Shown piece by piece: positions 1-64,000 of a DNA stretch of 64,000 bases. This DNA is from Roseateles aquatilis (GTDB lineage Bacteria > Pseudomonadota > Gammaproteobacteria > Burkholderiales > Burkholderiaceae_C), in assembly GCF_002205645.1 (NCBI RefSeq), contig NZ_NIOF01000002.1, positions 248,001-312,000 on the forward strand. Reading direction: 5' to 3'. The position numbers and the translations under genes are program-made. Within the stretch, counting starts at the first letter, position 1, and each line of letters opens with the position of its first letter. The notes under the pieces were generated by a model that was not told the origin of the DNA, did no database searches, and saw nothing but the letters and a program-made list of their open reading frames with translations.

Positions 1-1280
1 GCGCCTTCGTCGCTCAGCAGGCCGGGGTGCGCGCCATCCTCCAGGCAGCCGACTACTCGCACCTGGCCGAACAGTACGACCCTTTCGACCCGGTCGGCTT
101 GGCGGTGTCGACGTTCATCCCGGGCGCATTCGGCGCCCACGGCCTGCGCGTGAATCGCCGCGCCGCCGCGGCGCGCGCGGCCGAGGACTTCCGCACCGGT
201 CCGGTCCCGAGCGATGAGACACCCACGGCGGCCGCCGCGCGGGAAGCGGCGGGGCGCCCGTCCGACGAAGTCGCCGACGCCGCGCGCGTGCTGCTGCAGC
301 GCGACCAGCGCGACAGCGCCAACCCGTTCCGTCCTGACGACTGGCGCGCCTACGCGGCTCACGAGCAGGCCTTCGCGCGCGCGATTGACCAGATAGCCAG
401 CGGCCAGCCGGTGCGCGTCAACGACGTGATCGTGCCGCCCGAGCTGGGACCGGCCCGCCAGTTGCTCGAGCAAATCGACGCGCTTCAGACGGAACGCGCG
501 GATCTGCTGCCGATGGCGGCAGACCTGGCAGAACCGGGCGCCATTCGCGACGCCCGCGCCGAGCTTGGCCAGCTGCGCGCTCGCCCACCCGACACCAGCG
601 ACGCCGGCGCGAAGGCCTTGGCCAAGCAGATCCAGGAGCAGCAGGGCGTCAGCTACAAGGCAGCGCTGACGGAGGCGCGCAAGCAGCTGCAAGGCCAGCA
701 GGCTGACTTCGATGCCCGCGTGCAGCGCATCGAGGCCGCGATCGACCGCAACGCCAAAGCGCAGCAGGCGACCCAGCGCATCGGCGAGATCGACCAGCGC
801 GTCTCGGCGCTCGAGCAGCAACTCGGCCCGGAATCGCGGCTTGCCCAGTTCCAGCGTGATCTCGAGGCGGGCGTGCGCCAGCTCGAGCAACAGCCGGCCG
901 CCCGCGTGCCGGTTCGAAAGGAGACCCCACCGGATGCATCAGCACCAGCAGCACCACCGTCGCGACCAACAGAGCCAGCCCAGCCGAAAGCAGCGGATGC
1001 TGGCGGCGCTGGAGCGGAGCCGCCACTCCCGCCAGACGTCCCCGGCGAGGGACCTCGAAGTGCCGCGCCCAAGGCCGGACTGGTAGACGACGCCGCGGCC
1101 GCGCGCGTCGCGCAGATCGAGCTCGAGCAGCCTGGCCTGCTGGTGCAGTTGGACGGGATGGACGCGCCGCGCCCGTTGTCGGAGGTGATGACGGCCGTGA
1201 AGGCCGAAGCGGACGAGTTGCTGTCCGAGGCGGAGCTGTACCAGACGGCGGCGCAGTGCGCGTTGCTCAACCGTTGGTGA
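1..1280 (+). CDS. Phage virion protein, C-terminal part (5' end outside window)
   Basis: The reading frame is open from the first base, so the real start lies upstream and only the last ~425 residues are visible. They are Ala/Gln/Arg-rich with a long predicted coiled coil (roughly residues 150-300 of the visible part), then a Pro/Ala-rich linker and a short acidic helical tail ending in ALLNRW. It is followed by another large virion-type gene and then terminase genes, which fits a large internal (ejection) or structural protein of a podovirus. No catalytic motif is visible in the portion present. Function is inferred from position and composition only. Confidence 0.6.
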   Translation, partial: AFVAQQAGVRAILQAADYSHLAEQYDPFDPVGLAVSTFIPGAFGAHGLRVNRRAAAARAAEDFRTGPVPSDETPTAAAAREAAGRPSDEVADAARVLLQRDQRDSANPFRPDDWRAYAAHEQAFARAIDQIASGQPVRVNDVIVPPELGPARQLLEQIDALQTERADLLPMAADLAEPGAIRDARAELGQLRARPPDTSDAGAKALAKQIQEQQGVSYKAALTEARKQLQGQQADFDARVQRIEAAIDRNAKAQQATQRIGEIDQRVSALEQQLGPESRLAQFQRDLEAGVRQLEQQPAARVPVRKETPPDASAPAAPPSRPTEPAQPKAADAGGAGAEPPLPPDVPGEGPRSAAPKAGLVDDAAAARVAQIELEQPGLLVQLDGMDAPRPLSEVMTAVKAEADELLSEAELYQTAAQCALLNRW

Positions 1281-1491
1281 ATAGCCTGATCAGAGCAGTT
1301 GGTCCGTGCTCGACGGCCGCGGAGACAAGCCCTAGTACACCCACCAGCGCAAATGCGGCGATGACCAGACCGTATTCCTTCAGGGCTCCCCACGCGCGAC
1401 TGCGCGACCCCGTTGCCATCAGCACCGACAGGGGAATGATCGCCAGAGCTACCAGCAGGATCAATACGCCGAAAACGGCTTGGAGAGACAT
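1267..1491 (-). CDS. Small two-helix membrane protein, possible prophage moron
   Basis: A 74-residue ORF on the strand opposite to all other prophage genes here. It has two clear hydrophobic segments (about residues 4-26 and 42-62) separated by a short basic loop, a pattern unlikely by chance. It fills the only gap between two late genes, overlapping the end of the first by 14 bp. Its ATG sits 2 bp from the ATG of the gene on the other strand. No convincing ribosome binding site is visible. An antisense membrane gene in a late operon suggests a moron or superinfection-exclusion type protein, but this is inference. Confidence 0.45.
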   Translation of the reverse strand: MSLQAVFGVLILLVALAIIPLSVLMATGSRSRAWGALKEYGLVIAAFALVGVLGLVSAAVEHGPTALIRLFTNG

Positions 1492-1493
1492 CG

Positions 1494-3977
1494 ATGCACC
1501 CGAATTGCCGACAGCAACTGAACACCGCGCGGACTGCGCAAGGCCGCAATCCTCTCACAGACGCCCAGGTGAGGGCGATCGATGACCGGATGGCGGCCAC
1601 GCTGCGCCAGCTCGCGCGCACCGATCCAGCCTGGCAGAGCCTCACGCGCGACCAGCGCCTGCTCGCCGCCGGCACTCGCGCGATGCAGGACATCCAGGCG
1701 GAGGCTGCGCGCAAGGTGGCCAACGCCCAGCGCCAGGCTATCCGCACGGCGGAGACCGAGAACCGGATTCAAGGCCAGCCCAGCGGCTCGCGCACCGAGC
1801 GCCTGGTCGAGGACATGAACCTGACGCACGCCTACATCGACGGCATCAAGCGCGACGCGACGCGCAACCTCATGGACCTGATCAACGCCGCCGGCGATCG
1901 GCAGGGCGCCTCGGGAATTCGGCAGCTCGGCATGGTGCTGTTCGACGTCCAGAACCCGGTAATGACGCGCGACATCGCGCTGGAGGTCTTCGCGCAGGGC
2001 AACGGCGGCACGGGCAACGCCGCGGCGCGCGCCGGCGCGCAGGCTTGGCTGCAGGTGACGGAGGCTCTACGCCAGCGCTTCAACGGCGCCGGCGGCGACG
2101 TCGGCCGCCTGGACTACGGCTATCTGCCGCAGGCGCATGACCAGGTGCGCGTCCTGTCTGTCGGCCGGGATGTCTGGGCCAACCAGACGCTGCCGCTGCT
2201 GGACCGTTCGCGCTACCTGCACGAGGATGGGCGCCGCATGACGGACGCCGAGGTGCTCGACGTGTTGCGCGGCGCCTGGGAGACGATCAGCTCCGACGGT
2301 GCGAACCAGCGCCAGCCTGGCCAAGGTCCTGCGCCAGGAAGCGGCGCCCGCGCCAACCGCGGCAGCGAGTCCCGGCAGATCCACTTCCGCGACGGCGAGT
2401 CCTACCTGGCCTACCTCGGCGAGTTCGGCCGGGGCAGCATGTTCGACGCGATGATCGGCCACCTCGGCGGGATGGCGCGGGACATCGGCCTGGTCGAGCG
2501 CTACGGCCCGAACCCCAACGCCCAGATGCGTTTGCAGTTCGACCTGGCGCAGCGCGCCGACGGCAAGCTCGAGCGAGTCTTCGGAAACCAGCCCGACGCC
2601 TACTGGGCGCTGCTCAGCGGCACCGCCGGGACTCCGGCCAACGCGTCGGTGGCCAACATCGCCTCGCACATCCGCAACATTGAGACCTTCGGCAAGCTGC
2701 AGGGCGCGGTGCTGGCCAGCGTCACGGACCTGGGCACGTACTTCGTCACGACCGGCTTCAACAAGCTCAGCTACTGGGACGCGGTGACGAACCTCGGGCG
2801 CGCTGGCGGGCGCGAGGCCAAGGACTTCATGAACGCCCACGGCATGATTGCCGAGTCGATGATCAGCGACCTCAATCGCTGGACCGGTGAGAACGTCGCG
2901 CAGTCCTGGTCCGGTCGGATCGGCAACGCGACGATGCGGCTGTCGCTGATGAATGCCTGGACCGACACGCTGCGTCGGGCGTTCCAGCTCACGCATATGG
3001 CTGGCGTCGGCCGCCTGGCCAAGACCGACTGGCCAAGCCTCAGCGCCTACGACCGCTGGCGGATGGAAAGCAAGGGACTCACACAGGCCGAATGGGATGT
3101 GATCCGCAGCGCGCAGCCGGTGCAGTTCAAAGGGCAGGACATGATCACGCCCGACGCGATCTACGCCACTGGCGCACCCAATGCTGGTGAGGTCGTCGCG
3201 AAGTACCTGGGCATGCTGTCCGATGAGTCGGAGACCGCAGTGCTCAATCCCGACCTGGCCACTCGCGCGATCGGCACCTGGGGCGCGAAGCAGGCCGGCA
3301 CGCTCAACGGCGAGCTGGCGCGCGCGGTGATGCAGTTCAAGAGCTTCCCGATCGCGATGATGTCGCGCCACTGGCGCCGCATGCTCGAGACCCCGCAGGG
3401 TTTGGAGGGCGCACCGGTGGTGGCCAACCGCCTGGCCTACGCCGGCGCCATGATGGCCAGCCTCTCGATCCTGGGCGCCGTCGCGTTCCAGATCAAGCAG
3501 CTCGTCACCGGCAAGGATCCGGTCGACATGACTACGGGGAAGTTCTGGACGCGCGCGATGGCGCAGGGTGGCGGACTGGGCTTCTTCGGCGACATGCTGC
3601 TGAGCGACACGACCGAGGACCGTGGACAACTCGACACGCTCGGACGCGCCCTGCTGGGCCCCACCTTCGGCAGCGCCGCCGACGCGTGGGAGCTGACCAA
3701 GGGCAACATCGACGAGGCGATCGCAGGCAAGGACACGCACGCCGGAGCCGAGGCGCTGCGCTTCGCCCGCGGGCACCTGCCGCTCGTGAACCTCTGGTAC
3801 GCGAAGGCCGCGCTCGACCATGCAGGCCTGCAAGCGCTGCAGGACAATCTGAGCCCTGGATACCTGTCGCGCATGCGCCAGAAGGCGCGCAAGGACTGGC
3901 AGCAGGATTATTGGTGGCAACCCGGCTCCGACCTCCCGGACCGCGCGCCATCGTTCGAACAACTCGCGGGGCGGTGA
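1494..3977 (+). CDS. Putative phage internal virion (ejection) protein
   Basis: An 827-residue protein, helical and rich in Ala, Arg and Gln, with a hydrophobic segment near residues 645-665 (AGAMMASLSILGAVAFQI). It lies directly upstream of the terminase genes and downstream of another large virion-like gene. This is the usual place for podoviral internal core or ejection proteins that enter the host envelope during DNA delivery. No enzymatic motif was recognised. Its stop codon overlaps the next start (TGATG), so translation is probably coupled. Family assignment rests on length, composition and synteny. Confidence 0.6.
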   Translation: MHPNCRQQLNTARTAQGRNPLTDAQVRAIDDRMAATLRQLARTDPAWQSLTRDQRLLAAGTRAMQDIQAEAARKVANAQRQAIRTAETENRIQGQPSGSRTERLVEDMNLTHAYIDGIKRDATRNLMDLINAAGDRQGASGIRQLGMVLFDVQNPVMTRDIALEVFAQGNGGTGNAAARAGAQAWLQVTEALRQRFNGAGGDVGRLDYGYLPQAHDQVRVLSVGRDVWANQTLPLLDRSRYLHEDGRRMTDAEVLDVLRGAWETISSDGANQRQPGQGPAPGSGARANRGSESRQIHFRDGESYLAYLGEFGRGSMFDAMIGHLGGMARDIGLVERYGPNPNAQMRLQFDLAQRADGKLERVFGNQPDAYWALLSGTAGTPANASVANIASHIRNIETFGKLQGAVLASVTDLGTYFVTTGFNKLSYWDAVTNLGRAGGREAKDFMNAHGMIAESMISDLNRWTGENVAQSWSGRIGNATMRLSLMNAWTDTLRRAFQLTHMAGVGRLAKTDWPSLSAYDRWRMESKGLTQAEWDVIRSAQPVQFKGQDMITPDAIYATGAPNAGEVVAKYLGMLSDESETAVLNPDLATRAIGTWGAKQAGTLNGELARAVMQFKSFPIAMMSRHWRRMLETPQGLEGAPVVANRLAYAGAMMASLSILGAVAFQIKQLVTGKDPVDMTTGKFWTRAMAQGGGLGFFGDMLLSDTTEDRGQLDTLGRALLGPTFGSAADAWELTKGNIDEAIAGKDTHAGAEALRFARGHLPLVNLWYAKAALDHAGLQALQDNLSPGYLSRMRQKARKDWQQDYWWQPGSDLPDRAPSFEQLAGR

Positions 3978-4372
3978 TGCGGCAAGAACAATTCGAGCGA
4001 CTTCAGCAGCGGGCCGAGCAACTCATCGACGTCTTCCTGGACGAGTCGGATCCGGCGACCTGGCCGGGCCACGGCGTGCCGGTGGCCACCATGGACAAGT
4101 CGACCCGGGGTGACCGGTACTGGTGCAAGAAGAACGCCGTGGCCACGCTGGCCGTGGCGCAGCGCATCTCAGGCCTGATCGACCTCGTGCGCCGCAAGAC
4201 GGCCGACGGAGACGACAACCCCGCCGCAGTGACCGCAGAGGCGGACGAGCTCGACGTCGCCGCGGCCGAGGCCGAGCGCGAGGCCGAGCGCCTGCTCAAG
4301 GGCTTGAAGGACGGCAGCCGCGCCGGCATGCGCGCGAAGCTTGCCAAGAAGCTGCATGGCGACAAGGCGTAA
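3977..4372 (+). CDS. Putative terminase small subunit
   Basis: A 131-residue mostly helical protein with an acidic centre and a Lys/Arg-rich C-terminus. It starts in a TGATG overlap with the preceding gene and overlaps the large terminase gene by 17 bp. A small charged helical protein immediately before the large subunit is the expected place for the DNA-recognition subunit of the packaging motor. No sequence motif proves it. A head-tail or scaffold role is the alternative. Confidence 0.5.
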   Translation: MRQEQFERLQQRAEQLIDVFLDESDPATWPGHGVPVATMDKSTRGDRYWCKKNAVATLAVAQRISGLIDLVRRKTADGDDNPAAVTAEADELDVAAAEAEREAERLLKGLKDGSRAGMRAKLAKKLHGDKA

Positions 4373-6086
4373 AAAGCCCGCCGATCCGCCCGCGGCGGAA
4401 GCGCCGCCACCGGCGCCAAGGCCACGGCGCAAGATCTCGTTCCTCGCCTTCTACCTGATGTGGGCGAAGCACCGCCGCTGGGTGATGCCGCAGGCTCACG
4501 TCCGCGCTTGCCAATGGCTCGAGCACCGCGGCGAAGTCGCCGTCTTCCGCGCGCATCGCGGCTTCTCGAAGTCGACGCTGCTGGCCGGCTACAACGCATG
4601 GCGCTACTACCGCGACCCGACCTATCGCATCCTCCACCAGGGAGAGGCGGACGGAACTGCATACAAGACCAGCCGAGACACCCAGCACGTGCTGCGGAAT
4701 CACCCCCTCACGCGCGGCATGTTCCGCGAGGGCGGCGTGGAGCAGTGGTGGGTGCAGGGTGCGAGCGACCCTCGCAACGCCTCGATGTACGCCAAGGGCA
4801 TCCTGTCCAACGTCACGAGCGCGCGCGCCGACGAGTGCCAGAACGACGACGTTGAGGTGCCGCGCAACATCCAGACGCCCGAGGCTCGGGAAAAGTTGCG
4901 CTATCGCCTGGGCGAGCAGACCCACATCCTGGTGCCAGGCGGCCGCCAGCTCTACGTGGGCACGCCCCACACCCACGACAGCCTGTACGACGAGCAGGAG
5001 GAGATGGGGGCCGACTGCCTGACGATCCGCATGTTCGAGCAGGAATTCCGGCTGCGCGACGCCGCGGCCGGCCCGCATGCTGTCCCGTTCCCGCCGGAGT
5101 TCGTCTTCAGCGGCATCGGCAAGCACGCCAAGCTGCTCGAGCTGGGCAAGGACTACACGATCCGCAATCGCCAGGTCGTGCTCAAACAGCCCGCGGTGCT
5201 GATCGACTTCTACGCCGGCGTGGCCTGGCCGGAGCGCTTCGACGGCAAGGAGCTGCTCAAGCGGCGGCGCAAGACCCGAACGATCAACGAGTGGGACAGC
5301 CAGTACCAGTTGCACTCCAAGCCGATCCACGATGTCCGCCTGAACCCGGATGCGATGGTGCCTTACGACGCGGAGCCGACCTGGCGGCGCATCAAGGGCA
5401 TGCTTACCATGTGGCTGGGCGACGTGCAGATCGTCGGTGCCTCGTGCCGCTGGGACCCGTCTAGCGGCAAGCTCAAGTCCGACGTGTCGGCCGTCGCGGT
5501 GCTGTTCCAGGACGAGAGCGGGCGCCGCTATCTGCATCGCATCGTCCAGCTCATCGGCAAGCTGGTCGAGTTCCGCGAGGACGGCGCCACCATCAAGGGC
5601 GGCCAGGTGCATCAGTTGTGCGACCTGGTCGAGAAGTTCCGCCTGCCGCGCGTGACGATCGAGACCAACGGCATCGGCGGCTTCGCCCCGTCCGTGCTCA
5701 AGGGCGCGCTGATGCAGCGCAAGCTCCAGTGCGGCGTCGCCGAGCTGGACAACCGCGTCAACAAGAACAAGCGCATCCTCGAGGCCCTGGAGCCGCTGCT
5801 CATGACCGATGACCAGCTCTGGGCGCACGTATCCGTGCTGGACAGCGAGGAAGGAGAGGAGGGCAAAGGCCTGCTGCCGATCCAGATGCGAGATTGGAAT
5901 GCCGCGCTCACGGACCAGGAGGACGATTACGTCGACGCCGCCGCCGGCGCCGTGACTGAGACACCCGAGCGGGTGATGCGAGCGGTGGCTGGCGATGGCG
6001 GGATTCCGCCAGGATCCAACCACGACAGTTGGCGCCCATCAAGCGGCGCGCACCAGATCGAGATCGAAGCCGGAATCGTTGAATGA
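4356..6086 (+). CDS. Phage terminase large subunit (packaging ATPase/nuclease)
   Basis: A 576-residue protein that would drive DNA into the prohead and cut the concatemer. The N-terminal ATPase has a Walker-A-like segment FRAHRGFSKST (residues 64-74) and an acidic DE pair at 159-160 fitting Walker B. The C-terminal half carries WDPSSGKLKSDVSAVAVL with Asp367, the usual first metal ligand of the RNase-H-like nuclease. The chosen start (ATG inside the 3' end of the previous gene) removes five upstream residues that lack a better ribosome site. Size and architecture match terminases of T7-like and related podoviruses. Confidence 0.85.
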   Translation: MATRRKKPADPPAAEAPPPAPRPRRKISFLAFYLMWAKHRRWVMPQAHVRACQWLEHRGEVAVFRAHRGFSKSTLLAGYNAWRYYRDPTYRILHQGEADGTAYKTSRDTQHVLRNHPLTRGMFREGGVEQWWVQGASDPRNASMYAKGILSNVTSARADECQNDDVEVPRNIQTPEAREKLRYRLGEQTHILVPGGRQLYVGTPHTHDSLYDEQEEMGADCLTIRMFEQEFRLRDAAAGPHAVPFPPEFVFSGIGKHAKLLELGKDYTIRNRQVVLKQPAVLIDFYAGVAWPERFDGKELLKRRRKTRTINEWDSQYQLHSKPIHDVRLNPDAMVPYDAEPTWRRIKGMLTMWLGDVQIVGASCRWDPSSGKLKSDVSAVAVLFQDESGRRYLHRIVQLIGKLVEFREDGATIKGGQVHQLCDLVEKFRLPRVTIETNGIGGFAPSVLKGALMQRKLQCGVAELDNRVNKNKRILEALEPLLMTDDQLWAHVSVLDSEEGEEGKGLLPIQMRDWNAALTDQEDDYVDAAAGAVTETPERVMRAVAGDGGIPPGSNHDSWRPSSGAHQIEIEAGIVE

Positions 6087-6116
6087 CGTGTTGCGCGCCC
6101 CACCAGCGAGGCGCGC

Positions 6117-8444
6117 ATGCCAGTCACCGAACAGACCCCCATTGGCAGCGCCGTCGGCAACGGCGTCGCCACCGTCTTCCCCTTCGATTACTACGTTTCC
6201 CAGGCGGCGGACCTGGTAGTGCAGATCGATGGCGTACCCAAGGTGCTCAACGTCGACTACACGGTCTCCGGCATCGGGAATCAGCAGGGCGGCCAGATTG
6301 CCTTCGCTGTCGCGCCGGGCGTCGCGACGAGCGTCACGCACTTCCGAGACACCTCGCTCGATCGCAGCATCGACTACCAGACCACGGGCGACCTCTTCGC
6401 CAATACGCTGGACTTCGACGTCGACCGGCTTTGGCTGGCACTGCAGGAAATCTACAGCGGAGGGAAGGGCGCACCCACGGCGATTCGAGTGCCGCCTGGC
6501 GAGACCGTTCCGCCGCTGCCAAAGGCCACGGATCGAGCCAATCGCGTGATCGGTTTCGACAGCAACGGCAACCCGATCGCAGTCTTGCCGACCGGCGGGG
6601 ACGCGACGTCTCTGGCCATCGACCTGGCCAGTTCGAACTCCGCGGCGAAAGGCGCCGGACAGATCGGATTCGCGTACGCGTTGGCTTACGGTGCCGGAAC
6701 GCTCGGGCGCTGGCTGAAAGACTTGGCTCAGTCCGCCGGCTCGTCGTTCATCGGCTTCATCCGCGGCGGGGTCGGCGCGGTCCTGCGCACCGTGCAGGAC
6801 GTGCTGCGCGAGCGCGTGAGCGTGAAGGATTACGGCGCCGTCGGCAACGGCGTGGCCAACGACGCGGCCGCGTTTCAGGCGGCTGCCACCTATGCCGCAA
6901 CCGTCGGCGCCGCGGTGTTCGTGCCGGACGGGAAGTACCTCATCAACGGCATCGTCACGCTTCCCGACAAGGTCTCGCTATGGGGCAACGGCAAGTCCAC
7001 CAGCGAGCTTCAGTTCGGCCCGTCCGGCGCGCTGCGGATCACGGGGACGAACCTGGGCGCCGGGGCCTCCGGTCACCTGTCGATCCGCGGCCTGGGCATC
7101 ACCAACCAGGGCGGTGGGCCGACCTATGCGCTTCAGCTGAGCTACGCGACGCGCGTCCTCGTCTCCGACTGCGTCATCTACAACACCAGCATCCAGCTCT
7201 CCGCCTTCTCGTACATCAACATCGAGAACTGCGACATGTTTGGCGGCAAGATCGTCGGCGACCACCCGACGGTCAACGAGATCAGCGAGGCGCTGAAGAT
7301 CTCGCGCTGCAACGGCAGCAACTTCGGGATCGACATCAAGGACACTGCCGATGTCCACATCAGCCTGACGCACCTGCTGGGCCCGGCGTCGCAGATCCTG
7401 ATCCAGCGCGGCGAGCAGAACAGCTCCTTCTACCCGCCGGTGCAGATCGCCAACTGCATCGTCGACAGCGGCGACGACGAAGGCATCTACCTGATCGGTG
7501 TGGCGCCTCGGGTGTCCGATACCTTCGTGAGCGGCGGGCGCACGAATCTGAAGTCGGGGGTTCGGCTGAACGACTGCGTGGAAGGTAGCCTGAAGGGCGT
7601 CACGTCGCGCTTCTGCGGCAACCATGGTCTGCACTTGGGCTTCTCGAAGCAGATCAAGGTGTTGGGCTGCCACTTCGACGACAACAAAGTGTCGGGCATT
7701 CGCCTGGGCGATAGCAGCAACATCACGATCATCGGCAACACGGCGATCAATCAGCCGTCGTGGTTCGGTGGCAACTACCCGCAGGTCAACGGCATCGTCG
7801 ACGAGCCAAGCAACTGCACGAATATCACGTGCGTCGGCAACCAGGTCTCGGGCAACACATCGACGCAGATCTACCTGCCGGCTGCCAGCAACATCATCCA
7901 CAGCAACAGCGGCTACAACGAGGGCCGGCTGACCTGCGACAGCTGGCGCCCCAACACCGACAACTCCGCGTCTCTCGGAACTTCTGGCGCTCGCTGGAGC
8001 GTGGTCTACGCCGCCTCCGGCACGATCAATACGTCCGACGAGCGCGAGAAGACGTCCATTGAGCCGCTGACCGAGGCGCACCGCCGCATCGCGCTGTTCC
8101 TCAAGGGGAAGATCGGCGTGTTCCGCTTCAAGGATGCGATCGAGCAGAAGGGAGAAGGCGCGCGGTACCACTTCGGTGTGGGCGCCCAGACCGTGGCCGC
8201 CGCCTTCGCCGCCGAGGGCCTGGACCCGCATGCATATGCGCTCTTCTGCTTCGACGAGTGGCCGGAATTGCCAGAGATGGTCGTCGAGCACCCGGAGGTG
8301 CCGGAGGTCCGTGACGATGACGGCAAGGTGGTGATCGAGCACCAGCCCGCGCGTCGCGAGGTCGTGCAAGAGGGCAAGCCGGCCGGCAACCGATACGGCA
8401 TCCGCTACGACGAGCTCGCGATGTTCATCCTGGCCGCGATCTGA
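6117..8444 (+). CDS. Tail fibre/tail spike with S74 intramolecular chaperone
   Basis: A 775-residue receptor-binding protein. Residues 1-150 look like a T7-type fibre N-terminus that docks on the tail. About residues 235-620 form a right-handed beta-helix of the pectate-lyase/tailspike kind, starting with VSVKDYGAVGNGVANDAAAF and rich in short Asn/Gly turns. The C-terminus is an S74 (endosialidase-type) chaperone with the self-cleavage dyad SDEREK, Ser640 and Lys645. The chaperone trimerises the fibre and then cuts itself off in front of the serine. The beta-helix suggests binding or depolymerising a surface polysaccharide, though substrate and activity cannot be read from sequence. Confidence 0.85.
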   Translation: MPVTEQTPIGSAVGNGVATVFPFDYYVSQAADLVVQIDGVPKVLNVDYTVSGIGNQQGGQIAFAVAPGVATSVTHFRDTSLDRSIDYQTTGDLFANTLDFDVDRLWLALQEIYSGGKGAPTAIRVPPGETVPPLPKATDRANRVIGFDSNGNPIAVLPTGGDATSLAIDLASSNSAAKGAGQIGFAYALAYGAGTLGRWLKDLAQSAGSSFIGFIRGGVGAVLRTVQDVLRERVSVKDYGAVGNGVANDAAAFQAAATYAATVGAAVFVPDGKYLINGIVTLPDKVSLWGNGKSTSELQFGPSGALRITGTNLGAGASGHLSIRGLGITNQGGGPTYALQLSYATRVLVSDCVIYNTSIQLSAFSYINIENCDMFGGKIVGDHPTVNEISEALKISRCNGSNFGIDIKDTADVHISLTHLLGPASQILIQRGEQNSSFYPPVQIANCIVDSGDDEGIYLIGVAPRVSDTFVSGGRTNLKSGVRLNDCVEGSLKGVTSRFCGNHGLHLGFSKQIKVLGCHFDDNKVSGIRLGDSSNITIIGNTAINQPSWFGGNYPQVNGIVDEPSNCTNITCVGNQVSGNTSTQIYLPAASNIIHSNSGYNEGRLTCDSWRPNTDNSASLGTSGARWSVVYAASGTINTSDEREKTSIEPLTEAHRRIALFLKGKIGVFRFKDAIEQKGEGARYHFGVGAQTVAAAFAAEGLDPHAYALFCFDEWPELPEMVVEHPEVPEVRDDDGKVVIEHQPARREVVQEGKPAGNRYGIRYDELAMFILAAI

Positions 8445-8453
8445 GGCGCATAC

Positions 8454-8765
8454 ATGGACCTCGATCCTGACCGCGTTCTCTCCAGCCCGTTCACCGTGGG
8501 CGGCTTCGGCGCCGTGGTGGCGCTCAAGTTCGCGCCGGGCACGAGCTGGTGGGAGCGCGTGACCAACGTGGCCAGCGGCGCGCTGGCGGCGGGCTACCTC
8601 GCGCCGGCGCTGGTCGACTGGCTCCAGCTCAAAACACCAGGCCTCGCCAACGCGTCGGCGTTCGTGATCGGACTCCTGGGGATGTCGTTGATCGCCGCCC
8701 TGCTGCAGGGCATTCGAGACCTGAAGCTGGCCGAGATCCTGAGCGGATGGCTGGCGCGGAGGTGA
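8454..8765 (+). CDS. Holin-like small membrane protein
   Basis: A 103-residue protein with two to three hydrophobic segments (about residues 13-27, 42-57 and 67-86) and a charged C-terminus ending LARR. It follows the tail spike by 9 bp and precedes a second membrane protein, an endolysin and spanins. That is the normal lysis-cassette position for a holin, which makes the hole releasing the endolysin. No family signature was recognised, so holin or antiholin is inferred from context. Confidence 0.6.
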   Translation: MDLDPDRVLSSPFTVGGFGAVVALKFAPGTSWWERVTNVASGALAAGYLAPALVDWLQLKTPGLANASAFVIGLLGMSLIAALLQGIRDLKLAEILSGWLARR

Positions 8766-8770
8766 TCACG

Positions 8771-9115
8771 ATGATCGAAGTCTTCAACGGAGTGGTGCAC
8801 CTGGTGCTGGGCCTGGTGCTGGTGGCCGCGGTGCTCAGCAAGAAGGTCAAGGACGGCATCGTCGTCAAGGCCGGACTGATCTGCCTGGCGCTGGCCTTCG
8901 CGGCCGCCGGCTGCATGCTGATCAACGGCATCGAGTGGGGCGCGGCGATCTACCTGGCGCGCGCTCTGGTGCTGCAGTCCATCGGGCTGCTGCTGCTGGT
9001 GCTGGGCTACTGGATCCGCCGGCGCCGAGCCGGCACGCCGCTTACGCGCATCAGCGACTGGGTCGATCTCGACGAATCGGACTTGCCGCACGTGAGCGGC
9101 GGGAGGAAGCCATGA
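8771..9115 (+). CDS. Second lysis-cassette membrane protein (holin/antiholin candidate)
   Basis: A 114-residue protein with three hydrophobic stretches (about 5-23, 34-50 and 57-80), then a basic patch YWIRRRR and an acidic soluble tail. It lies 5 bp after the first holin candidate, and its stop overlaps the endolysin start as ATGA. Two consecutive small membrane proteins before an endolysin often act as holin and antiholin. Which is which cannot be told from sequence. Confidence 0.55.
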   Translation: MIEVFNGVVHLVLGLVLVAAVLSKKVKDGIVVKAGLICLALAFAAAGCMLINGIEWGAAIYLARALVLQSIGLLLLVLGYWIRRRRAGTPLTRISDWVDLDESDLPHVSGGRKP

Positions 9116-9498
9116 CCTTCAAGTTCTCCACCGCCAGCGAGCAGCGCCTGGTCGGTGTGCACCCCCACCTGGTCAACGTCGTGCGGCTGGCGTTGTCCAT
9201 TTCGCCGCTGGACTTCAGCGTCACCGAAGGCCTGCGCACGAAAGAGCGGCAGGCCCAGCTTGTGAAGGCGGGCGCCAGCAGGACCATGAACAGCCGGCAC
9301 CTGACCGGGCACGCGGTCGACCTGGCGGCGTTCCTCGAGGGGCGCGTGAGCTGGGACTGGCTGCTGTACCGGCGCCTGAACGACGAGGCGATGCAGCCGG
9401 CAGCCAAGGAGCTGGGAATCCCCATCGTCTGGGGCGGCTCCTGGGTCAACTTCCCCGACGGCCCGCACTGGGAGCTGAACCGGGTGAGTTACCCGTGA
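9112..9498 (+). CDS. Endolysin, M15 family peptidase (VanY/L-Ala-D-Glu type)
   Basis: A 128-residue zinc peptidase that would cut peptidoglycan stem peptides at lysis. The M15 signature SRHLTGHAVD (residues 61-70) gives zinc ligands His63 and Asp70. The third ligand His119 lies in DGPHWEL. There is no signal peptide, so it depends on the holin for export. It starts in an ATGA overlap with the membrane protein before it and ends in a GTGA overlap with Rz. A good ribosome site (GGAGGAAG) precedes the start. Confidence 0.88.
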   Translation: MTFKFSTASEQRLVGVHPHLVNVVRLALSISPLDFSVTEGLRTKERQAQLVKAGASRTMNSRHLTGHAVDLAAFLEGRVSWDWLLYRRLNDEAMQPAAKELGIPIVWGGSWVNFPDGPHWELNRVSYP

Positions 9499-9851
9499 TC
9501 AGCCCCTGGTTGATCATCGGCGCGGCGGCGCTGGCCGGCGGCGCCTACTGGCAGGGCCGCCAGGACGGCCGCGACTCCCAACTGGCCGAAGCCGCCCGCG
9601 ACACGGTCGTCGCCGCCATCGCCTCGGAGGCCGCCGCCAGCGCCGCGGCCGAGGCCATCAGCAAGATCACCGTCACCCACCGGACCATCCGCCAGGAGCT
9701 GCAACGTGACATCGTCGAGAAGCCGGTCTATCGCGACCCTGACTGCCGCACTGGCTCTGACAGCCTGCGCCGCTTCAACTCCGCCATCCCCGGCTCCGCG
9801 CAACCAGGCGCTGATCGTCGCGAGCTGCCCGCCTCGGACGCCGGCCACTGA
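9495..9851 (+). CDS. Rz-like inner-membrane spanin
   Basis: A 118-residue protein with one N-terminal hydrophobic segment (about residues 4-19) and a long Ala/Glu-rich helical periplasmic region, the plan of i-spanins that bridge the envelope at the last lysis step. It starts with GTG overlapping the endolysin stop. The last half of its coding region hosts Rz1 in another frame, a hallmark of embedded spanin pairs. Confidence 0.8.
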   Translation: MISPWLIIGAAALAGGAYWQGRQDGRDSQLAEAARDTVVAAIASEAAASAAAEAISKITVTHRTIRQELQRDIVEKPVYRDPDCRTGSDSLRRFNSAIPGSAQPGADRRELPASDAGH

Positions 9852-9939
9852 CGACTCGATCGGCGGCTGGGAGATGAAGGCCTACGAGCTGGCCGAGCAG
9901 TACGACGCGTGCCGCGCGGCGGCGCTGGGCGGGCGCTGA
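9706..9939 (+). CDS. Rz1-like outer-membrane spanin lipoprotein
   Basis: A 77-residue ORF beginning with GTG inside Rz in a different frame and running 88 bp past it. It has a short lipoprotein signal with lipobox LTAC (Cys21), followed by a Pro-rich stretch (STPPSPAP) typical of o-spanins. A ribosome site (CAGGAG) sits 6-7 bases upstream. The lipidated protein would sit in the outer membrane and meet Rz across the periplasm to fuse the two membranes. Confidence 0.8.
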   Translation: MTSSRSRSIATLTAALALTACAASTPPSPAPRNQALIVASCPPRTPATDDSIGGWEMKAYELAEQYDACRAAALGGR

Positions 9940-9957
9940 GTTAGACACTGTCTAACT
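9939..9957. repeat. Perfect 19-bp palindrome after the last prophage gene
   Basis: The arms AGTTAGACA and TGTCTAACT flank a single central C, overlapping the final base of the Rz1 stop codon. The palindrome is followed by TTTC rather than a T-run. It lies between the lysis cassette and the tRNA-Arg 3' end, so it could be a weak terminator for the late operon or a recombinase/excisionase site at the prophage boundary. Confidence 0.6.
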
Positions 9958-10005
9958 TTCGGCACTTCGGCACGATCGCGAAATTGCGCAAGTGCTTGAT
10001 TTGAT

Positions 10006-10082
10006 TGGCCTGCCCGGAGGGACTCGAACCCCCGACCTGCTGCTTAGAAGGCAGCTGCTCTATCCAGTTGAGCTACGGGCAG
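10006..10082 (-). tRNA. tRNA-Arg (anticodon UCU)
   Basis: A 77-nt cloverleaf with CCA encoded. The acceptor stem CUGCCCG/CGGGCAG pairs perfectly. The anticodon loop CUUCUAA gives UCU, and the T-loop GUUCGAGUC is canonical. The 3' end faces the prophage, and tRNA 3' ends are common phage attachment sites. The intact gene here means the crossover restored the tRNA sequence. Confidence 0.95.
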
Positions 10083-10108
10083 ACGGATGCCAAGCCGTGA
10101 ATTGACAA

Positions 10109-10146
10109 GGCCCCTTGGTCGGCGTTCCCACGCCACCCAAGGGGCC
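10109..10146 (-). terminator. Terminator hairpin after the OPT transporter gene
   Basis: The arms GGCCCCTTGG and CCAAGGGGCC pair perfectly, with an inner GGCG/CGCC extension. On the minus strand the stem is followed by TTGTCAATT. It lies between the OPT stop and the tRNA-Arg gene, both minus strand, so it probably ends the transporter transcript. The T-tract is short. Confidence 0.6.
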
Positions 10147-10201
10147 CGAATTGTGCCACGCGATCCCGCCGCTCTTCACGAGAAGCGGGGCGCGGTCAGG
10201 C

Positions 10202-12187
10202 TCAGATCAGCACGTTGACGATCGCGTTGCCGATGCCCATCAGCGCCGCGCCCGAGATCAGGCCCGCGCAGATCGGCTCGCAGCCGTCGACCCAGCGCTT
10301 CCAGCCCTGGGAGCCCGGCGTCTTGTAGACCTTGGCCATCACGAAGAAGATCATCGCGCCGACCCACATCGCGAAGGTGGACTCCGGCGGCAGCACCACG
10401 CCCAGGCCGATCGCCACGGACGACAGCGGGAACTTGCCCTTCGTCATCATCTTGATCACCTCGATGACCACCGCGCAGGCCGCGGCGATCGCCATCGTGA
10501 TCAGCGCCGACGCCGGCAGGCTGTGCAGGCCGTTGGCGATGATCTCCGCCACGCCGCGCCATTGCACCGCGGCCGGCATCGAGAACTGGTCCGAGATGAT
10601 GGTGGCCGTGCTGCGCACGCCTTCGGCGTTCTTCGGCACGAACAGCAGGAAGAACAGCGGCACGCAGAACAGCACGCCCGCGACCACGCCGATCACGTGG
10701 CCGATCGCCTGATGGCGTGGCTTGCCGCCCAGCATGTAGCCCGGCTTGATGTCGCTCAGCAGGTTGGCCGCGTTGGAGGCGATCTCCGAGGTCATGCCCG
10801 CCGGCACCAGGTTGCTGGCCGGGTTGCTGCGGTCGATCGCGCCCATCGTGAACTGCGTGATCTTGGACAGCGCGCCGGTCGGCGTCCACGAGGTCAGCGC
10901 CATCGAGTTCGTGCAGATCACCGTCAGCACGAAGATCAGCGGCAACGAGATCAGCGCCATCAGCATCGGCACGCCGAAGAACTCGTGCGCGATCCACGCC
11001 GCCAGCACGCCGAACACCGGCACGCCGACGTACGAGATCCACAGCGGCACCTCGATGCCGTTGAGCAGGTCGCTGCCGATCGTGTCCTTGCCGGCCTTGC
11101 GGCGGAAGGACTTGAAGACCGCCAGGAACAGGTCCGGCTTGGCCAGCAGCGTCGTCAGCGAGCCCGCGACCATCATCGCCACGCCCCACCACATCGACCA
11201 CTGGTTGACGATCTCCACGCGCGAGATCGGGATGACCGCGCCGGTCGGGGACACGCGCTGCACGATGTCGCCGGCCTGGATCATGATCGGCGCCAGCACC
11301 GCGAAGTTGATGAAGGCGCCCAGCAGGCAGCTCGTCGCCACCGCGATGCCCATCAGGCCGCCGACGCCCAGCATGGCCGCGTCCAGCGTCAGGCGCAGGC
11401 CCAGCACGCGGATGTCGGTGCCCAGGATCTTCGGGATCCAGATGTCCGCCTTGGCGGCCAGGCCGTAGTAGTACTGGTCCAGGCGCTCGTGGAAGGTCCA
11501 GGGCTCGGTCATGCCGGCCCACTTGTCCATGCGCAGGATCTTGAACTGCAGCAGCTTCATCCAGCCGTCGCTGATGATCGCCTGGTAGATCGCGGCGCCG
11601 CCGGCCACCTTGGCCAGCAGCTTGGCCTTGTACATGCCCTCGCCACCCTCGCCGGTGTAGAGCGAGTCCAGCACCACGCCGCAGGCGCGGCCCTCGGGGA
11701 AGGGGAGCTGGTCCTCGTTGATGAAGCGGCGCTTCATCGGGAAGGCCACCAGCACGCCCAGCACCGCGATCACGATCATCCAGACCATCATCTGCCACCA
11801 CGGCACGATGTGGTCCACGACCAGCATGTAGGCCGCCAGGCTGGAGAACAGCGGCGACACCACGTAGCCGGCCGCCGTGGCGATCGACTGGGTGCAGTTG
11901 TTCTCCAGGATCGTGTAGTCCTTGGCCCAGCCCAGCGACGCGAAGATGCGGAACATCGCGAAGGCCAGGATCACCGACGTCAGGCCGACCCCGACGCTGA
12001 TGCCGGTCTTGCCGCCGATGTACAACGAGGTCGCCGCGAGCACGCCGCCCAGCATGAATCCCGTGAAGGCGGAACGCAGCGACAGCTGCGCCATGTCACC
12101 GCGATAGATGTTCTTGAACCACCACTCGTCCTTCTGGGCCCGCGACCAGGTCTGGACCTGCTCGTCGGTCAAATGCTGTAGCGCCAT
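10202..12187 (-). CDS. OPT family oligopeptide transporter
   Basis: A 661-residue polytopic inner-membrane protein of the OPT/YSL superfamily, proton-driven importers of oligopeptides or metal chelates. Many hydrophobic helices with Gly/Ala-rich loops run its whole length. Characteristic stretches include LYIGGKTGISVGVGL near the N-terminus, NCTQSIATAAGYV, PFPEGRACG, and MWVGAMIFFVMAK near the C-terminus. The chosen ATG gives the start MALQHLTDEQ behind AAGGA; an upstream in-frame start would add 38 residues without membrane or family features. Substrate cannot be deduced. Confidence 0.9.
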   Translation of the reverse strand: MALQHLTDEQVQTWSRAQKDEWWFKNIYRGDMAQLSLRSAFTGFMLGGVLAATSLYIGGKTGISVGVGLTSVILAFAMFRIFASLGWAKDYTILENNCTQSIATAAGYVVSPLFSSLAAYMLVVDHIVPWWQMMVWMIVIAVLGVLVAFPMKRRFINEDQLPFPEGRACGVVLDSLYTGEGGEGMYKAKLLAKVAGGAAIYQAIISDGWMKLLQFKILRMDKWAGMTEPWTFHERLDQYYYGLAAKADIWIPKILGTDIRVLGLRLTLDAAMLGVGGLMGIAVATSCLLGAFINFAVLAPIMIQAGDIVQRVSPTGAVIPISRVEIVNQWSMWWGVAMMVAGSLTTLLAKPDLFLAVFKSFRRKAGKDTIGSDLLNGIEVPLWISYVGVPVFGVLAAWIAHEFFGVPMLMALISLPLIFVLTVICTNSMALTSWTPTGALSKITQFTMGAIDRSNPASNLVPAGMTSEIASNAANLLSDIKPGYMLGGKPRHQAIGHVIGVVAGVLFCVPLFFLLFVPKNAEGVRSTATIISDQFSMPAAVQWRGVAEIIANGLHSLPASALITMAIAAACAVVIEVIKMMTKGKFPLSSVAIGLGVVLPPESTFAMWVGAMIFFVMAKVYKTPGSQGWKRWVDGCEPICAGLISGAALMGIGNAIVNVLI

Positions 12188-12369
12188 GCTTGTGCTCGAT
12201 CCTTCGGGGCTTGCCCGCTGCGGCGCCCCGGCTCCGGGCTCGTGACCCGGAAGGACGCTGTTCTGAAACAAAAAACAGCGCGCATTCTCTCCGCCTGACA
12301 TCGTGCTGACATGACCAAATGCCTAGGGTTTCCACCCGGTTTCAGGCGCGGATGTGCGATTCCATCGGG

Positions 12370-12765
12370 TCACGGGGGCGTTTTGTGCGAAGGCGCGGTC
12401 GTCGGAGGTGAAGGCGGCGTGGGGAGGGTGTCGGCGTGGGGCGGCGGGGGTGGGGTGGCCGCGGCCACCGCGATGGGCCTGTCCCGGGTCGCGATGGTGA
12501 CGCACAGGCCGGCCATCGCGAGCAGCAGGCTCGCCGTCAAGGCGCCGAACCAGTTCCGCATCGAGGACTCCAGCTTGGTCGTCGCTTCGCGGATCTCCTT
12601 GATCTCGGCCTGCAGCTTGTTCCCCGTGCGCTCGATCGTCGACGTCATCTCACCGCGCAGCTTGTCGATGTCGCCACGAAACTCTGTTTTCAGCTCGTCG
12701 CGGACAGCATTGAGGTCGGATTTCGTCGCGAACATCTGAACGGCAAGGTCGTAGGGGCTGGACAT
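12370..12765 (-). CDS. Coiled-coil membrane-anchored protein (DUF1640/CCDC90-like)
   Basis: A 131-residue protein starting at an ATG behind GGAGGG. Residues 1-30 (YDLAVQMFATKSDLNAVRDE) resemble DUF1640-type proteins. A heptad coiled coil covers about residues 15-70, a single hydrophobic helix covers 74-93, and the tail is Pro/Thr-rich. Such proteins are often found near mobile or restriction genes, but their function is not established. It stands alone here. Confidence 0.7.
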   Translation of the reverse strand: MSSPYDLAVQMFATKSDLNAVRDELKTEFRGDIDKLRGEMTSTIERTGNKLQAEIKEIREATTKLESSMRNWFGALTASLLLAMAGLCVTIATRDRPIAVAAATPPPPPHADTLPTPPSPPTTAPSHKTPP

Positions 12766-13019
12766 CTCGGCCCTCCGGTGATTCGTTGGATCGAATCGTA
12801 GGAAATCGGTTCCGCGCCGTGAATTGCTTGAAGTCGTTCGGTTCGGCCGGATGGAAGTCACTGCGAGGGCGTCGATGCCAGAGATGAGCAGGTCGAGCGC
12901 TTGAGCCACGTCAAGACGGGCCAAGACCCGGCACCGAACTCGGGCGTGCGCAGCGGGGCGGCGCACCCGGAAGCCAGGGATGCATCGGGCGGGATCCGCC
13001 CCTTGCAGCCTTGTCGGGG

Positions 13020-13048
13020 TTGACTGCTTCATGCATGAAAGTTATAGT
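13020..13048 (+). promoter_or_regulatory. Sigma-70 promoter with a palindrome in the spacer
   Basis: The -35 TTGACT and -10 TATAGT are separated by exactly 17 bp, each matching consensus at five of six positions. The spacer contains the perfect 12-bp palindrome TTCATGCATGAA (13028-13039), a natural place for a repressor or activator. Transcription would start near 13055 and run into the ProVWX-type operon. Confidence 0.7.
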
Positions 13049-13063
13049 TACGCCTCTGTAGCA

Positions 13064-13084
13064 GATCAACCGGTTATGTTGATC
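13064..13084. promoter_or_regulatory. Inverted repeat just downstream of the predicted start site
   Basis: GATCAAC and GTTGATC are separated by 7 bp (CGGTTAT). They lie about 10-30 bp after the predicted transcription start, where a bound protein would block elongation or a hairpin would form in the leader. No known regulator consensus was recognised. Confidence 0.5.
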
Positions 13085-13412
13085 GGCCTCGCCCGACTCT
13101 CGGATCGTCGCATCCGGTCGCGGTGCGGGCTTCTCGCTCCCGGGCCACGCCCGGTCGCTCCTGCCGGCCTTGTCCGGCCCACTCCCACGCCAGGCTCATC
13201 CAGGCGGCGCCCGTAGACCCGGCCCGCTGCCTGCCATTGAAGCCTCCGGCGGGTGTTGGTGGTTCGTGTCGTCTCGCCAGTGCCCGTCGGCAGCCCCTGA
13301 GGCCCGCCGGCGCCGCCGTGTGCATCGTCCGGTCGCCCTTCGGCTGACGCGTGATCGCCGCCGTGCCTCCGGGCCGGCGATCGCCCATCACTGCAGGAAA
13401 GGACTCGCGGCC

Positions 13413-14660
13413 ATGGCCAAAGGCATTCTCATCGACCACGTCTTCAAGGTCTTCGGCGACGCGCCGGAGCAGGCCTTGGCATTGGCCCGCCAGGGCCGTT
13501 CCAAGAAGGACATCCTGGCGAGCACCGGCCAGTCCATCGGCGTGTTCGACGCCACCTTCGAAATTCAGGCCGGCGAGATCTTCGTGATCATGGGTCTGTC
13601 GGGCTCGGGCAAGTCGACGCTGGTGCGTCTGCTCAATCGCCTGATCGAGCCGAGCGCCGGTCGCATCGTGATCGACGGTGAGGACATCAACACCCACTCG
13701 CCGTCACGGCTGCGCGCGCTGCGCCGCAAGGACATCAGCATGGTGTTCCAGTCCTTCGCGCTGATGCCGCACATGAGCGTGCGTGACAACACCGCCTTCG
13801 GCTTGGAGTTGTCCGGCGCCGACCGCGAGCATCGTCTGGCGCAGGCCGATCACGCGCTGGCTCAGGTGGGCCTGGCGGGGTGGGGAGACAAGTACCCGGA
13901 CGAGCTCTCGGGCGGCATGCAACAGCGCGTCGGGCTGGCGCGGGCGCTGGCCGCGGATCCGTCCATCCTGCTGATGGACGAGGCCTTCTCCGCGCTGGAC
14001 CCCATCATCCGCACGGAGATGCAGTCGGAGCTGCTGCGGCTGCAGCAGGTGCAGCGCCGCACCATCGTTTTCATCTCGCACGACCTGGACGAGGCGATGC
14101 GCATCGGCGACCGCATCGCGATCATGAAGGACGGTCACGTCGTGCAGGTCGGCACGCCGGACGAGATCCTGCGCAACCCGGCCGACGACTTCGTCCGCAG
14201 CTTCATCCGCGGCGTGGACACGGCGGCGGTCTTCAAGGCGGCCGACATCGCGCGCCAGCCGCTGACGCTGGTGGCCGAGCACCGCGACCGCGGCGCACGC
14301 GCCGGGCTCAAGACGCTGGAGGACCAGGACCGCGAGTTGGCGCACGTCGTCAGCCCGACACGTCGTTACCTGGGCACGGTCTCGGCGGACTCGCTGCGCG
14401 CCGCGCTGGACGGGCATGTGGGTCCGCTGGGGCTTCAGCATGCGTTCCTGGACGGGCTGCCGCCGATTGCCGCGGACGCGCCGGTGGCGGGGCTGTTCGG
14501 CCAGGTCGCGCAGGCGCCGTGCGGCGTGCCGGTCGTGGCCGGCGACGGCCGCTTCTGCGGCGCCATCAGCAAGACCACGCTGTTGAAGTTCCTGGATCGC
14601 GACACGCCGCCCATCGAGCCTGCGTCCGGTCATCACCCCGCCCAAGCTGCCGCGCATTGA
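13413..14660 (+). CDS. proV: Glycine betaine/proline ABC transporter ATP-binding protein
   Basis: A 415-residue ATPase that powers uptake of compatible solutes. Walker [10 protein letters not shown] is at residues 61-69, the signature [15 protein letters not shown] follows, and Walker B is [12 protein letters not shown]. The C-terminal third corresponds to the CBS-type region that in ProV/OpuA senses ionic strength. The ATG behind AGGAAAGGA gives a start typical of the family ([15 protein letters not shown]). It is first of a three-gene operon with permease and binding protein. Confidence 0.93.
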
Positions 14661-14673
14661 AGAAGGAATCGCC

Positions 14674-15921
14674 ATGAATGACACCGCCCTGATCGCGCCG
14701 GCCGCGTCCGATGCCGCCCTCGATGCCGGCCTGAATGCCGCCGCCTCCCCTGTAGCGATGCCCGCGATGCCGACCGCCGCCGTCGACGGGGTGGTCGCGC
14801 CGCCGGCGCTGGATCCGTGGGAGGCGCTGTCCCAGGCGCCGGACCCGGCCGCCACCAGCGCCTGGCTGGATGCCCCGGCCCATGCCGCCGCCGCGGGCGC
14901 GGACCCGGTCGCGAACGGACCGGGCGGCGTCCTCGGCGACGCGCTGCACCGGCTGTGGGACGGCACCTTGCCCGTCGAGTCCTGGATCAACAGCGGCCTG
15001 GGCTGGGTGGTCGAGCATTGCCGGCCCTTCTTCCAGGCGGTGCGGCTGCCCATCGACGGCACCTTGAACTCGGTGCAGGGCCTGCTGACCGCGCTGCCGG
15101 CGCCCGCAATGATCGCGCTGATCGGCTTGCTGGCCTGGCAGTTCGCCGGCCGTCGACTGGCGATCGGCACCGCGGTGTCACTGCTGCTGGTGGCGACGCT
15201 GGGCATCTGGGCGGAGGCGATGGTGACGCTGTCGCTGGTGCTGACCTCGCTGCTGTTCTGCCTGTTGATCGGCCTGCCGCTGGGCGTGCTGCTGGCCGGC
15301 AGCGACCGCGCGGAGCGCGTCATGCGGCCGGTGCTCGACGCGATGCAGACCACGCCCGCGTTCGTCTACCTGGTGCCGGTGGTGATGCTGTTCGGCATCG
15401 GCAACGTGCCCGGCGTGATCGTGACCATCGTCTTCGCGCTCGCGCCGCTGGCACGGCTGACCAACCTGGGGCTGCGCCAGGTGCGGCCCGACCTGATCGA
15501 GGCGGCCCGCGCCTACGGCGCCTCGCCGTGGCAGATGCTCATGAAGGTGAAGCTGCCGCTGGCGATGCCGTCCATCATGGCCGGCATCAACCAGGCGTTG
15601 ATGCTGTCGCTGTCGATGGTGGTGATCGCCTCCATGATCGCCGTCGGCGGCCTCGGGCAGATGGTGCTGCGCGGCATCGGCCGCCTGGACATGGGCCTGG
15701 CGACCGTCGGCGGCCTGGGTATCGTCATCCTGGCCATCACGCTGGACCGCCTGACGCAGGCGCTGGGCCGCTCGGCGCGCGTGGCCGGCCGGCGCTGGTG
15801 GCACACCGGCCCCGCGGGCCTGGCGCTGCGCGGCCTGCACCGCCTGGTGCGCGCGCCGCGCGTCGCGCAGGAGGTGGACGTGAACGGGGCCGAGCCGGCG
15901 CCCGGTGGAGCTCGCCCATGA
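14674..15921 (+). CDS. proW: Glycine betaine/proline ABC transporter permease
   Basis: A 415-residue permease 13 bp after the ATPase gene. About 65 residues of Ala/Pro-rich low-complexity sequence precede the membrane part. Then come helices between about residues 145 and 365, with the EAA-type coupling loop [20 protein letters not shown] that docks on ProV. This follows the ProW plan, which has a long N-terminal cytoplasmic extension. Confidence 0.92.
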
Positions 15922-15974
15922 CCGCGCGCCTGCATTCGACCCGCCCGTCCATGACCTCGCAAGGAGAACCGCGC

Positions 15975-16985
15975 ATGCATGCAACCCCATCCCGCGCCGG
16001 CCGATGGCTGGCCCTGGGCCTGATCCTGTTCTCGCTCGCCGTCTTCGCGCGCGCCGAGCCCTTGCCCGGCCGTGGCGTCACGGTGCAGCCGCTCAAGAGC
16101 TCGCTGGCCGAGGAGGCGTTCCAGACGCTGCTCGTGTCGCGGGCGCTGGAGCATCTCGGCTACACGGTGTTGCCGATGAAGGACCTGGAGCCGGCCACGG
16201 AACACCTGGCCATCGCCAACGGCGACGCCACCTTCATGGCCAATCATTGGCGGCGGCTGCACGCGGACTTCTACCGCAACAGCGGCGGTGACGCCAAGCT
16301 CGCACGCGGCGGCAGCTATGCGTCGGGCGCCGTGCAGGGTTACCTGATCGACCGCAAGACCGCTGAACGTCACGGCATCACGCGCCTGGACCAGTTGAAG
16401 GACCCGGCGATCGCCCGGCTGTTCGATACCGATGGCGACGGCAAGGCGGACCTCACCGGCTGCAATCCCGGCTGGGGCTGCGAGGGGGTGATCGAGCATC
16501 AGCTCGACGCCTATCAACTGAGGGGCAGCGTCACCCATCGCCAGGGCAGCTATGCCGCGCTGATGGCCGACACCATCGCCCGCTTCAAGCAGGGGCGCCC
16601 GATCCTGTACTACACCTGGACCCCGTACTGGGTCAGCGCCGAGCTGCGCCCGGGCCGGGACGTGGTGTGGCTGCAGGTGCCGTTCTCCGCCTCGACCGAC
16701 GGCGAGACGGACACGCGCCAGGCCAACGGCAAGAACTACGGCTTCCCGGCGGACGAGCAGCAGATCGTCGCCAACCGCGCCTTCGTCGAGAAGAACCCGG
16801 CGGCGGCGCGGCTGTTCGAGGTGATGCGCCTGCCCATCGCCGACATCAACGCGCAGAACCTGCGGATGAACGAAGGCGCCGGATCGCAGCGCGACATCGA
16901 GCGCCACGTCGACGGCTGGATCCGCGCGCACCGGCAGGACTTCGACGGGTGGCTCGCGCAGGCGAGGGCGGCCTCGGGCTCGTGA
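15975..16985 (+). CDS. proX: Glycine betaine/proline-binding periplasmic protein
   Basis: A 336-residue binding protein with an N-terminal signal peptide cleaved near ARA (about residue 26) and a strong AAGGAGAA ribosome site. It has ProX-type features: [10 protein letters not shown], and GCNPGWGCE with two cysteines that probably form a disulfide. Trp/Tyr-rich segments such as YYTWTPYWV would form the aromatic cage for quaternary ammonium ligands. It completes the proVWX set. The ligand is probably glycine betaine or proline betaine. Confidence 0.92.
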
Positions 16986-17070
16986 TGGGGGCGCCCGGTC
17001 GCGGGGCATGATCCGGCCGGCGGGACGTGGCTGGACGACTCGCGCAAGACCTGGCGCCAGAACGAGAAAA

Positions 17071-17099
17071 GCCGCAAGGAAGTGATTCCTTGCGGCTCT
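17071..17099 (-). terminator. Rho-independent terminator of tRNA-Pro
   Basis: The 11-bp perfect stem GCCGCAAGGAA/TTCCTTGCGGC has a 4-nt loop. On the minus strand it is followed by TTTTCTCG, ten bases past the tRNA 3' end. It could also stop read-through from proX on the other strand. Confidence 0.8.
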
Positions 17100-17108
17100 C
17101 GAGATCAA

Positions 17109-17185
17109 TGGTCGGGGCGGCGGGATTCGAACTCGCGACCCTCTGCTCCCAAAGCAGATGCGCTACCAGGCTGCGCTACGCCCCG
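17109..17185 (-). tRNA. tRNA-Pro (anticodon UGG)
   Basis: A 77-nt cloverleaf with encoded CCA. The acceptor CGGGGCG/CGCCCCG, anticodon loop UUUGGGA (anticodon UGG) and T-loop GUUCGAAUC are canonical. A strong terminator follows it. Confidence 0.95.
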
Positions 17186-17268
17186 ACGAAGCCTTAGATT
17201 GTAGACCGAAAATCAGGTCGCGCCGGAGAAGTCTTTCGATCGCGGTTCCGGGGGCGTGATGGCCGCGC

Positions 17269-18351
17269 TCAGAAGCCCGCCTTTTGCGCGAAGGCCCAGC
17301 CCAGTTCCGCCATCGGCTTCGCGCCGGCGCCGGCCTCGCGGGCCTGCGCGCTGGACGCGGTGCCGTCCTCCACGCGCTTGGCGATGCCTTGCAGGATCGC
17401 GCAGATCCGGAACAGGTTGTAGGCGAGGTAGAAGTTCCAGTCCTTCATCACCGCTTGCGCGTCGCCGCGACCGGTGCGTTCGCAGTAGCGGCGCACGTAG
17501 TCCAGCTCGCCGGGGATGCCCAGCGGCGCCAGGTCCACACCGCCCAGGCCGCGCGCCGAGCCCGTCTTGCGGATGTGCCACGACATGCAGTGGTAGCTGA
17601 AGTCCGCCAGCGGATGCCCCAGCGTCGACAGCTCCCAGTCCAGCACCGCCAGCACGCGCGGTTCGGTCGGGTGGAACACCAGGTTGTCCAGCCGGTAGTC
17701 GCCATGGACGATGGCCACCTCGCGCTCGTCACGAGCGGACTCGGGGATGTGCGACGGCAGCCACTCGATCAGGCGGTCCATCGCCTCGTTCGGGCCGGTG
17801 ATCGAAGCCTGGTACTGTTTGCTCCAGCGACCGATCTGCCGCTCGAAGTAATTGCCCGGTTTGCCGTAGCCCTCCAGGCCGACGGCGCGCACGTCGACCT
17901 TGTGCAGCGCGGCGATGACGCGATTCATCTCCTCGTAGATCGCGGTGCGCTCGGCGTTGGACGCGTCCGGCAGCGTCTGGTCCCAGAGCACGCGGCCCTC
18001 GATGAACGACATGACGTAGAAGGCGCGGCCGACGACGGCTTCGTCCTCGCACAGCGCCAGCATGCGCGGCACCGGCACGTCGGTGCCGGCGAGCGCGCGC
18101 ATGACGGTGAACTCGCGCTCGATCGCGTGCGCGGAGGGCAACAGCTTGGCCACCGGCGCCGGCTTGGCGCGCATCACGTAGATGGCGCCAGGCGTGATCA
18201 GCTTGTAGGTCGGATTGGACTGCCCACCTTTGAACTGCTCGATCGTCAGCGGGCCCTGGAAGCCCGGGATCGCGGTCGACAGCCAGGCGGCGAGCGCCTC
18301 GGCGTCGATGACGTGCGTGGGGGCACGGGTGCCGGTGAATGCATCGTCCAC
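17269..18351 (-). CDS. APH-fold phosphotransferase family protein (ACAD10/11 kinase-like)
   Basis: A 360-residue protein of the aminoglycoside-phosphotransferase fold, in the subgroup related to the kinase domain of acyl-CoA dehydrogenases 10/11. The N-lobe has FKGGQSNPTYKL (residues 40-51). The catalytic loop is HGDYRLDN (216-223) with Asp218 as base, and the metal motif is DWE (238-240). In this subgroup the likely substrates are hydroxyacyl-CoAs rather than antibiotics, so a resistance annotation would be misleading. It is transcribed alone toward tRNA-Pro. Confidence 0.85.
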   Translation of the reverse strand: MDDAFTGTRAPTHVIDAEALAAWLSTAIPGFQGPLTIEQFKGGQSNPTYKLITPGAIYVMRAKPAPVAKLLPSAHAIEREFTVMRALAGTDVPVPRMLALCEDEAVVGRAFYVMSFIEGRVLWDQTLPDASNAERTAIYEEMNRVIAALHKVDVRAVGLEGYGKPGNYFERQIGRWSKQYQASITGPNEAMDRLIEWLPSHIPESARDEREVAIVHGDYRLDNLVFHPTEPRVLAVLDWELSTLGHPLADFSYHCMSWHIRKTGSARGLGGVDLAPLGIPGELDYVRRYCERTGRGDAQAVMKDWNFYLAYNLFRICAILQGIAKRVEDGTASSAQAREAGAGAKPMAELGWAFAQKAGF

Positions 18352-18412
18352 GGAGTCTCCTGGAGTTGTCGTGATGATTGATCCACGCCACCCGGAGACC
18401 GCTCCGGGGGCG

Positions 18413-19120
18413 CTAGCGATTGGAGATGGCCAGCAGCTTTTCCTTGCTCAGCACCACCAGCCGGGTCGGCTCGACGCGCACCGCGCCTTCGCGCTCGAAG
18501 CCCTTGAGCTCCTGGTTGACGCGCTGCCGCGACGCGCCCAGCAACTGCGCCAGGTCTTCCTGCGCGAGCTGAAGGCTGATGCGGATCTCCTCGGTGCCCT
18601 GCGTCACGCCGTAGCTGCGCGCCAGCAACAGGATCTGCTTGGCCAGCCGCGAGGCCAGGGGCCGGGTGTTGAGGTCCTCGATCGCGTCGAACATCAGCCG
18701 CAGCCGTCGGCAGTTCAGCCGCAGCAGTGCTTCGTAGAGTTCGGTGTGGCGTTGCAGCAGGTCCTTGAAGTCGGGCTTGCGGATGATCAGCAGCGTGGTC
18801 TCGCCATGGGCGCTGGCGTCGTGCGTGCGCGGCAGGCCGTCGAACAGGGCGATGTCGCCGAACCAGATGCCGGGCTCGACATAGGTCAGCGTCACCTGCT
18901 TGCCGGACAGCGAGACCGAGCTCACGCGCACCGCGCCCTTGGCCACGCCTATCCATTCCTCGGCCGGCTCGCCTCGCACCGACATCAGCGCGCCGTCCGT
19001 CAGGCGTCTCACCGTGGCGCGCGCCAGAATGTCGCTGCGCAGCGGCAGTGACAGTTTGGAAAACCACGGCCCCGTCTCGATGTTGTTGCGTTCGGAAATT
19101 GTAAGAACCGAGCTGTTCAT
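18413..19120 (-). CDS. Crp/Fnr family transcription regulator
   Basis: A 235-residue protein with an N-terminal cyclic-nucleotide-binding-like beta barrel (about 20-140, with FGDIALFDGLPRTHDASAHGETTLL) and a C-terminal winged helix (about 165-225) whose recognition region reads LAQLLGASRQRVNQELKGF. It lacks the N-terminal cysteine cluster of Fnr, so it is not an iron-sulfur oxygen sensor. Whether it binds cAMP or another ligand is unclear. It diverges from the FimV-like gene. Confidence 0.88.
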   Translation of the reverse strand: MNSSVLTISERNNIETGPWFSKLSLPLRSDILARATVRRLTDGALMSVRGEPAEEWIGVAKGAVRVSSVSLSGKQVTLTYVEPGIWFGDIALFDGLPRTHDASAHGETTLLIIRKPDFKDLLQRHTELYEALLRLNCRRLRLMFDAIEDLNTRPLASRLAKQILLLARSYGVTQGTEEIRISLQLAQEDLAQLLGASRQRVNQELKGFEREGAVRVEPTRLVVLSKEKLLAISNR

Positions 19121-19360
19121 GCTTTGTCGCTGGCGTGACAAGCCAGCTGTCTCCTGATGGTCGTGTGGTGGTCCGACCCGTGGACGGGTCGAGCCGCGTC
19201 GTCGCTCGCGGCTATTGTGCGGGAGCACGCGAGGGCTTGCCCGGGCTGGAATCATGCGCGGGCGAAGCGCATCATGGGCGGCGGAGGGGCGCTTTTCCGG
19301 GTTTGTCCCGGGGAGTGCCGTGCTAGAGTGAAACGCACACCAACAGCAACAACAGCGGGA

Positions 19361-21469
19361 ATGAATCGAGATCTTCACGACCCGCGCGGCACCTTGCCGT
19401 CGCACAGCGTTCTCGTGCTCGCCTGTCTCGCGGTGATGTCGGCGCCAGCCTGGAGCCTGGGCGTCGGCCGGCCGCAGGCGGCGTCCTCGCTGGGGCAGCC
19501 GCTCAACTTGCTGTTTCCCGTCCAGCTCTCCGCCGGGGAGACCGTCTCCACCGACTGCGTCCGCGCCGAGGTCATCGCCGGCGACAACCCGTTGTCGACG
19601 GCCGGGCTGCATTGGCAGCTGGAGGGCGACGGCCAGCGCGTCACCGGCGTGCGGCTGCGCAGCCTGCAGCGCATCGACGAACCCATCGTGTCGGTGCAGC
19701 TCAGCCTGGGCTGCCCGGCGCGATTGACGCGCCAGTACACCGCCTTCATCGACCCTCCGGGCCTGAACGCCGAGCCGACGGTCGAATCCGGCGTCGCGGT
19801 GGCGCCGCCGGTGTCGCCTGCGCTGCAGGCGATGCAGGAAGGTCAGCCGGTGGCCGCCAATCGCGTGGCCCCCGCCGCATCGCGCGCGACGCCCGACCTG
19901 GCCGTCGCGGCCGCGACGATGCCGGCCGGCCTCACGGCCGCGGCTGCCACGCCGGCCGCGAGCGCGTCCACGCGTGCGGCGCGTCCGAATCGTCGTCGGT
20001 CCGACGCAACACCTGGCCCCGTGACCACCACCGCGGCCGCGATGCCCGCGAAGCGTGACACCCGCGCTGACCGCCGCGCCGCCACGCCGCGCCTGTCGAT
20101 GGAGGCGGCCGAGGTCCTGGCCGCGCCGTCGGCCGCGCTGCTCGCCGCCGAGGCCGCCGCCAGCGCGGCCAGTGCCGCCGAGCAGGCGCAGCAGCAGGTG
20201 CTGGCCATGCAGAAGCAGATCGCCGACATGCAGGCGGAGCAGAAACGCTCGTTGGCCGCGCTGTCCGCGCTGCGCCAGGACCTGCAGGCCGCGCGCGACC
20301 AGGCCGCGCGAGGCGGATCGTCGTCCTCGGCCTGGGTGCTGGGGCTCAGCCTGTTGAGCCTGGCGCTGGCCACGAGCAGCCTGCTGCTGTGGCGCGGCAA
20401 CCGGTCGCGCCGCCGCGATGCGGAGCAGCACTGGCTGAGGGACTCCCACCTCGACCCGCGCGAGGCCGCGCCCGCCGCCGCCGACTCGGCGCAGCCGCCG
20501 GCGACCGGCCCGTCGCCGTTCACGCCGACGGATCCGCAGAGTTCCCCCACGCCGCTGATGTCGCACCTGACGCCGGACCTGCCCCTGGTGGCTGCGGCGC
20601 CGACGACGATTCCGATGCCGCTGAGCGTCGCGGAGCCGACCCGGCCCGCGGTGCTGGCGCCCCGCGCCACGCCGCCGGTCCGTCCGCCCACGACCGCCGC
20701 CGACGACGCGCTGCAGGCGCTGGCCGCGCTGGAGGCGATGGAGCCGCTGAGCTTCCAGCTCGACGCCACGCAGGACACGCGCCCCGCGCCGTTCTCGTCC
20801 GACCTGGGCGGGTCGGGCGGCGTCGTGACCGTCGAGGAACTGATCGACCTCGAGCAGCAGGTCGATTTCTTCATGGTGCTGGGCCAGGACGACGCGGCGA
20901 TCGAGCTGCTGTCCTCGCGCCTGAACCAGCGCGACGCCGCCAGCGGCCTGCCGTTCCTGAAGCTGATGGAGCTCTACCAGCGCCGCGGCGACCGCGAGGC
21001 CTTCGACCGCGTCGGGTCTCGCTTCGCCGAGCAATTCCGCGCCCGCGCGCCGTCGTGGAGCGATGACCTCAACCAGGGCGAGGGCCTGGAGGCGCACGCC
21101 GAGCTGGTCGATCGGCTGGAGGCCGCCTGGCCCGATGCCGACGGCAGCATGAGCCTGCTGCAGGACCTGCTGTCCAAGCACCAGGAGTACAGCGGCGACC
21201 TCGGCCTGCCGGCCTACCGCGACCTGCTGCTGCTGTACGCGGTGGCGCGCGACCGGTCGGAGCACGAGGTCGGCGGCGACCGCATCGACGTCGTGCTGCC
21301 GCTGGACGCGACCGCGCCGCCGGACATGATGGCGACGATGGTCTGGCAGACGCCGCCGCCCGCGCCCGGCGCGTCTCCGGCGCCCGCGCGCGCGGCCATC
21401 ACGCAGACGGTCGACCTGGACCTGTCCCTCGTCGAGGAAGACGAGCCCAGGAGCCCGAAGGGTCGCTGA
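19361..21469 (+). CDS. FimV/HubP-like polar organiser protein
   Basis: A 702-residue protein with a signal peptide and the FimV N-terminal domain (about residues 30-140), including SLGVGRPQAASSLGQPLNLL. A low-complexity Ala/Pro region and a coiled coil (about 265-315) follow. One transmembrane helix lies near 322-346, and a cytoplasmic tail ends in a TPR-like FimV C-terminal segment from about 480 (VEELIDLEQQVDFFMVLGQ). FimV homologues organise the cell pole for type IV pili, chemotaxis and cAMP signalling. No obvious LysM domain was seen, which is unusual for full-length FimV. Confidence 0.8.
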   Translation: MNRDLHDPRGTLPSHSVLVLACLAVMSAPAWSLGVGRPQAASSLGQPLNLLFPVQLSAGETVSTDCVRAEVIAGDNPLSTAGLHWQLEGDGQRVTGVRLRSLQRIDEPIVSVQLSLGCPARLTRQYTAFIDPPGLNAEPTVESGVAVAPPVSPALQAMQEGQPVAANRVAPAASRATPDLAVAAATMPAGLTAAAATPAASASTRAARPNRRRSDATPGPVTTTAAAMPAKRDTRADRRAATPRLSMEAAEVLAAPSAALLAAEAAASAASAAEQAQQQVLAMQKQIADMQAEQKRSLAALSALRQDLQAARDQAARGGSSSSAWVLGLSLLSLALATSSLLLWRGNRSRRRDAEQHWLRDSHLDPREAAPAAADSAQPPATGPSPFTPTDPQSSPTPLMSHLTPDLPLVAAAPTTIPMPLSVAEPTRPAVLAPRATPPVRPPTTAADDALQALAALEAMEPLSFQLDATQDTRPAPFSSDLGGSGGVVTVEELIDLEQQVDFFMVLGQDDAAIELLSSRLNQRDAASGLPFLKLMELYQRRGDREAFDRVGSRFAEQFRARAPSWSDDLNQGEGLEAHAELVDRLEAAWPDADGSMSLLQDLLSKHQEYSGDLGLPAYRDLLLLYAVARDRSEHEVGGDRIDVVLPLDATAPPDMMATMVWQTPPPAPGASPAPARAAITQTVDLDLSLVEEDEPRSPKGR

Positions 21470-21491
21470 GACCCGCGAGCCCGTCGGCGAG

Positions 21492-22664
21492 TCAGCCGAT
21501 CGTCTTCAGCCGCTCCAGCGCCAGGTCCAGCGTCTCGTCCTTCTTCGCGAAGCAGAAGCGGATCACCTGGGCCGCGCTGCCGCCGGTGTAGAACGCCGAC
21601 AGCGGAATGGCCGCCACGCCGATCTCGCGCGTCAGCCACTGGCACAGGTCCATGTCGTTCATCGCGGCCAGGTGGCCCGGCAATCCGCCGTAGTCGACGG
21701 ACTGGAAGTAGCTGCCGGGGCAGGGCCGCAGCGCGAAGGCGCTCCCAGCCAGTCCGGCGCGGAAACGGTCGCGCTTGCGCTGGTAGAAATCGCTCAGGCC
21801 CAGGTAGGGCGCCGGGTCCCGCATGTAGGCCGCGATCCCGTGCTGCATCGCCGAGTTCACGGTGAACACGTTGTACTGGTGCACCTTGCGGAACTCCGCC
21901 ATCAGCGGCGCCGGCGCGGTCACGTAGCCGACCTTCCAGCCGGTCACGTGATAGGTCTTGCCGAAGCTGGACACGACGAAGCTGCGCGCCGCCAGTTCCG
22001 GCAGGCGGGACACGCTCTGGTGCTGCCCGCCGTCGTAGACCATGTGCTCGTAGACCTCGTCGCTGATCACCAGCACGTCGGTGCCGTCCAGCAGCGCGGC
22101 GAGCTGACGCAGCTCGTCGGCGCTCCAGACCGCGCCGCTCGGGTTGTGCGGGCTGTTGATCATCAGCGCGCGGGTGCGCGGCGTCAGCGCGGCGCGGATG
22201 CGGTCGAAGTCGGGGCGGAAGGTCGTCGGGTCCAGCGGCACCGGCACCATCGTGCCGCCGGCCAGCGCGATGTTGGGCGCGTAGCTGTCGTAGGCGGGTT
22301 CCAGCACCACGACCTCGTCGCCCGGATGCACGACGGCCAGCAGCGCCGTCAGGATCGCCTGCGTGGCGCCGGCGGTGACGGTGATCTCGGTGTCGGGGTG
22401 GTAGGCGTGGCCGTAGAGCGCCTCGACTTTCGCCGCGATGGCCTGGCGCAGCGCCGGCACGCCCGGCATCGGCGGGTACTGGTTGTGACCGGCGCGCATC
22501 GCGTCGTTCACGGCGTCCAGCAGCGCGGGATCGCCTTCGAAATCGGGGAAGCCCTGGCCCAGGTTGACCGCCTGGTGCTGCTGCGCCAGCGCCGACATGA
22601 CGCTGAACACGGTCACCCCCAGTTGGGGCAGTCGGCTGGCGGGAACGGGAGTATGAACGCGCAT
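21492..22664 (-). CDS. PLP-dependent aminotransferase class I (methionine aminotransferase-like)
   Basis: A 390-residue fold-type I aminotransferase. The PLP lysine is Lys236 in SFGKTYHVTGWKVG. Asn174 lies in NSPHNPSG, Asp202 in ISDEVYEH, and the substrate-carboxylate arginine in the C-terminal RFCFAK segment. The start NLGQGFPDFEGD and length match the YbdL/kynurenine aminotransferase group, where methionine and aromatic amino acids are donors. It follows cysB on the same strand after 111 bp. Confidence 0.85.
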   Translation of the reverse strand: MRVHTPVPASRLPQLGVTVFSVMSALAQQHQAVNLGQGFPDFEGDPALLDAVNDAMRAGHNQYPPMPGVPALRQAIAAKVEALYGHAYHPDTEITVTAGATQAILTALLAVVHPGDEVVVLEPAYDSYAPNIALAGGTMVPVPLDPTTFRPDFDRIRAALTPRTRALMINSPHNPSGAVWSADELRQLAALLDGTDVLVISDEVYEHMVYDGGQHQSVSRLPELAARSFVVSSFGKTYHVTGWKVGYVTAPAPLMAEFRKVHQYNVFTVNSAMQHGIAAYMRDPAPYLGLSDFYQRKRDRFRAGLAGSAFALRPCPGSYFQSVDYGGLPGHLAAMNDMDLCQWLTREIGVAAIPLSAFYTGGSAAQVIRFCFAKKDETLDLALERLKTIG

Positions 22665-22775
22665 GGTGTGACTCGATGAAGAAGCGGGGTGCGGGGGAGG
22701 CGCGGACGCTTTTCGGAATTCGTGACCCGTGGTGGCGAAGTTGCCGCGGGGAGGTCGCCGGTCAAAGGTCGCCGA

Positions 22776-23720
22776 TCAGAGGTCGTAATCGCTGGCCTCG
22801 CCGTTCATCGCGCGCTGCAGCAGCGTGCGGTTCAGGCGGTCGGACAGCAGCTCGGCAAAGCTGTAGACATAGTTGCGCAAGTAGGCGCCGCGCTTGAACG
22901 CGATCCGCGCGACGTTCTGTCCCAGCAGGTGGCCCAGCGGGCGCCAGACCAGCTCGCCGCTCGGCGGGTCCTCGCGCACGGCCATCTCGGCCACGATGCC
23001 GATGCCCAGGCCCAGCCGCACGTAGGTCTTGATGACGTCCGAGTCGATCGCCTCCAGCACGATGTTGGGCTTGAGCTGACGCTGCGCGAAGGCGCGGTCG
23101 ATGCGGGTGCGGCCGGTGAAGCTCGGGTGATAGGACACCAGCGGCTCGGCCGCGAGCTGCTCCAGGTGGATGCGTTCCTGCTGGGCCAGCGGGTGCTCGG
23201 CGCGCATCACCAGCACGTGTTGCCACTCGTAGGCGGGCAGCGTCACGAGCTCCTCGAACTGCGACAGCGATTCGGTCGCCAGGCCCACGTCCGCCGTCTC
23301 GTCGATCAGCATCTTGGCGACCTGGTCCGGGCTGCCCTGGTGCAGGCTGATGTTGACCTGCGGAAACTGCTTGCGCAGTTGCGTGACCGGCCCCGGCAGC
23401 ACATACCGCGCCTGCGTGTGGGTCGTCGCGATCGACAGCGTGCCGACGTCCTGCTTGGAGTATTCCTCGCCGATGCGCTTGAGGTTGCCGACCTCCCGCA
23501 TGATGATCTCGATGGACTTGAGCACCTGCCGGCCGGGCTCGGTGATGCTGCGCAAGCGCTTGCCGTGGCGCGAGAAGATGTCGACGCCGAGCTCTTCCTC
23601 CAGCTCCAGGATGGCCTTGGACACGCCCGGTTGCGACGTGTAGAGCGCCTTGGCGGTCTCGGTCAGGTTGAGGTTGCGGCGCGCGGCCTCTTGCACGAAG
23701 CGGAACTGGTGCAGGTTCAT
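22776..23720 (-). CDS. cysB: LysR-type regulator of sulfur assimilation
   Basis: A 314-residue LysR regulator with the CysB-family N-terminus MNLHQFRFVQEAARRNLNLT and helix-turn-helix TAKALYTSQPGVSKAILELE. The co-inducer domain contains TTHTQARYVLP, the loop that binds N-acetylserine and sulfate in CysB. It starts 7 bp after cbiX on the same strand. CbiX makes the iron chelation step toward siroheme, the sulfite reductase cofactor, so the pair fits sulfate assimilation. Confidence 0.92.
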   Translation of the reverse strand: MNLHQFRFVQEAARRNLNLTETAKALYTSQPGVSKAILELEEELGVDIFSRHGKRLRSITEPGRQVLKSIEIIMREVGNLKRIGEEYSKQDVGTLSIATTHTQARYVLPGPVTQLRKQFPQVNISLHQGSPDQVAKMLIDETADVGLATESLSQFEELVTLPAYEWQHVLVMRAEHPLAQQERIHLEQLAAEPLVSYHPSFTGRTRIDRAFAQRQLKPNIVLEAIDSDVIKTYVRLGLGIGIVAEMAVREDPPSGELVWRPLGHLLGQNVARIAFKRGAYLRNYVYSFAELLSDRLNRTLLQRAMNGEASDYDL

Positions 23721-23727
23721 GGCGGGG

Positions 23728-24129
23728 TCACGGCAGGAAGGGGGCGGAAACGGTGTCGTGGGGGCCGGCGACCAAGTCCAGCGTGGCGCCGGCCATGGCC
23801 TTGATCACCGACGGCTGCTCGCCGATGGCGTCGTGCAGCAGGAAGAGGATGCCGGGGTGCCGTGAGCGCAGCGCCTCGACCAGCGGCGGCACGTCGCGCC
23901 GCACGTGGCCGCTGGCGCCCAGGAACATCGGCACGATCTGGATCCGCGTGCAACCGCGCGCGGCCAGCGCGCCGGCCGCGGTGGCGATGTCCGGGGTCAT
24001 CAGCTCCAGGTAGGCCAGCGCGATCGGCAGGTCCGGGCGCTGGTCCTGCAGCTCCGCGGCGATGGCCTGGAAGGGGCCGGCCCAGGCCGGGTCGCGGGCC
24101 CCGTGGGCGAAGAGCAGCAGTCCGTCCAT
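23728..24129 (-). CDS. cbiX: Sirohydrochlorin chelatase, short CbiX/SirB type
   Basis: A 133-residue chelatase of the small CbiX-S class. The N-terminal FAHGARDPAWAGPF holds the metal-binding His, and VPMFLGASGHVRRDVPPLV holds the second catalytic histidine. It would insert iron or cobalt into sirohydrochlorin. The ATG at the chosen start has a good site (GAGGAGT); an upstream methionine would add about 15 residues. It is sandwiched between lptG and cysB on the same strand. Confidence 0.88.
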   Translation of the reverse strand: MDGLLLFAHGARDPAWAGPFQAIAAELQDQRPDLPIALAYLELMTPDIATAAGALAARGCTRIQIVPMFLGASGHVRRDVPPLVEALRSRHPGILFLLHDAIGEQPSVIKAMAGATLDLVAGPHDTVSAPFLP

Positions 24130-24170
24130 GGAGACTCCTCGTATCGGCGAGGCCGACGTCGCAACCGTCA

Positions 24171-25334
24171 TCATCGATAACGCACGAGCCAGTAGAACGC
24201 GCCCATCGACAGGCCCAGGTACACCATGCTCGGCGCGGCCGCCACCAGCCACGGCGTCCAGTCGCGCAGCAGCCCGAGGTGGCCGGTGACGGCGTTCAGC
24301 ACCACGAAGCTGATGCCCAGCATGATGCCGCCGAAGACCTTGACGCTGATGCCGCCGGAGCGGAAGTGCAGGTAGGCGAAGGGCAGTGCCAGCGCCACCA
24401 TCACCATGCACGCGAACGGATAGAAGGCCTTGCGCCAGAACTGGATCTCCGGCTGCGCCGACGACTGCTCCTGCGACGACAGGTGGCGCGTGTAGCGGTA
24501 GAGCTCCAGCGTCGACATGTTCCAGGTCGGCTGCACCGCGGCGGCCACCACGCCCGCCGGCAGCTGGCTCTGCCAGCCGTAGGTCGGCAGCAGGATCTCG
24601 CGCACCGTGGGGTTCTCGGCCAGCTTGTCCTGGGACGACGTCGGGTCCTTGGGCTGCGGCGCCTGCGCGGCGGTGCGGCTCAGCGGGGTCGCGTCACGGG
24701 ACCACTGCATCAGGCGCACGTCCGCCATCTGCCAGCGGCCGCCGGTGTCGACGGTGGCGCGTTTGGCGGTCAGCCGCGTGGCCATCGCGCCCTTGGGGTC
24801 GAACTCGAAAATCAGCACGTCTTCCATGGTCCCGTTGGACCGGGCCCGGCCGACGTGCACCGCGTAGCTGTAGTCGCCGTCGCGGTCCTTCATCCAGGCG
24901 CCTTGCGCGTTGGTCACGCCGCCGCTCGCCGAGGACTTCAGCAGCTGCGCCTGGCGATCCGCCCACGGGTTGACGAAGTCGCCCACGACGAAGGCCAGGG
25001 CCGCGAAGCCCAGCGCCAGCAGGCTCAGCAGCGCCAGCGCGCGCTGCGGGCCGAGGCCGCCGGTGCGCAGGATGGTGAACTCGCTGGACTGCGCCAGCCG
25101 CGCCAGGCTGAAGATCGTGCCGATCAGCACCGCGATGGGCATCAGCTCGTAGAAGCGGCCCGGCAGCTTCAGCACGCAGGACCACAGCGCCAGGCCGACG
25201 CCCAGCCCCAGTCGCTGGAAGCGGTCGAGGTCGTCGATGAAGTCGACGAAGAAGAACAGCGCCAGGAACCCGGCCATGACCAGGGTGAAGGAGCCGAGGA
25301 TGTCGCGGTACAGCAGCCGCCTGACGGTTCTCAT
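24171..25334 (-). CDS. lptG: LPS export ABC transporter permease LptG
   Basis: A 387-residue inner-membrane subunit of the LptB2FG complex, which extracts lipopolysaccharide and passes it to LptC. It has six predicted transmembrane helices, three on each side of a periplasmic beta-jellyroll of about 150 residues. The start LLYRDILGSFTLVMAGFLALFFFVDFIDD is a typical LptG N-terminus, and its first bases overlap the end of lptF (ATGA). Confidence 0.93.
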   Translation of the reverse strand: MRTVRRLLYRDILGSFTLVMAGFLALFFFVDFIDDLDRFQRLGLGVGLALWSCVLKLPGRFYELMPIAVLIGTIFSLARLAQSSEFTILRTGGLGPQRALALLSLLALGFAALAFVVGDFVNPWADRQAQLLKSSASGGVTNAQGAWMKDRDGDYSYAVHVGRARSNGTMEDVLIFEFDPKGAMATRLTAKRATVDTGGRWQMADVRLMQWSRDATPLSRTAAQAPQPKDPTSSQDKLAENPTVREILLPTYGWQSQLPAGVVAAAVQPTWNMSTLELYRYTRHLSSQEQSSAQPEIQFWRKAFYPFACMVMVALALPFAYLHFRSGGISVKVFGGIMLGISFVVLNAVTGHLGLLRDWTPWLVAAAPSMVYLGLSMGAFYWLVRYR

Positions 25335-26524
25335 GTGGGCATTCCAGGCGTGGAGGAGGACATCGAGGCCGGCGCGATCACGCTGCCGGGCGTCGCCGCG
25401 CCGGCGGCGGGCGGGGCGGGCGGCGGCGAGGGCGGCGGAATCACGCCGCTGCGCGGCGCGCCCAGCCGGTTGCCCAGGTCGCGCCAGGCCAGCAACAGCA
25501 TCGTGATGGCGAAGGCCGCGCCGTGCAGCGCCAGCAGGCCCGGCCCCAGCTTCATCTTGCCGGACGCGACCCAGCTCTGGCTCAGGTTGATCAGGTTGAA
25601 ATAGATGATGAAGGCCAGCAGCGCGAACAGCAGGTTCCAGTTGCTGGCGCGGCGCGGGTTGGTCGCCGAGATGCCGATGCCCAGCAGCACCAGGTTGACG
25701 CAGCCCAGGATCATGCCGAAGCGCCAGGCCAGCTCGCCATCGCTCGCGTTGCCGCGCTCGCGCATCAGGTCCAGCGTGGGGCGTGTCTTGGGCTGGCGCG
25801 CGCCGCCGGCGCGCATCACCTCGTCGTCGACGATGACGCGGTACTGCTGGAAGCGCGCCACCGCCTTCTCGCCGTTGCGCGTGTCGACGTCGTTGCGCTG
25901 CCCGTGGTCCAGCACCAGCACGCGCTGGTTGTCCTGGTAGACGAGCGTGCCGCGCGCCGAGGTCGTGACCGACTCCAGGTGCTCGGTGTTGCTCATGATG
26001 AAGACGTTGCGGGCGGCGCTGTCGTCGGACGGATCGCGCTCGATGAAGAACACGCGCGAGCCGTCGTTGGAGGTCTGGAACTGCCCCGGCGCGACGCGCG
26101 ACAGGTCGCTGCGCTGCTCGAATTGCTCACGCAACTGGGCGCTGTTGTCGTTGCTCCAGGGCCAGACGATGGTCATCAGCACGGCCACCACCAGCAGCAC
26201 CGGCCAGGCCATCGTCAGCACCGGCCGCACGAAGCGCGAGAGACCCAGGCCGCTGGCGAACCAGATGGTCATCTCCGATTCCTTGTACATGCGCCCCAGC
26301 GACATGACGACCGCCACGAACAGCGACAGGCTCAGCATCACCGGCAACTGCGCCAGCGCCAGATAACCCAGCGAGAGCAGCACGTGCTGCGGTGCCACCG
26401 AGCCCTTGGCCGCCATGCCCAGGGACCGCACCAGCAGCATCGTCACGACGATGGTCAGGATGACCACGAAGGCCAGTCCGAAACTGCGGGCGAGTTCTTT
26501 GCGTACTGATGAATCGAATAACAT
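25331..26524 (-). CDS. lptF: LPS export ABC transporter permease LptF
   Basis: A 397-residue partner of LptG with the same 3+3 helix plan around a periplasmic domain (about residues 130-265). LptF hallmarks include the N-terminus FDSSVRKELARSFGLAFVVI and YKESEMTIWFASGLGLSRF. The C-terminal ~35 residues are Pro/Ala-rich and probably disordered. Only 28 bp separate its start codon from the divergent pepA start. Confidence 0.93.
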   Translation of the reverse strand: MLFDSSVRKELARSFGLAFVVILTIVVTMLLVRSLGMAAKGSVAPQHVLLSLGYLALAQLPVMLSLSLFVAVVMSLGRMYKESEMTIWFASGLGLSRFVRPVLTMAWPVLLVVAVLMTIVWPWSNDNSAQLREQFEQRSDLSRVAPGQFQTSNDGSRVFFIERDPSDDSAARNVFIMSNTEHLESVTTSARGTLVYQDNQRVLVLDHGQRNDVDTRNGEKAVARFQQYRVIVDDEVMRAGGARQPKTRPTLDLMRERGNASDGELAWRFGMILGCVNLVLLGIGISATNPRRASNWNLLFALLAFIIYFNLINLSQSWVASGKMKLGPGLLALHGAAFAITMLLLAWRDLGNRLGAPRSGVIPPPSPPPAPPAAGAATPGSVIAPASMSSSTPGMPT

Positions 26525-26552
26525 CCGGGCACTTTATCTACTTCTCGGCATT

Positions 26553-28016
26553 ATGGACTTCCGCTCTCAGTCCGCGTCCCTCGACGCACTGGCGTCGCAC
26601 AACGCCGACGCCCTGGTCCTGATCGTCGCCGGCGACAGCCTGCCGGCCTCCCTCGACAAGACCGTGACCGCGCTGGTCAAGGACGCCATCAAGCTGGGCG
26701 ACTTCGACCTGAAGACGGGTCAGGTCTTGACCCTGGTGCGTCCGGCCGGCCTGAAGGCCTCGCGCCTGGTGATCGCCGCCAGCGGCGCCGCCTCGCTGAA
26801 GGCCGCCCGCGTGGCGCTCGGCGCGGCGCTGGGCCAGCTCAAGGGTCGCGGCGCGGTGAGCGCCTCGGTGGCCTACGTCGGCTTCGCCGCCGAGCTGACC
26901 GAATCGCTGGCCGAGCAGTCCGTGCTGGCCGCGCTGGAAGCGGTCTACGTCTACCGCGAGACCAAGCCCAGCGCCCCCGCGGCGCCCAAGCTGGCCAAGC
27001 TGACGCTGCTGGTCGGCAAGGACGACGCCAAGGCGGTCAAGGCCGGCCTGGTGCGCGGCGAAGCCATCGGCGCCGGCATCGGCCTGGCGCGCGAATGCGC
27101 CAACCTGCCGCCCAACGTCGCGACGCCGGCCTACCTGGCCGAGCAGACCAAGGCGCTGGTCAAGAGCCACGGCATCAAGGTCGAGGTGCTGGATCAGAAG
27201 GGCATCGAGAAGCTGGGCATGGGCTCGTTCCTGTCGGTGGCCAAGGGCTCCGACGTGCCGCCGCGCTTCATCGTCGCCAAGTACGAAGGCGCCGCCCGCA
27301 CGCAGGCGCCAGTGGTGCTGGTGGGCAAGGGCATCACCTTCGACTCGGGCGGCATCTCGCTGAAGCCGGGCGCCGGCATGGACGAGATGAAGTTCGACAT
27401 GGGCGGCGCCGCCTCGGTGCTGGGTACCCTGCGCGCCGTGGTCGAGCTCAAGCCCAAGATCAACCTGGTCGTGCTGATCGCCGCGTGCGAGAACATGCCC
27501 AGCGCCCGCGCCGTCAAGCCGGGTGACGTGGTGACGTCGATGTCGGGCCAGACCATCGAGATCCTGAACACCGACGCCGAGGGTCGCCTGATCCTGTGCG
27601 ACGCGCTGACCTACGCCGAGCGCTTCAAGCCCGCGGCCGTCGTCGACGTCGCGACGCTGACCGGCGCGTGCGTGATCGCGCTGGGCGGCGTGCGCTCCGG
27701 CATGTACGCCAGCGACGACGAACTGGCCGGCGCCCTGAGCGCCGCCGGCGATGCCGCGTTGGATCCGTGCTGGCGCATGCCGCTGGACGACGACTACGCG
27801 GAAGGCCTGAAGACCAACTTCGCCGACGTGGCCAACGTCGCCGGCCGCGAGGGCGGTTCCATCACCGCCGCCAAGTTCCTGCAGCGCTTCGCCTCGAAGT
27901 ACCGCTGGGGGCACCTGGACATCGCCGGCACCGCCTGGAAGGGCGGCGGCGCCAAGGGCGCCACCGGCCGTCCGGTCGGCCTGCTGACGCACTTCGTGCT
28001 GTCGCAGGTCCGCTGA
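26553..28016 (+). CDS. pepA: Leucyl aminopeptidase (M17)
   Basis: A 487-residue two-metal cytosolic aminopeptidase that removes N-terminal residues from peptides. Metal and catalytic residues are visible in GKGITFDSGG (Lys259, Asp264) and NTDAEGRL (residues 339-346, with Asp341 and Glu343). The N-terminal domain (1-165) is the hexamerisation and, in E. coli, DNA-binding module. The chosen ATG gives the start MDFRSQSASL. holC follows 40 bp downstream, a conserved arrangement. Confidence 0.95.
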   Translation: MDFRSQSASLDALASHNADALVLIVAGDSLPASLDKTVTALVKDAIKLGDFDLKTGQVLTLVRPAGLKASRLVIAASGAASLKAARVALGAALGQLKGRGAVSASVAYVGFAAELTESLAEQSVLAALEAVYVYRETKPSAPAAPKLAKLTLLVGKDDAKAVKAGLVRGEAIGAGIGLARECANLPPNVATPAYLAEQTKALVKSHGIKVEVLDQKGIEKLGMGSFLSVAKGSDVPPRFIVAKYEGAARTQAPVVLVGKGITFDSGGISLKPGAGMDEMKFDMGGAASVLGTLRAVVELKPKINLVVLIAACENMPSARAVKPGDVVTSMSGQTIEILNTDAEGRLILCDALTYAERFKPAAVVDVATLTGACVIALGGVRSGMYASDDELAGALSAAGDAALDPCWRMPLDDDYAEGLKTNFADVANVAGREGGSITAAKFLQRFASKYRWGHLDIAGTAWKGGGAKGATGRPVGLLTHFVLSQVR

Positions 28017-28056
28017 GCGACGCGTCGTTCGACTCTCTGAAGGAAGGGCGGGTCCG

Positions 28057-28485
28057 GTGACGGAAGTCAACTTCTATACCGGCGTGCCCGACCGTCAGGT
28101 CTACGCCTGCCGCCTGCTGCGCAAGACGCAGGCGGCCGGATTGCGCGTCGGGATCTGGGGGCCGATGCGTCTGCTCGAGCGACTCGACCAGACGCTGTGG
28201 ACCTTCGAGCCCGGCGAATTCCTCCCGCACCTGCTGCTGCGTGGAGAGACCTCGGCGCTGCTGCGGGAGCGCACGCCGATCCTGATGTCCGACCGGCTGG
28301 ACGAGCTGGTCGGCTGTCAGGCGCTGCTCAACTTCGAGCCCGATCTGCCGCCGGGCCTGGAGCGTTTCGAGCGCGTGCTGGAGCTGGTCTCCGCCGACCC
28401 CGACCAGGTCGCCGCCGGGCGCCAGCGCTTCAAGGCCTACAAGGCCCTCGGACTGAAGCTGAATCACCACGTGATGTCGACCTGA
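28057..28485 (+). CDS. holC: DNA polymerase III chi subunit
   Basis: A 142-residue protein close to the usual length of chi, which links the clamp loader to single-strand-binding protein. It starts with GTG behind AAGGAAGGG. Family features are the start TEVNFYTGVPDRQVYACRLL, the mid segment WTFEPGEFLPHLLL and the C-terminal ARQRFKAYK-like tail. It follows pepA as in many Gram-negatives. Confidence 0.92.
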   Translation: MTEVNFYTGVPDRQVYACRLLRKTQAAGLRVGIWGPMRLLERLDQTLWTFEPGEFLPHLLLRGETSALLRERTPILMSDRLDELVGCQALLNFEPDLPPGLERFERVLELVSADPDQVAAGRQRFKAYKALGLKLNHHVMST

Positions 28486-28803
28486 ACAGGCGGATTTCCG
28501 CCGTCGGATCGATGAGCCATCGCGGTGCCGCGAGGCGCCGCCATGGTGCCGCGCCGGCTCTCCTTTCGGGCGTTGTCGGCGTCGATTGGGCGGAAATCCG
28601 CACTCCGCGTGCGGCCTGTGTGCGCGTCGTCGCACTCTGCCGAAAACTATCCGGGTTTGCCCCGGTGACAGACGCGCGACAACGCCCGGCTCGTGACGGC
28701 GTTCACAGCATTTTCACTATGGAGCCCCCCGCCTTTTGGGGGTATGGTCAGCCGCGTTGAGAACTCAACGTCATTCCACATATTCCGAGTCGGAGGTTCC
28801 TAG
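28486..28803. other. 318-bp intergenic region between holC and the substrate-binding protein gene
   Basis: No gene was found. It contains two copies of the palindrome GCGGATTTCCGC in opposite orientation, exactly 100 bp apart (28490-28501 and 28590-28601); the first sits directly after the holC stop and could act as a weak terminator. Nearer the downstream gene are a C5/G5 hairpin around 28723-28741 and the inverted repeat GTTGAG-AA-CTCAAC at 28756-28769. The promoter of the downstream gene must lie here, but no clear -35/-10 pair stands out. Confidence 0.55.
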
Positions 28804-29946
28804 ATGCAATCCAAGCTGAATGTGATCGTGGGCGCTATCGCCATCACCCTGGGCGGCGCCGCCATGGCGCAGGATGCGGTGGTCAAGATCGGCCACGTGG
28901 GTCCGACCAGCGGCGCCATCGCGCACCTGGGCAAGGACAACGAACTGGGCGCCCGCATGGCCATCGACGAGCTCAACGCCAAGGGCGTGACCATCGGCGG
29001 CAAGAAGGTGAAGTTCGAGCTGCTGGCCGAAGACGACGCCGGCGATCCCAAGCAAGGCACCGCCGCGGCGCAGAAGCTGGTGGACTCCAAGGTCAACGGC
29101 GTCATCGGCCACCTGAACTCCGGCACGACGATCCCCGCGTCCAAGATCTACAGCGACGCCGGCATCCCGCAGATCTCGCCGTCGGCCACCAACCCCAAGT
29201 ACACCCGCAACGGCTACAAGACCGCGTTCCGCGTCGTGGCTGACGACGTGCACCTGGGCGGCACGCTCGGCAAGTACGCCGTGACGCAACTCAAGGGCAA
29301 GTCCATCGCCGTCATCGACGACCGCACCGCCTACGGCCAGGGTGTCGCCGACGAGTTCGAGAAGGGCGTCAAGGCCGCGGGCGGCAAGGTCGTCGGCCGC
29401 GAGTTCACGAACGACAAGGCCACGGACTTCACCGCCATCCTGACCTCCCTGAAGGGCAAGAAGCCCGACGTCGTCTTCTTCGGCGGCATGGACGCCGTGG
29501 CCGGTCCGATGCTGCGCCAGATGAAGCAGCTGGGCATCGAAGCCAAGTTCATGGGCGGCGACGGCATCTGCACGGCCGAGCTGCCCAAGCTGTCCGCCGG
29601 CACGCTGGCCGACAGCCAGGTCGTCTGCGCGGAAGCCGGCGGCGTGGAAGGCGAGTCGAAGAAGTCGCTCGACGCCTTCAAGGTCAAGTTCAAGGACAAG
29701 TACAAGGTCGACGTCCAGATCTATGCCCCGTACGTCTACGACGCGGTCAACGTGATGGTCGCGGCGATGGTCAAGGCCAACTCGGCCGAGCCGGCGAAGT
29801 ACCTGCCCGTGCTGGCCAAGACGTCCGACTACAAGGGCGTGACCGGCACCATCGCGTTCGACGCCAAGGGCGACATCAAGAACGGCGCGCTGACCCTGTA
29901 CACCTACAAGGCCGGTGCCCGCGAGCAGATCGCCGTCGTGCGCTGA
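28804..29946 (+). CDS. Branched-chain amino acid ABC transporter substrate-binding protein (LivK-like)
   Basis: A 380-residue periplasmic type-I binding protein. The signal peptide ends near AMAQ (about residue 22). Family features include VKIGHVGPTSGAIAHLGKDNELGARMAIDELN, the hinge region HLNSGTTIPASKIYSDAGIPQISPSATNP, and the C-terminal VTGTIAFDAKGDIKNG. No permease or ATPase genes are adjacent, so it probably works with a Liv system encoded elsewhere. A strong terminator follows, so it is monocistronic. Confidence 0.9.
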   Translation: MQSKLNVIVGAIAITLGGAAMAQDAVVKIGHVGPTSGAIAHLGKDNELGARMAIDELNAKGVTIGGKKVKFELLAEDDAGDPKQGTAAAQKLVDSKVNGVIGHLNSGTTIPASKIYSDAGIPQISPSATNPKYTRNGYKTAFRVVADDVHLGGTLGKYAVTQLKGKSIAVIDDRTAYGQGVADEFEKGVKAAGGKVVGREFTNDKATDFTAILTSLKGKKPDVVFFGGMDAVAGPMLRQMKQLGIEAKFMGGDGICTAELPKLSAGTLADSQVVCAEAGGVEGESKKSLDAFKVKFKDKYKVDVQIYAPYVYDAVNVMVAAMVKANSAEPAKYLPVLAKTSDYKGVTGTIAFDAKGDIKNGALTLYTYKAGAREQIAVVR

Positions 29947-29992
29947 TCACGATCTCCGGGCGGTCGCCGCGAGGCGCCCGTCGCGACACGAG

Positions 29993-30016
29993 ACGCCCAC
30001 TTCGGTGGGCGTTTTT
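29993..30016 (+). terminator. Rho-independent terminator
   Basis: The 8-bp stem ACGCCCAC/GTGGGCGT has a TTCG tetraloop followed by TTTTT. It lies 46 bp after the stop of the substrate-binding protein gene. Confidence 0.9.
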
Positions 30017-30180
30017 CATGGGGGCGGGACGCCGTCGCGCGTCGCCCTGCGCGACCGGGTTTCACATCGCACGTCACATCGCCGTCACGGGAGTGAAACA
30101 GCGCCTGCGCACTCCTTCACGTTCTCCTCTGAGGAGGGGTCTCCGGACTGTCCCCTGATCCGGGGATCACCCCCCTCACT

Positions 30181-30200
30181 CGCGTGCATTCCGGCACGCG
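30181..30200. promoter_or_regulatory. Inverted repeat, candidate activator site upstream of a sigma-54 promoter
   Basis: CGCGTGC and GCACGCG are separated by 6 bp (ATTCCG), about 190 bp upstream of the sigma-54-like promoter. Position and dyad symmetry suit an enhancer-binding protein of the Fis-HTH type such as PrsR. No footprint or consensus is available from sequence alone. Confidence 0.35.
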
Positions 30201-30378
30201 GCGACCCCAAAGCATTCAGTCAGGGGGTTTGCACCTACCGAGGGCTACAGACAATGGCCTCCGTCATCGTGCTGCCGGGTCGATTCGGGGACCTTGCGGC
30301 GGTTGGCGAACCGGGTTTCAAAGTATCGGGATTGCAAGGCGAGGGCCCCTCCAAACAGGGGGCTTTCAAGCCAGGGGG

Positions 30379-30393
30379 TGGCAGGCATGATGC
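30379..30393 (+). promoter_or_regulatory. Sigma-54 (RpoN) promoter, -24/-12 type
   Basis: TGGCAGGCATGATGC matches the consensus TGGCACG-N4-TTGC at 13 of the 15 positions when the four free ones are counted, with the invariant GG and GC at correct spacing. It sits inside an imperfect GGGGG...CCCCC palindrome. Transcription would start about 12 bp downstream and enter the sugar transferase gene, whose neighbours include a sigma-54 activator (PrsR). Confidence 0.6.
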
Positions 30394-30522
30394 CCCCCGC
30401 GACGAGCACGGCCACCTGTACGTCATGGGCGGCGCAAGAAGCTCGACGCGAGCAGTCCGAGGTTCAACCCGGGTCGGCGACAGCGTCCTCCGTGGGCGCC
30501 GTGACCAGCTTTGGGGACGGGC

Positions 30523-31902
30523 ATGATTCGAATCTTTAACCATTACCTCCATCGTCGTACGCTGATCCAGGTGCTCTTCGACCTGGGCCTGATCGTCGCG
30601 GCGGTTTTCGCGGTGGCCCTGAGCCAGGGTCGCAGCGAGCACATGATGAGCTTCGCCGCGTCCTACGGCCTGTCGCTCGCCGGCGGAATGTTCGTCATCA
30701 ACTCCGCGTCCGGCCTCTACTCCCAATCCCACAAGCGCTCGCTGACGCAGTCCTGCGCCCGAGCGCTGTTCGCGCTGCTGATCGGCCTGCCGCTGGCCTA
30801 CGGCCTGTTCGGCCTGATCCCGGCCACCGTCTCCCACCGCGAGCTGCTCACCTCCACCGCGATGCTGGCCGTGGCCCTGGTCATGGTGCACCGCGTCTAC
30901 GCCGCGCATTCCGGCGCCCAGGGTGCCGGCCGCACCAAGATCCTGATCTTCGGCAGCGGCCATGCCGCGCTGGCCGTGAGCGAAAGCCTGCGCGCCGCGG
31001 ACCCGCACGCGCAGATCGTCGGTTTCCTGCCGGGCCCGAACGAGATCGACCCGCAGGTCCCCGCGCACCAGCTGATCGCCGCCGGCGAGAGCCTGACCGA
31101 TGCGGCGATGCGCCTGGGCGTGGACGAGATCGTCGTGGCGCTGTCCGAGCGCCGCGGCGGCAGCATGCCGCTGCGCCAACTGCTGGACTGCAAGCTCTAC
31201 GGCATCCGCGTCGTGGACCTGGCCACCTACTTCGAGAAGACCCTGGCGCAGATCAAGATCAGCCACGTGCACGCGGGCTGGCTGATCTTCGGCGACGGCT
31301 TCAACCAGGGCGTGATCCGCAGCGCGGTCAAGCGCGTCTTCGACCTGGCCTCGTCGCTGGTGCTGCTGGTCGCGACGGCGCCGATCATGGTGGTGACGGC
31401 GATCCTGATCAAGCTGGAGTCGCCCGGCTCGATCTTCTACACGCAGGAACGCGTCGGCCTGAACGGCGCGACCTTCAAGGTGATCAAGTTCCGCAGCATG
31501 CGCAACGACGCCGAGAAGGACGGCCGCCCCCAGTGGGCGACCAAGAACGACGCCCGCGTGACGCGCGTCGGCAACTTCATCCGCAAGGTCCGCATCGACG
31601 AGCTGCCGCAGCTGATCAACGTGCTGCGCGGCGAGATGAGCATGGTCGGCCCGCGTCCGGAGCGTCCGTTCTTCGTCGACGAGCTGGTCGCGCAGATCCC
31701 GTATTACGCCGTGCGCCACAGCGTCAAGCCGGGCGTGACCGGCTGGGCGCAGGTCCGCTACGAATACGGCTCGACCATCGAGGACTCGCTCGAGAAGCTC
31801 CAGTACGACCTGTACTACGTCAAGAACCACACGCTGTTCCTCGACCTGCTGATCATGCTCGAGACGGTGGCCGTGGTCCTGACGGGCCGGGGGGCCCGCT
31901 GA
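30523..31902 (+). CDS. Exopolysaccharide/PEP-CTERM-associated sugar transferase (initiating phosphoglycosyltransferase)
   Basis: A 459-residue enzyme that would load the first sugar phosphate onto undecaprenyl phosphate for exopolysaccharide synthesis. The N-terminal half has several membrane helices (within about 12-130) and a Rossmann-like region (about 135-250). The C-terminal half is the bacterial sugar transferase domain, starting KRVFDLASSLVLL, with KVIKFRSMRNDAE and MVGPRPERPFF. This matches the TIGR03013 type found beside exosortase systems. Start is an ATG behind GGGGA. prsK follows 101 bp downstream. Confidence 0.88.
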   Translation: MIRIFNHYLHRRTLIQVLFDLGLIVAAVFAVALSQGRSEHMMSFAASYGLSLAGGMFVINSASGLYSQSHKRSLTQSCARALFALLIGLPLAYGLFGLIPATVSHRELLTSTAMLAVALVMVHRVYAAHSGAQGAGRTKILIFGSGHAALAVSESLRAADPHAQIVGFLPGPNEIDPQVPAHQLIAAGESLTDAAMRLGVDEIVVALSERRGGSMPLRQLLDCKLYGIRVVDLATYFEKTLAQIKISHVHAGWLIFGDGFNQGVIRSAVKRVFDLASSLVLLVATAPIMVVTAILIKLESPGSIFYTQERVGLNGATFKVIKFRSMRNDAEKDGRPQWATKNDARVTRVGNFIRKVRIDELPQLINVLRGEMSMVGPRPERPFFVDELVAQIPYYAVRHSVKPGVTGWAQVRYEYGSTIEDSLEKLQYDLYYVKNHTLFLDLLIMLETVAVVLTGRGAR

Positions 31903-32003
31903 ACGCGGCAACGGAGCACGTCGCTCCCGACGCATCGATCGCGCCGAGCCCGCGCTCGCGCGCCTGCCGCCCGCACCGCGACCGCAACGCGGGACATTGA
32001 CCC

Positions 32004-34133
32004 ATGTGGGACCACACTCTGAGCCTGGGCACTGCGTCGGGCATCGTCGCGGTATTGGCGCATCTGGCGCTGGCCGTGGCCGTGCTGCCGCAGTTCAGTC
32101 AGCAGCGTCGCCGCGCGCTGCGCCTGGAGGCCGCGTTGCTGCTCACCGCGCTGTGGGCCGGCCTGGACGCGGCGGTGGAGCAGGGCTGGCTGGGCGGCCG
32201 CCAATGGCCGGCGCAACTGCTGCTGCCGCTGTGCGACGCGCTGCGTTACGGCGCCTGGTTCGCCTTCATCCTGGCGCTGATCGAATCGCGCGGCGATGAC
32301 GGCCAGGCGCGCAGCGCCGGCGTCGCCCGTCCGCTGCAATGGCTGGCCTGGGCCGGCGTGGTGGCCGCGATCGCGTTGCCGATGTGGCGCTACTGGGGCG
32401 ACACCTCGATGTCCGCGATGCAGCGGCCGATGACGATGGCCTGGCTGGGCCTGAGCGTCTTCGGCCTGGTGCTGCTGGAGCAGATGCTGCGCAACATCCA
32501 CAGCGACGCGCGCTGGAACGCCAAGCCCGTGTGCCTGGGGCTGGGCGCGGTCTTCGCGTTCGATGTGTTCGTGTTCTCGCAGGCCTCGCTGTTCCAGCAG
32601 TTCGACGGCGACGCGCTGAGCGTGCGCGCCGCCGTGCACAGCCTGGCCGTGCCGCTGCTGTGGCTGGCCAGCCGCCGTCACAAGAAGTGGCTGGACAAGC
32701 TGCATGTGTCGCGCACGGCCGCTTTCCACTCGGCCACGCTGCTGATCGTGGGCGTGTACCTGCTGGGCGTGTCCGGCATCGGCTACTACGTGCGCTACAC
32801 CGGCGGCGAGTGGGGCCGCGCGCTGCAGCAGGTGCTGCTGGCGATCGGCGTGCTGGCGCTGCTGCTGATGGGCCTGTCGGGCTCGCTGCGCGCCAAGCTG
32901 CGGGTCTACATCAGCAAGCATTTCTTCAGCTACCGCTACGACTATCGGCAGGAGTGGCTGCGCTTCACCGCCATGCTGTCAGCGAGCGCCTCGCCGGCGG
33001 CGCTGGGCGAGTCCGTGATCCGCGGCCTGGCCAACCTGGTGGAGAGCCCCTCGGGCGCGCTCTGGCTGCGCCGCGGCCCGACCGCCGACGACTTCCAGCA
33101 GTCCGCGCGCTGGAACCTCAACGACGACCGCCAGGTGCTGGTGCCCGACGCCGCGCTGCTGCACCTGCTGCAGGATCGCGCCTGGATCGTGGACCTGGAC
33201 GAGTGGCGCCGCCGCCCCGGCGCCTATGAGCACGTGGCGCTGCCCGACGCGCTCGCGGGCGACGGCCGCCACTGGCTGCTGGTGCCGCTGCTCAACACCG
33301 GCGTGCTGATCGGCTGGGTGATCCTGGGCCAGCCGCGCACGCGGCTCGAATTGAACTGGGAAGTGCGCGACCTGCTGCGCACCGCCGCGCAGCAGGCCGC
33401 CAGCTACCTGGCGCAGATGCAGGCCGCCGAGGCGCTGCTGGAGGCGCGCAAGTTCGAGGCCTTCAACCGCATGTCGGCCTTCGTCGTGCATGACCTGAAG
33501 AACATCGTCACGCAGCTGTCGTTGATGATGAAGAACGCCAAGCGGCTGCGGGACAACCCGGAGTTCCAGCAGGACATGCTGGACACCGTGGAGAACTCCC
33601 TGGAGAAGATGCGCCAGCTGATGCTGCAATTGCGCGAGGGCGACAAGCCGCATCACGGCGGCGCCGGCGGCGTGCCGTTGCCGGTGATCGCGCGGCGGCT
33701 GGCGGCGGCGGCGGTCAGCAAGGGCCGCGCGCTGGAGCTGGAGCTGCTGGCGGACGTCAGCGCCCGCGGTCATGAGGAACGCATCGAGCGCGTGCTCGGC
33801 CACGTGGTGCAGAACGCGCTGGACGCGACGCCCATGGACGGTCGCGTGGCGATGCGATTGCAGCGCATCGGCAGCAACGCGCAGGTGGAAGTCGAGGATA
33901 CTGGTTGCGGCATGACGCAGGAGTTCATGGACCAGCGCCTGTTCAAGCCCTTCCAGACCACGAAGGCGGCGGGCATGGGCATCGGAGCCTACGAGAGCTA
34001 CCAGTACCTGCAGGAACTAGGAGGGAGGATCAACGTGGAAAGCGCGCCCGGAAGAGGCACCAAGGTCACCATCTTGCTGCCGCTGTTTTTTGCGCAGTCG
34101 GGCAGCGATGCCGGATTGGTGGAGGTGAGATGA
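32004..34133 (+). CDS. prsK: PEP-CTERM/exosortase system histidine kinase PrsK
   Basis: A 709-residue membrane histidine kinase. About eight to ten helices fill residues 5-295, then a GAF-like domain (about 320-475). The phosphoacceptor region is FVVHDLKNIVTQLSLMM with His496. The ATPase domain has the N-box VVQNALDATP, DTGCGM and GMGIGAYESYQY. Architecture and neighbours are those of PrsK, the kinase for PrsR. Its stop codon overlaps the ATG of the first mini-ORF in the 77-bp repeats. Confidence 0.9.
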   Translation: MWDHTLSLGTASGIVAVLAHLALAVAVLPQFSQQRRRALRLEAALLLTALWAGLDAAVEQGWLGGRQWPAQLLLPLCDALRYGAWFAFILALIESRGDDGQARSAGVARPLQWLAWAGVVAAIALPMWRYWGDTSMSAMQRPMTMAWLGLSVFGLVLLEQMLRNIHSDARWNAKPVCLGLGAVFAFDVFVFSQASLFQQFDGDALSVRAAVHSLAVPLLWLASRRHKKWLDKLHVSRTAAFHSATLLIVGVYLLGVSGIGYYVRYTGGEWGRALQQVLLAIGVLALLLMGLSGSLRAKLRVYISKHFFSYRYDYRQEWLRFTAMLSASASPAALGESVIRGLANLVESPSGALWLRRGPTADDFQQSARWNLNDDRQVLVPDAALLHLLQDRAWIVDLDEWRRRPGAYEHVALPDALAGDGRHWLLVPLLNTGVLIGWVILGQPRTRLELNWEVRDLLRTAAQQAASYLAQMQAAEALLEARKFEAFNRMSAFVVHDLKNIVTQLSLMMKNAKRLRDNPEFQQDMLDTVENSLEKMRQLMLQLREGDKPHHGGAGGVPLPVIARRLAAAAVSKGRALELELLADVSARGHEERIERVLGHVVQNALDATPMDGRVAMRLQRIGSNAQVEVEDTGCGMTQEFMDQRLFKPFQTTKAAGMGIGAYESYQYLQELGGRINVESAPGRGTKVTILLPLFFAQSGSDAGLVEVR

Positions 34134-34210
34134 GCGCTGCCGCACGGCCGTCCGAAGGCGGCGCTGCGTCCCTCTCGGAGGGACCCACGAAGTGGAGGGA
34201 GCCCACATGA
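34130..34210 (+). CDS. Leader mini-ORF 1 (26 residues), coupled to prsK
   Basis: The ATG overlaps the prsK stop (ATGA) and its own TGA overlaps the next mini-ORF ATG. The peptide starts MSAAARPSEGGAAS and ends KWREPT. The prsK tail supplies GGTGGAGG just upstream as ribosome site. It may have no function beyond passing ribosomes on. Confidence 0.4.
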   Translation: MSAAARPSEGGAASLSEGPTKWREPT

Positions 34211-34287
34211 GCGCTGCCGCACGGCCGCCCGAAGGCGGCGCTGCGTCCCTCTCGGAGGGACCCACGAAGTGGAGGGAGCCCACATGA
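34207..34287 (+). CDS. Leader mini-ORF 2 (26 residues)
   Basis: Same length and ATGA overlap at both ends. It differs from mini-ORF 1 by Ser8 to Pro (MSAAARPPEGG). It is preceded by GTGGAGGGAG at normal ribosome-site spacing. Confidence 0.4.
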   Translation: MSAAARPPEGGAASLSEGPTKWREPT

Positions 34288-34360
34288 GCGCTGCCGCACG
34301 GCCGCCCGAAGGCGGCGCTGCGTCCCTCTCGGAGGGACCCACGACGTGGAGGGTGCCCAC

Positions 34361-34364
<4 letters not shown>
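34284..34364 (+). CDS. Leader mini-ORF 3 (26 residues), coupled to prsR
   Basis: Third copy, with changes near its end (TTWRVPT instead of TKWREPT). Its stop overlaps the prsR ATG as ATGA, completing an unbroken chain of overlapping stops and starts from prsK to prsR. Confidence 0.4.
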
Positions 34365-35725
<1,361 letters not shown>

Positions 35726-35810
35726 GCGGGCCGACGCCGCGCCACCGAAGTTCCTTCCCGGTTTTCGTCCCAGACTTCCGTCCCAGACCCTGACAGCGAA
35801 AGAGACACGC

Positions 35811-38669
35811 ATGTCCCGCAAGATCCAGAACGGTCCCGAGCTCGGGTTCACCCAACACGCCGCCGGTCGCGGCCGCCTGGCGCGCGGCGCCACGGCGCTG
35901 GCGCTCGGCTCCGCGCTGCTGCTCGCGGGCTGCCTCGGCGACTCCGCGCAGGACCTGCTGAAGTCGGCCAAGGAGCACCTCGACAAGAAGGACCACAAGG
36001 CGGCGATCATCCAGCTCAAGAACGCGCTGCAAAAGGACGACACGCTGGCCGAGGCGCGTTTCCTGCTGGCCCGCGCGCTGCTGGACAGCGGCGACGTGGC
36101 CGGCGCCACCATCGAGGCCGACAAGGCCAGGGCGCAGGGCTATTCGGGCGACGCGCTGGCCGCGCTGCAGGCCCGGCTGCTGCTGATGCAGGGCAAGGTG
36201 GACGAGTTGATCGGCCAGTTCGGCAACCGCCATCTGGCCACCGCCGTCGACGAGGCCGACCTGCAGTCCACGCTGGTCGGCGCCTATGTCGCCAAGCAGC
36301 GCCTGTCCGATGCCCGCGCCGCCGCCAACGCCGCGGTGCGCGCCGCGCCGGACAGCGTGCCGGTGCGCCTGATCAACGTCCGCCTGCTCACCAGCGAAGG
36401 CAAGTTGAAGGACGCGCAGGAGGAAGTGGAGCGCGTGCTGGCCAAGTCCCCGGACGCCGGCGAGGCCTGGCTGCTCAAGGGCGAGCTGCAGGTGCTGGCC
36501 GAGGCCCCGCCCGCCGAGTCGATCGCGAGCTTCCGCAAGGCGCTGTCGCTGGACAAGAAGCTGGTCGGCGCGCATGCCGGCCTGATCAACCTGCTGATGC
36601 GCACCGGCGACAAGGCCGGCGCGAAGGAGGCCGTCGCCGCGATGAAGACGGCCGCGCCGCAGCACGCGCAGACCTTCTACTACGCCGCGATCTTCGCGCT
36701 CGATGCCGGTCAGCTCAAGGAAGCGACCGAGCTGTCGCAGTCGCTGCTGAAGATCGCGCCGAACAACGAGCGCGCGCTGTTCCTGGCCGGCCGCGTGGCG
36801 CAGGCCAACGGCGACCTGCGCCAGGCCGAGTCCCACTTCGCCAAGCTGATCCAGGGCACGCCGGACTCGTCCGCGGCGCGCGTGGCGCTGGCGCAGCTGC
36901 AACTGCGCGGCGGCGACAACGACCTGGCGATGACCACGCTGCAGCCGGCTCTGGACGCCAAGACGCCGTCGTCCGAGGCGCTGGCGCTGGCCGCGGAGAT
37001 CCGCCTCAAGCAGGGGCAGGGTGCCGAGGCCGAGCGCTACCTGGCGCGCGCCGCCGAGACCAATCCGAACGACGTGCGCAGCCGCGTCGGACTGGCCCTG
37101 AACGACATCCAGAAGGGCCGTGACGCGCAGGGCGTGGCGGCGCTGCGCAAGCTGGCCGCCGACGACAAGGGCACCGTGGCCGACATCGCGCTGATCAGCG
37201 TGCTGATCCGCAAGAAGGACGATGCCGGCGCCCGCGAGGCGATCTCGGCGATGGAGCGCAAGGATCCGAAGTCCGCCACCGCGCCCGAGCTGCGGGGCCG
37301 CCTGGCGCTGCTGCGCGGCGACCGCGCCGGCGCCCGCCAGCAACTGGCGGAGGCCGTCAAGCGCGAGCCGACCTCCATGACCGCCGCCAACAGCCTGGCC
37401 GCGATGGACCTGCAGGACGGCAAGCCCGCCGAGGCCGTCAAGCATTACGACGCCGTGCTGAAGGCCGACCCCAGGAACCAGCGCGCCGAGATGGCGCAAC
37501 TGGGTCTGAAGCTGGCCAACAAGCTGATCGAGAAGGACGACGCCATCAAGCGCCTGACCGAGCTGGCCAAGGCGCATCCGGACGACCCGGTGCCGCGCCA
37601 GGCGGCCGTCGGCCTGCTGATGGAGAAGAAGGACCTGAAGCAGGCGCTGTCGATGGCCCAGGAAGGCGTGACCGCCAGCCCGGACAAGCCGGAGCTGATC
37701 GACCTGCTGGGCCAGGTGCAGGCCGCCAGCGGCGACCGCCAGCAGGCGGTGAGCAGCTTCAACAAGGTCGCGACGCTGACGCCGCGCTCGCCGCTGGGCC
37801 CGCTGCGCCTGGCCGACCTGTACGCGCAGGCCGGCGACAAGGAGGCGGCCGCCAACGCGCTCAAGCGCGCCCAGGCGATCGCCCCGACCGACGCCGAACT
37901 GGTCCGCAAGGTGGTCGAAAAGTCGCTGGCGATCCAGCGTCCCGACATCGCGCTGCTGGCGACCAAGGGCCTGCAGACGGCGCAGCCCAAGTTCGGCCTG
38001 GGCTGGAAGCTGGAGGGCGACGTCGCCCGCTCGCGCAAGGACTGGCCGGCCGCCGTCGCCGCCTATCGCAAGGCCGACCAACTGGCGGTCGAGGCCGGCG
38101 GCACCGTGCCCAATACCGAGCTGGCCATCGCGCTGCACGGCGTGCTGATCCAGTCGGGCAAGACGGACGAGGCCGCCGCCTTCGCCTCCAGCTGGACCTC
38201 CAAGTACAAGCAGGACGCGCTGTTCCGCTACCACCTGGGCGATGTGGCGCTGAACCAGGGCCGCAACGAGGCGGCCGAGCAGCAGTACCAGGCCGTGCTG
38301 GCGATGAACCCCGAGAACGCGGCCGCCGCCAACAACATCGCCTGGTTGCGCCTGCGCGCCGGCAAGGCGGACGACGGCCTCAAGTTTGCCGAGAAGGCCA
38401 ACCAGCTGCGCCCGGGCGTGCCGCCCTACATGGACACGCTGGCCGAGGCGCTGGCCGCCAAGGGCCAGACCGCCAAGGCGATCGAAGTGCAGCAGGCGGC
38501 GGTGAAGCAGGCGCCGACGGTGCCCGCGTATCGGTTGCGCCTGGCGCAGCTGTACGTGGCCGGCGGCAACAAGAGCGACGCGCAGGCGGAACTGAAGCGC
38601 CTGGCGGACCTGGGACCGAGTTTCGAGCAACAAGCCGAGGTGCAGAAGCTGCAAGCCGCGATCCGCTGA
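35811..38669 (+). CDS. prsT: PEP-CTERM system TPR-repeat lipoprotein PrsT
   Basis: A 952-residue protein with a lipoprotein signal (LALGSALLLAGC, Cys41) followed by tetratricopeptide repeats almost to the end, such as HLDKKDHKAAIIQLKNALQKD and YQAVLAMNPENAAAANNIAW. Such proteins scaffold secretion of EPS or of exosortase substrates, by analogy with outer-membrane TPR lipoproteins. It is next to PrsK/PrsR as in exosortase clusters. Neither exosortase nor a PEP-CTERM substrate gene is in this window. Confidence 0.88.
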   Translation: MSRKIQNGPELGFTQHAAGRGRLARGATALALGSALLLAGCLGDSAQDLLKSAKEHLDKKDHKAAIIQLKNALQKDDTLAEARFLLARALLDSGDVAGATIEADKARAQGYSGDALAALQARLLLMQGKVDELIGQFGNRHLATAVDEADLQSTLVGAYVAKQRLSDARAAANAAVRAAPDSVPVRLINVRLLTSEGKLKDAQEEVERVLAKSPDAGEAWLLKGELQVLAEAPPAESIASFRKALSLDKKLVGAHAGLINLLMRTGDKAGAKEAVAAMKTAAPQHAQTFYYAAIFALDAGQLKEATELSQSLLKIAPNNERALFLAGRVAQANGDLRQAESHFAKLIQGTPDSSAARVALAQLQLRGGDNDLAMTTLQPALDAKTPSSEALALAAEIRLKQGQGAEAERYLARAAETNPNDVRSRVGLALNDIQKGRDAQGVAALRKLAADDKGTVADIALISVLIRKKDDAGAREAISAMERKDPKSATAPELRGRLALLRGDRAGARQQLAEAVKREPTSMTAANSLAAMDLQDGKPAEAVKHYDAVLKADPRNQRAEMAQLGLKLANKLIEKDDAIKRLTELAKAHPDDPVPRQAAVGLLMEKKDLKQALSMAQEGVTASPDKPELIDLLGQVQAASGDRQQAVSSFNKVATLTPRSPLGPLRLADLYAQAGDKEAAANALKRAQAIAPTDAELVRKVVEKSLAIQRPDIALLATKGLQTAQPKFGLGWKLEGDVARSRKDWPAAVAAYRKADQLAVEAGGTVPNTELAIALHGVLIQSGKTDEAAAFASSWTSKYKQDALFRYHLGDVALNQGRNEAAEQQYQAVLAMNPENAAAANNIAWLRLRAGKADDGLKFAEKANQLRPGVPPYMDTLAEALAAKGQTAKAIEVQQAAVKQAPTVPAYRLRLAQLYVAGGNKSDAQAELKRLADLGPSFEQQAEVQKLQAAIR

Positions 38670-38745
38670 GGCCTGCGCCTGAGCGATCCGATCCGCCTTG
38701 GCGGACCGTTGGCGTGCGGACCACCGCGCCCACAGGGAGACGGTC

Positions 38746-40065
38746 ATGAGCCAGATTCGACGATCCAGTCTGCGCAAGCGGTTCCACCAGGGACTGCGGC
38801 GCATGTTCTCCAGGCTGCCCAAGGGGTTGCGCTTCGCCGTCTACCGACGCATGGTGGACTGCGATCCGGCGCCGTCCAGCCGGCTGGAGCTGAAGGTGGC
38901 GGACACGCAGGAGGAACTCGACGCCTGTTTCCGCATCCTGCACGACGCTTACGTCGGCAGCGGCTTCATGAAGCCGGACCCCAGCGGCCTGCGCGTGACG
39001 ATCTATCACGCGCTGCCGACCACGACCACGCTCTGCGCCAAATACGACGGCGCCGTGGTGGGGACGATCTCGATGGTGCGGGAGGGCGTGTTCGGCTTCC
39101 CGCTGCAGTCGGTGTTCGACCTGGAGGACGTGCGCGCCAAGGGCGGCAAGATCGCCGAGATCTCGGCGCTGGCCGTCGCGCCGGCGTTCCGCAAGACCGG
39201 CGGCGCGATCCTGTTCCCGCTGATGAAGTTCATGCATCAGTACTGCACCCAGTACTTCGACACGCGGCACCTGGTGATCGCGGTCAACCCGGACAAGATC
39301 GAGCTGTACGAGGCGCTGCTGTTCTTCAAGCGATTGAAGGAGCAGACCGTCGACAACTACGACTTCGCCAACGGGGCGCCGGCGGTGGGGGCGACGCTGG
39401 ATCTGGAGGAGGCGGACGAGACCTTCGAGCGCGCCTACCGCGGCCGCCGCGACCGCAAGAACCTGCATCACTACTTCTTCGGCCAGGACCTGGCCAACAT
39501 CAAGCTGCCGCAGCGGCGATACCACACGACCAACGATCCGGTCATGACCCCGGAGCTGCTGGATCACTTCTTCAACAAGGTGGTGCAGGTCTTCCCGACC
39601 TTGAACGACGTCAAGAAGGCGCTGCTGTGGTCGGTGTACCGCGATGACGCGCAGTTCCGCTCGGTGCTGCCCATGCTCAGCGGCGGCGGCGAGGACCTGG
39701 GCCGGGCGCTGCGGCAGTACCCGCGTTACTCGATCCGCTGTCCCGGCCATCTGGACATCCGCGCCGCCAACGACAGCCAGCTGGGCTCGTTCGACCTGGA
39801 AGTGATCGAGGTGTCGGCGCACGGCTTCCAGGCCGAGTGCGACCTGGACCTGCCGCTGCAGGTCGACGGCAGCGTCAAGATCGAGCTGGGGGCCCAGCAA
39901 GACGGCGTCAAGAACACGGCCCACGTGATGGCCCGCGCCGTGCGCCGCAAGGACACGGAGCGGGGCAGCTACTACGGCTTCCGCATCGACGAACCCGATC
40001 GCGCCTGGCGCAGCTTCGTCTCCACGCTGGAGATGGCAACGACCACGAAAGACCTGGCCGCATGA
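38746..40065 (+). CDS. FeeM-like N-acyl amino acid synthase / PEP-CTERM-associated acyltransferase fused to PilZ
   Basis: A 439-residue two-domain protein. Residues about 45-230 are a GNAT-fold acyltransferase related to the exosortase-associated and FeeM N-acyl amino acid synthases (IAEISALAVAPAFRKTGGAI). From about 327 a PilZ domain begins with the c-di-GMP motif RYSIR (327-331) and the partner EVSAHG (355-360), where Glu replaces the usual Asp/Asn. A c-di-GMP-controlled acyl transfer is therefore likely. Acyl donor and acceptor are unknown. It follows prsT by 76 bp, and its stop overlaps the next start (ATGA). Confidence 0.75.
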   Translation: MSQIRRSSLRKRFHQGLRRMFSRLPKGLRFAVYRRMVDCDPAPSSRLELKVADTQEELDACFRILHDAYVGSGFMKPDPSGLRVTIYHALPTTTTLCAKYDGAVVGTISMVREGVFGFPLQSVFDLEDVRAKGGKIAEISALAVAPAFRKTGGAILFPLMKFMHQYCTQYFDTRHLVIAVNPDKIELYEALLFFKRLKEQTVDNYDFANGAPAVGATLDLEEADETFERAYRGRRDRKNLHHYFFGQDLANIKLPQRRYHTTNDPVMTPELLDHFFNKVVQVFPTLNDVKKALLWSVYRDDAQFRSVLPMLSGGGEDLGRALRQYPRYSIRCPGHLDIRAANDSQLGSFDLEVIEVSAHGFQAECDLDLPLQVDGSVKIELGAQQDGVKNTAHVMARAVRRKDTERGSYYGFRIDEPDRAWRSFVSTLEMATTTKDLAA

Positions 40066-40922
40066 CACGCAGTACCGCTCCCACCTTCGATCCGTTGTCC
40101 GGTCCGTCGGCCGGTCCGCGACGCCGCGAGCTGCTCGCGCTCGGCGCCCTGGGCGCGATCGGCGCCATGGGCCTGATGCCGTCGTCGGCGCGGGCGCAGG
40201 AGATGTCCAACACCTTGCCCGACCTGATCGACCGCAGCCGCCAGGCGGTGGTGGCGGTGGGCACGTTCGCCGCGACGGACAACCCGCGATTCGGATTCCG
40301 GGGGACGGGGTTCGTGGTCGGGGACGGACGCTTGATCGTGACCTGCGCGCACGTGATCCCGAACCCGATCGAGAAGGATCTGGCGATCACCGTGGCGCCG
40401 ACCGGCAACGCATCCGGCGCGCCGCAACTGCGCCCCGTGAAGCTGCTGCGCCGCGACACGACGCACGACCTGGCGGTGCTGGAGCTGGCGGACGACAAGC
40501 CGGCGCTGGTCAACGTGCTGCAGCTGGCGCCGGTCAACGGGGACCAGCCGGTGGTGCGCGAGGGCAGCGCGGTGGCGCTGATGGGATATCCCATCGGCAC
40601 GGCGCTGGGCGTGACGATGGCGACGCACCGCGGCGTCGTCGCCGCGGTCACGCGCGCGGCGCTGCCGGCGCCGACCTCCGGCAGCCTGTCCGACCGCGCG
40701 GTGCGGCAACTGCGAGACGGGCCGATGGAGTTCCTGCAGCTGGACATCACCGCCTACCCCGGCAACAGCGGCGGGCCGCTGCTGGAGATCGCCACCGGGA
40801 AGGTGGTCGGCGTCGTCAACATGGTGGTGCTCAAGGGCACCCGGGAGTCGGCGCTCAGCGCGCCCAGCGGCATCAGCTACGCGGTACCGGTGAGGTACGT
40901 GGTGCCGTTGCTGGGGAAGTGA
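40062..40922 (+). CDS. Exported trypsin-like serine protease (Tat-type signal)
   Basis: A 286-residue S1-fold protease. The N-terminus GPRRRELLALGALGAIGA has a twin-arginine pattern and a cut near ARA, so export by Tat is likely. The catalytic triad is His97 (TCAHV), Asp136 (HDLAVLEL) and Ser236 (GNSGGP). There is no PDZ domain, unlike DegP. Its ATG overlaps the stop of the acyltransferase-PilZ gene, so the two are translated together and probably act in the same process. Substrate unknown. Confidence 0.85.
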   Translation: MTRSTAPTFDPLSGPSAGPRRRELLALGALGAIGAMGLMPSSARAQEMSNTLPDLIDRSRQAVVAVGTFAATDNPRFGFRGTGFVVGDGRLIVTCAHVIPNPIEKDLAITVAPTGNASGAPQLRPVKLLRRDTTHDLAVLELADDKPALVNVLQLAPVNGDQPVVREGSAVALMGYPIGTALGVTMATHRGVVAAVTRAALPAPTSGSLSDRAVRQLRDGPMEFLQLDITAYPGNSGGPLLEIATGKVVGVVNMVVLKGTRESALSAPSGISYAVPVRYVVPLLGK

Positions 40923-40949
40923 GCCGTCGGCGGCGCGCGTAGGGCGCCG

Positions 40950-42395
40950 TCAGCCCGCGTGCCCCACCGGCGCCGCCGCGCCCGCCTGCGGCGCGGGCTC
41001 CCTCAGCAGCAGCGCCAGCAGGCCGCCCGCCGCCGCGAACACCGCGCCGACCGCGAACGCCACGCGATAGCCCCCCGCCAGCGCCGCCGGCAGCGAGGCG
41101 CCCAGCGCGCCGAGCTCCGCCGTCCGCGACGCCGCCAGGCTGGCCAGCACGGCCAGGCCCAGCGATCCGCCCATCATGAAGGACGTGTTCACCACGCCGG
41201 AGGCCAGGCCCGATTCGCTGGGCGCGACCTCGCTCATCGCCGCCAGCAGCACCGGATTGAAGGCCACGCCCGCGCCCAGCCCGAGCAGCAGCATGCCCGG
41301 CAGCACATCCAGCCAGAAGCCGCCGTCGGCCGGTGCCCGCGCGAACAGCGCCAGGCCCAGCGCCGCCAGCAGCAGGCCGCCGCACAGCGGGATCCGCAGG
41401 CCGAAGCGCATCACCAGCTTGGCCGACAGTCCGACCGAGAACGCCGCCATGATGAGGTTGGACGGCAGGAACCCCAGGCCGACGTGCATCGCGTCGTAGC
41501 CCAGCACCAGTTGCATGTAGAGCGCCGACAGGAAGAACCACGCGAACATCGCCGCGGCCCACAACACGCCGATGACGTTGGACACCGCCACCGAGCGCAG
41601 CTTGAAGAGCGACAGCGGCATCAGCGGATGCGCGACCTTCATCTCCAGCACCAGAAAGGCCGCCAGCAGCAGCACCGCCACGCCCAGCAGGCCGAGCGTG
41701 CGCGGCGAGGTCCAGCCGGCCTCGTTGCCGTTCACCACCGCATAGACCGCCAGCATCAGCGACAGGGTCACCGTCACCGCGCCGGCCCAGTCCAGCGTCT
41801 CGTCGGGGGCCGTCGGGCCGCCGCGCTCGATCAGCCACAGGCACAGCGCGATCACCACGGCGCCGATGGGGAGGTTGACCAGGAAGATCCAGTGCCAGCT
41901 CAGCGTGCTCGTCAGCAGTCCGCCCAGCAGCACGCCGATGCTGCCGCCGCCGGCGCAGACGAAGCCGTAGACGCCCATCGCCTTGGCGCGCTCCGCCGGC
42001 TCGGTGAACATGTTCATGATCAGCGACAGCGAAATCGCCGACACCACCGCGCCGCCCAGGCCCTGCACCGCGCGCGCCGCCACCAGCAGCTCCTGCGTGT
42101 GCGCCAGCCCGCAGGCCGCGGACGCGGCGGTGAACAGGCCCAGCCCCGCCAGGAACATCCGCCGGTGCCCGTACAGGTCGCCCAGCCGGCCACCCAGCAG
42201 CATGAAGCCACCGAAGGTCAGCATGTAGGCGTTGACCACCCAGACCAGCGAGGTCTCGGTGAACCCCAGGTCGGCGCGGATCGAGGGCAGGGCGACGTTC
42301 ACGATGGTCGTGTCCAGCACGATCATCAGCACGCCCAGGCACAGCACGCCCAGGGCCAGCCAGCGGCGACGCTTCGAATCAAGGTGAGAGGTCAT
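40950..42395 (-). CDS. MFS drug exporter, DHA2 (EmrB/QacA) family, 14 helices
   Basis: A protein of about 481 residues with 14 predicted helices. The DHA2 motif C-like segments and the N-terminal signature LDTTIVNVALPSIRADLG are present. It is proton-driven and probably exports toxic compounds, but substrates are unknown. Start choice is weak: ATG 42395 matches family N-termini but has no clear ribosome site; a GTG at 42467 would add 24 residues. It runs opposite to the gene at 42726. Confidence 0.88.
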   Translation of the reverse strand: MTSHLDSKRRRWLALGVLCLGVLMIVLDTTIVNVALPSIRADLGFTETSLVWVVNAYMLTFGGFMLLGGRLGDLYGHRRMFLAGLGLFTAASAACGLAHTQELLVAARAVQGLGGAVVSAISLSLIMNMFTEPAERAKAMGVYGFVCAGGGSIGVLLGGLLTSTLSWHWIFLVNLPIGAVVIALCLWLIERGGPTAPDETLDWAGAVTVTLSLMLAVYAVVNGNEAGWTSPRTLGLLGVAVLLLAAFLVLEMKVAHPLMPLSLFKLRSVAVSNVIGVLWAAAMFAWFFLSALYMQLVLGYDAMHVGLGFLPSNLIMAAFSVGLSAKLVMRFGLRIPLCGGLLLAALGLALFARAPADGGFWLDVLPGMLLLGLGAGVAFNPVLLAAMSEVAPSESGLASGVVNTSFMMGGSLGLAVLASLAASRTAELGALGASLPAALAGGYRVAFAVGAVFAAAGGLLALLLREPAPQAGAAAPVGHAG

Positions 42396-42725
42396 GGATG
42401 ACAGCGGTTCGTTGGGGATCGGAGGAGTCTCTTCGGCACGACGTTCGGCCATGCCGCAATTCGACACGTCGGTCGTGACGGTCGCCTTTTCATCGCGGCG
42501 GGGCGGCGGACTCCCGCCGTGAAGGACGCGTTTGTAGCAGCGCGCCCCGGGCCGCGCCAGTGCCGAGGGTCCCTTTCGAGACCGGGTGCTGCCATCGTCT
42601 GTCAGCTGTCGGTGGAATGCCTACAAACGCTGCCGTCATCGCTGCACTGCGCCATGCGGCTTGCCTGTCTGTCGTGCGAACGCCGTCGGCCAGATGATTC
42701 GTTCCATCAACAGGGAGCCACCGAC
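42396..42725. other. 330-bp divergent intergenic region
   Basis: It separates the MFS exporter (minus) from the spore-coat-U gene (plus) and must hold both promoters. No strong -35/-10 pair or terminator was seen. A TTGC preceded at the right distance by GC rather than GG (around 42650) fails the sigma-54 invariant. Confidence 0.4.
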
Positions 42726-43295
42726 ATGAGCATCACCAAGCAAGCCCAGGCGATCCGCGCCCAGCGGCACAGCAGTTTCAAGACCGCCGTCCTGCTTTCC
42801 GGCCTGGCGATCGGCGCCGGCCTGATGTTCAGCGTGGCGCAGGACGCGCGGGGCGCGACCCCCGTCACCAACACCTTCCAGGTGACGGCGACGATCAACA
42901 GCTCCTGCACCGTGTCGGGCTCCAACCTGAACTTCGGCTCCGCGATCGATCCGCTGGCTGCCGCGACGCCGCTGGACGCGACCTCGACGCTGACGGTCAC
43001 CTGCTCCAACAGCACGCCGTATGCGGTCGCGCTGAACGCCGGCGCCAACGCCGGCGGCGCGACCAACTTCTCCAGCCGCACGATGTTGAGCGGCGCCAGC
43101 ACGCTGGCCTATCAGCTGTACCTGGATTCGGGCCGCTCCACCGTGTGGGGCGACGGCACCTCGTCGTCCAGCAGCAAGAGCGGCACCGGCACCGGGTCGG
43201 CGCAGTCGATCTCGGTGTACGGCCGGATCCCGTCGCTTGCGAACGTGGTGCCGGGCAGCTATACCGATACGGTGACCGTCACGGTCACCTACTGA
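42726..43295 (+). CDS. Spore coat protein U / Csu-type pilin domain protein
   Basis: A 190-residue secreted protein. The signal region reaches about residue 40, and the SCPU domain starts TNTFQVTATINSSCTVSGSNLNFG. The Cys pair in SSCTV and VTCSN probably forms the domain's disulfide, and the C-terminal strand ends VTVTVTY. SCPU proteins are subunits of archaic chaperone-usher pili, yet no usher or chaperone gene is next to it. It either uses a system elsewhere or is an orphan adhesin. Ribosome site: CAGGGAG. Confidence 0.82.
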   Translation: MSITKQAQAIRAQRHSSFKTAVLLSGLAIGAGLMFSVAQDARGATPVTNTFQVTATINSSCTVSGSNLNFGSAIDPLAAATPLDATSTLTVTCSNSTPYAVALNAGANAGGATNFSSRTMLSGASTLAYQLYLDSGRSTVWGDGTSSSSSKSGTGTGSAQSISVYGRIPSLANVVPGSYTDTVTVTVTY

Positions 43296-43436
43296 TTCAG
43301 CGTCCGGACCTCCCTGTCCGGGCCCCGTTTGCTCGAGTGCTGACGCTCAGCGTCGCCCGCCGCGATTGACGACCCAGGCGATCCCCCCTCGCCACGGACG
43401 CACGCGGACGGCCTCCCCCTCTGTCAGGGCGGCGAG

Positions 43437-44828
<1,392 letters not shown>

Positions 44829-44861
44829 GAGGAACCTTCTGGGGACCTTCGGGGAACGGGA

Positions 44862-47756
<2,895 letters not shown>

Positions 47757-47930
47757 GGCGGGGCGATCCTGGAGAGAGGTATTCGTTGCCGAGCGCATTC
47801 ATGCGCGCGGCGATGACCCGAAGGTCGTCGGGGTGCGGAGTCGGGAGGGGCCGCCAGGCGCAAACCGCAGCCATGGCAGCGCCATGGCGAGGATTTGCAA
47901 CGACATGGACTGCCCGAATCCGCGGCCCGA

Positions 47931-48305
47931 TCAGGAGTTTTTGACGAGGGTGTCGTAGGCGGTGGAGTCCATCAGGCCGTCCAGCTCCGACGGGTTGGAC
48001 AGCTTGACCTTGAAGAACCAGCCGCTCTTGAGCGGGTCGCTGTTGGCCAGCGACGGGTCGTCGCGCAGGGCCTCGTTGACCTCGACGATCTCGCCCGACA
48101 CCGGGGCGTAGACATCGGCGGCGGCCTTGACCGACTCGACCACGCCGGCCACGGCCTTGGCGTCGAAGGACTTGCCGACTTCCGGCAGGTCCACGAACAC
48201 CACGTCGCCCAGCGCGTCCTGCGCGTGGACCGTGATGCCCACGGTAACGGTGCCGTCGCCGGCGATGTCGACCCACTCGTGGTCAGGGGTGTACTTGATG
48301 GTCAT
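47931..48305 (-). CDS. gcvH: Glycine cleavage system H-protein
   Basis: A 124-residue lipoyl carrier protein. The lipoylated lysine is in VVESVKAAADVYAPVSGE. Length and N-terminus KYTPDHEWVDIAGDGTVTVG are standard. A gap of about 174 bp without a gene separates it from gcvP. Confidence 0.96.
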   Translation of the reverse strand: MTIKYTPDHEWVDIAGDGTVTVGITVHAQDALGDVVFVDLPEVGKSFDAKAVAGVVESVKAAADVYAPVSGEIVEVNEALRDDPSLANSDPLKSGWFFKVKLSNPSELDGLMDSTAYDTLVKNS

Positions 48306-48392
48306 GGAAAGGCTCCGTCGAGTCGGAAGGAAAGGGTTGAAACGGGGCTGACGCGCGAGGCCGGCCCGGCGGCCGCGACCGCCGGATGCGCA

Positions 48393-49514
48393 TCAGCCGC
48401 GGAAGTATCCGTTGGGCGTGAACGGCGTGGAAGAGACCGTCATCGGGGTGCGCTTGCCGCGCACCTCCGCGAACAGCTCGGTGCCCAGCGCGGCATGGGC
48501 CGTCTGCACGTAGGCCAGCGCCACCGGCTTGCCCACCGTCGGGCCGAGCGTGCCGCTGGTGACCACGCCGATCTCGGCGCCGTCGGCGTTGACCAGCCTG
48601 GCGCCTTCGCGCACCGGCATGCGTTCCGAGCTCACCAGGCCGACGCGCTTCTTCGCGACACCCTCGGCGAACTGGCGGTCGATCACGGCCGCGCCGGGGT
48701 AGCCGCCGGCACGCGCGCCACCGGCGCGGCGCACCTTCTGGATCGCCCAGGTCAGCGAGGCCTCGACCGGCGTGGAGGTCGTGTCGATGTCGTGGCCGTA
48801 CAGGCACAGGCCGGCTTCCAGGCGCAGCGAGTCGCGCGCGCCCAGGCCGATGGGCATCACCTCCGGCTGGGCCAGCAGCTTGCGGGCCAGCTCGACCGCG
48901 CGGTCGGCGGGGACCGAGATTTCGTAGCCGTCCTCGCCGGTGTAGCCGGAGCGGGTGACGAAGGTGGGGATGCCGTCCAGGTCGAAGAAGTTGCCGGTCA
49001 TGAAGACCAGCTTGGCGACGTCGGCGTTCAGGCGCGACAGCGCGGTCACCGCCTGCGGCCCCTGCAGCGCGAGCAGCGCCTGCTCGGGCATCGGGCGGAC
49101 CTCGCAGCGGCCGCCCAGGTGCTTTTGCATGTGGGCGATGTCCTGGTCGCGGCAGCCGGCGTTGACGACGACGAACAGGCCGTCGGTGCGGCGAGCCACC
49201 ATCAGGTCGTCGAGGATGCCGCCCTCGTCGTTGGTGAACAGCGCGTAGCGTTGCTTGAACAGGCCCAGGTCGACGATGTCGACGGGGACCAGCGTCTCCA
49301 GCGCGGCGGCGGCGTCGTCGCCCACCAGCAGCACCTGGCCCATGTGCGAGACGTCGAACAGGCCGGCGGCGGCGCGGGCGTGCTTGTGCTCGGCCATCAC
49401 GCCGGCGGGGTACTGGACCGGCATGTCGTAGCCGGCGAAGGGCACCATCTTGGCGCCGAGTTCGATGTGCAGTGCGTGCAGCGGGGTCTGCAGCAGGGTC
49501 TGGTCAGCGGACAT
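48393..49514 (-). CDS. gcvT: Glycine cleavage system T-protein (aminomethyltransferase)
   Basis: A protein of 373 residues that releases ammonia from the aminomethyl-lipoyl arm and makes methylene-tetrahydrofolate. Typical features are the start LLQTPLHALHIELGAKMVPFAGYDMPVQY, the folate-site aspartate within YTGEDGYEISV, and a C-terminal ending in the barrel domain. It is first in the gcvTHP-sdaA operon and follows the glycine riboswitch. Confidence 0.95.
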   Translation of the reverse strand: MSADQTLLQTPLHALHIELGAKMVPFAGYDMPVQYPAGVMAEHKHARAAAGLFDVSHMGQVLLVGDDAAAALETLVPVDIVDLGLFKQRYALFTNDEGGILDDLMVARRTDGLFVVVNAGCRDQDIAHMQKHLGGRCEVRPMPEQALLALQGPQAVTALSRLNADVAKLVFMTGNFFDLDGIPTFVTRSGYTGEDGYEISVPADRAVELARKLLAQPEVMPIGLGARDSLRLEAGLCLYGHDIDTTSTPVEASLTWAIQKVRRAGGARAGGYPGAAVIDRQFAEGVAKKRVGLVSSERMPVREGARLVNADGAEIGVVTSGTLGPTVGKPVALAYVQTAHAALGTELFAEVRGKRTPMTVSSTPFTPNGYFRG

Positions 49515-49584
49515 GTCTCGCTCCGAGGGCATTCGTCGTAGCCACCCCCGACTGTGAACCGATCACGTCCGGGGTGGGGATATG

Positions 49585-49806
49585 CCCTCGCTGTCCGCTT
49601 TACCTGAGAGATTGGCCGTCGGTGGTTGACCGGCGGCTTGCCCCTTCGGTGGACGGGCTCGACCGATGGTCCGCCCCGCCTCTCTCCAGTGAGGAACGCC
49701 CGAAATCTCGGACGTCTCGTCAGTCCTTTTGCCTGAGCGTTCGCAGCATGGGATCACCGGTGCCACTGCGCCTTCGGCGGCCCCCGCGAGGGGGCTCTCT
49801 CCTGAC
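49585..49806 (-). ncRNA. Tandem glycine riboswitch upstream of gcvT
   Basis: On the minus strand two aptamers follow each other. Both begin GGAGAGAG (near 49800 and 49685) and both contain a CCGAAGG-type loop. They end in the conserved CTCAGGCAAAAGGACTG (near 49715-49737) and CTCAGGTAAAGCGGACAG (near 49590-49606). This is the classic cooperative pair that turns on gcv genes when glycine binds. The region between aptamer and start codon is about 70 nt, so control is likely by ribosome access or attenuation. Boundaries are approximate. Confidence 0.93.
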
Positions 49807-49923
49807 TGGGGCGCATTGTAGTCACGGATTCGGCCCCGGCGGGCGACTAGGCGTCACACGTGAACTTACCGATGTCGGGTGCAGACCCAAGACCTTCCTC
49901 TGCCGATCTCGAAAGGAACGACC

Positions 49924-50748
49924 ATGTCCAGGATCACCGCTTTCAACGAGGGGCTGTTCTTCGGCCGGAACGTCGGACGCAACGACCACGATGCGATTCG
50001 CGCGCGGATCGCGGACTGGGATGCGCGGAGCGTCCCCGGCGAAGGCAACGATCCTTGCGATCGGCCGCCGCGCGGGCAAGGCGAGCCGCCGCCCTCGACG
50101 TCCGCCGTGCTGAGGCGGCCCATGCACTTTCATGTCGCCAGGCTCGGTCGATCGCAGCAGGTGCGACCGCCGCCAGGGCATGCGCCGCTGGCGAAGGCGG
50201 AAAGCACGTCCATCGCGCCGTCGGCCAGCGGCGCTGGCGCCGCGGCCGCCGTCGGAGGGCCTCGATGGACGGCCAGTACGTCCACGCAGTTCTTCCAGAC
50301 GGTGGCCATCTGCGACCACCGCAGCGATCAGGTCCAGGCGTTGTCTGACCGCATGACCGCACCGACGGGTCTGAAGGGCTGGTGGCGGCGCGTGACCGGA
50401 CCGAGGCAACCATCGGTCCACGAACTGGCTTCGAATCTGGCGCGGCCGTTGCTCCACGAACTGCGAAACACACCGGCGCTCGGCGACCCGAGGCAGACCT
50501 TCGACGCGCTGAGCGAGCGGCTTGTCCGCCACAGTTTCGATGCGTTGGACGAGGTGGGACGCGGGCGCTGGACGGAGCGGGTCAACGGCTCCGTCAAGGG
50601 CAGCTTCGCAGCGGCTCTGCGGTATCAGGAAAAGCTCTGCGGCGATCTGGACCTGGATTGTCAACACACCTCGAAGATCGAAGCGGAGATCGCCACGCTG
50701 ATGGTGCTGCGGCGCATGAAGGAGGTCGCCACGGCGAAGCGCGGCTGA
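49924..50748 (+). CDS. Hypothetical protein, basic, partly disordered
   Basis: A 274-residue protein I do not recognise. The ATG follows GAAAGGAACGACC. Residues 1-40 include MSRITAFNEGLFFGRNVGRN. The stretch to about 115 is Pro/Ser/Ala-rich and probably disordered, and the C-terminal 150 residues look helical with conserved-looking charge patterns. There is no signal peptide and no membrane helix. The gene beside it is similar in style. A type III effector or other host- or cell-targeted protein is conceivable, but no hrp-type box was found. Confidence 0.6.
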   Translation: MSRITAFNEGLFFGRNVGRNDHDAIRARIADWDARSVPGEGNDPCDRPPRGQGEPPPSTSAVLRRPMHFHVARLGRSQQVRPPPGHAPLAKAESTSIAPSASGAGAAAAVGGPRWTASTSTQFFQTVAICDHRSDQVQALSDRMTAPTGLKGWWRRVTGPRQPSVHELASNLARPLLHELRNTPALGDPRQTFDALSERLVRHSFDALDEVGRGRWTERVNGSVKGSFAAALRYQEKLCGDLDLDCQHTSKIEAEIATLMVLRRMKEVATAKRG

Positions 50749-50892
50749 ACGGCCCACCCCGGTCCCCCGCCACCGCATGAGGCCCGCCGATGCTGGGCCC
50801 TCGCCACGTGATTGGGTTGTCATGTGCCGTCAAGGTTCGGATGCACACAGCGTCGTGGCTCGCGCGGGCGGGCCGAGAGCGAAACCAGCGAC

Positions 50893-51858
50893 ATGCCGAA
50901 CATTGCATCGATCTCCGCGTTCTTCACGCGTTGTCTTGGGTTTGAGCCGGACTTCGGACGAAAGCCGACGTCCGCCGACACGAAGGCCTCGCCGTTCGAG
51001 TTGCTGTCGGCCGCTCGAAAGCCGAAAACGCTGCCGAACTGGCGCCTCGCCGAGGGCGTCACGGCATGGAAGGACGCGTTGCGGTCGGGGCTGTCGTCCA
51101 CGTCGGCGCCACTGGCGTCCGGGGGTGTCCTGCCGAGCATCGCCATCGAACGGGGCGCCCGGCGAGACAGCGACCTGCTCGTGCATCTGGCCGATCTGGC
51201 GTTGAACCGGGGCGTGGCCAGCGTGGCGGTGCCCGTCACGGCCGAGCCCGATGCCCGCACCGCCGCCCCGCACCGCTCGCTGGTCGAGCGCCTGCTCGGC
51301 GGGGAGCTGTCGGTCACGGGGGCGTCCCCTTGCCACGGTGAGTTGTCGATCAAGACCCGACCGCGACCGGAGCAGTCGCGGAACGTCTCCGGCGTGATCG
51401 ACGTCATCGTCGAAGGCGAGGGCGGGCTTCGGTACGTGAGGACCCTCTCGGTTCACGCGCTGCCGCTGAACGGGCCGCGGCAATTCGCCGAGCGCTTGCG
51501 CTCGGCCCTGGTGCTGGGCGCGCGTTATCGCTCCGAGCCGGTCCGGTCCGGTCTGGGCAAGCCCCCTCACTGCGCCGGGTCCGCCGAGCCGGTGGCCGGT
51601 GTCGCCGTGCCGGGCGTGGCCCTGATCCACGACCTGGGCGCCGAGTCGCTGGGGCCGTGCATCGCGGCGGTGGACCGGCTGCGGGCGGGTCGATCGTCCC
51701 GTCGCGCGGTCGGGGCGGCGGCCGCGGCGGTCGAGAAGGCGAATCGACCGCGATTGCCGCCGCCGCCGCGCGATCCGCGGCGCGATTGGCGTGCTCCGGT
51801 GGTGGTGCCGATCGGGCCGGTGTTGATCGCGCCCATCAAGCCGGACCGCCTGCGCTAG
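50893..51858 (+). CDS. Hypothetical protein, Arg/Pro-rich C-terminus
   Basis: A 321-residue protein I do not recognise. It starts MPNIASISAFFTRCLGFEPD, resembling the first residues of the gene upstream in having Ile-x-x-Phe near the start. A central part about residues 75-230 appears folded (alternating hydrophobic strands, DVIVEGEGGLRYVRTLSV), and the last 60 residues are rich in Arg and Pro. No signal peptide or transmembrane helix. It lies 144 bp after the previous unknown gene on the same strand and probably belongs with it. Confidence 0.6.
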   Translation: MPNIASISAFFTRCLGFEPDFGRKPTSADTKASPFELLSAARKPKTLPNWRLAEGVTAWKDALRSGLSSTSAPLASGGVLPSIAIERGARRDSDLLVHLADLALNRGVASVAVPVTAEPDARTAAPHRSLVERLLGGELSVTGASPCHGELSIKTRPRPEQSRNVSGVIDVIVEGEGGLRYVRTLSVHALPLNGPRQFAERLRSALVLGARYRSEPVRSGLGKPPHCAGSAEPVAGVAVPGVALIHDLGAESLGPCIAAVDRLRAGRSSRRAVGAAAAAVEKANRPRLPPPPRDPRRDWRAPVVVPIGPVLIAPIKPDRLR

Positions 51859-51918
51859 GGGGCGGCCGCCATCCGTGCGGGGCCACCGGCGGCGAGTGGG
51901 GCGTGCACAATCGCGCCC

Positions 51919-52578
51919 ATGCGACTCCTCCTGGTTGAAGACGACCTGATGATCGGCGAGCAACTGCTCGAGCTGTTGCGCGCCGAGGGCTATGCGGTGG
52001 ACTGGGTGCGTGACGGCGAGATCGCCGACACCGCGCTGCAGTCCCAGACCTACGACCTGGTGCTGCTCGACCTGGGCCTGCCCAAGCGCGACGGCATGAG
52101 CGTGCTGCAGGCGCTGCGCGGTCGCAAGCAGGCGGTGCCGGTGCTGATCGCCACCGCGCGCGACGCCACGGCGCAGCGCGTCGCCGGCCTCGACGCGGGC
52201 GCGGACGACTACGTGCTCAAGCCCTTCGAGCTGGATGAACTGCTGGCCCGCATCCGCGCGCTGCTGCGCCGCGCCGCCGGCCGCGCCGAGCCGGTCTACG
52301 AGCACATGGGCGTCAGCATCAACCCGGCCACGCGCGAGGTCACCGCCAACGGCCATCCGGTCACGCTGTCGGCGCGCGAGTGGGCGGTGCTGGAGCCGCT
52401 GCTGGCGCGTCCGGGCATGGTGCTGTCGCGTCAGCAACTGGAGGAAAAGCTCTACGGCTGGAAGGACGAGATCAGCAGCAACGCGGTCGAGGTCTACATC
52501 CACGGGCTGCGCAAGAAGCTCGGCGCGGAGCTGATCCAGAACGTGCGCGGCGTCGGTTATCGGGTGCCCAAGGAATGA
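51919..52578 (+). CDS. OmpR-family response regulator (QseB/PmrA-like)
   Basis: A 219-residue regulator. The receiver domain has Asp51 (LVLLDLGLPKRDG) and Lys in VLKPFE. The winged-helix DNA-binding domain spans about 125-219 and ends GVGYRVPKE. Sequence style is of the QseB/PmrA subgroup, which binds tandem TTAAG-type half sites. Its stop overlaps the kinase start (ATGA). A matching box lies at 53971-53987. Confidence 0.9.
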   Translation: MRLLLVEDDLMIGEQLLELLRAEGYAVDWVRDGEIADTALQSQTYDLVLLDLGLPKRDGMSVLQALRGRKQAVPVLIATARDATAQRVAGLDAGADDYVLKPFELDELLARIRALLRRAAGRAEPVYEHMGVSINPATREVTANGHPVTLSAREWAVLEPLLARPGMVLSRQQLEEKLYGWKDEISSNAVEVYIHGLRKKLGAELIQNVRGVGYRVPKE

Positions 52579-53975
52579 CCGGGCGCCGCCTGACGCTGCT
52601 GCCCCGTTCGCTGCGTTACCGGCTGCTGCTGTTCCTGCTCGGCGCGATGCTGATGAGCGCGCTGATCCAGGGCATGAGCGCCTACCGCAATGCGCTGATG
52701 GAGACCGACGAGATCTTCGACTACCAGATGCAGCAGGTGGCGCTGTCGCTGCGCGCGGGCATGGGCACCGGGCTGCCGTTGCCGCTGGGCGAAGAGCAGA
52801 GCATCGACCTGATCGTGCAGGTCTGGGGGCTGGACGGCACGCCGCTGTACCGCTCCGCCGGACCGGACTGGTTGCCGCAACGCGCGGTGCTGGGGTTCTC
52901 CAACGTCGAGCTGCGCGGCAAGCGCTATCGCGTGCTGGCGATCCAGGGGCGCTTCCAGGTCGTGCAGGTCGCGCAGGACATCGCCGTGCGTCAGCGCATG
53001 GCCGGTCAACTGGCGTGGCGCACCGTGCTGCCGACGGCGCTGATGCTGCCGATGCTGGCGCTGGTCGTCTGGTGGGTGGTCAGCCACTCGCTGGCGCCGC
53101 TGGAGCGGGTCCGGCAGCAGCTGTCGCGCCGCGTCGCGCAAGACCTGGCCCCGGTCGACGAGTCGGATGTACCGAGCGAGGTGCAGCCGCTGGTCGGCGA
53201 ACTCAACGGCCTGCTGGATCGCGTGCGGCAGGCCTTCGACAAGCAGCAGCAGTTCGTCGCCGACGCGGCGCACGAGTTGCGCTCGCCGCTGGCGGCGCTG
53301 AAGTTGCAGTTGCAGTCGGTCAAGCGCGCGCCGGACGAGGCGGCGCGGGCGCAGGCGCTGGAGCGGCTGGGGCTGGGCATCGACCGGGCCTCGCACCTGA
53401 TCGAACAACTGCTGGCGCTCGCCCGCCAGGACAGCGCCAAGGCGCAGGCGCCGGCGCAGCCGCTGCCGCTGGACGCGCTGTGCCGCGCGGTCGTCATCGA
53501 CGGCGCGACGCTGGCGCAGGCGCGCGGTGTCGACCTGGGCCTGGGGCGCTGCGACGCGGCGCAGGTCGACGGCCATCCCGAAGCGCTGACCATGCTGCTG
53601 CGCAACCTCGTGGACAACGGCATCAAGTACGGCCGCAGCCGCGTCGACCTCAGCCTGGAGCGCAGCGGCGGCCAGGCGCTGCTGGTCGTGGAGGACGACG
53701 GCCCCGGTATTCCCGACGCGGAGCGTGGACGGGTCTTCGACCGCTTCTACCGCTCCGAATCGCAAGCGCAGCAGGCGCCCGGCAGCGGCCTCGGGCTGGC
53801 GCTGGTGCGCAGCATCGCGCAGGACCACGGCGGCGCGCTGCGACTGGGGCACAGCACCGCGCTGGGCGGACTGCGCGTCGAGCTGGCCCTGCCGTTGTCG
53901 CGGCGCGGGCAGACGGCCGCGCCGGCCTTGCCGCCCGCGTCCGCGCCCCAGCCGCCGAGCCTGCCGCCAGCTTAA
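52575..53975 (+). CDS. Sensor histidine kinase (QseC/PmrB-like)
   Basis: A 466-residue inner-membrane kinase with helices at about 12-32 and 148-170 and a short periplasmic sensor between them. A HAMP-like linker is followed by the phosphoacceptor His233 in DAAHELRSPLAALK and an ATPase domain with VDNGIKYGRS, DDGPGIP and GSGLGLALV. Forms a two-component system with the gene before it. The stop codon lies inside a PmrA-type operator. Confidence 0.9.
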   Translation: MTGRRLTLLPRSLRYRLLLFLLGAMLMSALIQGMSAYRNALMETDEIFDYQMQQVALSLRAGMGTGLPLPLGEEQSIDLIVQVWGLDGTPLYRSAGPDWLPQRAVLGFSNVELRGKRYRVLAIQGRFQVVQVAQDIAVRQRMAGQLAWRTVLPTALMLPMLALVVWWVVSHSLAPLERVRQQLSRRVAQDLAPVDESDVPSEVQPLVGELNGLLDRVRQAFDKQQQFVADAAHELRSPLAALKLQLQSVKRAPDEAARAQALERLGLGIDRASHLIEQLLALARQDSAKAQAPAQPLPLDALCRAVVIDGATLAQARGVDLGLGRCDAAQVDGHPEALTMLLRNLVDNGIKYGRSRVDLSLERSGGQALLVVEDDGPGIPDAERGRVFDRFYRSESQAQQAPGSGLGLALVRSIAQDHGGALRLGHSTALGGLRVELALPLSRRGQTAAPALPPASAPQPPSLPPA

Positions 53976-53987
53976 GAGCGACCTAAG
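53971..53987 (+). promoter_or_regulatory. PmrA/QseB-type box upstream of degP
   Basis: CTTAAG-AGCGA-CCTAAG is a direct repeat of hexamers with a 5-bp spacer, the form of the PmrA box (YTTAAK-N5-YTTAAK). It overlaps the stop codon of the kinase gene, 122 bp before the DegP start. The adjacent response regulator is of the subgroup that reads such sites. Confidence 0.6.
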
Positions 53988-54108
53988 CGAAGGTCCCCAC
54001 ACTTCAGCCATCGAGTCTGCACGCCGGTCCGTCGGACCGGGATCCGCGGGATCCAGACCCTCCGCGGACGTCGTCGCACGGCAGGCTCCCTGTTCTCAGG
54101 AGGCTCAG

Positions 54109-55695
54109 ATGGCTCAAGTGGAAAAGATGATCTCGCTGAAGAAACTGGTGTGGGCGCTGGCCGCGGCCGGCGTGCTGGGCGTGACCGGCGGCGCGCTGGC
54201 GATGCGCGACGCGAAGCTGACGCCGGCCGCGGCCACGTCCGACGGGACCGCCACGTCGACGGCGCCGTCGGCGCTGTCGACCGACACGCAGGTCGCCGCC
54301 GTCACCACGCCGCTGGCCAACGCCGCGGCCCCCGTCAACTACACGCCGCCGCCCGCCGGCATGCCCGACTTCGCGCAGATCGCCGCGACGCAGGGTCCGG
54401 CGGTGGTGAACATCAGCGTGTCGGGCACGGTGAAGATGCGCGCCTCGCGGGCGCCGCAACTGGATCCGGACGATCCCTTCTACGAATTCTTCCGCCGCTT
54501 CGGCGTTCCCGGCATGCCCGGCGGCCCGGGCGGCGGCGAGGGCGGCAGCCGCGAGGTTCGTGGCCAGGGCTCCGGCTTCATCGTCAGCGGCGACGGCATC
54601 GTCCTGACCAATGCCCACGTGGTGCAGGACGCGCAGGAAGTCGTCGTCAAGCTGACCGACCGCCGCGAGTTCCGCGCCAAGGTGCTGGGCAGCGACAAGT
54701 CCACCGACGTGGCGGTGCTCAAGATCGAGGCCAAGAACCTGCCCACGGTGCGGCTGGGCGCGACCAAGGACCTGCGCGTCGGCGAATGGGTGCTGGCGAT
54801 CGGCTCGCCCTTCGGTTTCGAGAACAGCGTCACCGCCGGCGTGATCAGCGCCAAGGGCCGCTCGCTGGGCCCGGACGAGAGCCGCGTGCCCTTCCTGCAG
54901 ACCGACGTCGCGATCAACCCCGGCAACTCCGGCGGCCCGCTGTTCAATGCGCGCGGCGAGGTGGTCGGCATCAACTCGCAGATCTACAGCGCGTCGGGCG
55001 GTTACCAGGGCCTGTCCTTCGCGATCCCGGTCGAGGTGGCCAACAAGGTGCGTGCCCAGATCGAGAAGGGTGGCAAGGTGCAGCACGCCAGGCTCGGCGT
55101 GATGGTGCAGGAGGTGAACCAGGGCTTCGCCGACTCCTTCAAGCTGGAACGCCCGGAGGGCGCGCTGGTGGCGAATGTGGAGGAGGGCGGTCCCGCGGCG
55201 AAGGCCGGCCTGCGCTCCGGTGACGTGATCCTGAGTTTCAAGGGCCAGCCCATCGTGGCCAGCGGGGACCTGCCCGCGCTGGTGGACCAGACCAGCCCCG
55301 GCGACAAGGTCGCGATCGAGGTCTGGCGCGGCGGCAAGCGCGAGACGCTGTCGGCGACCATGGGCAATGCCAACGACAAGGCCGCCAAGGTGGCCAAGGC
55401 GGACGACGCCAATGCTGGCGCGCACGGCAAGCTCGGCCTGGCGCTGCGTCCGCTGCAGCCCGAGGAGCGTCGCCAGCTCGGTACCCGCGACGGCTTGCTG
55501 ATCCAGGAGGTCAACGACGGCAGCGCCGCGGCGCGCGCCGGTGTGCGGCCGGGCGACGTGCTGCTGGCCGTCAACGGCACGCCGGTGCAATCGATCGAGC
55601 AGGTCCGCAGTGCGGTGCAGGGCGCCGACAAGTCGGTGGCGCTGCTGGTGCAGCGCGGCGGCGACAAGATCTTCGTGCCGGTGCGCATCGGCTGA
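54109..55695 (+). CDS. degP: Periplasmic serine protease/chaperone, Do/DegP family
   Basis: A 528-residue HtrA protease. The N-terminal hydrophobic segment (about 11-32) exports it. The catalytic triad is His170 (TNAHVV), Asp200 (STDVAVLK) and Ser274 (GNSGGPL). A PDZ domain lies at about 310-405 and a second at about 440-525. A long Ala/Thr-rich linker precedes the protease domain. An excellent ribosome site (CAGGAGG) sets the start. It degrades or refolds damaged envelope proteins. It follows a two-component system whose predicted box is in the intergenic space. MucD is the alternative name. Confidence 0.93.
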   Translation: MAQVEKMISLKKLVWALAAAGVLGVTGGALAMRDAKLTPAAATSDGTATSTAPSALSTDTQVAAVTTPLANAAAPVNYTPPPAGMPDFAQIAATQGPAVVNISVSGTVKMRASRAPQLDPDDPFYEFFRRFGVPGMPGGPGGGEGGSREVRGQGSGFIVSGDGIVLTNAHVVQDAQEVVVKLTDRREFRAKVLGSDKSTDVAVLKIEAKNLPTVRLGATKDLRVGEWVLAIGSPFGFENSVTAGVISAKGRSLGPDESRVPFLQTDVAINPGNSGGPLFNARGEVVGINSQIYSASGGYQGLSFAIPVEVANKVRAQIEKGGKVQHARLGVMVQEVNQGFADSFKLERPEGALVANVEEGGPAAKAGLRSGDVILSFKGQPIVASGDLPALVDQTSPGDKVAIEVWRGGKRETLSATMGNANDKAAKVAKADDANAGAHGKLGLALRPLQPEERRQLGTRDGLLIQEVNDGSAAARAGVRPGDVLLAVNGTPVQSIEQVRSAVQGADKSVALLVQRGGDKIFVPVRIG

Positions 55696-55767
55696 CATCG
55701 GCCGGGGTCGGCCCGGCCCAGATTTTCCGGTCTCCCAACCAACCGCTGCCTGTGGCGGTTGCTCCGT

Positions 55768-55801
55768 GGGCCCGCGCGTGGTGGCGCGGGCCCTTTTTTT
55801 T
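55768..55801 (+). terminator. Strong rho-independent terminator
   Basis: The 10-bp stem GGGCCCGCGC/GCGCGGGCCC has a 6-nt loop (GTGGTG) followed by eight T residues. It ends the degP transcript. Confidence 0.95.
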
Positions 55802-55902
55802 CGCGGCCTTCGTCGACGCCAGGGTGATCCTGCGTGTCGGCCTCCGGTGGCGGCGCGTGTCCCGCATTGACCCCGATGGCACGCCGAATCAGGGCTGGCA
55901 TC

Positions 55903-56862
55903 ATGCGCGCCATGTCGTCCTCGCCCTCGACCCCCCAACCGCCCACCGCGACGCCGCGGTCCGCCGTCCGCGAGCAGAGCCAGCGCGCCATCGACGCGTT
56001 CATCGAGGCGCTGTGGATCGAGGAAGGCCTGTCGCGCAACACGCAGCTCGCCTATCGGCGCGACCTGCAGCTGCTGGCCGACTGGCTGGCGGCGCAGCCC
56101 GGGCAGTCGCTCGACCAGGCGTCGGAGGTGGACCTGATGGGGTATGCCGGCAGCCGCCACGAGGGCAGCAAGGCGACCTCGACGAATCGCCGCCTGTCGG
56201 TCTTCAAGCGCTACTACCGCTGGGCGCTGCGCGAGCGCCGCGTCGTGCGTGATCCGACGCTCAAGATGCTCGCCGCGAAACGGACGGTGCGGTTGCCAGG
56301 GACGCTGACGCAGGCGCAGATCGAGGCGTTGCTCGACGCGCCCGATGTCGGTACCGCGCAGGGCCTGCGCGACCGCGCGATGCTGGAGCTCATGTACGCC
56401 AGCGGTCTGCGCGTCACCGAACTGGTGACGCTCAAGAGTGTCCATGTCGGCCTGCGCGAGGCGGTGCTGCGCATCACCGGCAAGGGCGGCAAGGAGCGGC
56501 TGGTGCCGTTCGGCGAGGAGGCGCATGCCTGGCTGATGCGTTACCTGCGCGAGGCGCGGTCGCTGCTGCTGACGGCGCAGAACACCGATGACCTGTTCCT
56601 GACGAAACTCGGCAAGGCGATGACGCGGGAGACCTTCTGGCGGCTGGTCAAGAAGTACGCGCTGATCGGCGGCATCACCAGCCCGATCTCGCCGCACACC
56701 TTGCGGCATGCCTTTGCCACGCATCTGCTGAACCATGGCGCGGATTTGCGTGCGGTGCAGCTGTTGTTGGGCCATGCGGACCTGTCGACGACGCAGATCT
56801 ACACCCATGTGGCGCGGGAGCGCCTCAAGGCGCTGCACGCCGCACATCACCCGCGGGGCTGA
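55903..56862 (+). CDS. xerD: Tyrosine recombinase XerD
   Basis: A protein of about 319 residues that resolves chromosome dimers at dif with XerC. The N-terminal SAM-like domain (about 20-110) binds DNA. The catalytic domain has Arg in ASGLRVTELV, Lys in GKGGKERLVPF, and HTLRHAFATHLL, LLGHADLSTTQIYTH carrying the His, Arg and nucleophile Tyr. Several start codons are possible within 80 bp; the chosen one has AGGG about 9 bp upstream. It is not next to the prophage and is the host enzyme. Confidence 0.92.
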   Translation: MRAMSSSPSTPQPPTATPRSAVREQSQRAIDAFIEALWIEEGLSRNTQLAYRRDLQLLADWLAAQPGQSLDQASEVDLMGYAGSRHEGSKATSTNRRLSVFKRYYRWALRERRVVRDPTLKMLAAKRTVRLPGTLTQAQIEALLDAPDVGTAQGLRDRAMLELMYASGLRVTELVTLKSVHVGLREAVLRITGKGGKERLVPFGEEAHAWLMRYLREARSLLLTAQNTDDLFLTKLGKAMTRETFWRLVKKYALIGGITSPISPHTLRHAFATHLLNHGADLRAVQLLLGHADLSTTQIYTHVARERLKALHAAHHPRG

Positions 56863-56980
56863 AGGCGCGAGGGTGGTCGGCCGGGCTCGCGAACCCTTCC
56901 GCGACGGCCCGACACCAACCCCGCATCCCCTCCTTTCCGGACCGGCCCGCTTGCCCGGCATGCGGCCTTCCGCCCTCCGC

Positions 56981-57502
56981 ATGACCTTCATTCCCACCTT
57001 TGCCGCCCATCCCCGTCTCGACGGCTGGTCCCAGCCTTCCTGGTCCACGCGGCAACCACCCCCGAACACGCCCTGGCCGCCGCTGGATCCGGGCATCAAC
57101 CCCGCGCATCTGCTGCATCTGGAGCACGACGTCCTGGGTCTTCCCCCCAGCATTCCCACATATCTCAACGCGACGATGCTGCCTTTCACTGGCAGCTATC
57201 TGCCGCCGGTCATGCAGGCCGCCTTGCCGCCCGTGGGCACCCCCTTGCATCCGCAAGGGTTCATCGGCTTCCTGGCTGGGCTGCATCAGCAGAGCATCAC
57301 CGACGTGATGATGGTGCGTGGGGGCCAGGGGACGTTCGGATCGCCGCTGCTGCAGCAACTCGGCCGCCCGGGGCAGTCGGTGACCTGCTCGGTGCCCGGG
57401 GCGGACGGCCAGCCGGTGACGGCCACGGTCTATCGCACCGATGTGCCTTGCGAGGATGGCAGCTGGCTGATGCAGTCGATCTGTCGCATGGGGCGCGCAT
57501 GA
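56981..57502 (+). CDS. Hypothetical protein, Pro-rich
   Basis: A 173-residue protein with no recognised domain and no signal peptide. The N-terminal half is Pro/Leu-rich and probably flexible; the C-terminal part has two cysteines (SVTCSVPGADG, DVPCEDG). There is no clear ribosome site; an in-frame ATG 21 bp upstream is an alternative start. Its stop overlaps the start of the next gene (ATGATG region), so both are produced together. Confidence 0.5.
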   Translation: MTFIPTFAAHPRLDGWSQPSWSTRQPPPNTPWPPLDPGINPAHLLHLEHDVLGLPPSIPTYLNATMLPFTGSYLPPVMQAALPPVGTPLHPQGFIGFLAGLHQQSITDVMMVRGGQGTFGSPLLQQLGRPGQSVTCSVPGADGQPVTATVYRTDVPCEDGSWLMQSICRMGRA

Positions 57503-59241
57503 TGTCGTCGCAACTGCTTCGCGTGCATGAGGCCGACGCGCGCCCGGATCGTCCCGCCGCCCTCCTTGACGGCGTGTCGCGAGGCTTCGGTTCCTGGCAC
57601 CAGGGACTGGCCCGCGGCGAGGATCGCCGCATGGCGGTCCTCTGCGACGACGGCGCGCGGCGTTCCGGCGCGGCCATCTCCCTGATGCATCAGATGCAGC
57701 TGCAGCACATGAGGACGACTCTGGGGCAGGGCGCGATGATGACGCTCCAGTCCCGAGAGGCGATGCATCAACGCTTCGACCTCGAGTGCCGCGAACAACG
57801 CGGTGAAGCGTTCGGGCAAGGCCAGCAGGGGTTGCTCCATGCCGCGTTCAGGCAGATGGCGGAGCCGCCCCGGCCAATGCCGGAGCAGCCAATGCCAGCC
57901 GGTTTCAGGCCCGCGTCGAGTGCGGTGTCGGCCGATCAACAGGTGTTGGACCAGACCATTCCGCCCCAGGACGCTGCGCAGTTGCCGGCGCTGTTGCAAC
58001 GCCCGCCTCGGGCCATGCCGGCGCCTTCGCCCGGTCCCGCCCCGGTCAGGGACGGCGACACGCAGACAGAGTCCATCGACGAGCCGCCGCCTCGTCCGAC
58101 CACTCCACCGCCGGGACGCCCCGCCTCTCGGCGCGCGACGACAGTCAATGACGGCGGAACGCAGACCGAATCGACGCCAACCACGATGCCGGCGGTAGCC
58201 TCGTCGACACCCGCACCCGCACCCGCACCCGCACCCGCACCCGCACCCGCACCCGCACCCGCACCCGCATCGACATCGAAACCTGCGCCCGCACCCCAAC
58301 CTGCACCAGCGTCGGCGCCCACCGCAACCGATCCGGTAGCGCCTCCCCGCCCTCGAAGGGATGAGCGGCGGGCCGCCATCGGTGCGGGGTCCGCGCCCCT
58401 CCCCAGGTCATCGATTTCAGCGCCAGGGCTTCAGCGCAGTCTGTCCATGCCGAGCCCGCCCACCCATGATCCGGAGGCAGAGGAGGCTCGGACGATTGCC
58501 GCGAAGCTGTCTCACGCGGCCAAGCCGCCGACACTGGATCCCGGCGCCGCGGATGCCCGGCGTGAGGCCGCGGCCCGGGCTCAGGCCCAACAAGCGGCGC
58601 TGACCCGCTCGCTGGAGAAGGCGCGAGGCGATGTCGCGAAGTCGGCGACGGTTGCGCGCGCTTCCAGCGAGTCGGCGCTGAACATCGGTGCCTCGTCCAG
58701 TGCGACGAGCACCTCGATCCGGCGCGCCGCGACCACCGGCGATCTCACTGCGTCCGGAGATCGCTCGGCAAGCGCTCCAGGTCCGGTCGCACGCGAAATG
58801 AGGTCGCTCTTCCAGGCGCTCTATGTGAAGAAGGATCCCGTCGGTCTCGAGAAGCGGATCGAAGTCCACATGCAGCCGCTGGTCGACCGCATCCGTCAGC
58901 ACCACCGCAACCTGCCGCCAGAGGAGCGGGCGAAAACCACCGAGGCCGAGTACGTGCTGCGCGCCCTGGTCCGGTCCGCCGGTAGTGCGGCCGCCTCGCT
59001 GCCGCCGCAGGAGCAGGCGCGGCTGGCGACGCTGGTGACCCAATCGGGCGGCAGCTTCGACCTCGCACGGCGCGCGCACGGAACGATGTTGGAGGAGCTG
59101 TCGCAACTGGCTGGCAGCGATCGTCTGGATGCGTCCGCCGTGTCGCGCCGGTTGAAGGACGTGACCCGTCGCCAGGAGACCTTGAACTACGTGTTGGTGG
59201 CCATGGAACGCGCCGCGCGATCGAGCGAAAGCGACGCCTGA
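57499..59241 (+). CDS. Hypothetical low-complexity protein with (Pro-Ala)n repeat
   Basis: A 580-residue protein I do not recognise. Residues 1-135 look helical and Gln/Met/His-rich. About 170-350 is disordered and Pro/Ala/Ser/Thr-rich, with two DG(D/G)TQTES motifs and a run of ten Pro-Ala pairs coded by hexanucleotide repeats. The last ~160 residues form a helical domain (EMRSLFQALYVKKDPVGLEK onward). There is no signal peptide or membrane helix. The layout of a disordered linker between helical domains suits a secreted effector or large scaffold, but no secretion signal is proved. Confidence 0.6.
   Translation: MMSSQLLRVHEADARPDRPAALLDGVSRGFGSWHQGLARGEDRRMAVLCDDGARRSGAAISLMHQMQLQHMRTTLGQGAMMTLQSREAMHQRFDLECREQRGEAFGQGQQGLLHAAFRQMAEPPRPMPEQPMPAGFRPASSAVSADQQVLDQTIPPQDAAQLPALLQRPPRAMPAPSPGPAPVRDGDTQTESIDEPPPRPTTPPPGRPASRRATTVNDGGTQTESTPTTMPAVASSTPAPAPAPAPAPAPAPAPAPASTSKPAPAPQPAPASAPTATDPVAPPRPRRDERRAAIGAGSAPLPRSSISAPGLQRSLSMPSPPTHDPEAEEARTIAAKLSHAAKPPTLDPGAADARREAAARAQAQQAALTRSLEKARGDVAKSATVARASSESALNIGASSSATSTSIRRAATTGDLTASGDRSASAPGPVAREMRSLFQALYVKKDPVGLEKRIEVHMQPLVDRIRQHHRNLPPEERAKTTEAEYVLRALVRSAGSAAASLPPQEQARLATLVTQSGGSFDLARRAHGTMLEELSQLAGSDRLDASAVSRRLKDVTRRQETLNYVLVAMERAARSSESDA
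58209..58268 (+). repeat. Hexanucleotide repeat (ACCCGC)10
   Basis: Ten perfect tandem copies of ACCCGC encode alternating Pro-Ala inside the unknown 580-residue protein. A change in copy number would keep frame and alter linker length by two residues per unit. Pure repeats of this kind mutate quickly by slippage. Confidence 0.95.
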
Positions 59242-59275
59242 ACCACCATCCCGGCGGTTCACTCCAGCCACCGGA

Positions 59276-59830
59276 TCAAGCCACCGGCAATCCCGCCGGT
59301 GGCTTGATCTCCTCCAGACAGATCATCGACCGCACGTCCGCGACGCCGTCCAGCTGCATCAGCTTGTCGGTCAGGAACTTGGACAGCGCCTGCAGATCAC
59401 GCGCCACCACCTTGAGCAGGTAGTCGCAGTCCCCCGATACGGTGTGGCACTCCAGGATCTCGGGGAAGTCGCGGATCAGCGACTCGATCTCCCGCACGCG
59501 CACGAAGGCCTGGGCGGTGATGTTCAGGCTGACATAGGCCGTCACGCTCAGCCCCAGCGCCAGCGGCGCCACGTCGGCGCGGTAGCCGCGCAGCACCCCG
59601 CGCTCCTCCAGCGCCCGTACCCGACGAAAGCATTGCGGCGCCGAGAGGTGGACTTGCGTCGCCAGGTCCACGTTGGACATGCGCCCGTCGCGCTGCAGCG
59701 CGGCGAGGATGCGCCGATCGATTGCATCGAGCGCGCCACCGGCGCCAGTCGCCGCGGTCCGTGACGGACGATCGGCCCTGTCCGGGGTCGTCGGCGCGTT
59801 CGTGAGCGTGTCTTTGTCCAAGTCGTTCAT
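59276..59830 (-). CDS. Lrp/AsnC family regulator
   Basis: A 184-residue regulator. A 40-residue polar N-terminal extension precedes the winged-helix domain (about 42-90, ILAALQRDGRMSNVDLATQV), then the RAM amino-acid-binding domain (about 100-180, with SGDCDYLLKVVARDL). Lrp-type proteins sense amino acids and form octamers. The chosen ATG follows alternatives up to 36 residues upstream that add AT-richer, poorly conserved sequence. It converges on the unknown 580-residue gene. Confidence 0.88.
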   Translation of the reverse strand: MNDLDKDTLTNAPTTPDRADRPSRTAATGAGGALDAIDRRILAALQRDGRMSNVDLATQVHLSAPQCFRRVRALEERGVLRGYRADVAPLALGLSVTAYVSLNITAQAFVRVREIESLIRDFPEILECHTVSGDCDYLLKVVARDLQALSKFLTDKLMQLDGVADVRSMICLEEIKPPAGLPVA

Positions 59831-59946
59831 CCCCGGCATCGTGATGAGAAATTGTTGCGATTCTATGCAGAACAATGAACGAAGCTTTCGTGGCCTGACG
59901 CCAACGCCTGTGGGCGCCAGGCGCGCCTTCGGGGACAATCGCGGCC

Positions 59947-60549
59947 ATGGATCACAGCTTTCTCTCCGCCCTCATCCTGCTGCTGCTGGTGCTCGACCCG
60001 CTGGGCAGTCTGCCGATCTTCATCCCGATCATGCGATCGGTGCCGCGCGAGCGCCGCCTGCGCGTCGCGCTGCGCGAGGTCGGCATCGCCTTCGGCGTGC
60101 TGCTCGCGTTCATGTTCCTGGGCGAGGGTTTCCTGCGCCTGATGCACCTGTCCGAGCGCTCGCTGGAGGTGGCCGGCGGCGTGATCCTGATCATCATCGC
60201 CATCCGGATGATCTTCAGCCACGCGGGCGAGTCCGCCTACGGCGTCGAGACGGGGCGCGAGCCGCTGATCTTCCCGCTCGCGGTGCCGCTGCTGGCCGGT
60301 CCGTCGGCGATGGCGACGGTGCTGCTGCTGGCCTCGCGCCAGCCGGACCGCATCGGCGAATGGGTCGGTGCGCTGTTCACCGCGATGGTGATCTCGTTCC
60401 TGGCGCTGATCCTGGCCGACCGCATCCGCAAGGTGCTGGGCGACTCGGTCGTCTCCGCGATCGAGAAACTGATGGGCCTGGTGCTGACCGCCATCGCGGT
60501 GGAGATGATCCTGGCCGGCCTGAAGCGTTACTTCGTCGGCGGGCTCTGA
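59947..60549 (+). CDS. MarC family integral membrane protein
   Basis: A 200-residue protein with six predicted helices and the MarC/YhgN-type start LLLLVLDPLGSLPIFIPIM. The function of the family is unsettled; it is not a proven drug exporter. Its last 22 bp overlap the end of the acetyltransferase gene on the other strand. Confidence 0.88.
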   Translation: MDHSFLSALILLLLVLDPLGSLPIFIPIMRSVPRERRLRVALREVGIAFGVLLAFMFLGEGFLRLMHLSERSLEVAGGVILIIIAIRMIFSHAGESAYGVETGREPLIFPLAVPLLAGPSAMATVLLLASRQPDRIGEWVGALFTAMVISFLALILADRIRKVLGDSVVSAIEKLMGLVLTAIAVEMILAGLKRYFVGGL

Positions 60550-61136
60550 GCGGCGGAAGCTGAGCGTCCTTCCCCGGCGACGGCCGCGATCTCCTGCGCG
60601 GCCTTGCTCGACGCCGGGCAGGCGCGCCACTCGTCCACCGTCATGCCGTAGACCGCGCCGTCGAAGTCGTACCAGTGTTCGATGCCGCGAAAGCGCATGC
60701 CCAGCTTCTCCATGACGTGGGACGAGCCGGCGTTCTCCTGGTCGCAGAAGGCGACCAGTTGCGGCGCCCGCAGGTCGTCGAACGCGAAGGCCGCCATGCG
60801 GCGCGCCGCTTCCGACGCGTAGCCGCGGCTCCAGCGGTCCGGGCGCAGGCGCCAGCCGAGCTCGTGCGGCAGGGCCTGATCACGGCCCAGATGCTGGACG
60901 CAGCCGGCGCCGACGATCTGGCCGGTGTCCCGCTCGAAGAAGGTCCACCAGCTGTAACCCCACTCGGCCCAGCGCGCCTTGACGCGGTCGATCATCGCCT
61001 GCGTGTCCTCGATCGTGTCCGGCTTGCCGGTGATGTAGCGCATCACCTCGGGCTCGCGGTTCATCTCGAACAGTCCTTGCAGGTGCGTATCGGCCATCGG
61101 CACGAGACGCAGACGGGGCGTGAGGAGGGTGGTCAT
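60528..61136 (-). CDS. GNAT N-acetyltransferase (RimJ/RimL-like)
   Basis: A 202-residue acyl-CoA-dependent acetyltransferase. TPRLRLVPM at the start, then GWRLRPDRWSRGYASEAARRM (the acetyl-CoA-binding motif A) and the C-terminal ENAGSSHVMEKLGMRF are typical of the RimJ/RimL/YjcK group. Substrate is not evident. The second ATG is chosen; an upstream one would add 14 residues. Confidence 0.88.
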   Translation of the reverse strand: MTTLLTPRLRLVPMADTHLQGLFEMNREPEVMRYITGKPDTIEDTQAMIDRVKARWAEWGYSWWTFFERDTGQIVGAGCVQHLGRDQALPHELGWRLRPDRWSRGYASEAARRMAAFAFDDLRAPQLVAFCDQENAGSSHVMEKLGMRFRGIEHWYDFDGAVYGMTVDEWRACPASSKAAQEIAAVAGEGRSASAAQSPPTK

Positions 61137-61155
61137 CGGCTGACTGTAGCCGCGC

Positions 61156-63294
61156 TCAATCGGCATGACTGCGGTCACCCCGAGGCGATGTCGGCGAGGT
61201 TCCGGGCGCCTCTGCCGAAGTGGCTGCTGTCGTGCGCGACGGGCCTTGCCGCAGCGCGGACAGGTCCACCTCGATCGGCTCCGCGCCGCCGTTGAGCAAC
61301 CGGATCCGGCAACGCCCGGCGCGCTTGGACTCGAACATCGTCTGGTCCGCGCGGCTCAGCAGCACCTCGGGTGCGAGCCCGTCCATGGGGAAATGCGCCA
61401 CGCCGAACGAGCTCCCCACCTGCACCACCGCGCCGCTGGACAGGCGCACCGGCTCCAGGATGGCGCGCAGCAGCCGTTCGCAGACGCCGCGGCCGTCCTG
61501 GTGCGACGGCAGCGGCGTGAGCACCACGACGAACTCGTCCCCGCCCACCCGTGCCGCCGTGTCCGAGGCGCGCAGGCCGTCCCGCAAGCGGCGGGCGATC
61601 GCTTGCAGCACCTCGTCGCCCGCATCGTGGCCGTGCGTGTCGTTGACCGCCTTGAAACCGTCCAGGTCGAGGAAGGCCACGGCCACCATCTGGTCCTGCC
61701 GCTGCGCCGCGTGGATCGCCTGCTGCAGCCGGTCGGCCAGCAGTACCCGGTTGGGCAGGCCGGTCAATGCATCGTGGAAGGCGGCCTGCTCGACGCGCGC
61801 CTCGTAGGCCTTGCTCTGCGTGATGTCGGCCATCATCCACAACGTGGTGTCTTCGTCGCGCTCGCCGGGCAACGCGACGCCGTTCAGGTCGATCCAGATC
61901 GGCGAGCCGTCCTTGCGCCGCATCTGGATCTGGCTGCGGTAGTGGCCGCCACGCTGCAGCACCGGATAGGCGTTCTGGCCGAGCGCGAGGTAGGTGGCCT
62001 CGTCCAGGTAAAGCTGCCGCACCGGCACGCCCAGGAGTTCGTCCTCGGCGTAGCCGAACAACCGCTCCAGCGCGCGGTTCTTCCAGACGATGTTGCGCTC
62101 GCGCAGCTTGGCGATGCCGATGATGTCGGCGTCCAGCATCGCCTGCTGGTCCAGGGTCAGGCGCCGCAGGTCCTCGGTCATCGTGTCCGCCAGCGCCTGG
62201 GCACGGGCCCGGCCGGCCGCCAGCAGGTAGGTGGTCGCCGCCAGCAGTCCGGTCAGCAGGCAGCCGATCAGTCCGGGCCCCCAGCCGGCGGCGTCGATGA
62301 CGCGGCGCTCGTACGCGCGCGACATCGCCGCCTCGATGCGGAAGCCGCGACCGCCAATTTCCAATCGGCGCTCCGCCGACACGATCCGGTTGTCGAAGCC
62401 GGCCCGCGACGACGGATCCGCGTCCAGCGCCTGGATGCCGGTGGCGGAGTCCAGCAGCAGGTCTTCCGTGTGGGTGTGGTCGTCGACCATCAGGCGGAAG
62501 TCCACCGGCGCGGCGGCCATGCCTTCCTTGAGTCCGGCCAGGATTTCCTGCGCCACCAGCGGCGCGTACAGCAGGCCGATCAGCGCGCGTCGCCGCTGGA
62601 CGGGATCGATCGGATCGGCCCCCTCGCGGAACACCGGCACCACCAACTGCATGCCCGGGCCGTGGGCGCGGTCCTGCAGCAGCGGCACGGGCGCAGACAA
62701 CGAGGTCTCGCCGGTGCGGATCGCCCGCTCGATGTTGTCGCGACGGATTGCCTCGGAGCCGAGGTCGTAGCCCCATGCCGCGTAGTTGGCCGCCATCGGC
62801 TCCACGTGGGCGATGACGAACAGGTCCGGCGCATCACCGCGGGTGTGCACCGCGAACTGCGGCGCGCCGTCGGCCTGTTGCTCGGCGACGAAGGTCGACA
62901 GTTGATCGCGCGGGACATGGGCGGCGAAGCCGAAGCCGCGCACGCCGGGGAATTCCCGCGGCAGGTCGCGCGACTCGACGTAGGCGCGGAAGGACTGCCG
63001 GGTGATGTGACCCTGCATCGCCGCGATCGCGCCGCGCGCGCCCTTGAGCCCGTACACCGGCTGCACGAAACGCTGCACGATGTCCCGCTGCAGGCGGTCC
63101 ATCTGGGCGTCGAGCTGCAGGCGGGCCTCGGCCACCACGCGGTTGCGGTTCCAGAGCATGCCGCTGAGCGTCAGGGCCAGGCCGATCAGCAGGACCAGCA
63201 GCGCGCCGACCACGGCGCCCATCGACGGGCCGTCGCGACGGTCGGGCGGGCCCACGACGATGGCGGGGCGGGGGGCGGTGGAGGCGTGGGTCAC
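61156..63294 (-). CDS. Diguanylate cyclase with CHASE, PAS and GGDEF domains
   Basis: A membrane c-di-GMP synthase. One N-terminal helix is followed by a periplasmic CHASE sensor of about 200 residues and a second helix (LIGCLLTGLLAATTYLLA). A PAS domain with PAC (IVWKNRALERLFGYAEDE) precedes GGDEF. The active-site GGDEF motif (584-588) is intact, and an RxxD inhibitory site (RASD) lies five residues before it, so product feedback is likely. Start is uncertain (GTG at 63294; ATG at 63222 gives a shorter form). A PilZ protein occurs elsewhere in the window. Confidence 0.9.
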   Translation of the reverse strand: MTHASTAPRPAIVVGPPDRRDGPSMGAVVGALLVLLIGLALTLSGMLWNRNRVVAEARLQLDAQMDRLQRDIVQRFVQPVYGLKGARGAIAAMQGHITRQSFRAYVESRDLPREFPGVRGFGFAAHVPRDQLSTFVAEQQADGAPQFAVHTRGDAPDLFVIAHVEPMAANYAAWGYDLGSEAIRRDNIERAIRTGETSLSAPVPLLQDRAHGPGMQLVVPVFREGADPIDPVQRRRALIGLLYAPLVAQEILAGLKEGMAAAPVDFRLMVDDHTHTEDLLLDSATGIQALDADPSSRAGFDNRIVSAERRLEIGGRGFRIEAAMSRAYERRVIDAAGWGPGLIGCLLTGLLAATTYLLAAGRARAQALADTMTEDLRRLTLDQQAMLDADIIGIAKLRERNIVWKNRALERLFGYAEDELLGVPVRQLYLDEATYLALGQNAYPVLQRGGHYRSQIQMRRKDGSPIWIDLNGVALPGERDEDTTLWMMADITQSKAYEARVEQAAFHDALTGLPNRVLLADRLQQAIHAAQRQDQMVAVAFLDLDGFKAVNDTHGHDAGDEVLQAIARRLRDGLRASDTAARVGGDEFVVVLTPLPSHQDGRGVCERLLRAILEPVRLSSGAVVQVGSSFGVAHFPMDGLAPEVLLSRADQTMFESKRAGRCRIRLLNGGAEPIEVDLSALRQGPSRTTAATSAEAPGTSPTSPRGDRSHAD

Positions 63295-63522
63295 AGGCGG
63301 GGCGGCTCGTGGCCGCGGGCGCTGAACACAGCCGCCAACTGTAGAGCAGCCCCGGCGCGCGCGCACGGGCGGCCGTGCATGGGCGGGGCTCGTTACATCT
63401 GAGGCGTGCCGGACGTGACGGACGGGGCGGGGAAGTCCTATCCTCCCCCGCTCAAGGGGGCGGCGCGTGGCTTGCTCCTGTGCTGCAATCAATCCTCATA
63501 TCCGGCGAAGGCGGGCAGCAGC

Positions 63523-64000
63523 ATGTCTCAAGACTCGGACAAGGGCCCCGGGGCCTGGTGGATGTCGTTGCGGCGGCGTTGGCAGATGCGCCGCGACAAA
63601 CCGGTGCGCGTCGCCGCGACCGACGAGGCGCAACTGATGGACGGCCTCAAGCGCGAGGCCGCCCGGGCGCAGCGCCACGGGCATGACGGCGTGTTGATCC
63701 TGCTGGAGCTCGACCCCTGGGTGCGGCTGCAGCAGCAGCACGGGGACGACTGCCTGCGGGCCCTGGACGAGCGTCTGGGCCAGCTGGCCCGCCAGCAACT
63801 GCGTGGCGGCGACTGGCTGCTGCCGCTGCCGCGTGGCGTCTGGGCCGTCTACCTGCCGTGTACCGATCCGCTGGGCGCGCTGGACGCCGCCGACCGGCTG
63901 CGCTCCCGCGTCGCGACGCTGGACTACCGCTGGCAGGGCCAGGCCCTGCCGCTCAGCGCCAGCCTGGGCCTGGCCCATTGGCAGGACTGGAAGCGCGAGC
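63523..64000 (+). CDS. Degenerate GGDEF-domain protein, 5' part only
   Basis: The reading frame opens at ATG 63523 and is still open at the window edge. The first 159 residues resemble a GGDEF domain: LELDPWVRLQQQHGDDCL matches the motif LDxFkxxNDxxGHxxGD, and later LSASLGLAHW matches its final strand. The catalytic GGDEF is replaced by a PRGVW-like segment, so cyclase activity is unlikely; nucleotide sensing or pairing with a later EAL domain is possible. It diverges from the diguanylate cyclase gene 228 bp away. Confidence 0.6.
   Translation, partial: MSQDSDKGPGAWWMSLRRRWQMRRDKPVRVAATDEAQLMDGLKREAARAQRHGHDGVLILLELDPWVRLQQQHGDDCLRALDERLGQLARQQLRGGDWLLPLPRGVWAVYLPCTDPLGALDAADRLRSRVATLDYRWQGQALPLSASLGLAHWQDWKRE

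Follow-up and report, generated by a model that had tools for sequence, protein, structure and literature searches.

A tandemly repeated 77-bp hairpin element with a coupled open frame between prsK and prsR of Roseateles aquatilis

The three 77-bp units that separate prsK from prsR in R. aquatilis are likely to be tandem copies of a dispersed hairpin element that lies at NTGA stop/start sites and is transparent to translation. Such an element would occupy sites at which the stop codon of one gene overlaps the start codon of the next (NTGA) and would bring with it a frame that is open from NTGA to NTGA; at prsK-prsR, one copy would have been triplicated in tandem. A ribosome finishing prsK could then reinitiate on unit 1, pass in the same manner through units 2 and 3, and arrive at prsR, with a purine-rich run supplied by the element before each start possibly aiding reinitiation. 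Because the frame is open from NTGA to NTGA, neither insertion nor a change in copy number need uncouple the operon, and the element may persist mainly because it does little harm. It is probably mobile, and we infer its movement to the site as such.

RESULTS

Anatomy of the prsK-prsR locus

The codirectional genes prsK and prsR, whose products are a sensor kinase and a response regulator of the PEP-CTERM system (Table 1), are separated by a tandem repeat with a 77-bp period (98% matches, 3.1 copies). Each 81-nt stretch encodes 26 amino acids and a TGA, starting in an ATGA shared with the previous stop and ending in the next ATGA, and the terminal ATGA of the third mini-ORF supplies the start of prsR at 34361. 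Repeat detection and translation confirm the preliminary description of this locus as a tandem chain of 77-bp mini-ORFs, each of 26 residues and ATGA coupled, that leads from prsK to prsR. That description called the repeats exact, which is true of the period, exactly 77 bp, but not of the units, since unit 1 differs from unit 2 by one base and unit 3 differs from unit 2 by two. Within the 64-kb window (the whole stretch of DNA that was analyzed), two internal motifs searched with up to three mismatches match at the three units only, and they match in none of 100 shuffles.

Table 1. Features of the prsK-prsR junction, in window positions
Feature	Position	Strand	Remarks
prsK, XrtA/PEP-CTERM histidine kinase	32004-34133	+	TIGR02916, 769 bits; its TGA lies within the ATGA at 34130-34133
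Unit 1	34130-34206	+	Mini-ORF 34130-34210, MSAAARPSEGGAASLSEGPTKWREPT and stop
Unit 2	34207-34283	+	Mini-ORF 34207-34287, MSAAARPPEGGAASLSEGPTKWREPT and stop
Unit 3	34284-34360	+	Mini-ORF 34284-34364
Conserved loop motif GCACGGCCGCCCGAAGG	34219-34235 (unit 2)	+	Hallmark for finding the repeat family
Loop motif GCACGGCCGCCCGAAGG, other copies	34296-34312; 34142-34158 with one change	+	
GGAGGG, Shine-Dalgarno-like run ahead of the next ATG	34194-34199; also 34271-34276 and 34348-34353	+	Read from the sequence
prsR, PEP-CTERM-box response regulator	34361-35725	+	TIGR02915, 697 bits; ATG overlaps the stop of unit 3

Elsewhere in the window, positions 58208-58269 hold a perfect run of about 10 copies of a (CACCCG)n-type hexamer. 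It lies in a 597-aa ORF (57448-59241, + strand), where it is read as repeated Ala-Pro, and a change in its copy number would preserve the reading frame of that ORF.

Dispersal of the repeat family

With one unit as the BLAST query (E <= 0.001), matches occur in at least 113 of 299 genomes of the family and in at least 68 of 141 genera, which are lower bounds, as three first-look candidates were scored per genome. A loop motif, GCACGGCCGN{2,3}CGAAGG, matched 73 of 150 family genomes. By hand count it has about 200 matches, compared with 24 for the pattern reversed as a control; many of these matches differ from the family in their loops and are probably due to chance. In an order-wide sample of 300 genomes, 11 had a match to a narrower motif (2 of 9 within the family and 9 of 291 outside it). 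Among the motif-matched genera are Ramlibacter, Hydrogenophaga, Ottowia, Rubrivivax, Aquincola, Thiomonas, Verticiella, Pigmentiphaga, and Aromatoleum. A search of another family with a Verticiella copy as the query detected relatives, several of which are tandem, in 12 of 151 genomes.

The R. aquatilis genome itself has only the prsK-prsR array. A genome search for further dispersed 77-bp copies, as had been proposed, returned none, the remaining hits being eight weaker matches of 17 to 29 bp (E values of 0.01 to 0.84), and no plasmid matched the unit. Dispersal over many loci, as is known for the mycobacterial repeats called MIRU, is seen in other genomes, with a single locus in this one. 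Many unrelated copies at noncoding sites had been named in advance as evidence against a coupling role; copies are indeed numerous in other genomes, but they lie mostly at stop/start overlaps.

In another family of the order, tandem arrays of period 81 (L297, L309, L315, and L317) run into one long open frame with the sequence that follows, such that a change in copy number could alter the length of a protein. A further array there, of period 82 to 83 (L306), has NTGA hops instead.

Occupied and empty sites

PrsR was found in 67 of 250 genomes in a family-wide search, and the junction with prsK varies in its content. Nine of the 16 genus genomes compared have a bare ATGA there, and one more (G012) has an ATGA overlap that is followed by a longer prsR N terminus. 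Three units are present in G000, two in G002, and one in G013, whereas G004 and G010 have a spacer without overlap. Copy number, which the preliminary description proposed to compare across strains, varies among the genomes of the genus from three units to none. One extra base in G002 joins its two units in a single frame of 52 aa, the end of which remains in the ATGA of prsR. A tree of 16 rows places G002 and G013 as sisters within a supported clade of six genomes and leaves G000 and the bare G003 outside it, which implies two or more gains or else a single gain followed by several exact losses. Outside the genus, the best 27 of 64 genomes with PrsR were inspected: prsR directly follows an ATGA at the prsK stop in 22, a genome of another genus (G045) has an insert of similar type, and 4 differ. 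The prsK-prsR junction of one further genome of the genus, G008, contains an unrelated-looking 83-bp insert (L027:1415-1501) with a 28-aa frame that runs from ATGA to GTGA.

A second site lies between genes that we take, from their sequences, to be a cation:proton antiporter gene and ybdK. In G011 a single 77-bp unit with 86% identity is situated between them, and in the other 15 of the 16 genus genomes the junction is, by inspection, a bare ATGA; the difference between the occupied and empty sites is exactly the unit. In L096, from another genus, the element precedes a gene whose N terminus is similar to that of the gene at the ybdK site. In two genus genomes (L219 and L226), the ybdK match contains a single in-frame stop.

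Ends of the arrays and their linkage to flanking genes

Arrays were collected with motifs that cover the loop, alone or together with parts of the stem arms, and that exclude the ends of the element. Eighty stretches were fetched from the loop-motif matches listed, with unlike loops and one contig-end match dropped; 40 further stretches came from 25 genomes, chosen mostly among those with BLAST hits and with some listed places omitted; and 40 loci were added from the motif search that yielded the genera named above. Removal of identical contexts left 153 arrays. Gene calling outside the 64-kb window relied on a crude GC3 criterion, and a gene pair was considered readable when the upstream stop lay no more than 60 nt ahead of the core or 10 nt past it.

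Readable pairs in the direction of the element flank 94 of the 153 arrays, and the left end is NTGA in 86 of these 94 (8 being otherwise), or in 86 of 102 when eight arrays with an upstream gene 60 to 400 nt away are included. The crude baseline for NTGA is 14 of 123 codirectional gene pairs (3 of 25 within the window plus 11 of 98 at the named loci). From the left NTGA, 63 of the 86 arrays reach the downstream frame by NTGA hops and 20 by in-frame fusion; only 3 fail, and one of these (L157) ends in TGATG, itself an overlap. The linked mini-ORFs range from 66 to 177 nt, with two additional hops of 12 nt. Shine-Dalgarno-like runs precede the downstream start in 57 of the 63 coupled copies and the mini-ORF in 28. 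There was no sign of target duplication, in that the identity of left and right flanks beyond NTGA does not exceed that of shuffles.

Another 39 arrays have no readable pair. Seven are near a stop but have no called downstream gene (four with NTGA and three without), 8 are those with the upstream gene 60 to 400 nt away, 6 are situated within a single open coding frame, and 18 are in other settings. Some of those inside an open coding frame (e.g., L121 and L132) are probably not elements at all.

The remaining 20 of the 153 arrays fit the opposite strand better. MIRU, as Supply et al. reportedly described them in 1997, keep to one orientation relative to the flanking genes; the arrays collected here do not, though they are mostly in the sense orientation. 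By a loose rule, 12 of the 20 are linked, 9 with a frame of 78 to 117 nt and 3 that are short or doubtful; L118 (48 nt), whose arms fail to pair, is not among the 9. The others comprise one fusion, two unlinked arrays, two that are open in the wrong frame, and three without a start. In eight of the opposite-strand copies (L101, L119, L137, L152, L156, L167, L168, and L266), the frame links flanking genes on the other strand, and these copies often have longer CCCCC/GGGGG hairpins.

Conservation of frame and of peptide

Among the first 117 arrays, 65 are single-copy, forward, and flanked on the left by NTGA. The distance from start to start in these arrays leaves a remainder of 2 when divided by 3 in 50 cases, of 0 (fusion) in 13, and of 1 in only 2. 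Tests of these remainders against one-third give P values of 8e-13 and 2e-9, which overstate independence because copies of one subfamily share their length. When distinct distances are counted instead, there are 15, 7, and 2 for remainders of 2, 0, and 1 (P ~ 0.003 to 0.005); a doubtful choice of start underlies 4 of the 15 and 5 of the 7. The two arrays of remainder 1 (L110 and L142) make an extra three-codon hop and are coupled too; L178 is among the 50 of remainder 2, yet it was scored as broken in the linkage census. All of these frame counts are subject to the ease with which GC-rich DNA stays open. The other two reading frames were rejected as a control: one starts on the upstream stop, and the other is usually the frame of the downstream gene itself.

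The core is read as an ARP-type peptide in 52 of the 63 coupled copies and as an HGRPK-type peptide in 11 (3 of them assigned by eye), and many ARP-type copies have an insertion in the loop that puts their second half in a different frame. Some similarity of the peptide remains, as the 52 copies share the ARP start. Because copies differ in length and use more than one frame of the core, the linkage is conserved more strictly than the peptide, and the coupling frame appears to be constrained across the repeat family. The suggestion that the duplication was selected or tolerated for coupling is well supported by a register that is kept across copies of many lengths.

Folding of the units

Each unit is predicted to form three short hairpins, not the two of the preliminary description. 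The z-scores are modest, at -1.6, -2.9, and -1.4 for units 1, 2, and 3, and shuffles folded at least as well in 12, 0, and 20 of 200 cases, respectively. An alternative outer stem appears in the centroid structure of unit 1, and this same stem covaries across the repeat family. The base change in unit 1, previously said to leave a G-U pair, does so in the inner first hairpin, but in the covarying outer stem the changed base sits in the loop. The pairing of stem 1 is maintained by covariation: across 175 units with 83 arm combinations, its arms pair at 6.4 of 7 positions, compared with 4.57 for shuffled partners (the maximum over 200 shuffles being 4.74, from which no strict probability follows, as the sequences are related). 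The copy in G013 folds no better than shuffles (z of +1.3) and is still 77 bp and coupled. No described RNA family in Rfam matched window positions 33900-34600 up to an E value of 1.

DISCUSSION

Several other explanations bear on these repeats. The number of units could be a regulatory tuner that sets the PrsR:PrsK ratio through the loss of ribosomes at each step of termination and reinitiation, with slippage shifting the ratio. We regard this as rather unlikely: although copy number differs between close genomes (three units, two, and one in the sister of the latter), a genome of another genus also has an insert at this junction, and each unit has its own Shine-Dalgarno-like run, more than half of the genus genomes (9 of 16) have the bare junction, and the repeat family occurs at many unrelated gene pairs. 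It is improbable that the repeats act at the level of RNA, with hairpins that influence transcription termination or the decay of mRNA between the genes, in the way suggested for REP-type repeats, and an open frame that is a by-product. Such an action would account for the covariation of stem 1 and for the copies in other settings or in the opposite orientation, but it would leave the frame free, and remainder 1 is almost absent, while the G013 copy retains the frame without the fold.

That the 26-aa peptide is itself functional is very hard to credit, for all its near identity across the three units and the ARP-type start of 52 of the 63 coupled copies elsewhere, given that 11 of the 63 read the core in another frame and that many ARP-type copies change frame in their second half through loop insertions. 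There is equally little to recommend a neutral dispersed repeat that acquired its placement and register by chance, a reading that is already disfavored. The single locus in its own genome and the 39 of 153 arrays outside readable gene pairs would suit such a repeat, but a left NTGA in 86 of 94 arrays, a broken linkage in only 3 of 86, and an empty site that differs by exactly the unit would not. The preliminary description had offered, as its simpler reading, a dispersed repeat inserted and duplicated without function; dispersal holds, as the unit is found in many genomes at unrelated gene pairs, but its placement is not indifferent and the coupling register is preserved across many lengths. 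We therefore favor the dispersed element that translation can traverse.

The closest parallels to such an element come from mycobacteria. A 2025 review describes MIRU, in its passage on these repeats, as apparently mobile short sequences that insert at start codons, with an internal ORF coupled at -4 nt and likely little effect of insertion on the gene (PMC12548453). M. tuberculosis H37Rv has three identical 77-bp MIRUs between senX3 and regX3, units that the same account restricts to M. leprae and the tuberculosis complex (PMC4213456), and ETR-D/MIRU04 is listed with one to seven 77-bp copies across that complex (PMC2453075). The element considered here resembles MIRU in its coupling frame and in its tandem arrays of ~77-bp units in variable number and, by description, matches the senX3-regX3 repeats in length, in number, and in the kind of operon (sensor kinase and response regulator). 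It differs from MIRU in that its copies are palindromic, GC-rich, betaproteobacterial, and present in both orientations.

Within betaproteobacteria, the section of Hot et al. (2011) on the BRE repeat reports full-length copies of 75 to 91 bp in Bordetella, with a GC content of ~69%, in tandem and in variable number; usually intergenic, with some copies overlapping the ends of ORFs by a few bases; and confined to chromosomes, in Alcaligenaceae, Comamonadaceae, and Azoarcus EbN1 (PMC3110155). That section proposes no function and mentions no coupling frame (PMC3110155). Judged by description, from size, GC content, tandem habit, variable copy number, and host range, BRE is probably the same betaproteobacterial family. 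Both are GC-rich repeats of ~75 to 91 bp that occur in tandem on betaproteobacterial chromosomes, and the loop motif is present in genera that we take to belong to the same groups as the BRE hosts. An indirect check, and a weak one, for an element beside lexA found none in 6 of 6 genomes of one genus, and the lexA motif did not occur in the fetched loci. At least among the titles and abstract openings listed in the literature searched, no betaproteobacterial element of this type appeared besides BRE and MIRU. Text matches to the letters of the motif came only from two unrelated human papers.

REP and REPIN sequences are linked to the RAYT transposase. They too are short dispersed palindromes between genes, but a coupling frame is absent from the passage describing them (PMC12306157), whereas here the frame is the constrained feature. 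Rickettsia palindromic elements, as outlined in PMC2229807, are likewise palindromic, translated, and tolerated by their host genes; those inside genes, however, are joined to them in frame, unlike the present element, which lies between genes and is mostly coupled by overlaps.

A more far-reaching version of our explanation is possible but tentative, and on balance we would not wager on it. The element would constitute a betaproteobacterial mobile family of its own, unrelated to MIRU, that targets stop/start overlaps and has been selected to be passable for reinitiating ribosomes in either orientation and in any frame of the site; slippage would change the number of reinitiation steps, and the match to senX3-regX3 would be convergence.

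An insertion between translationally coupled genes would normally break their coupling. An element with its own coupled frame can spread in operons cheaply and can add or remove steps of reinitiation. The family offers dozens of natural insertions, and for two of those studied here close relatives retain the empty site, which makes the cost of a reinitiation step and the constraint on frame measurable. If BRE and this family are the same, a betaproteobacterial repeat that was described without a function would acquire a role, and the findings suggest that the strategy of MIRU is not confined to mycobacteria.
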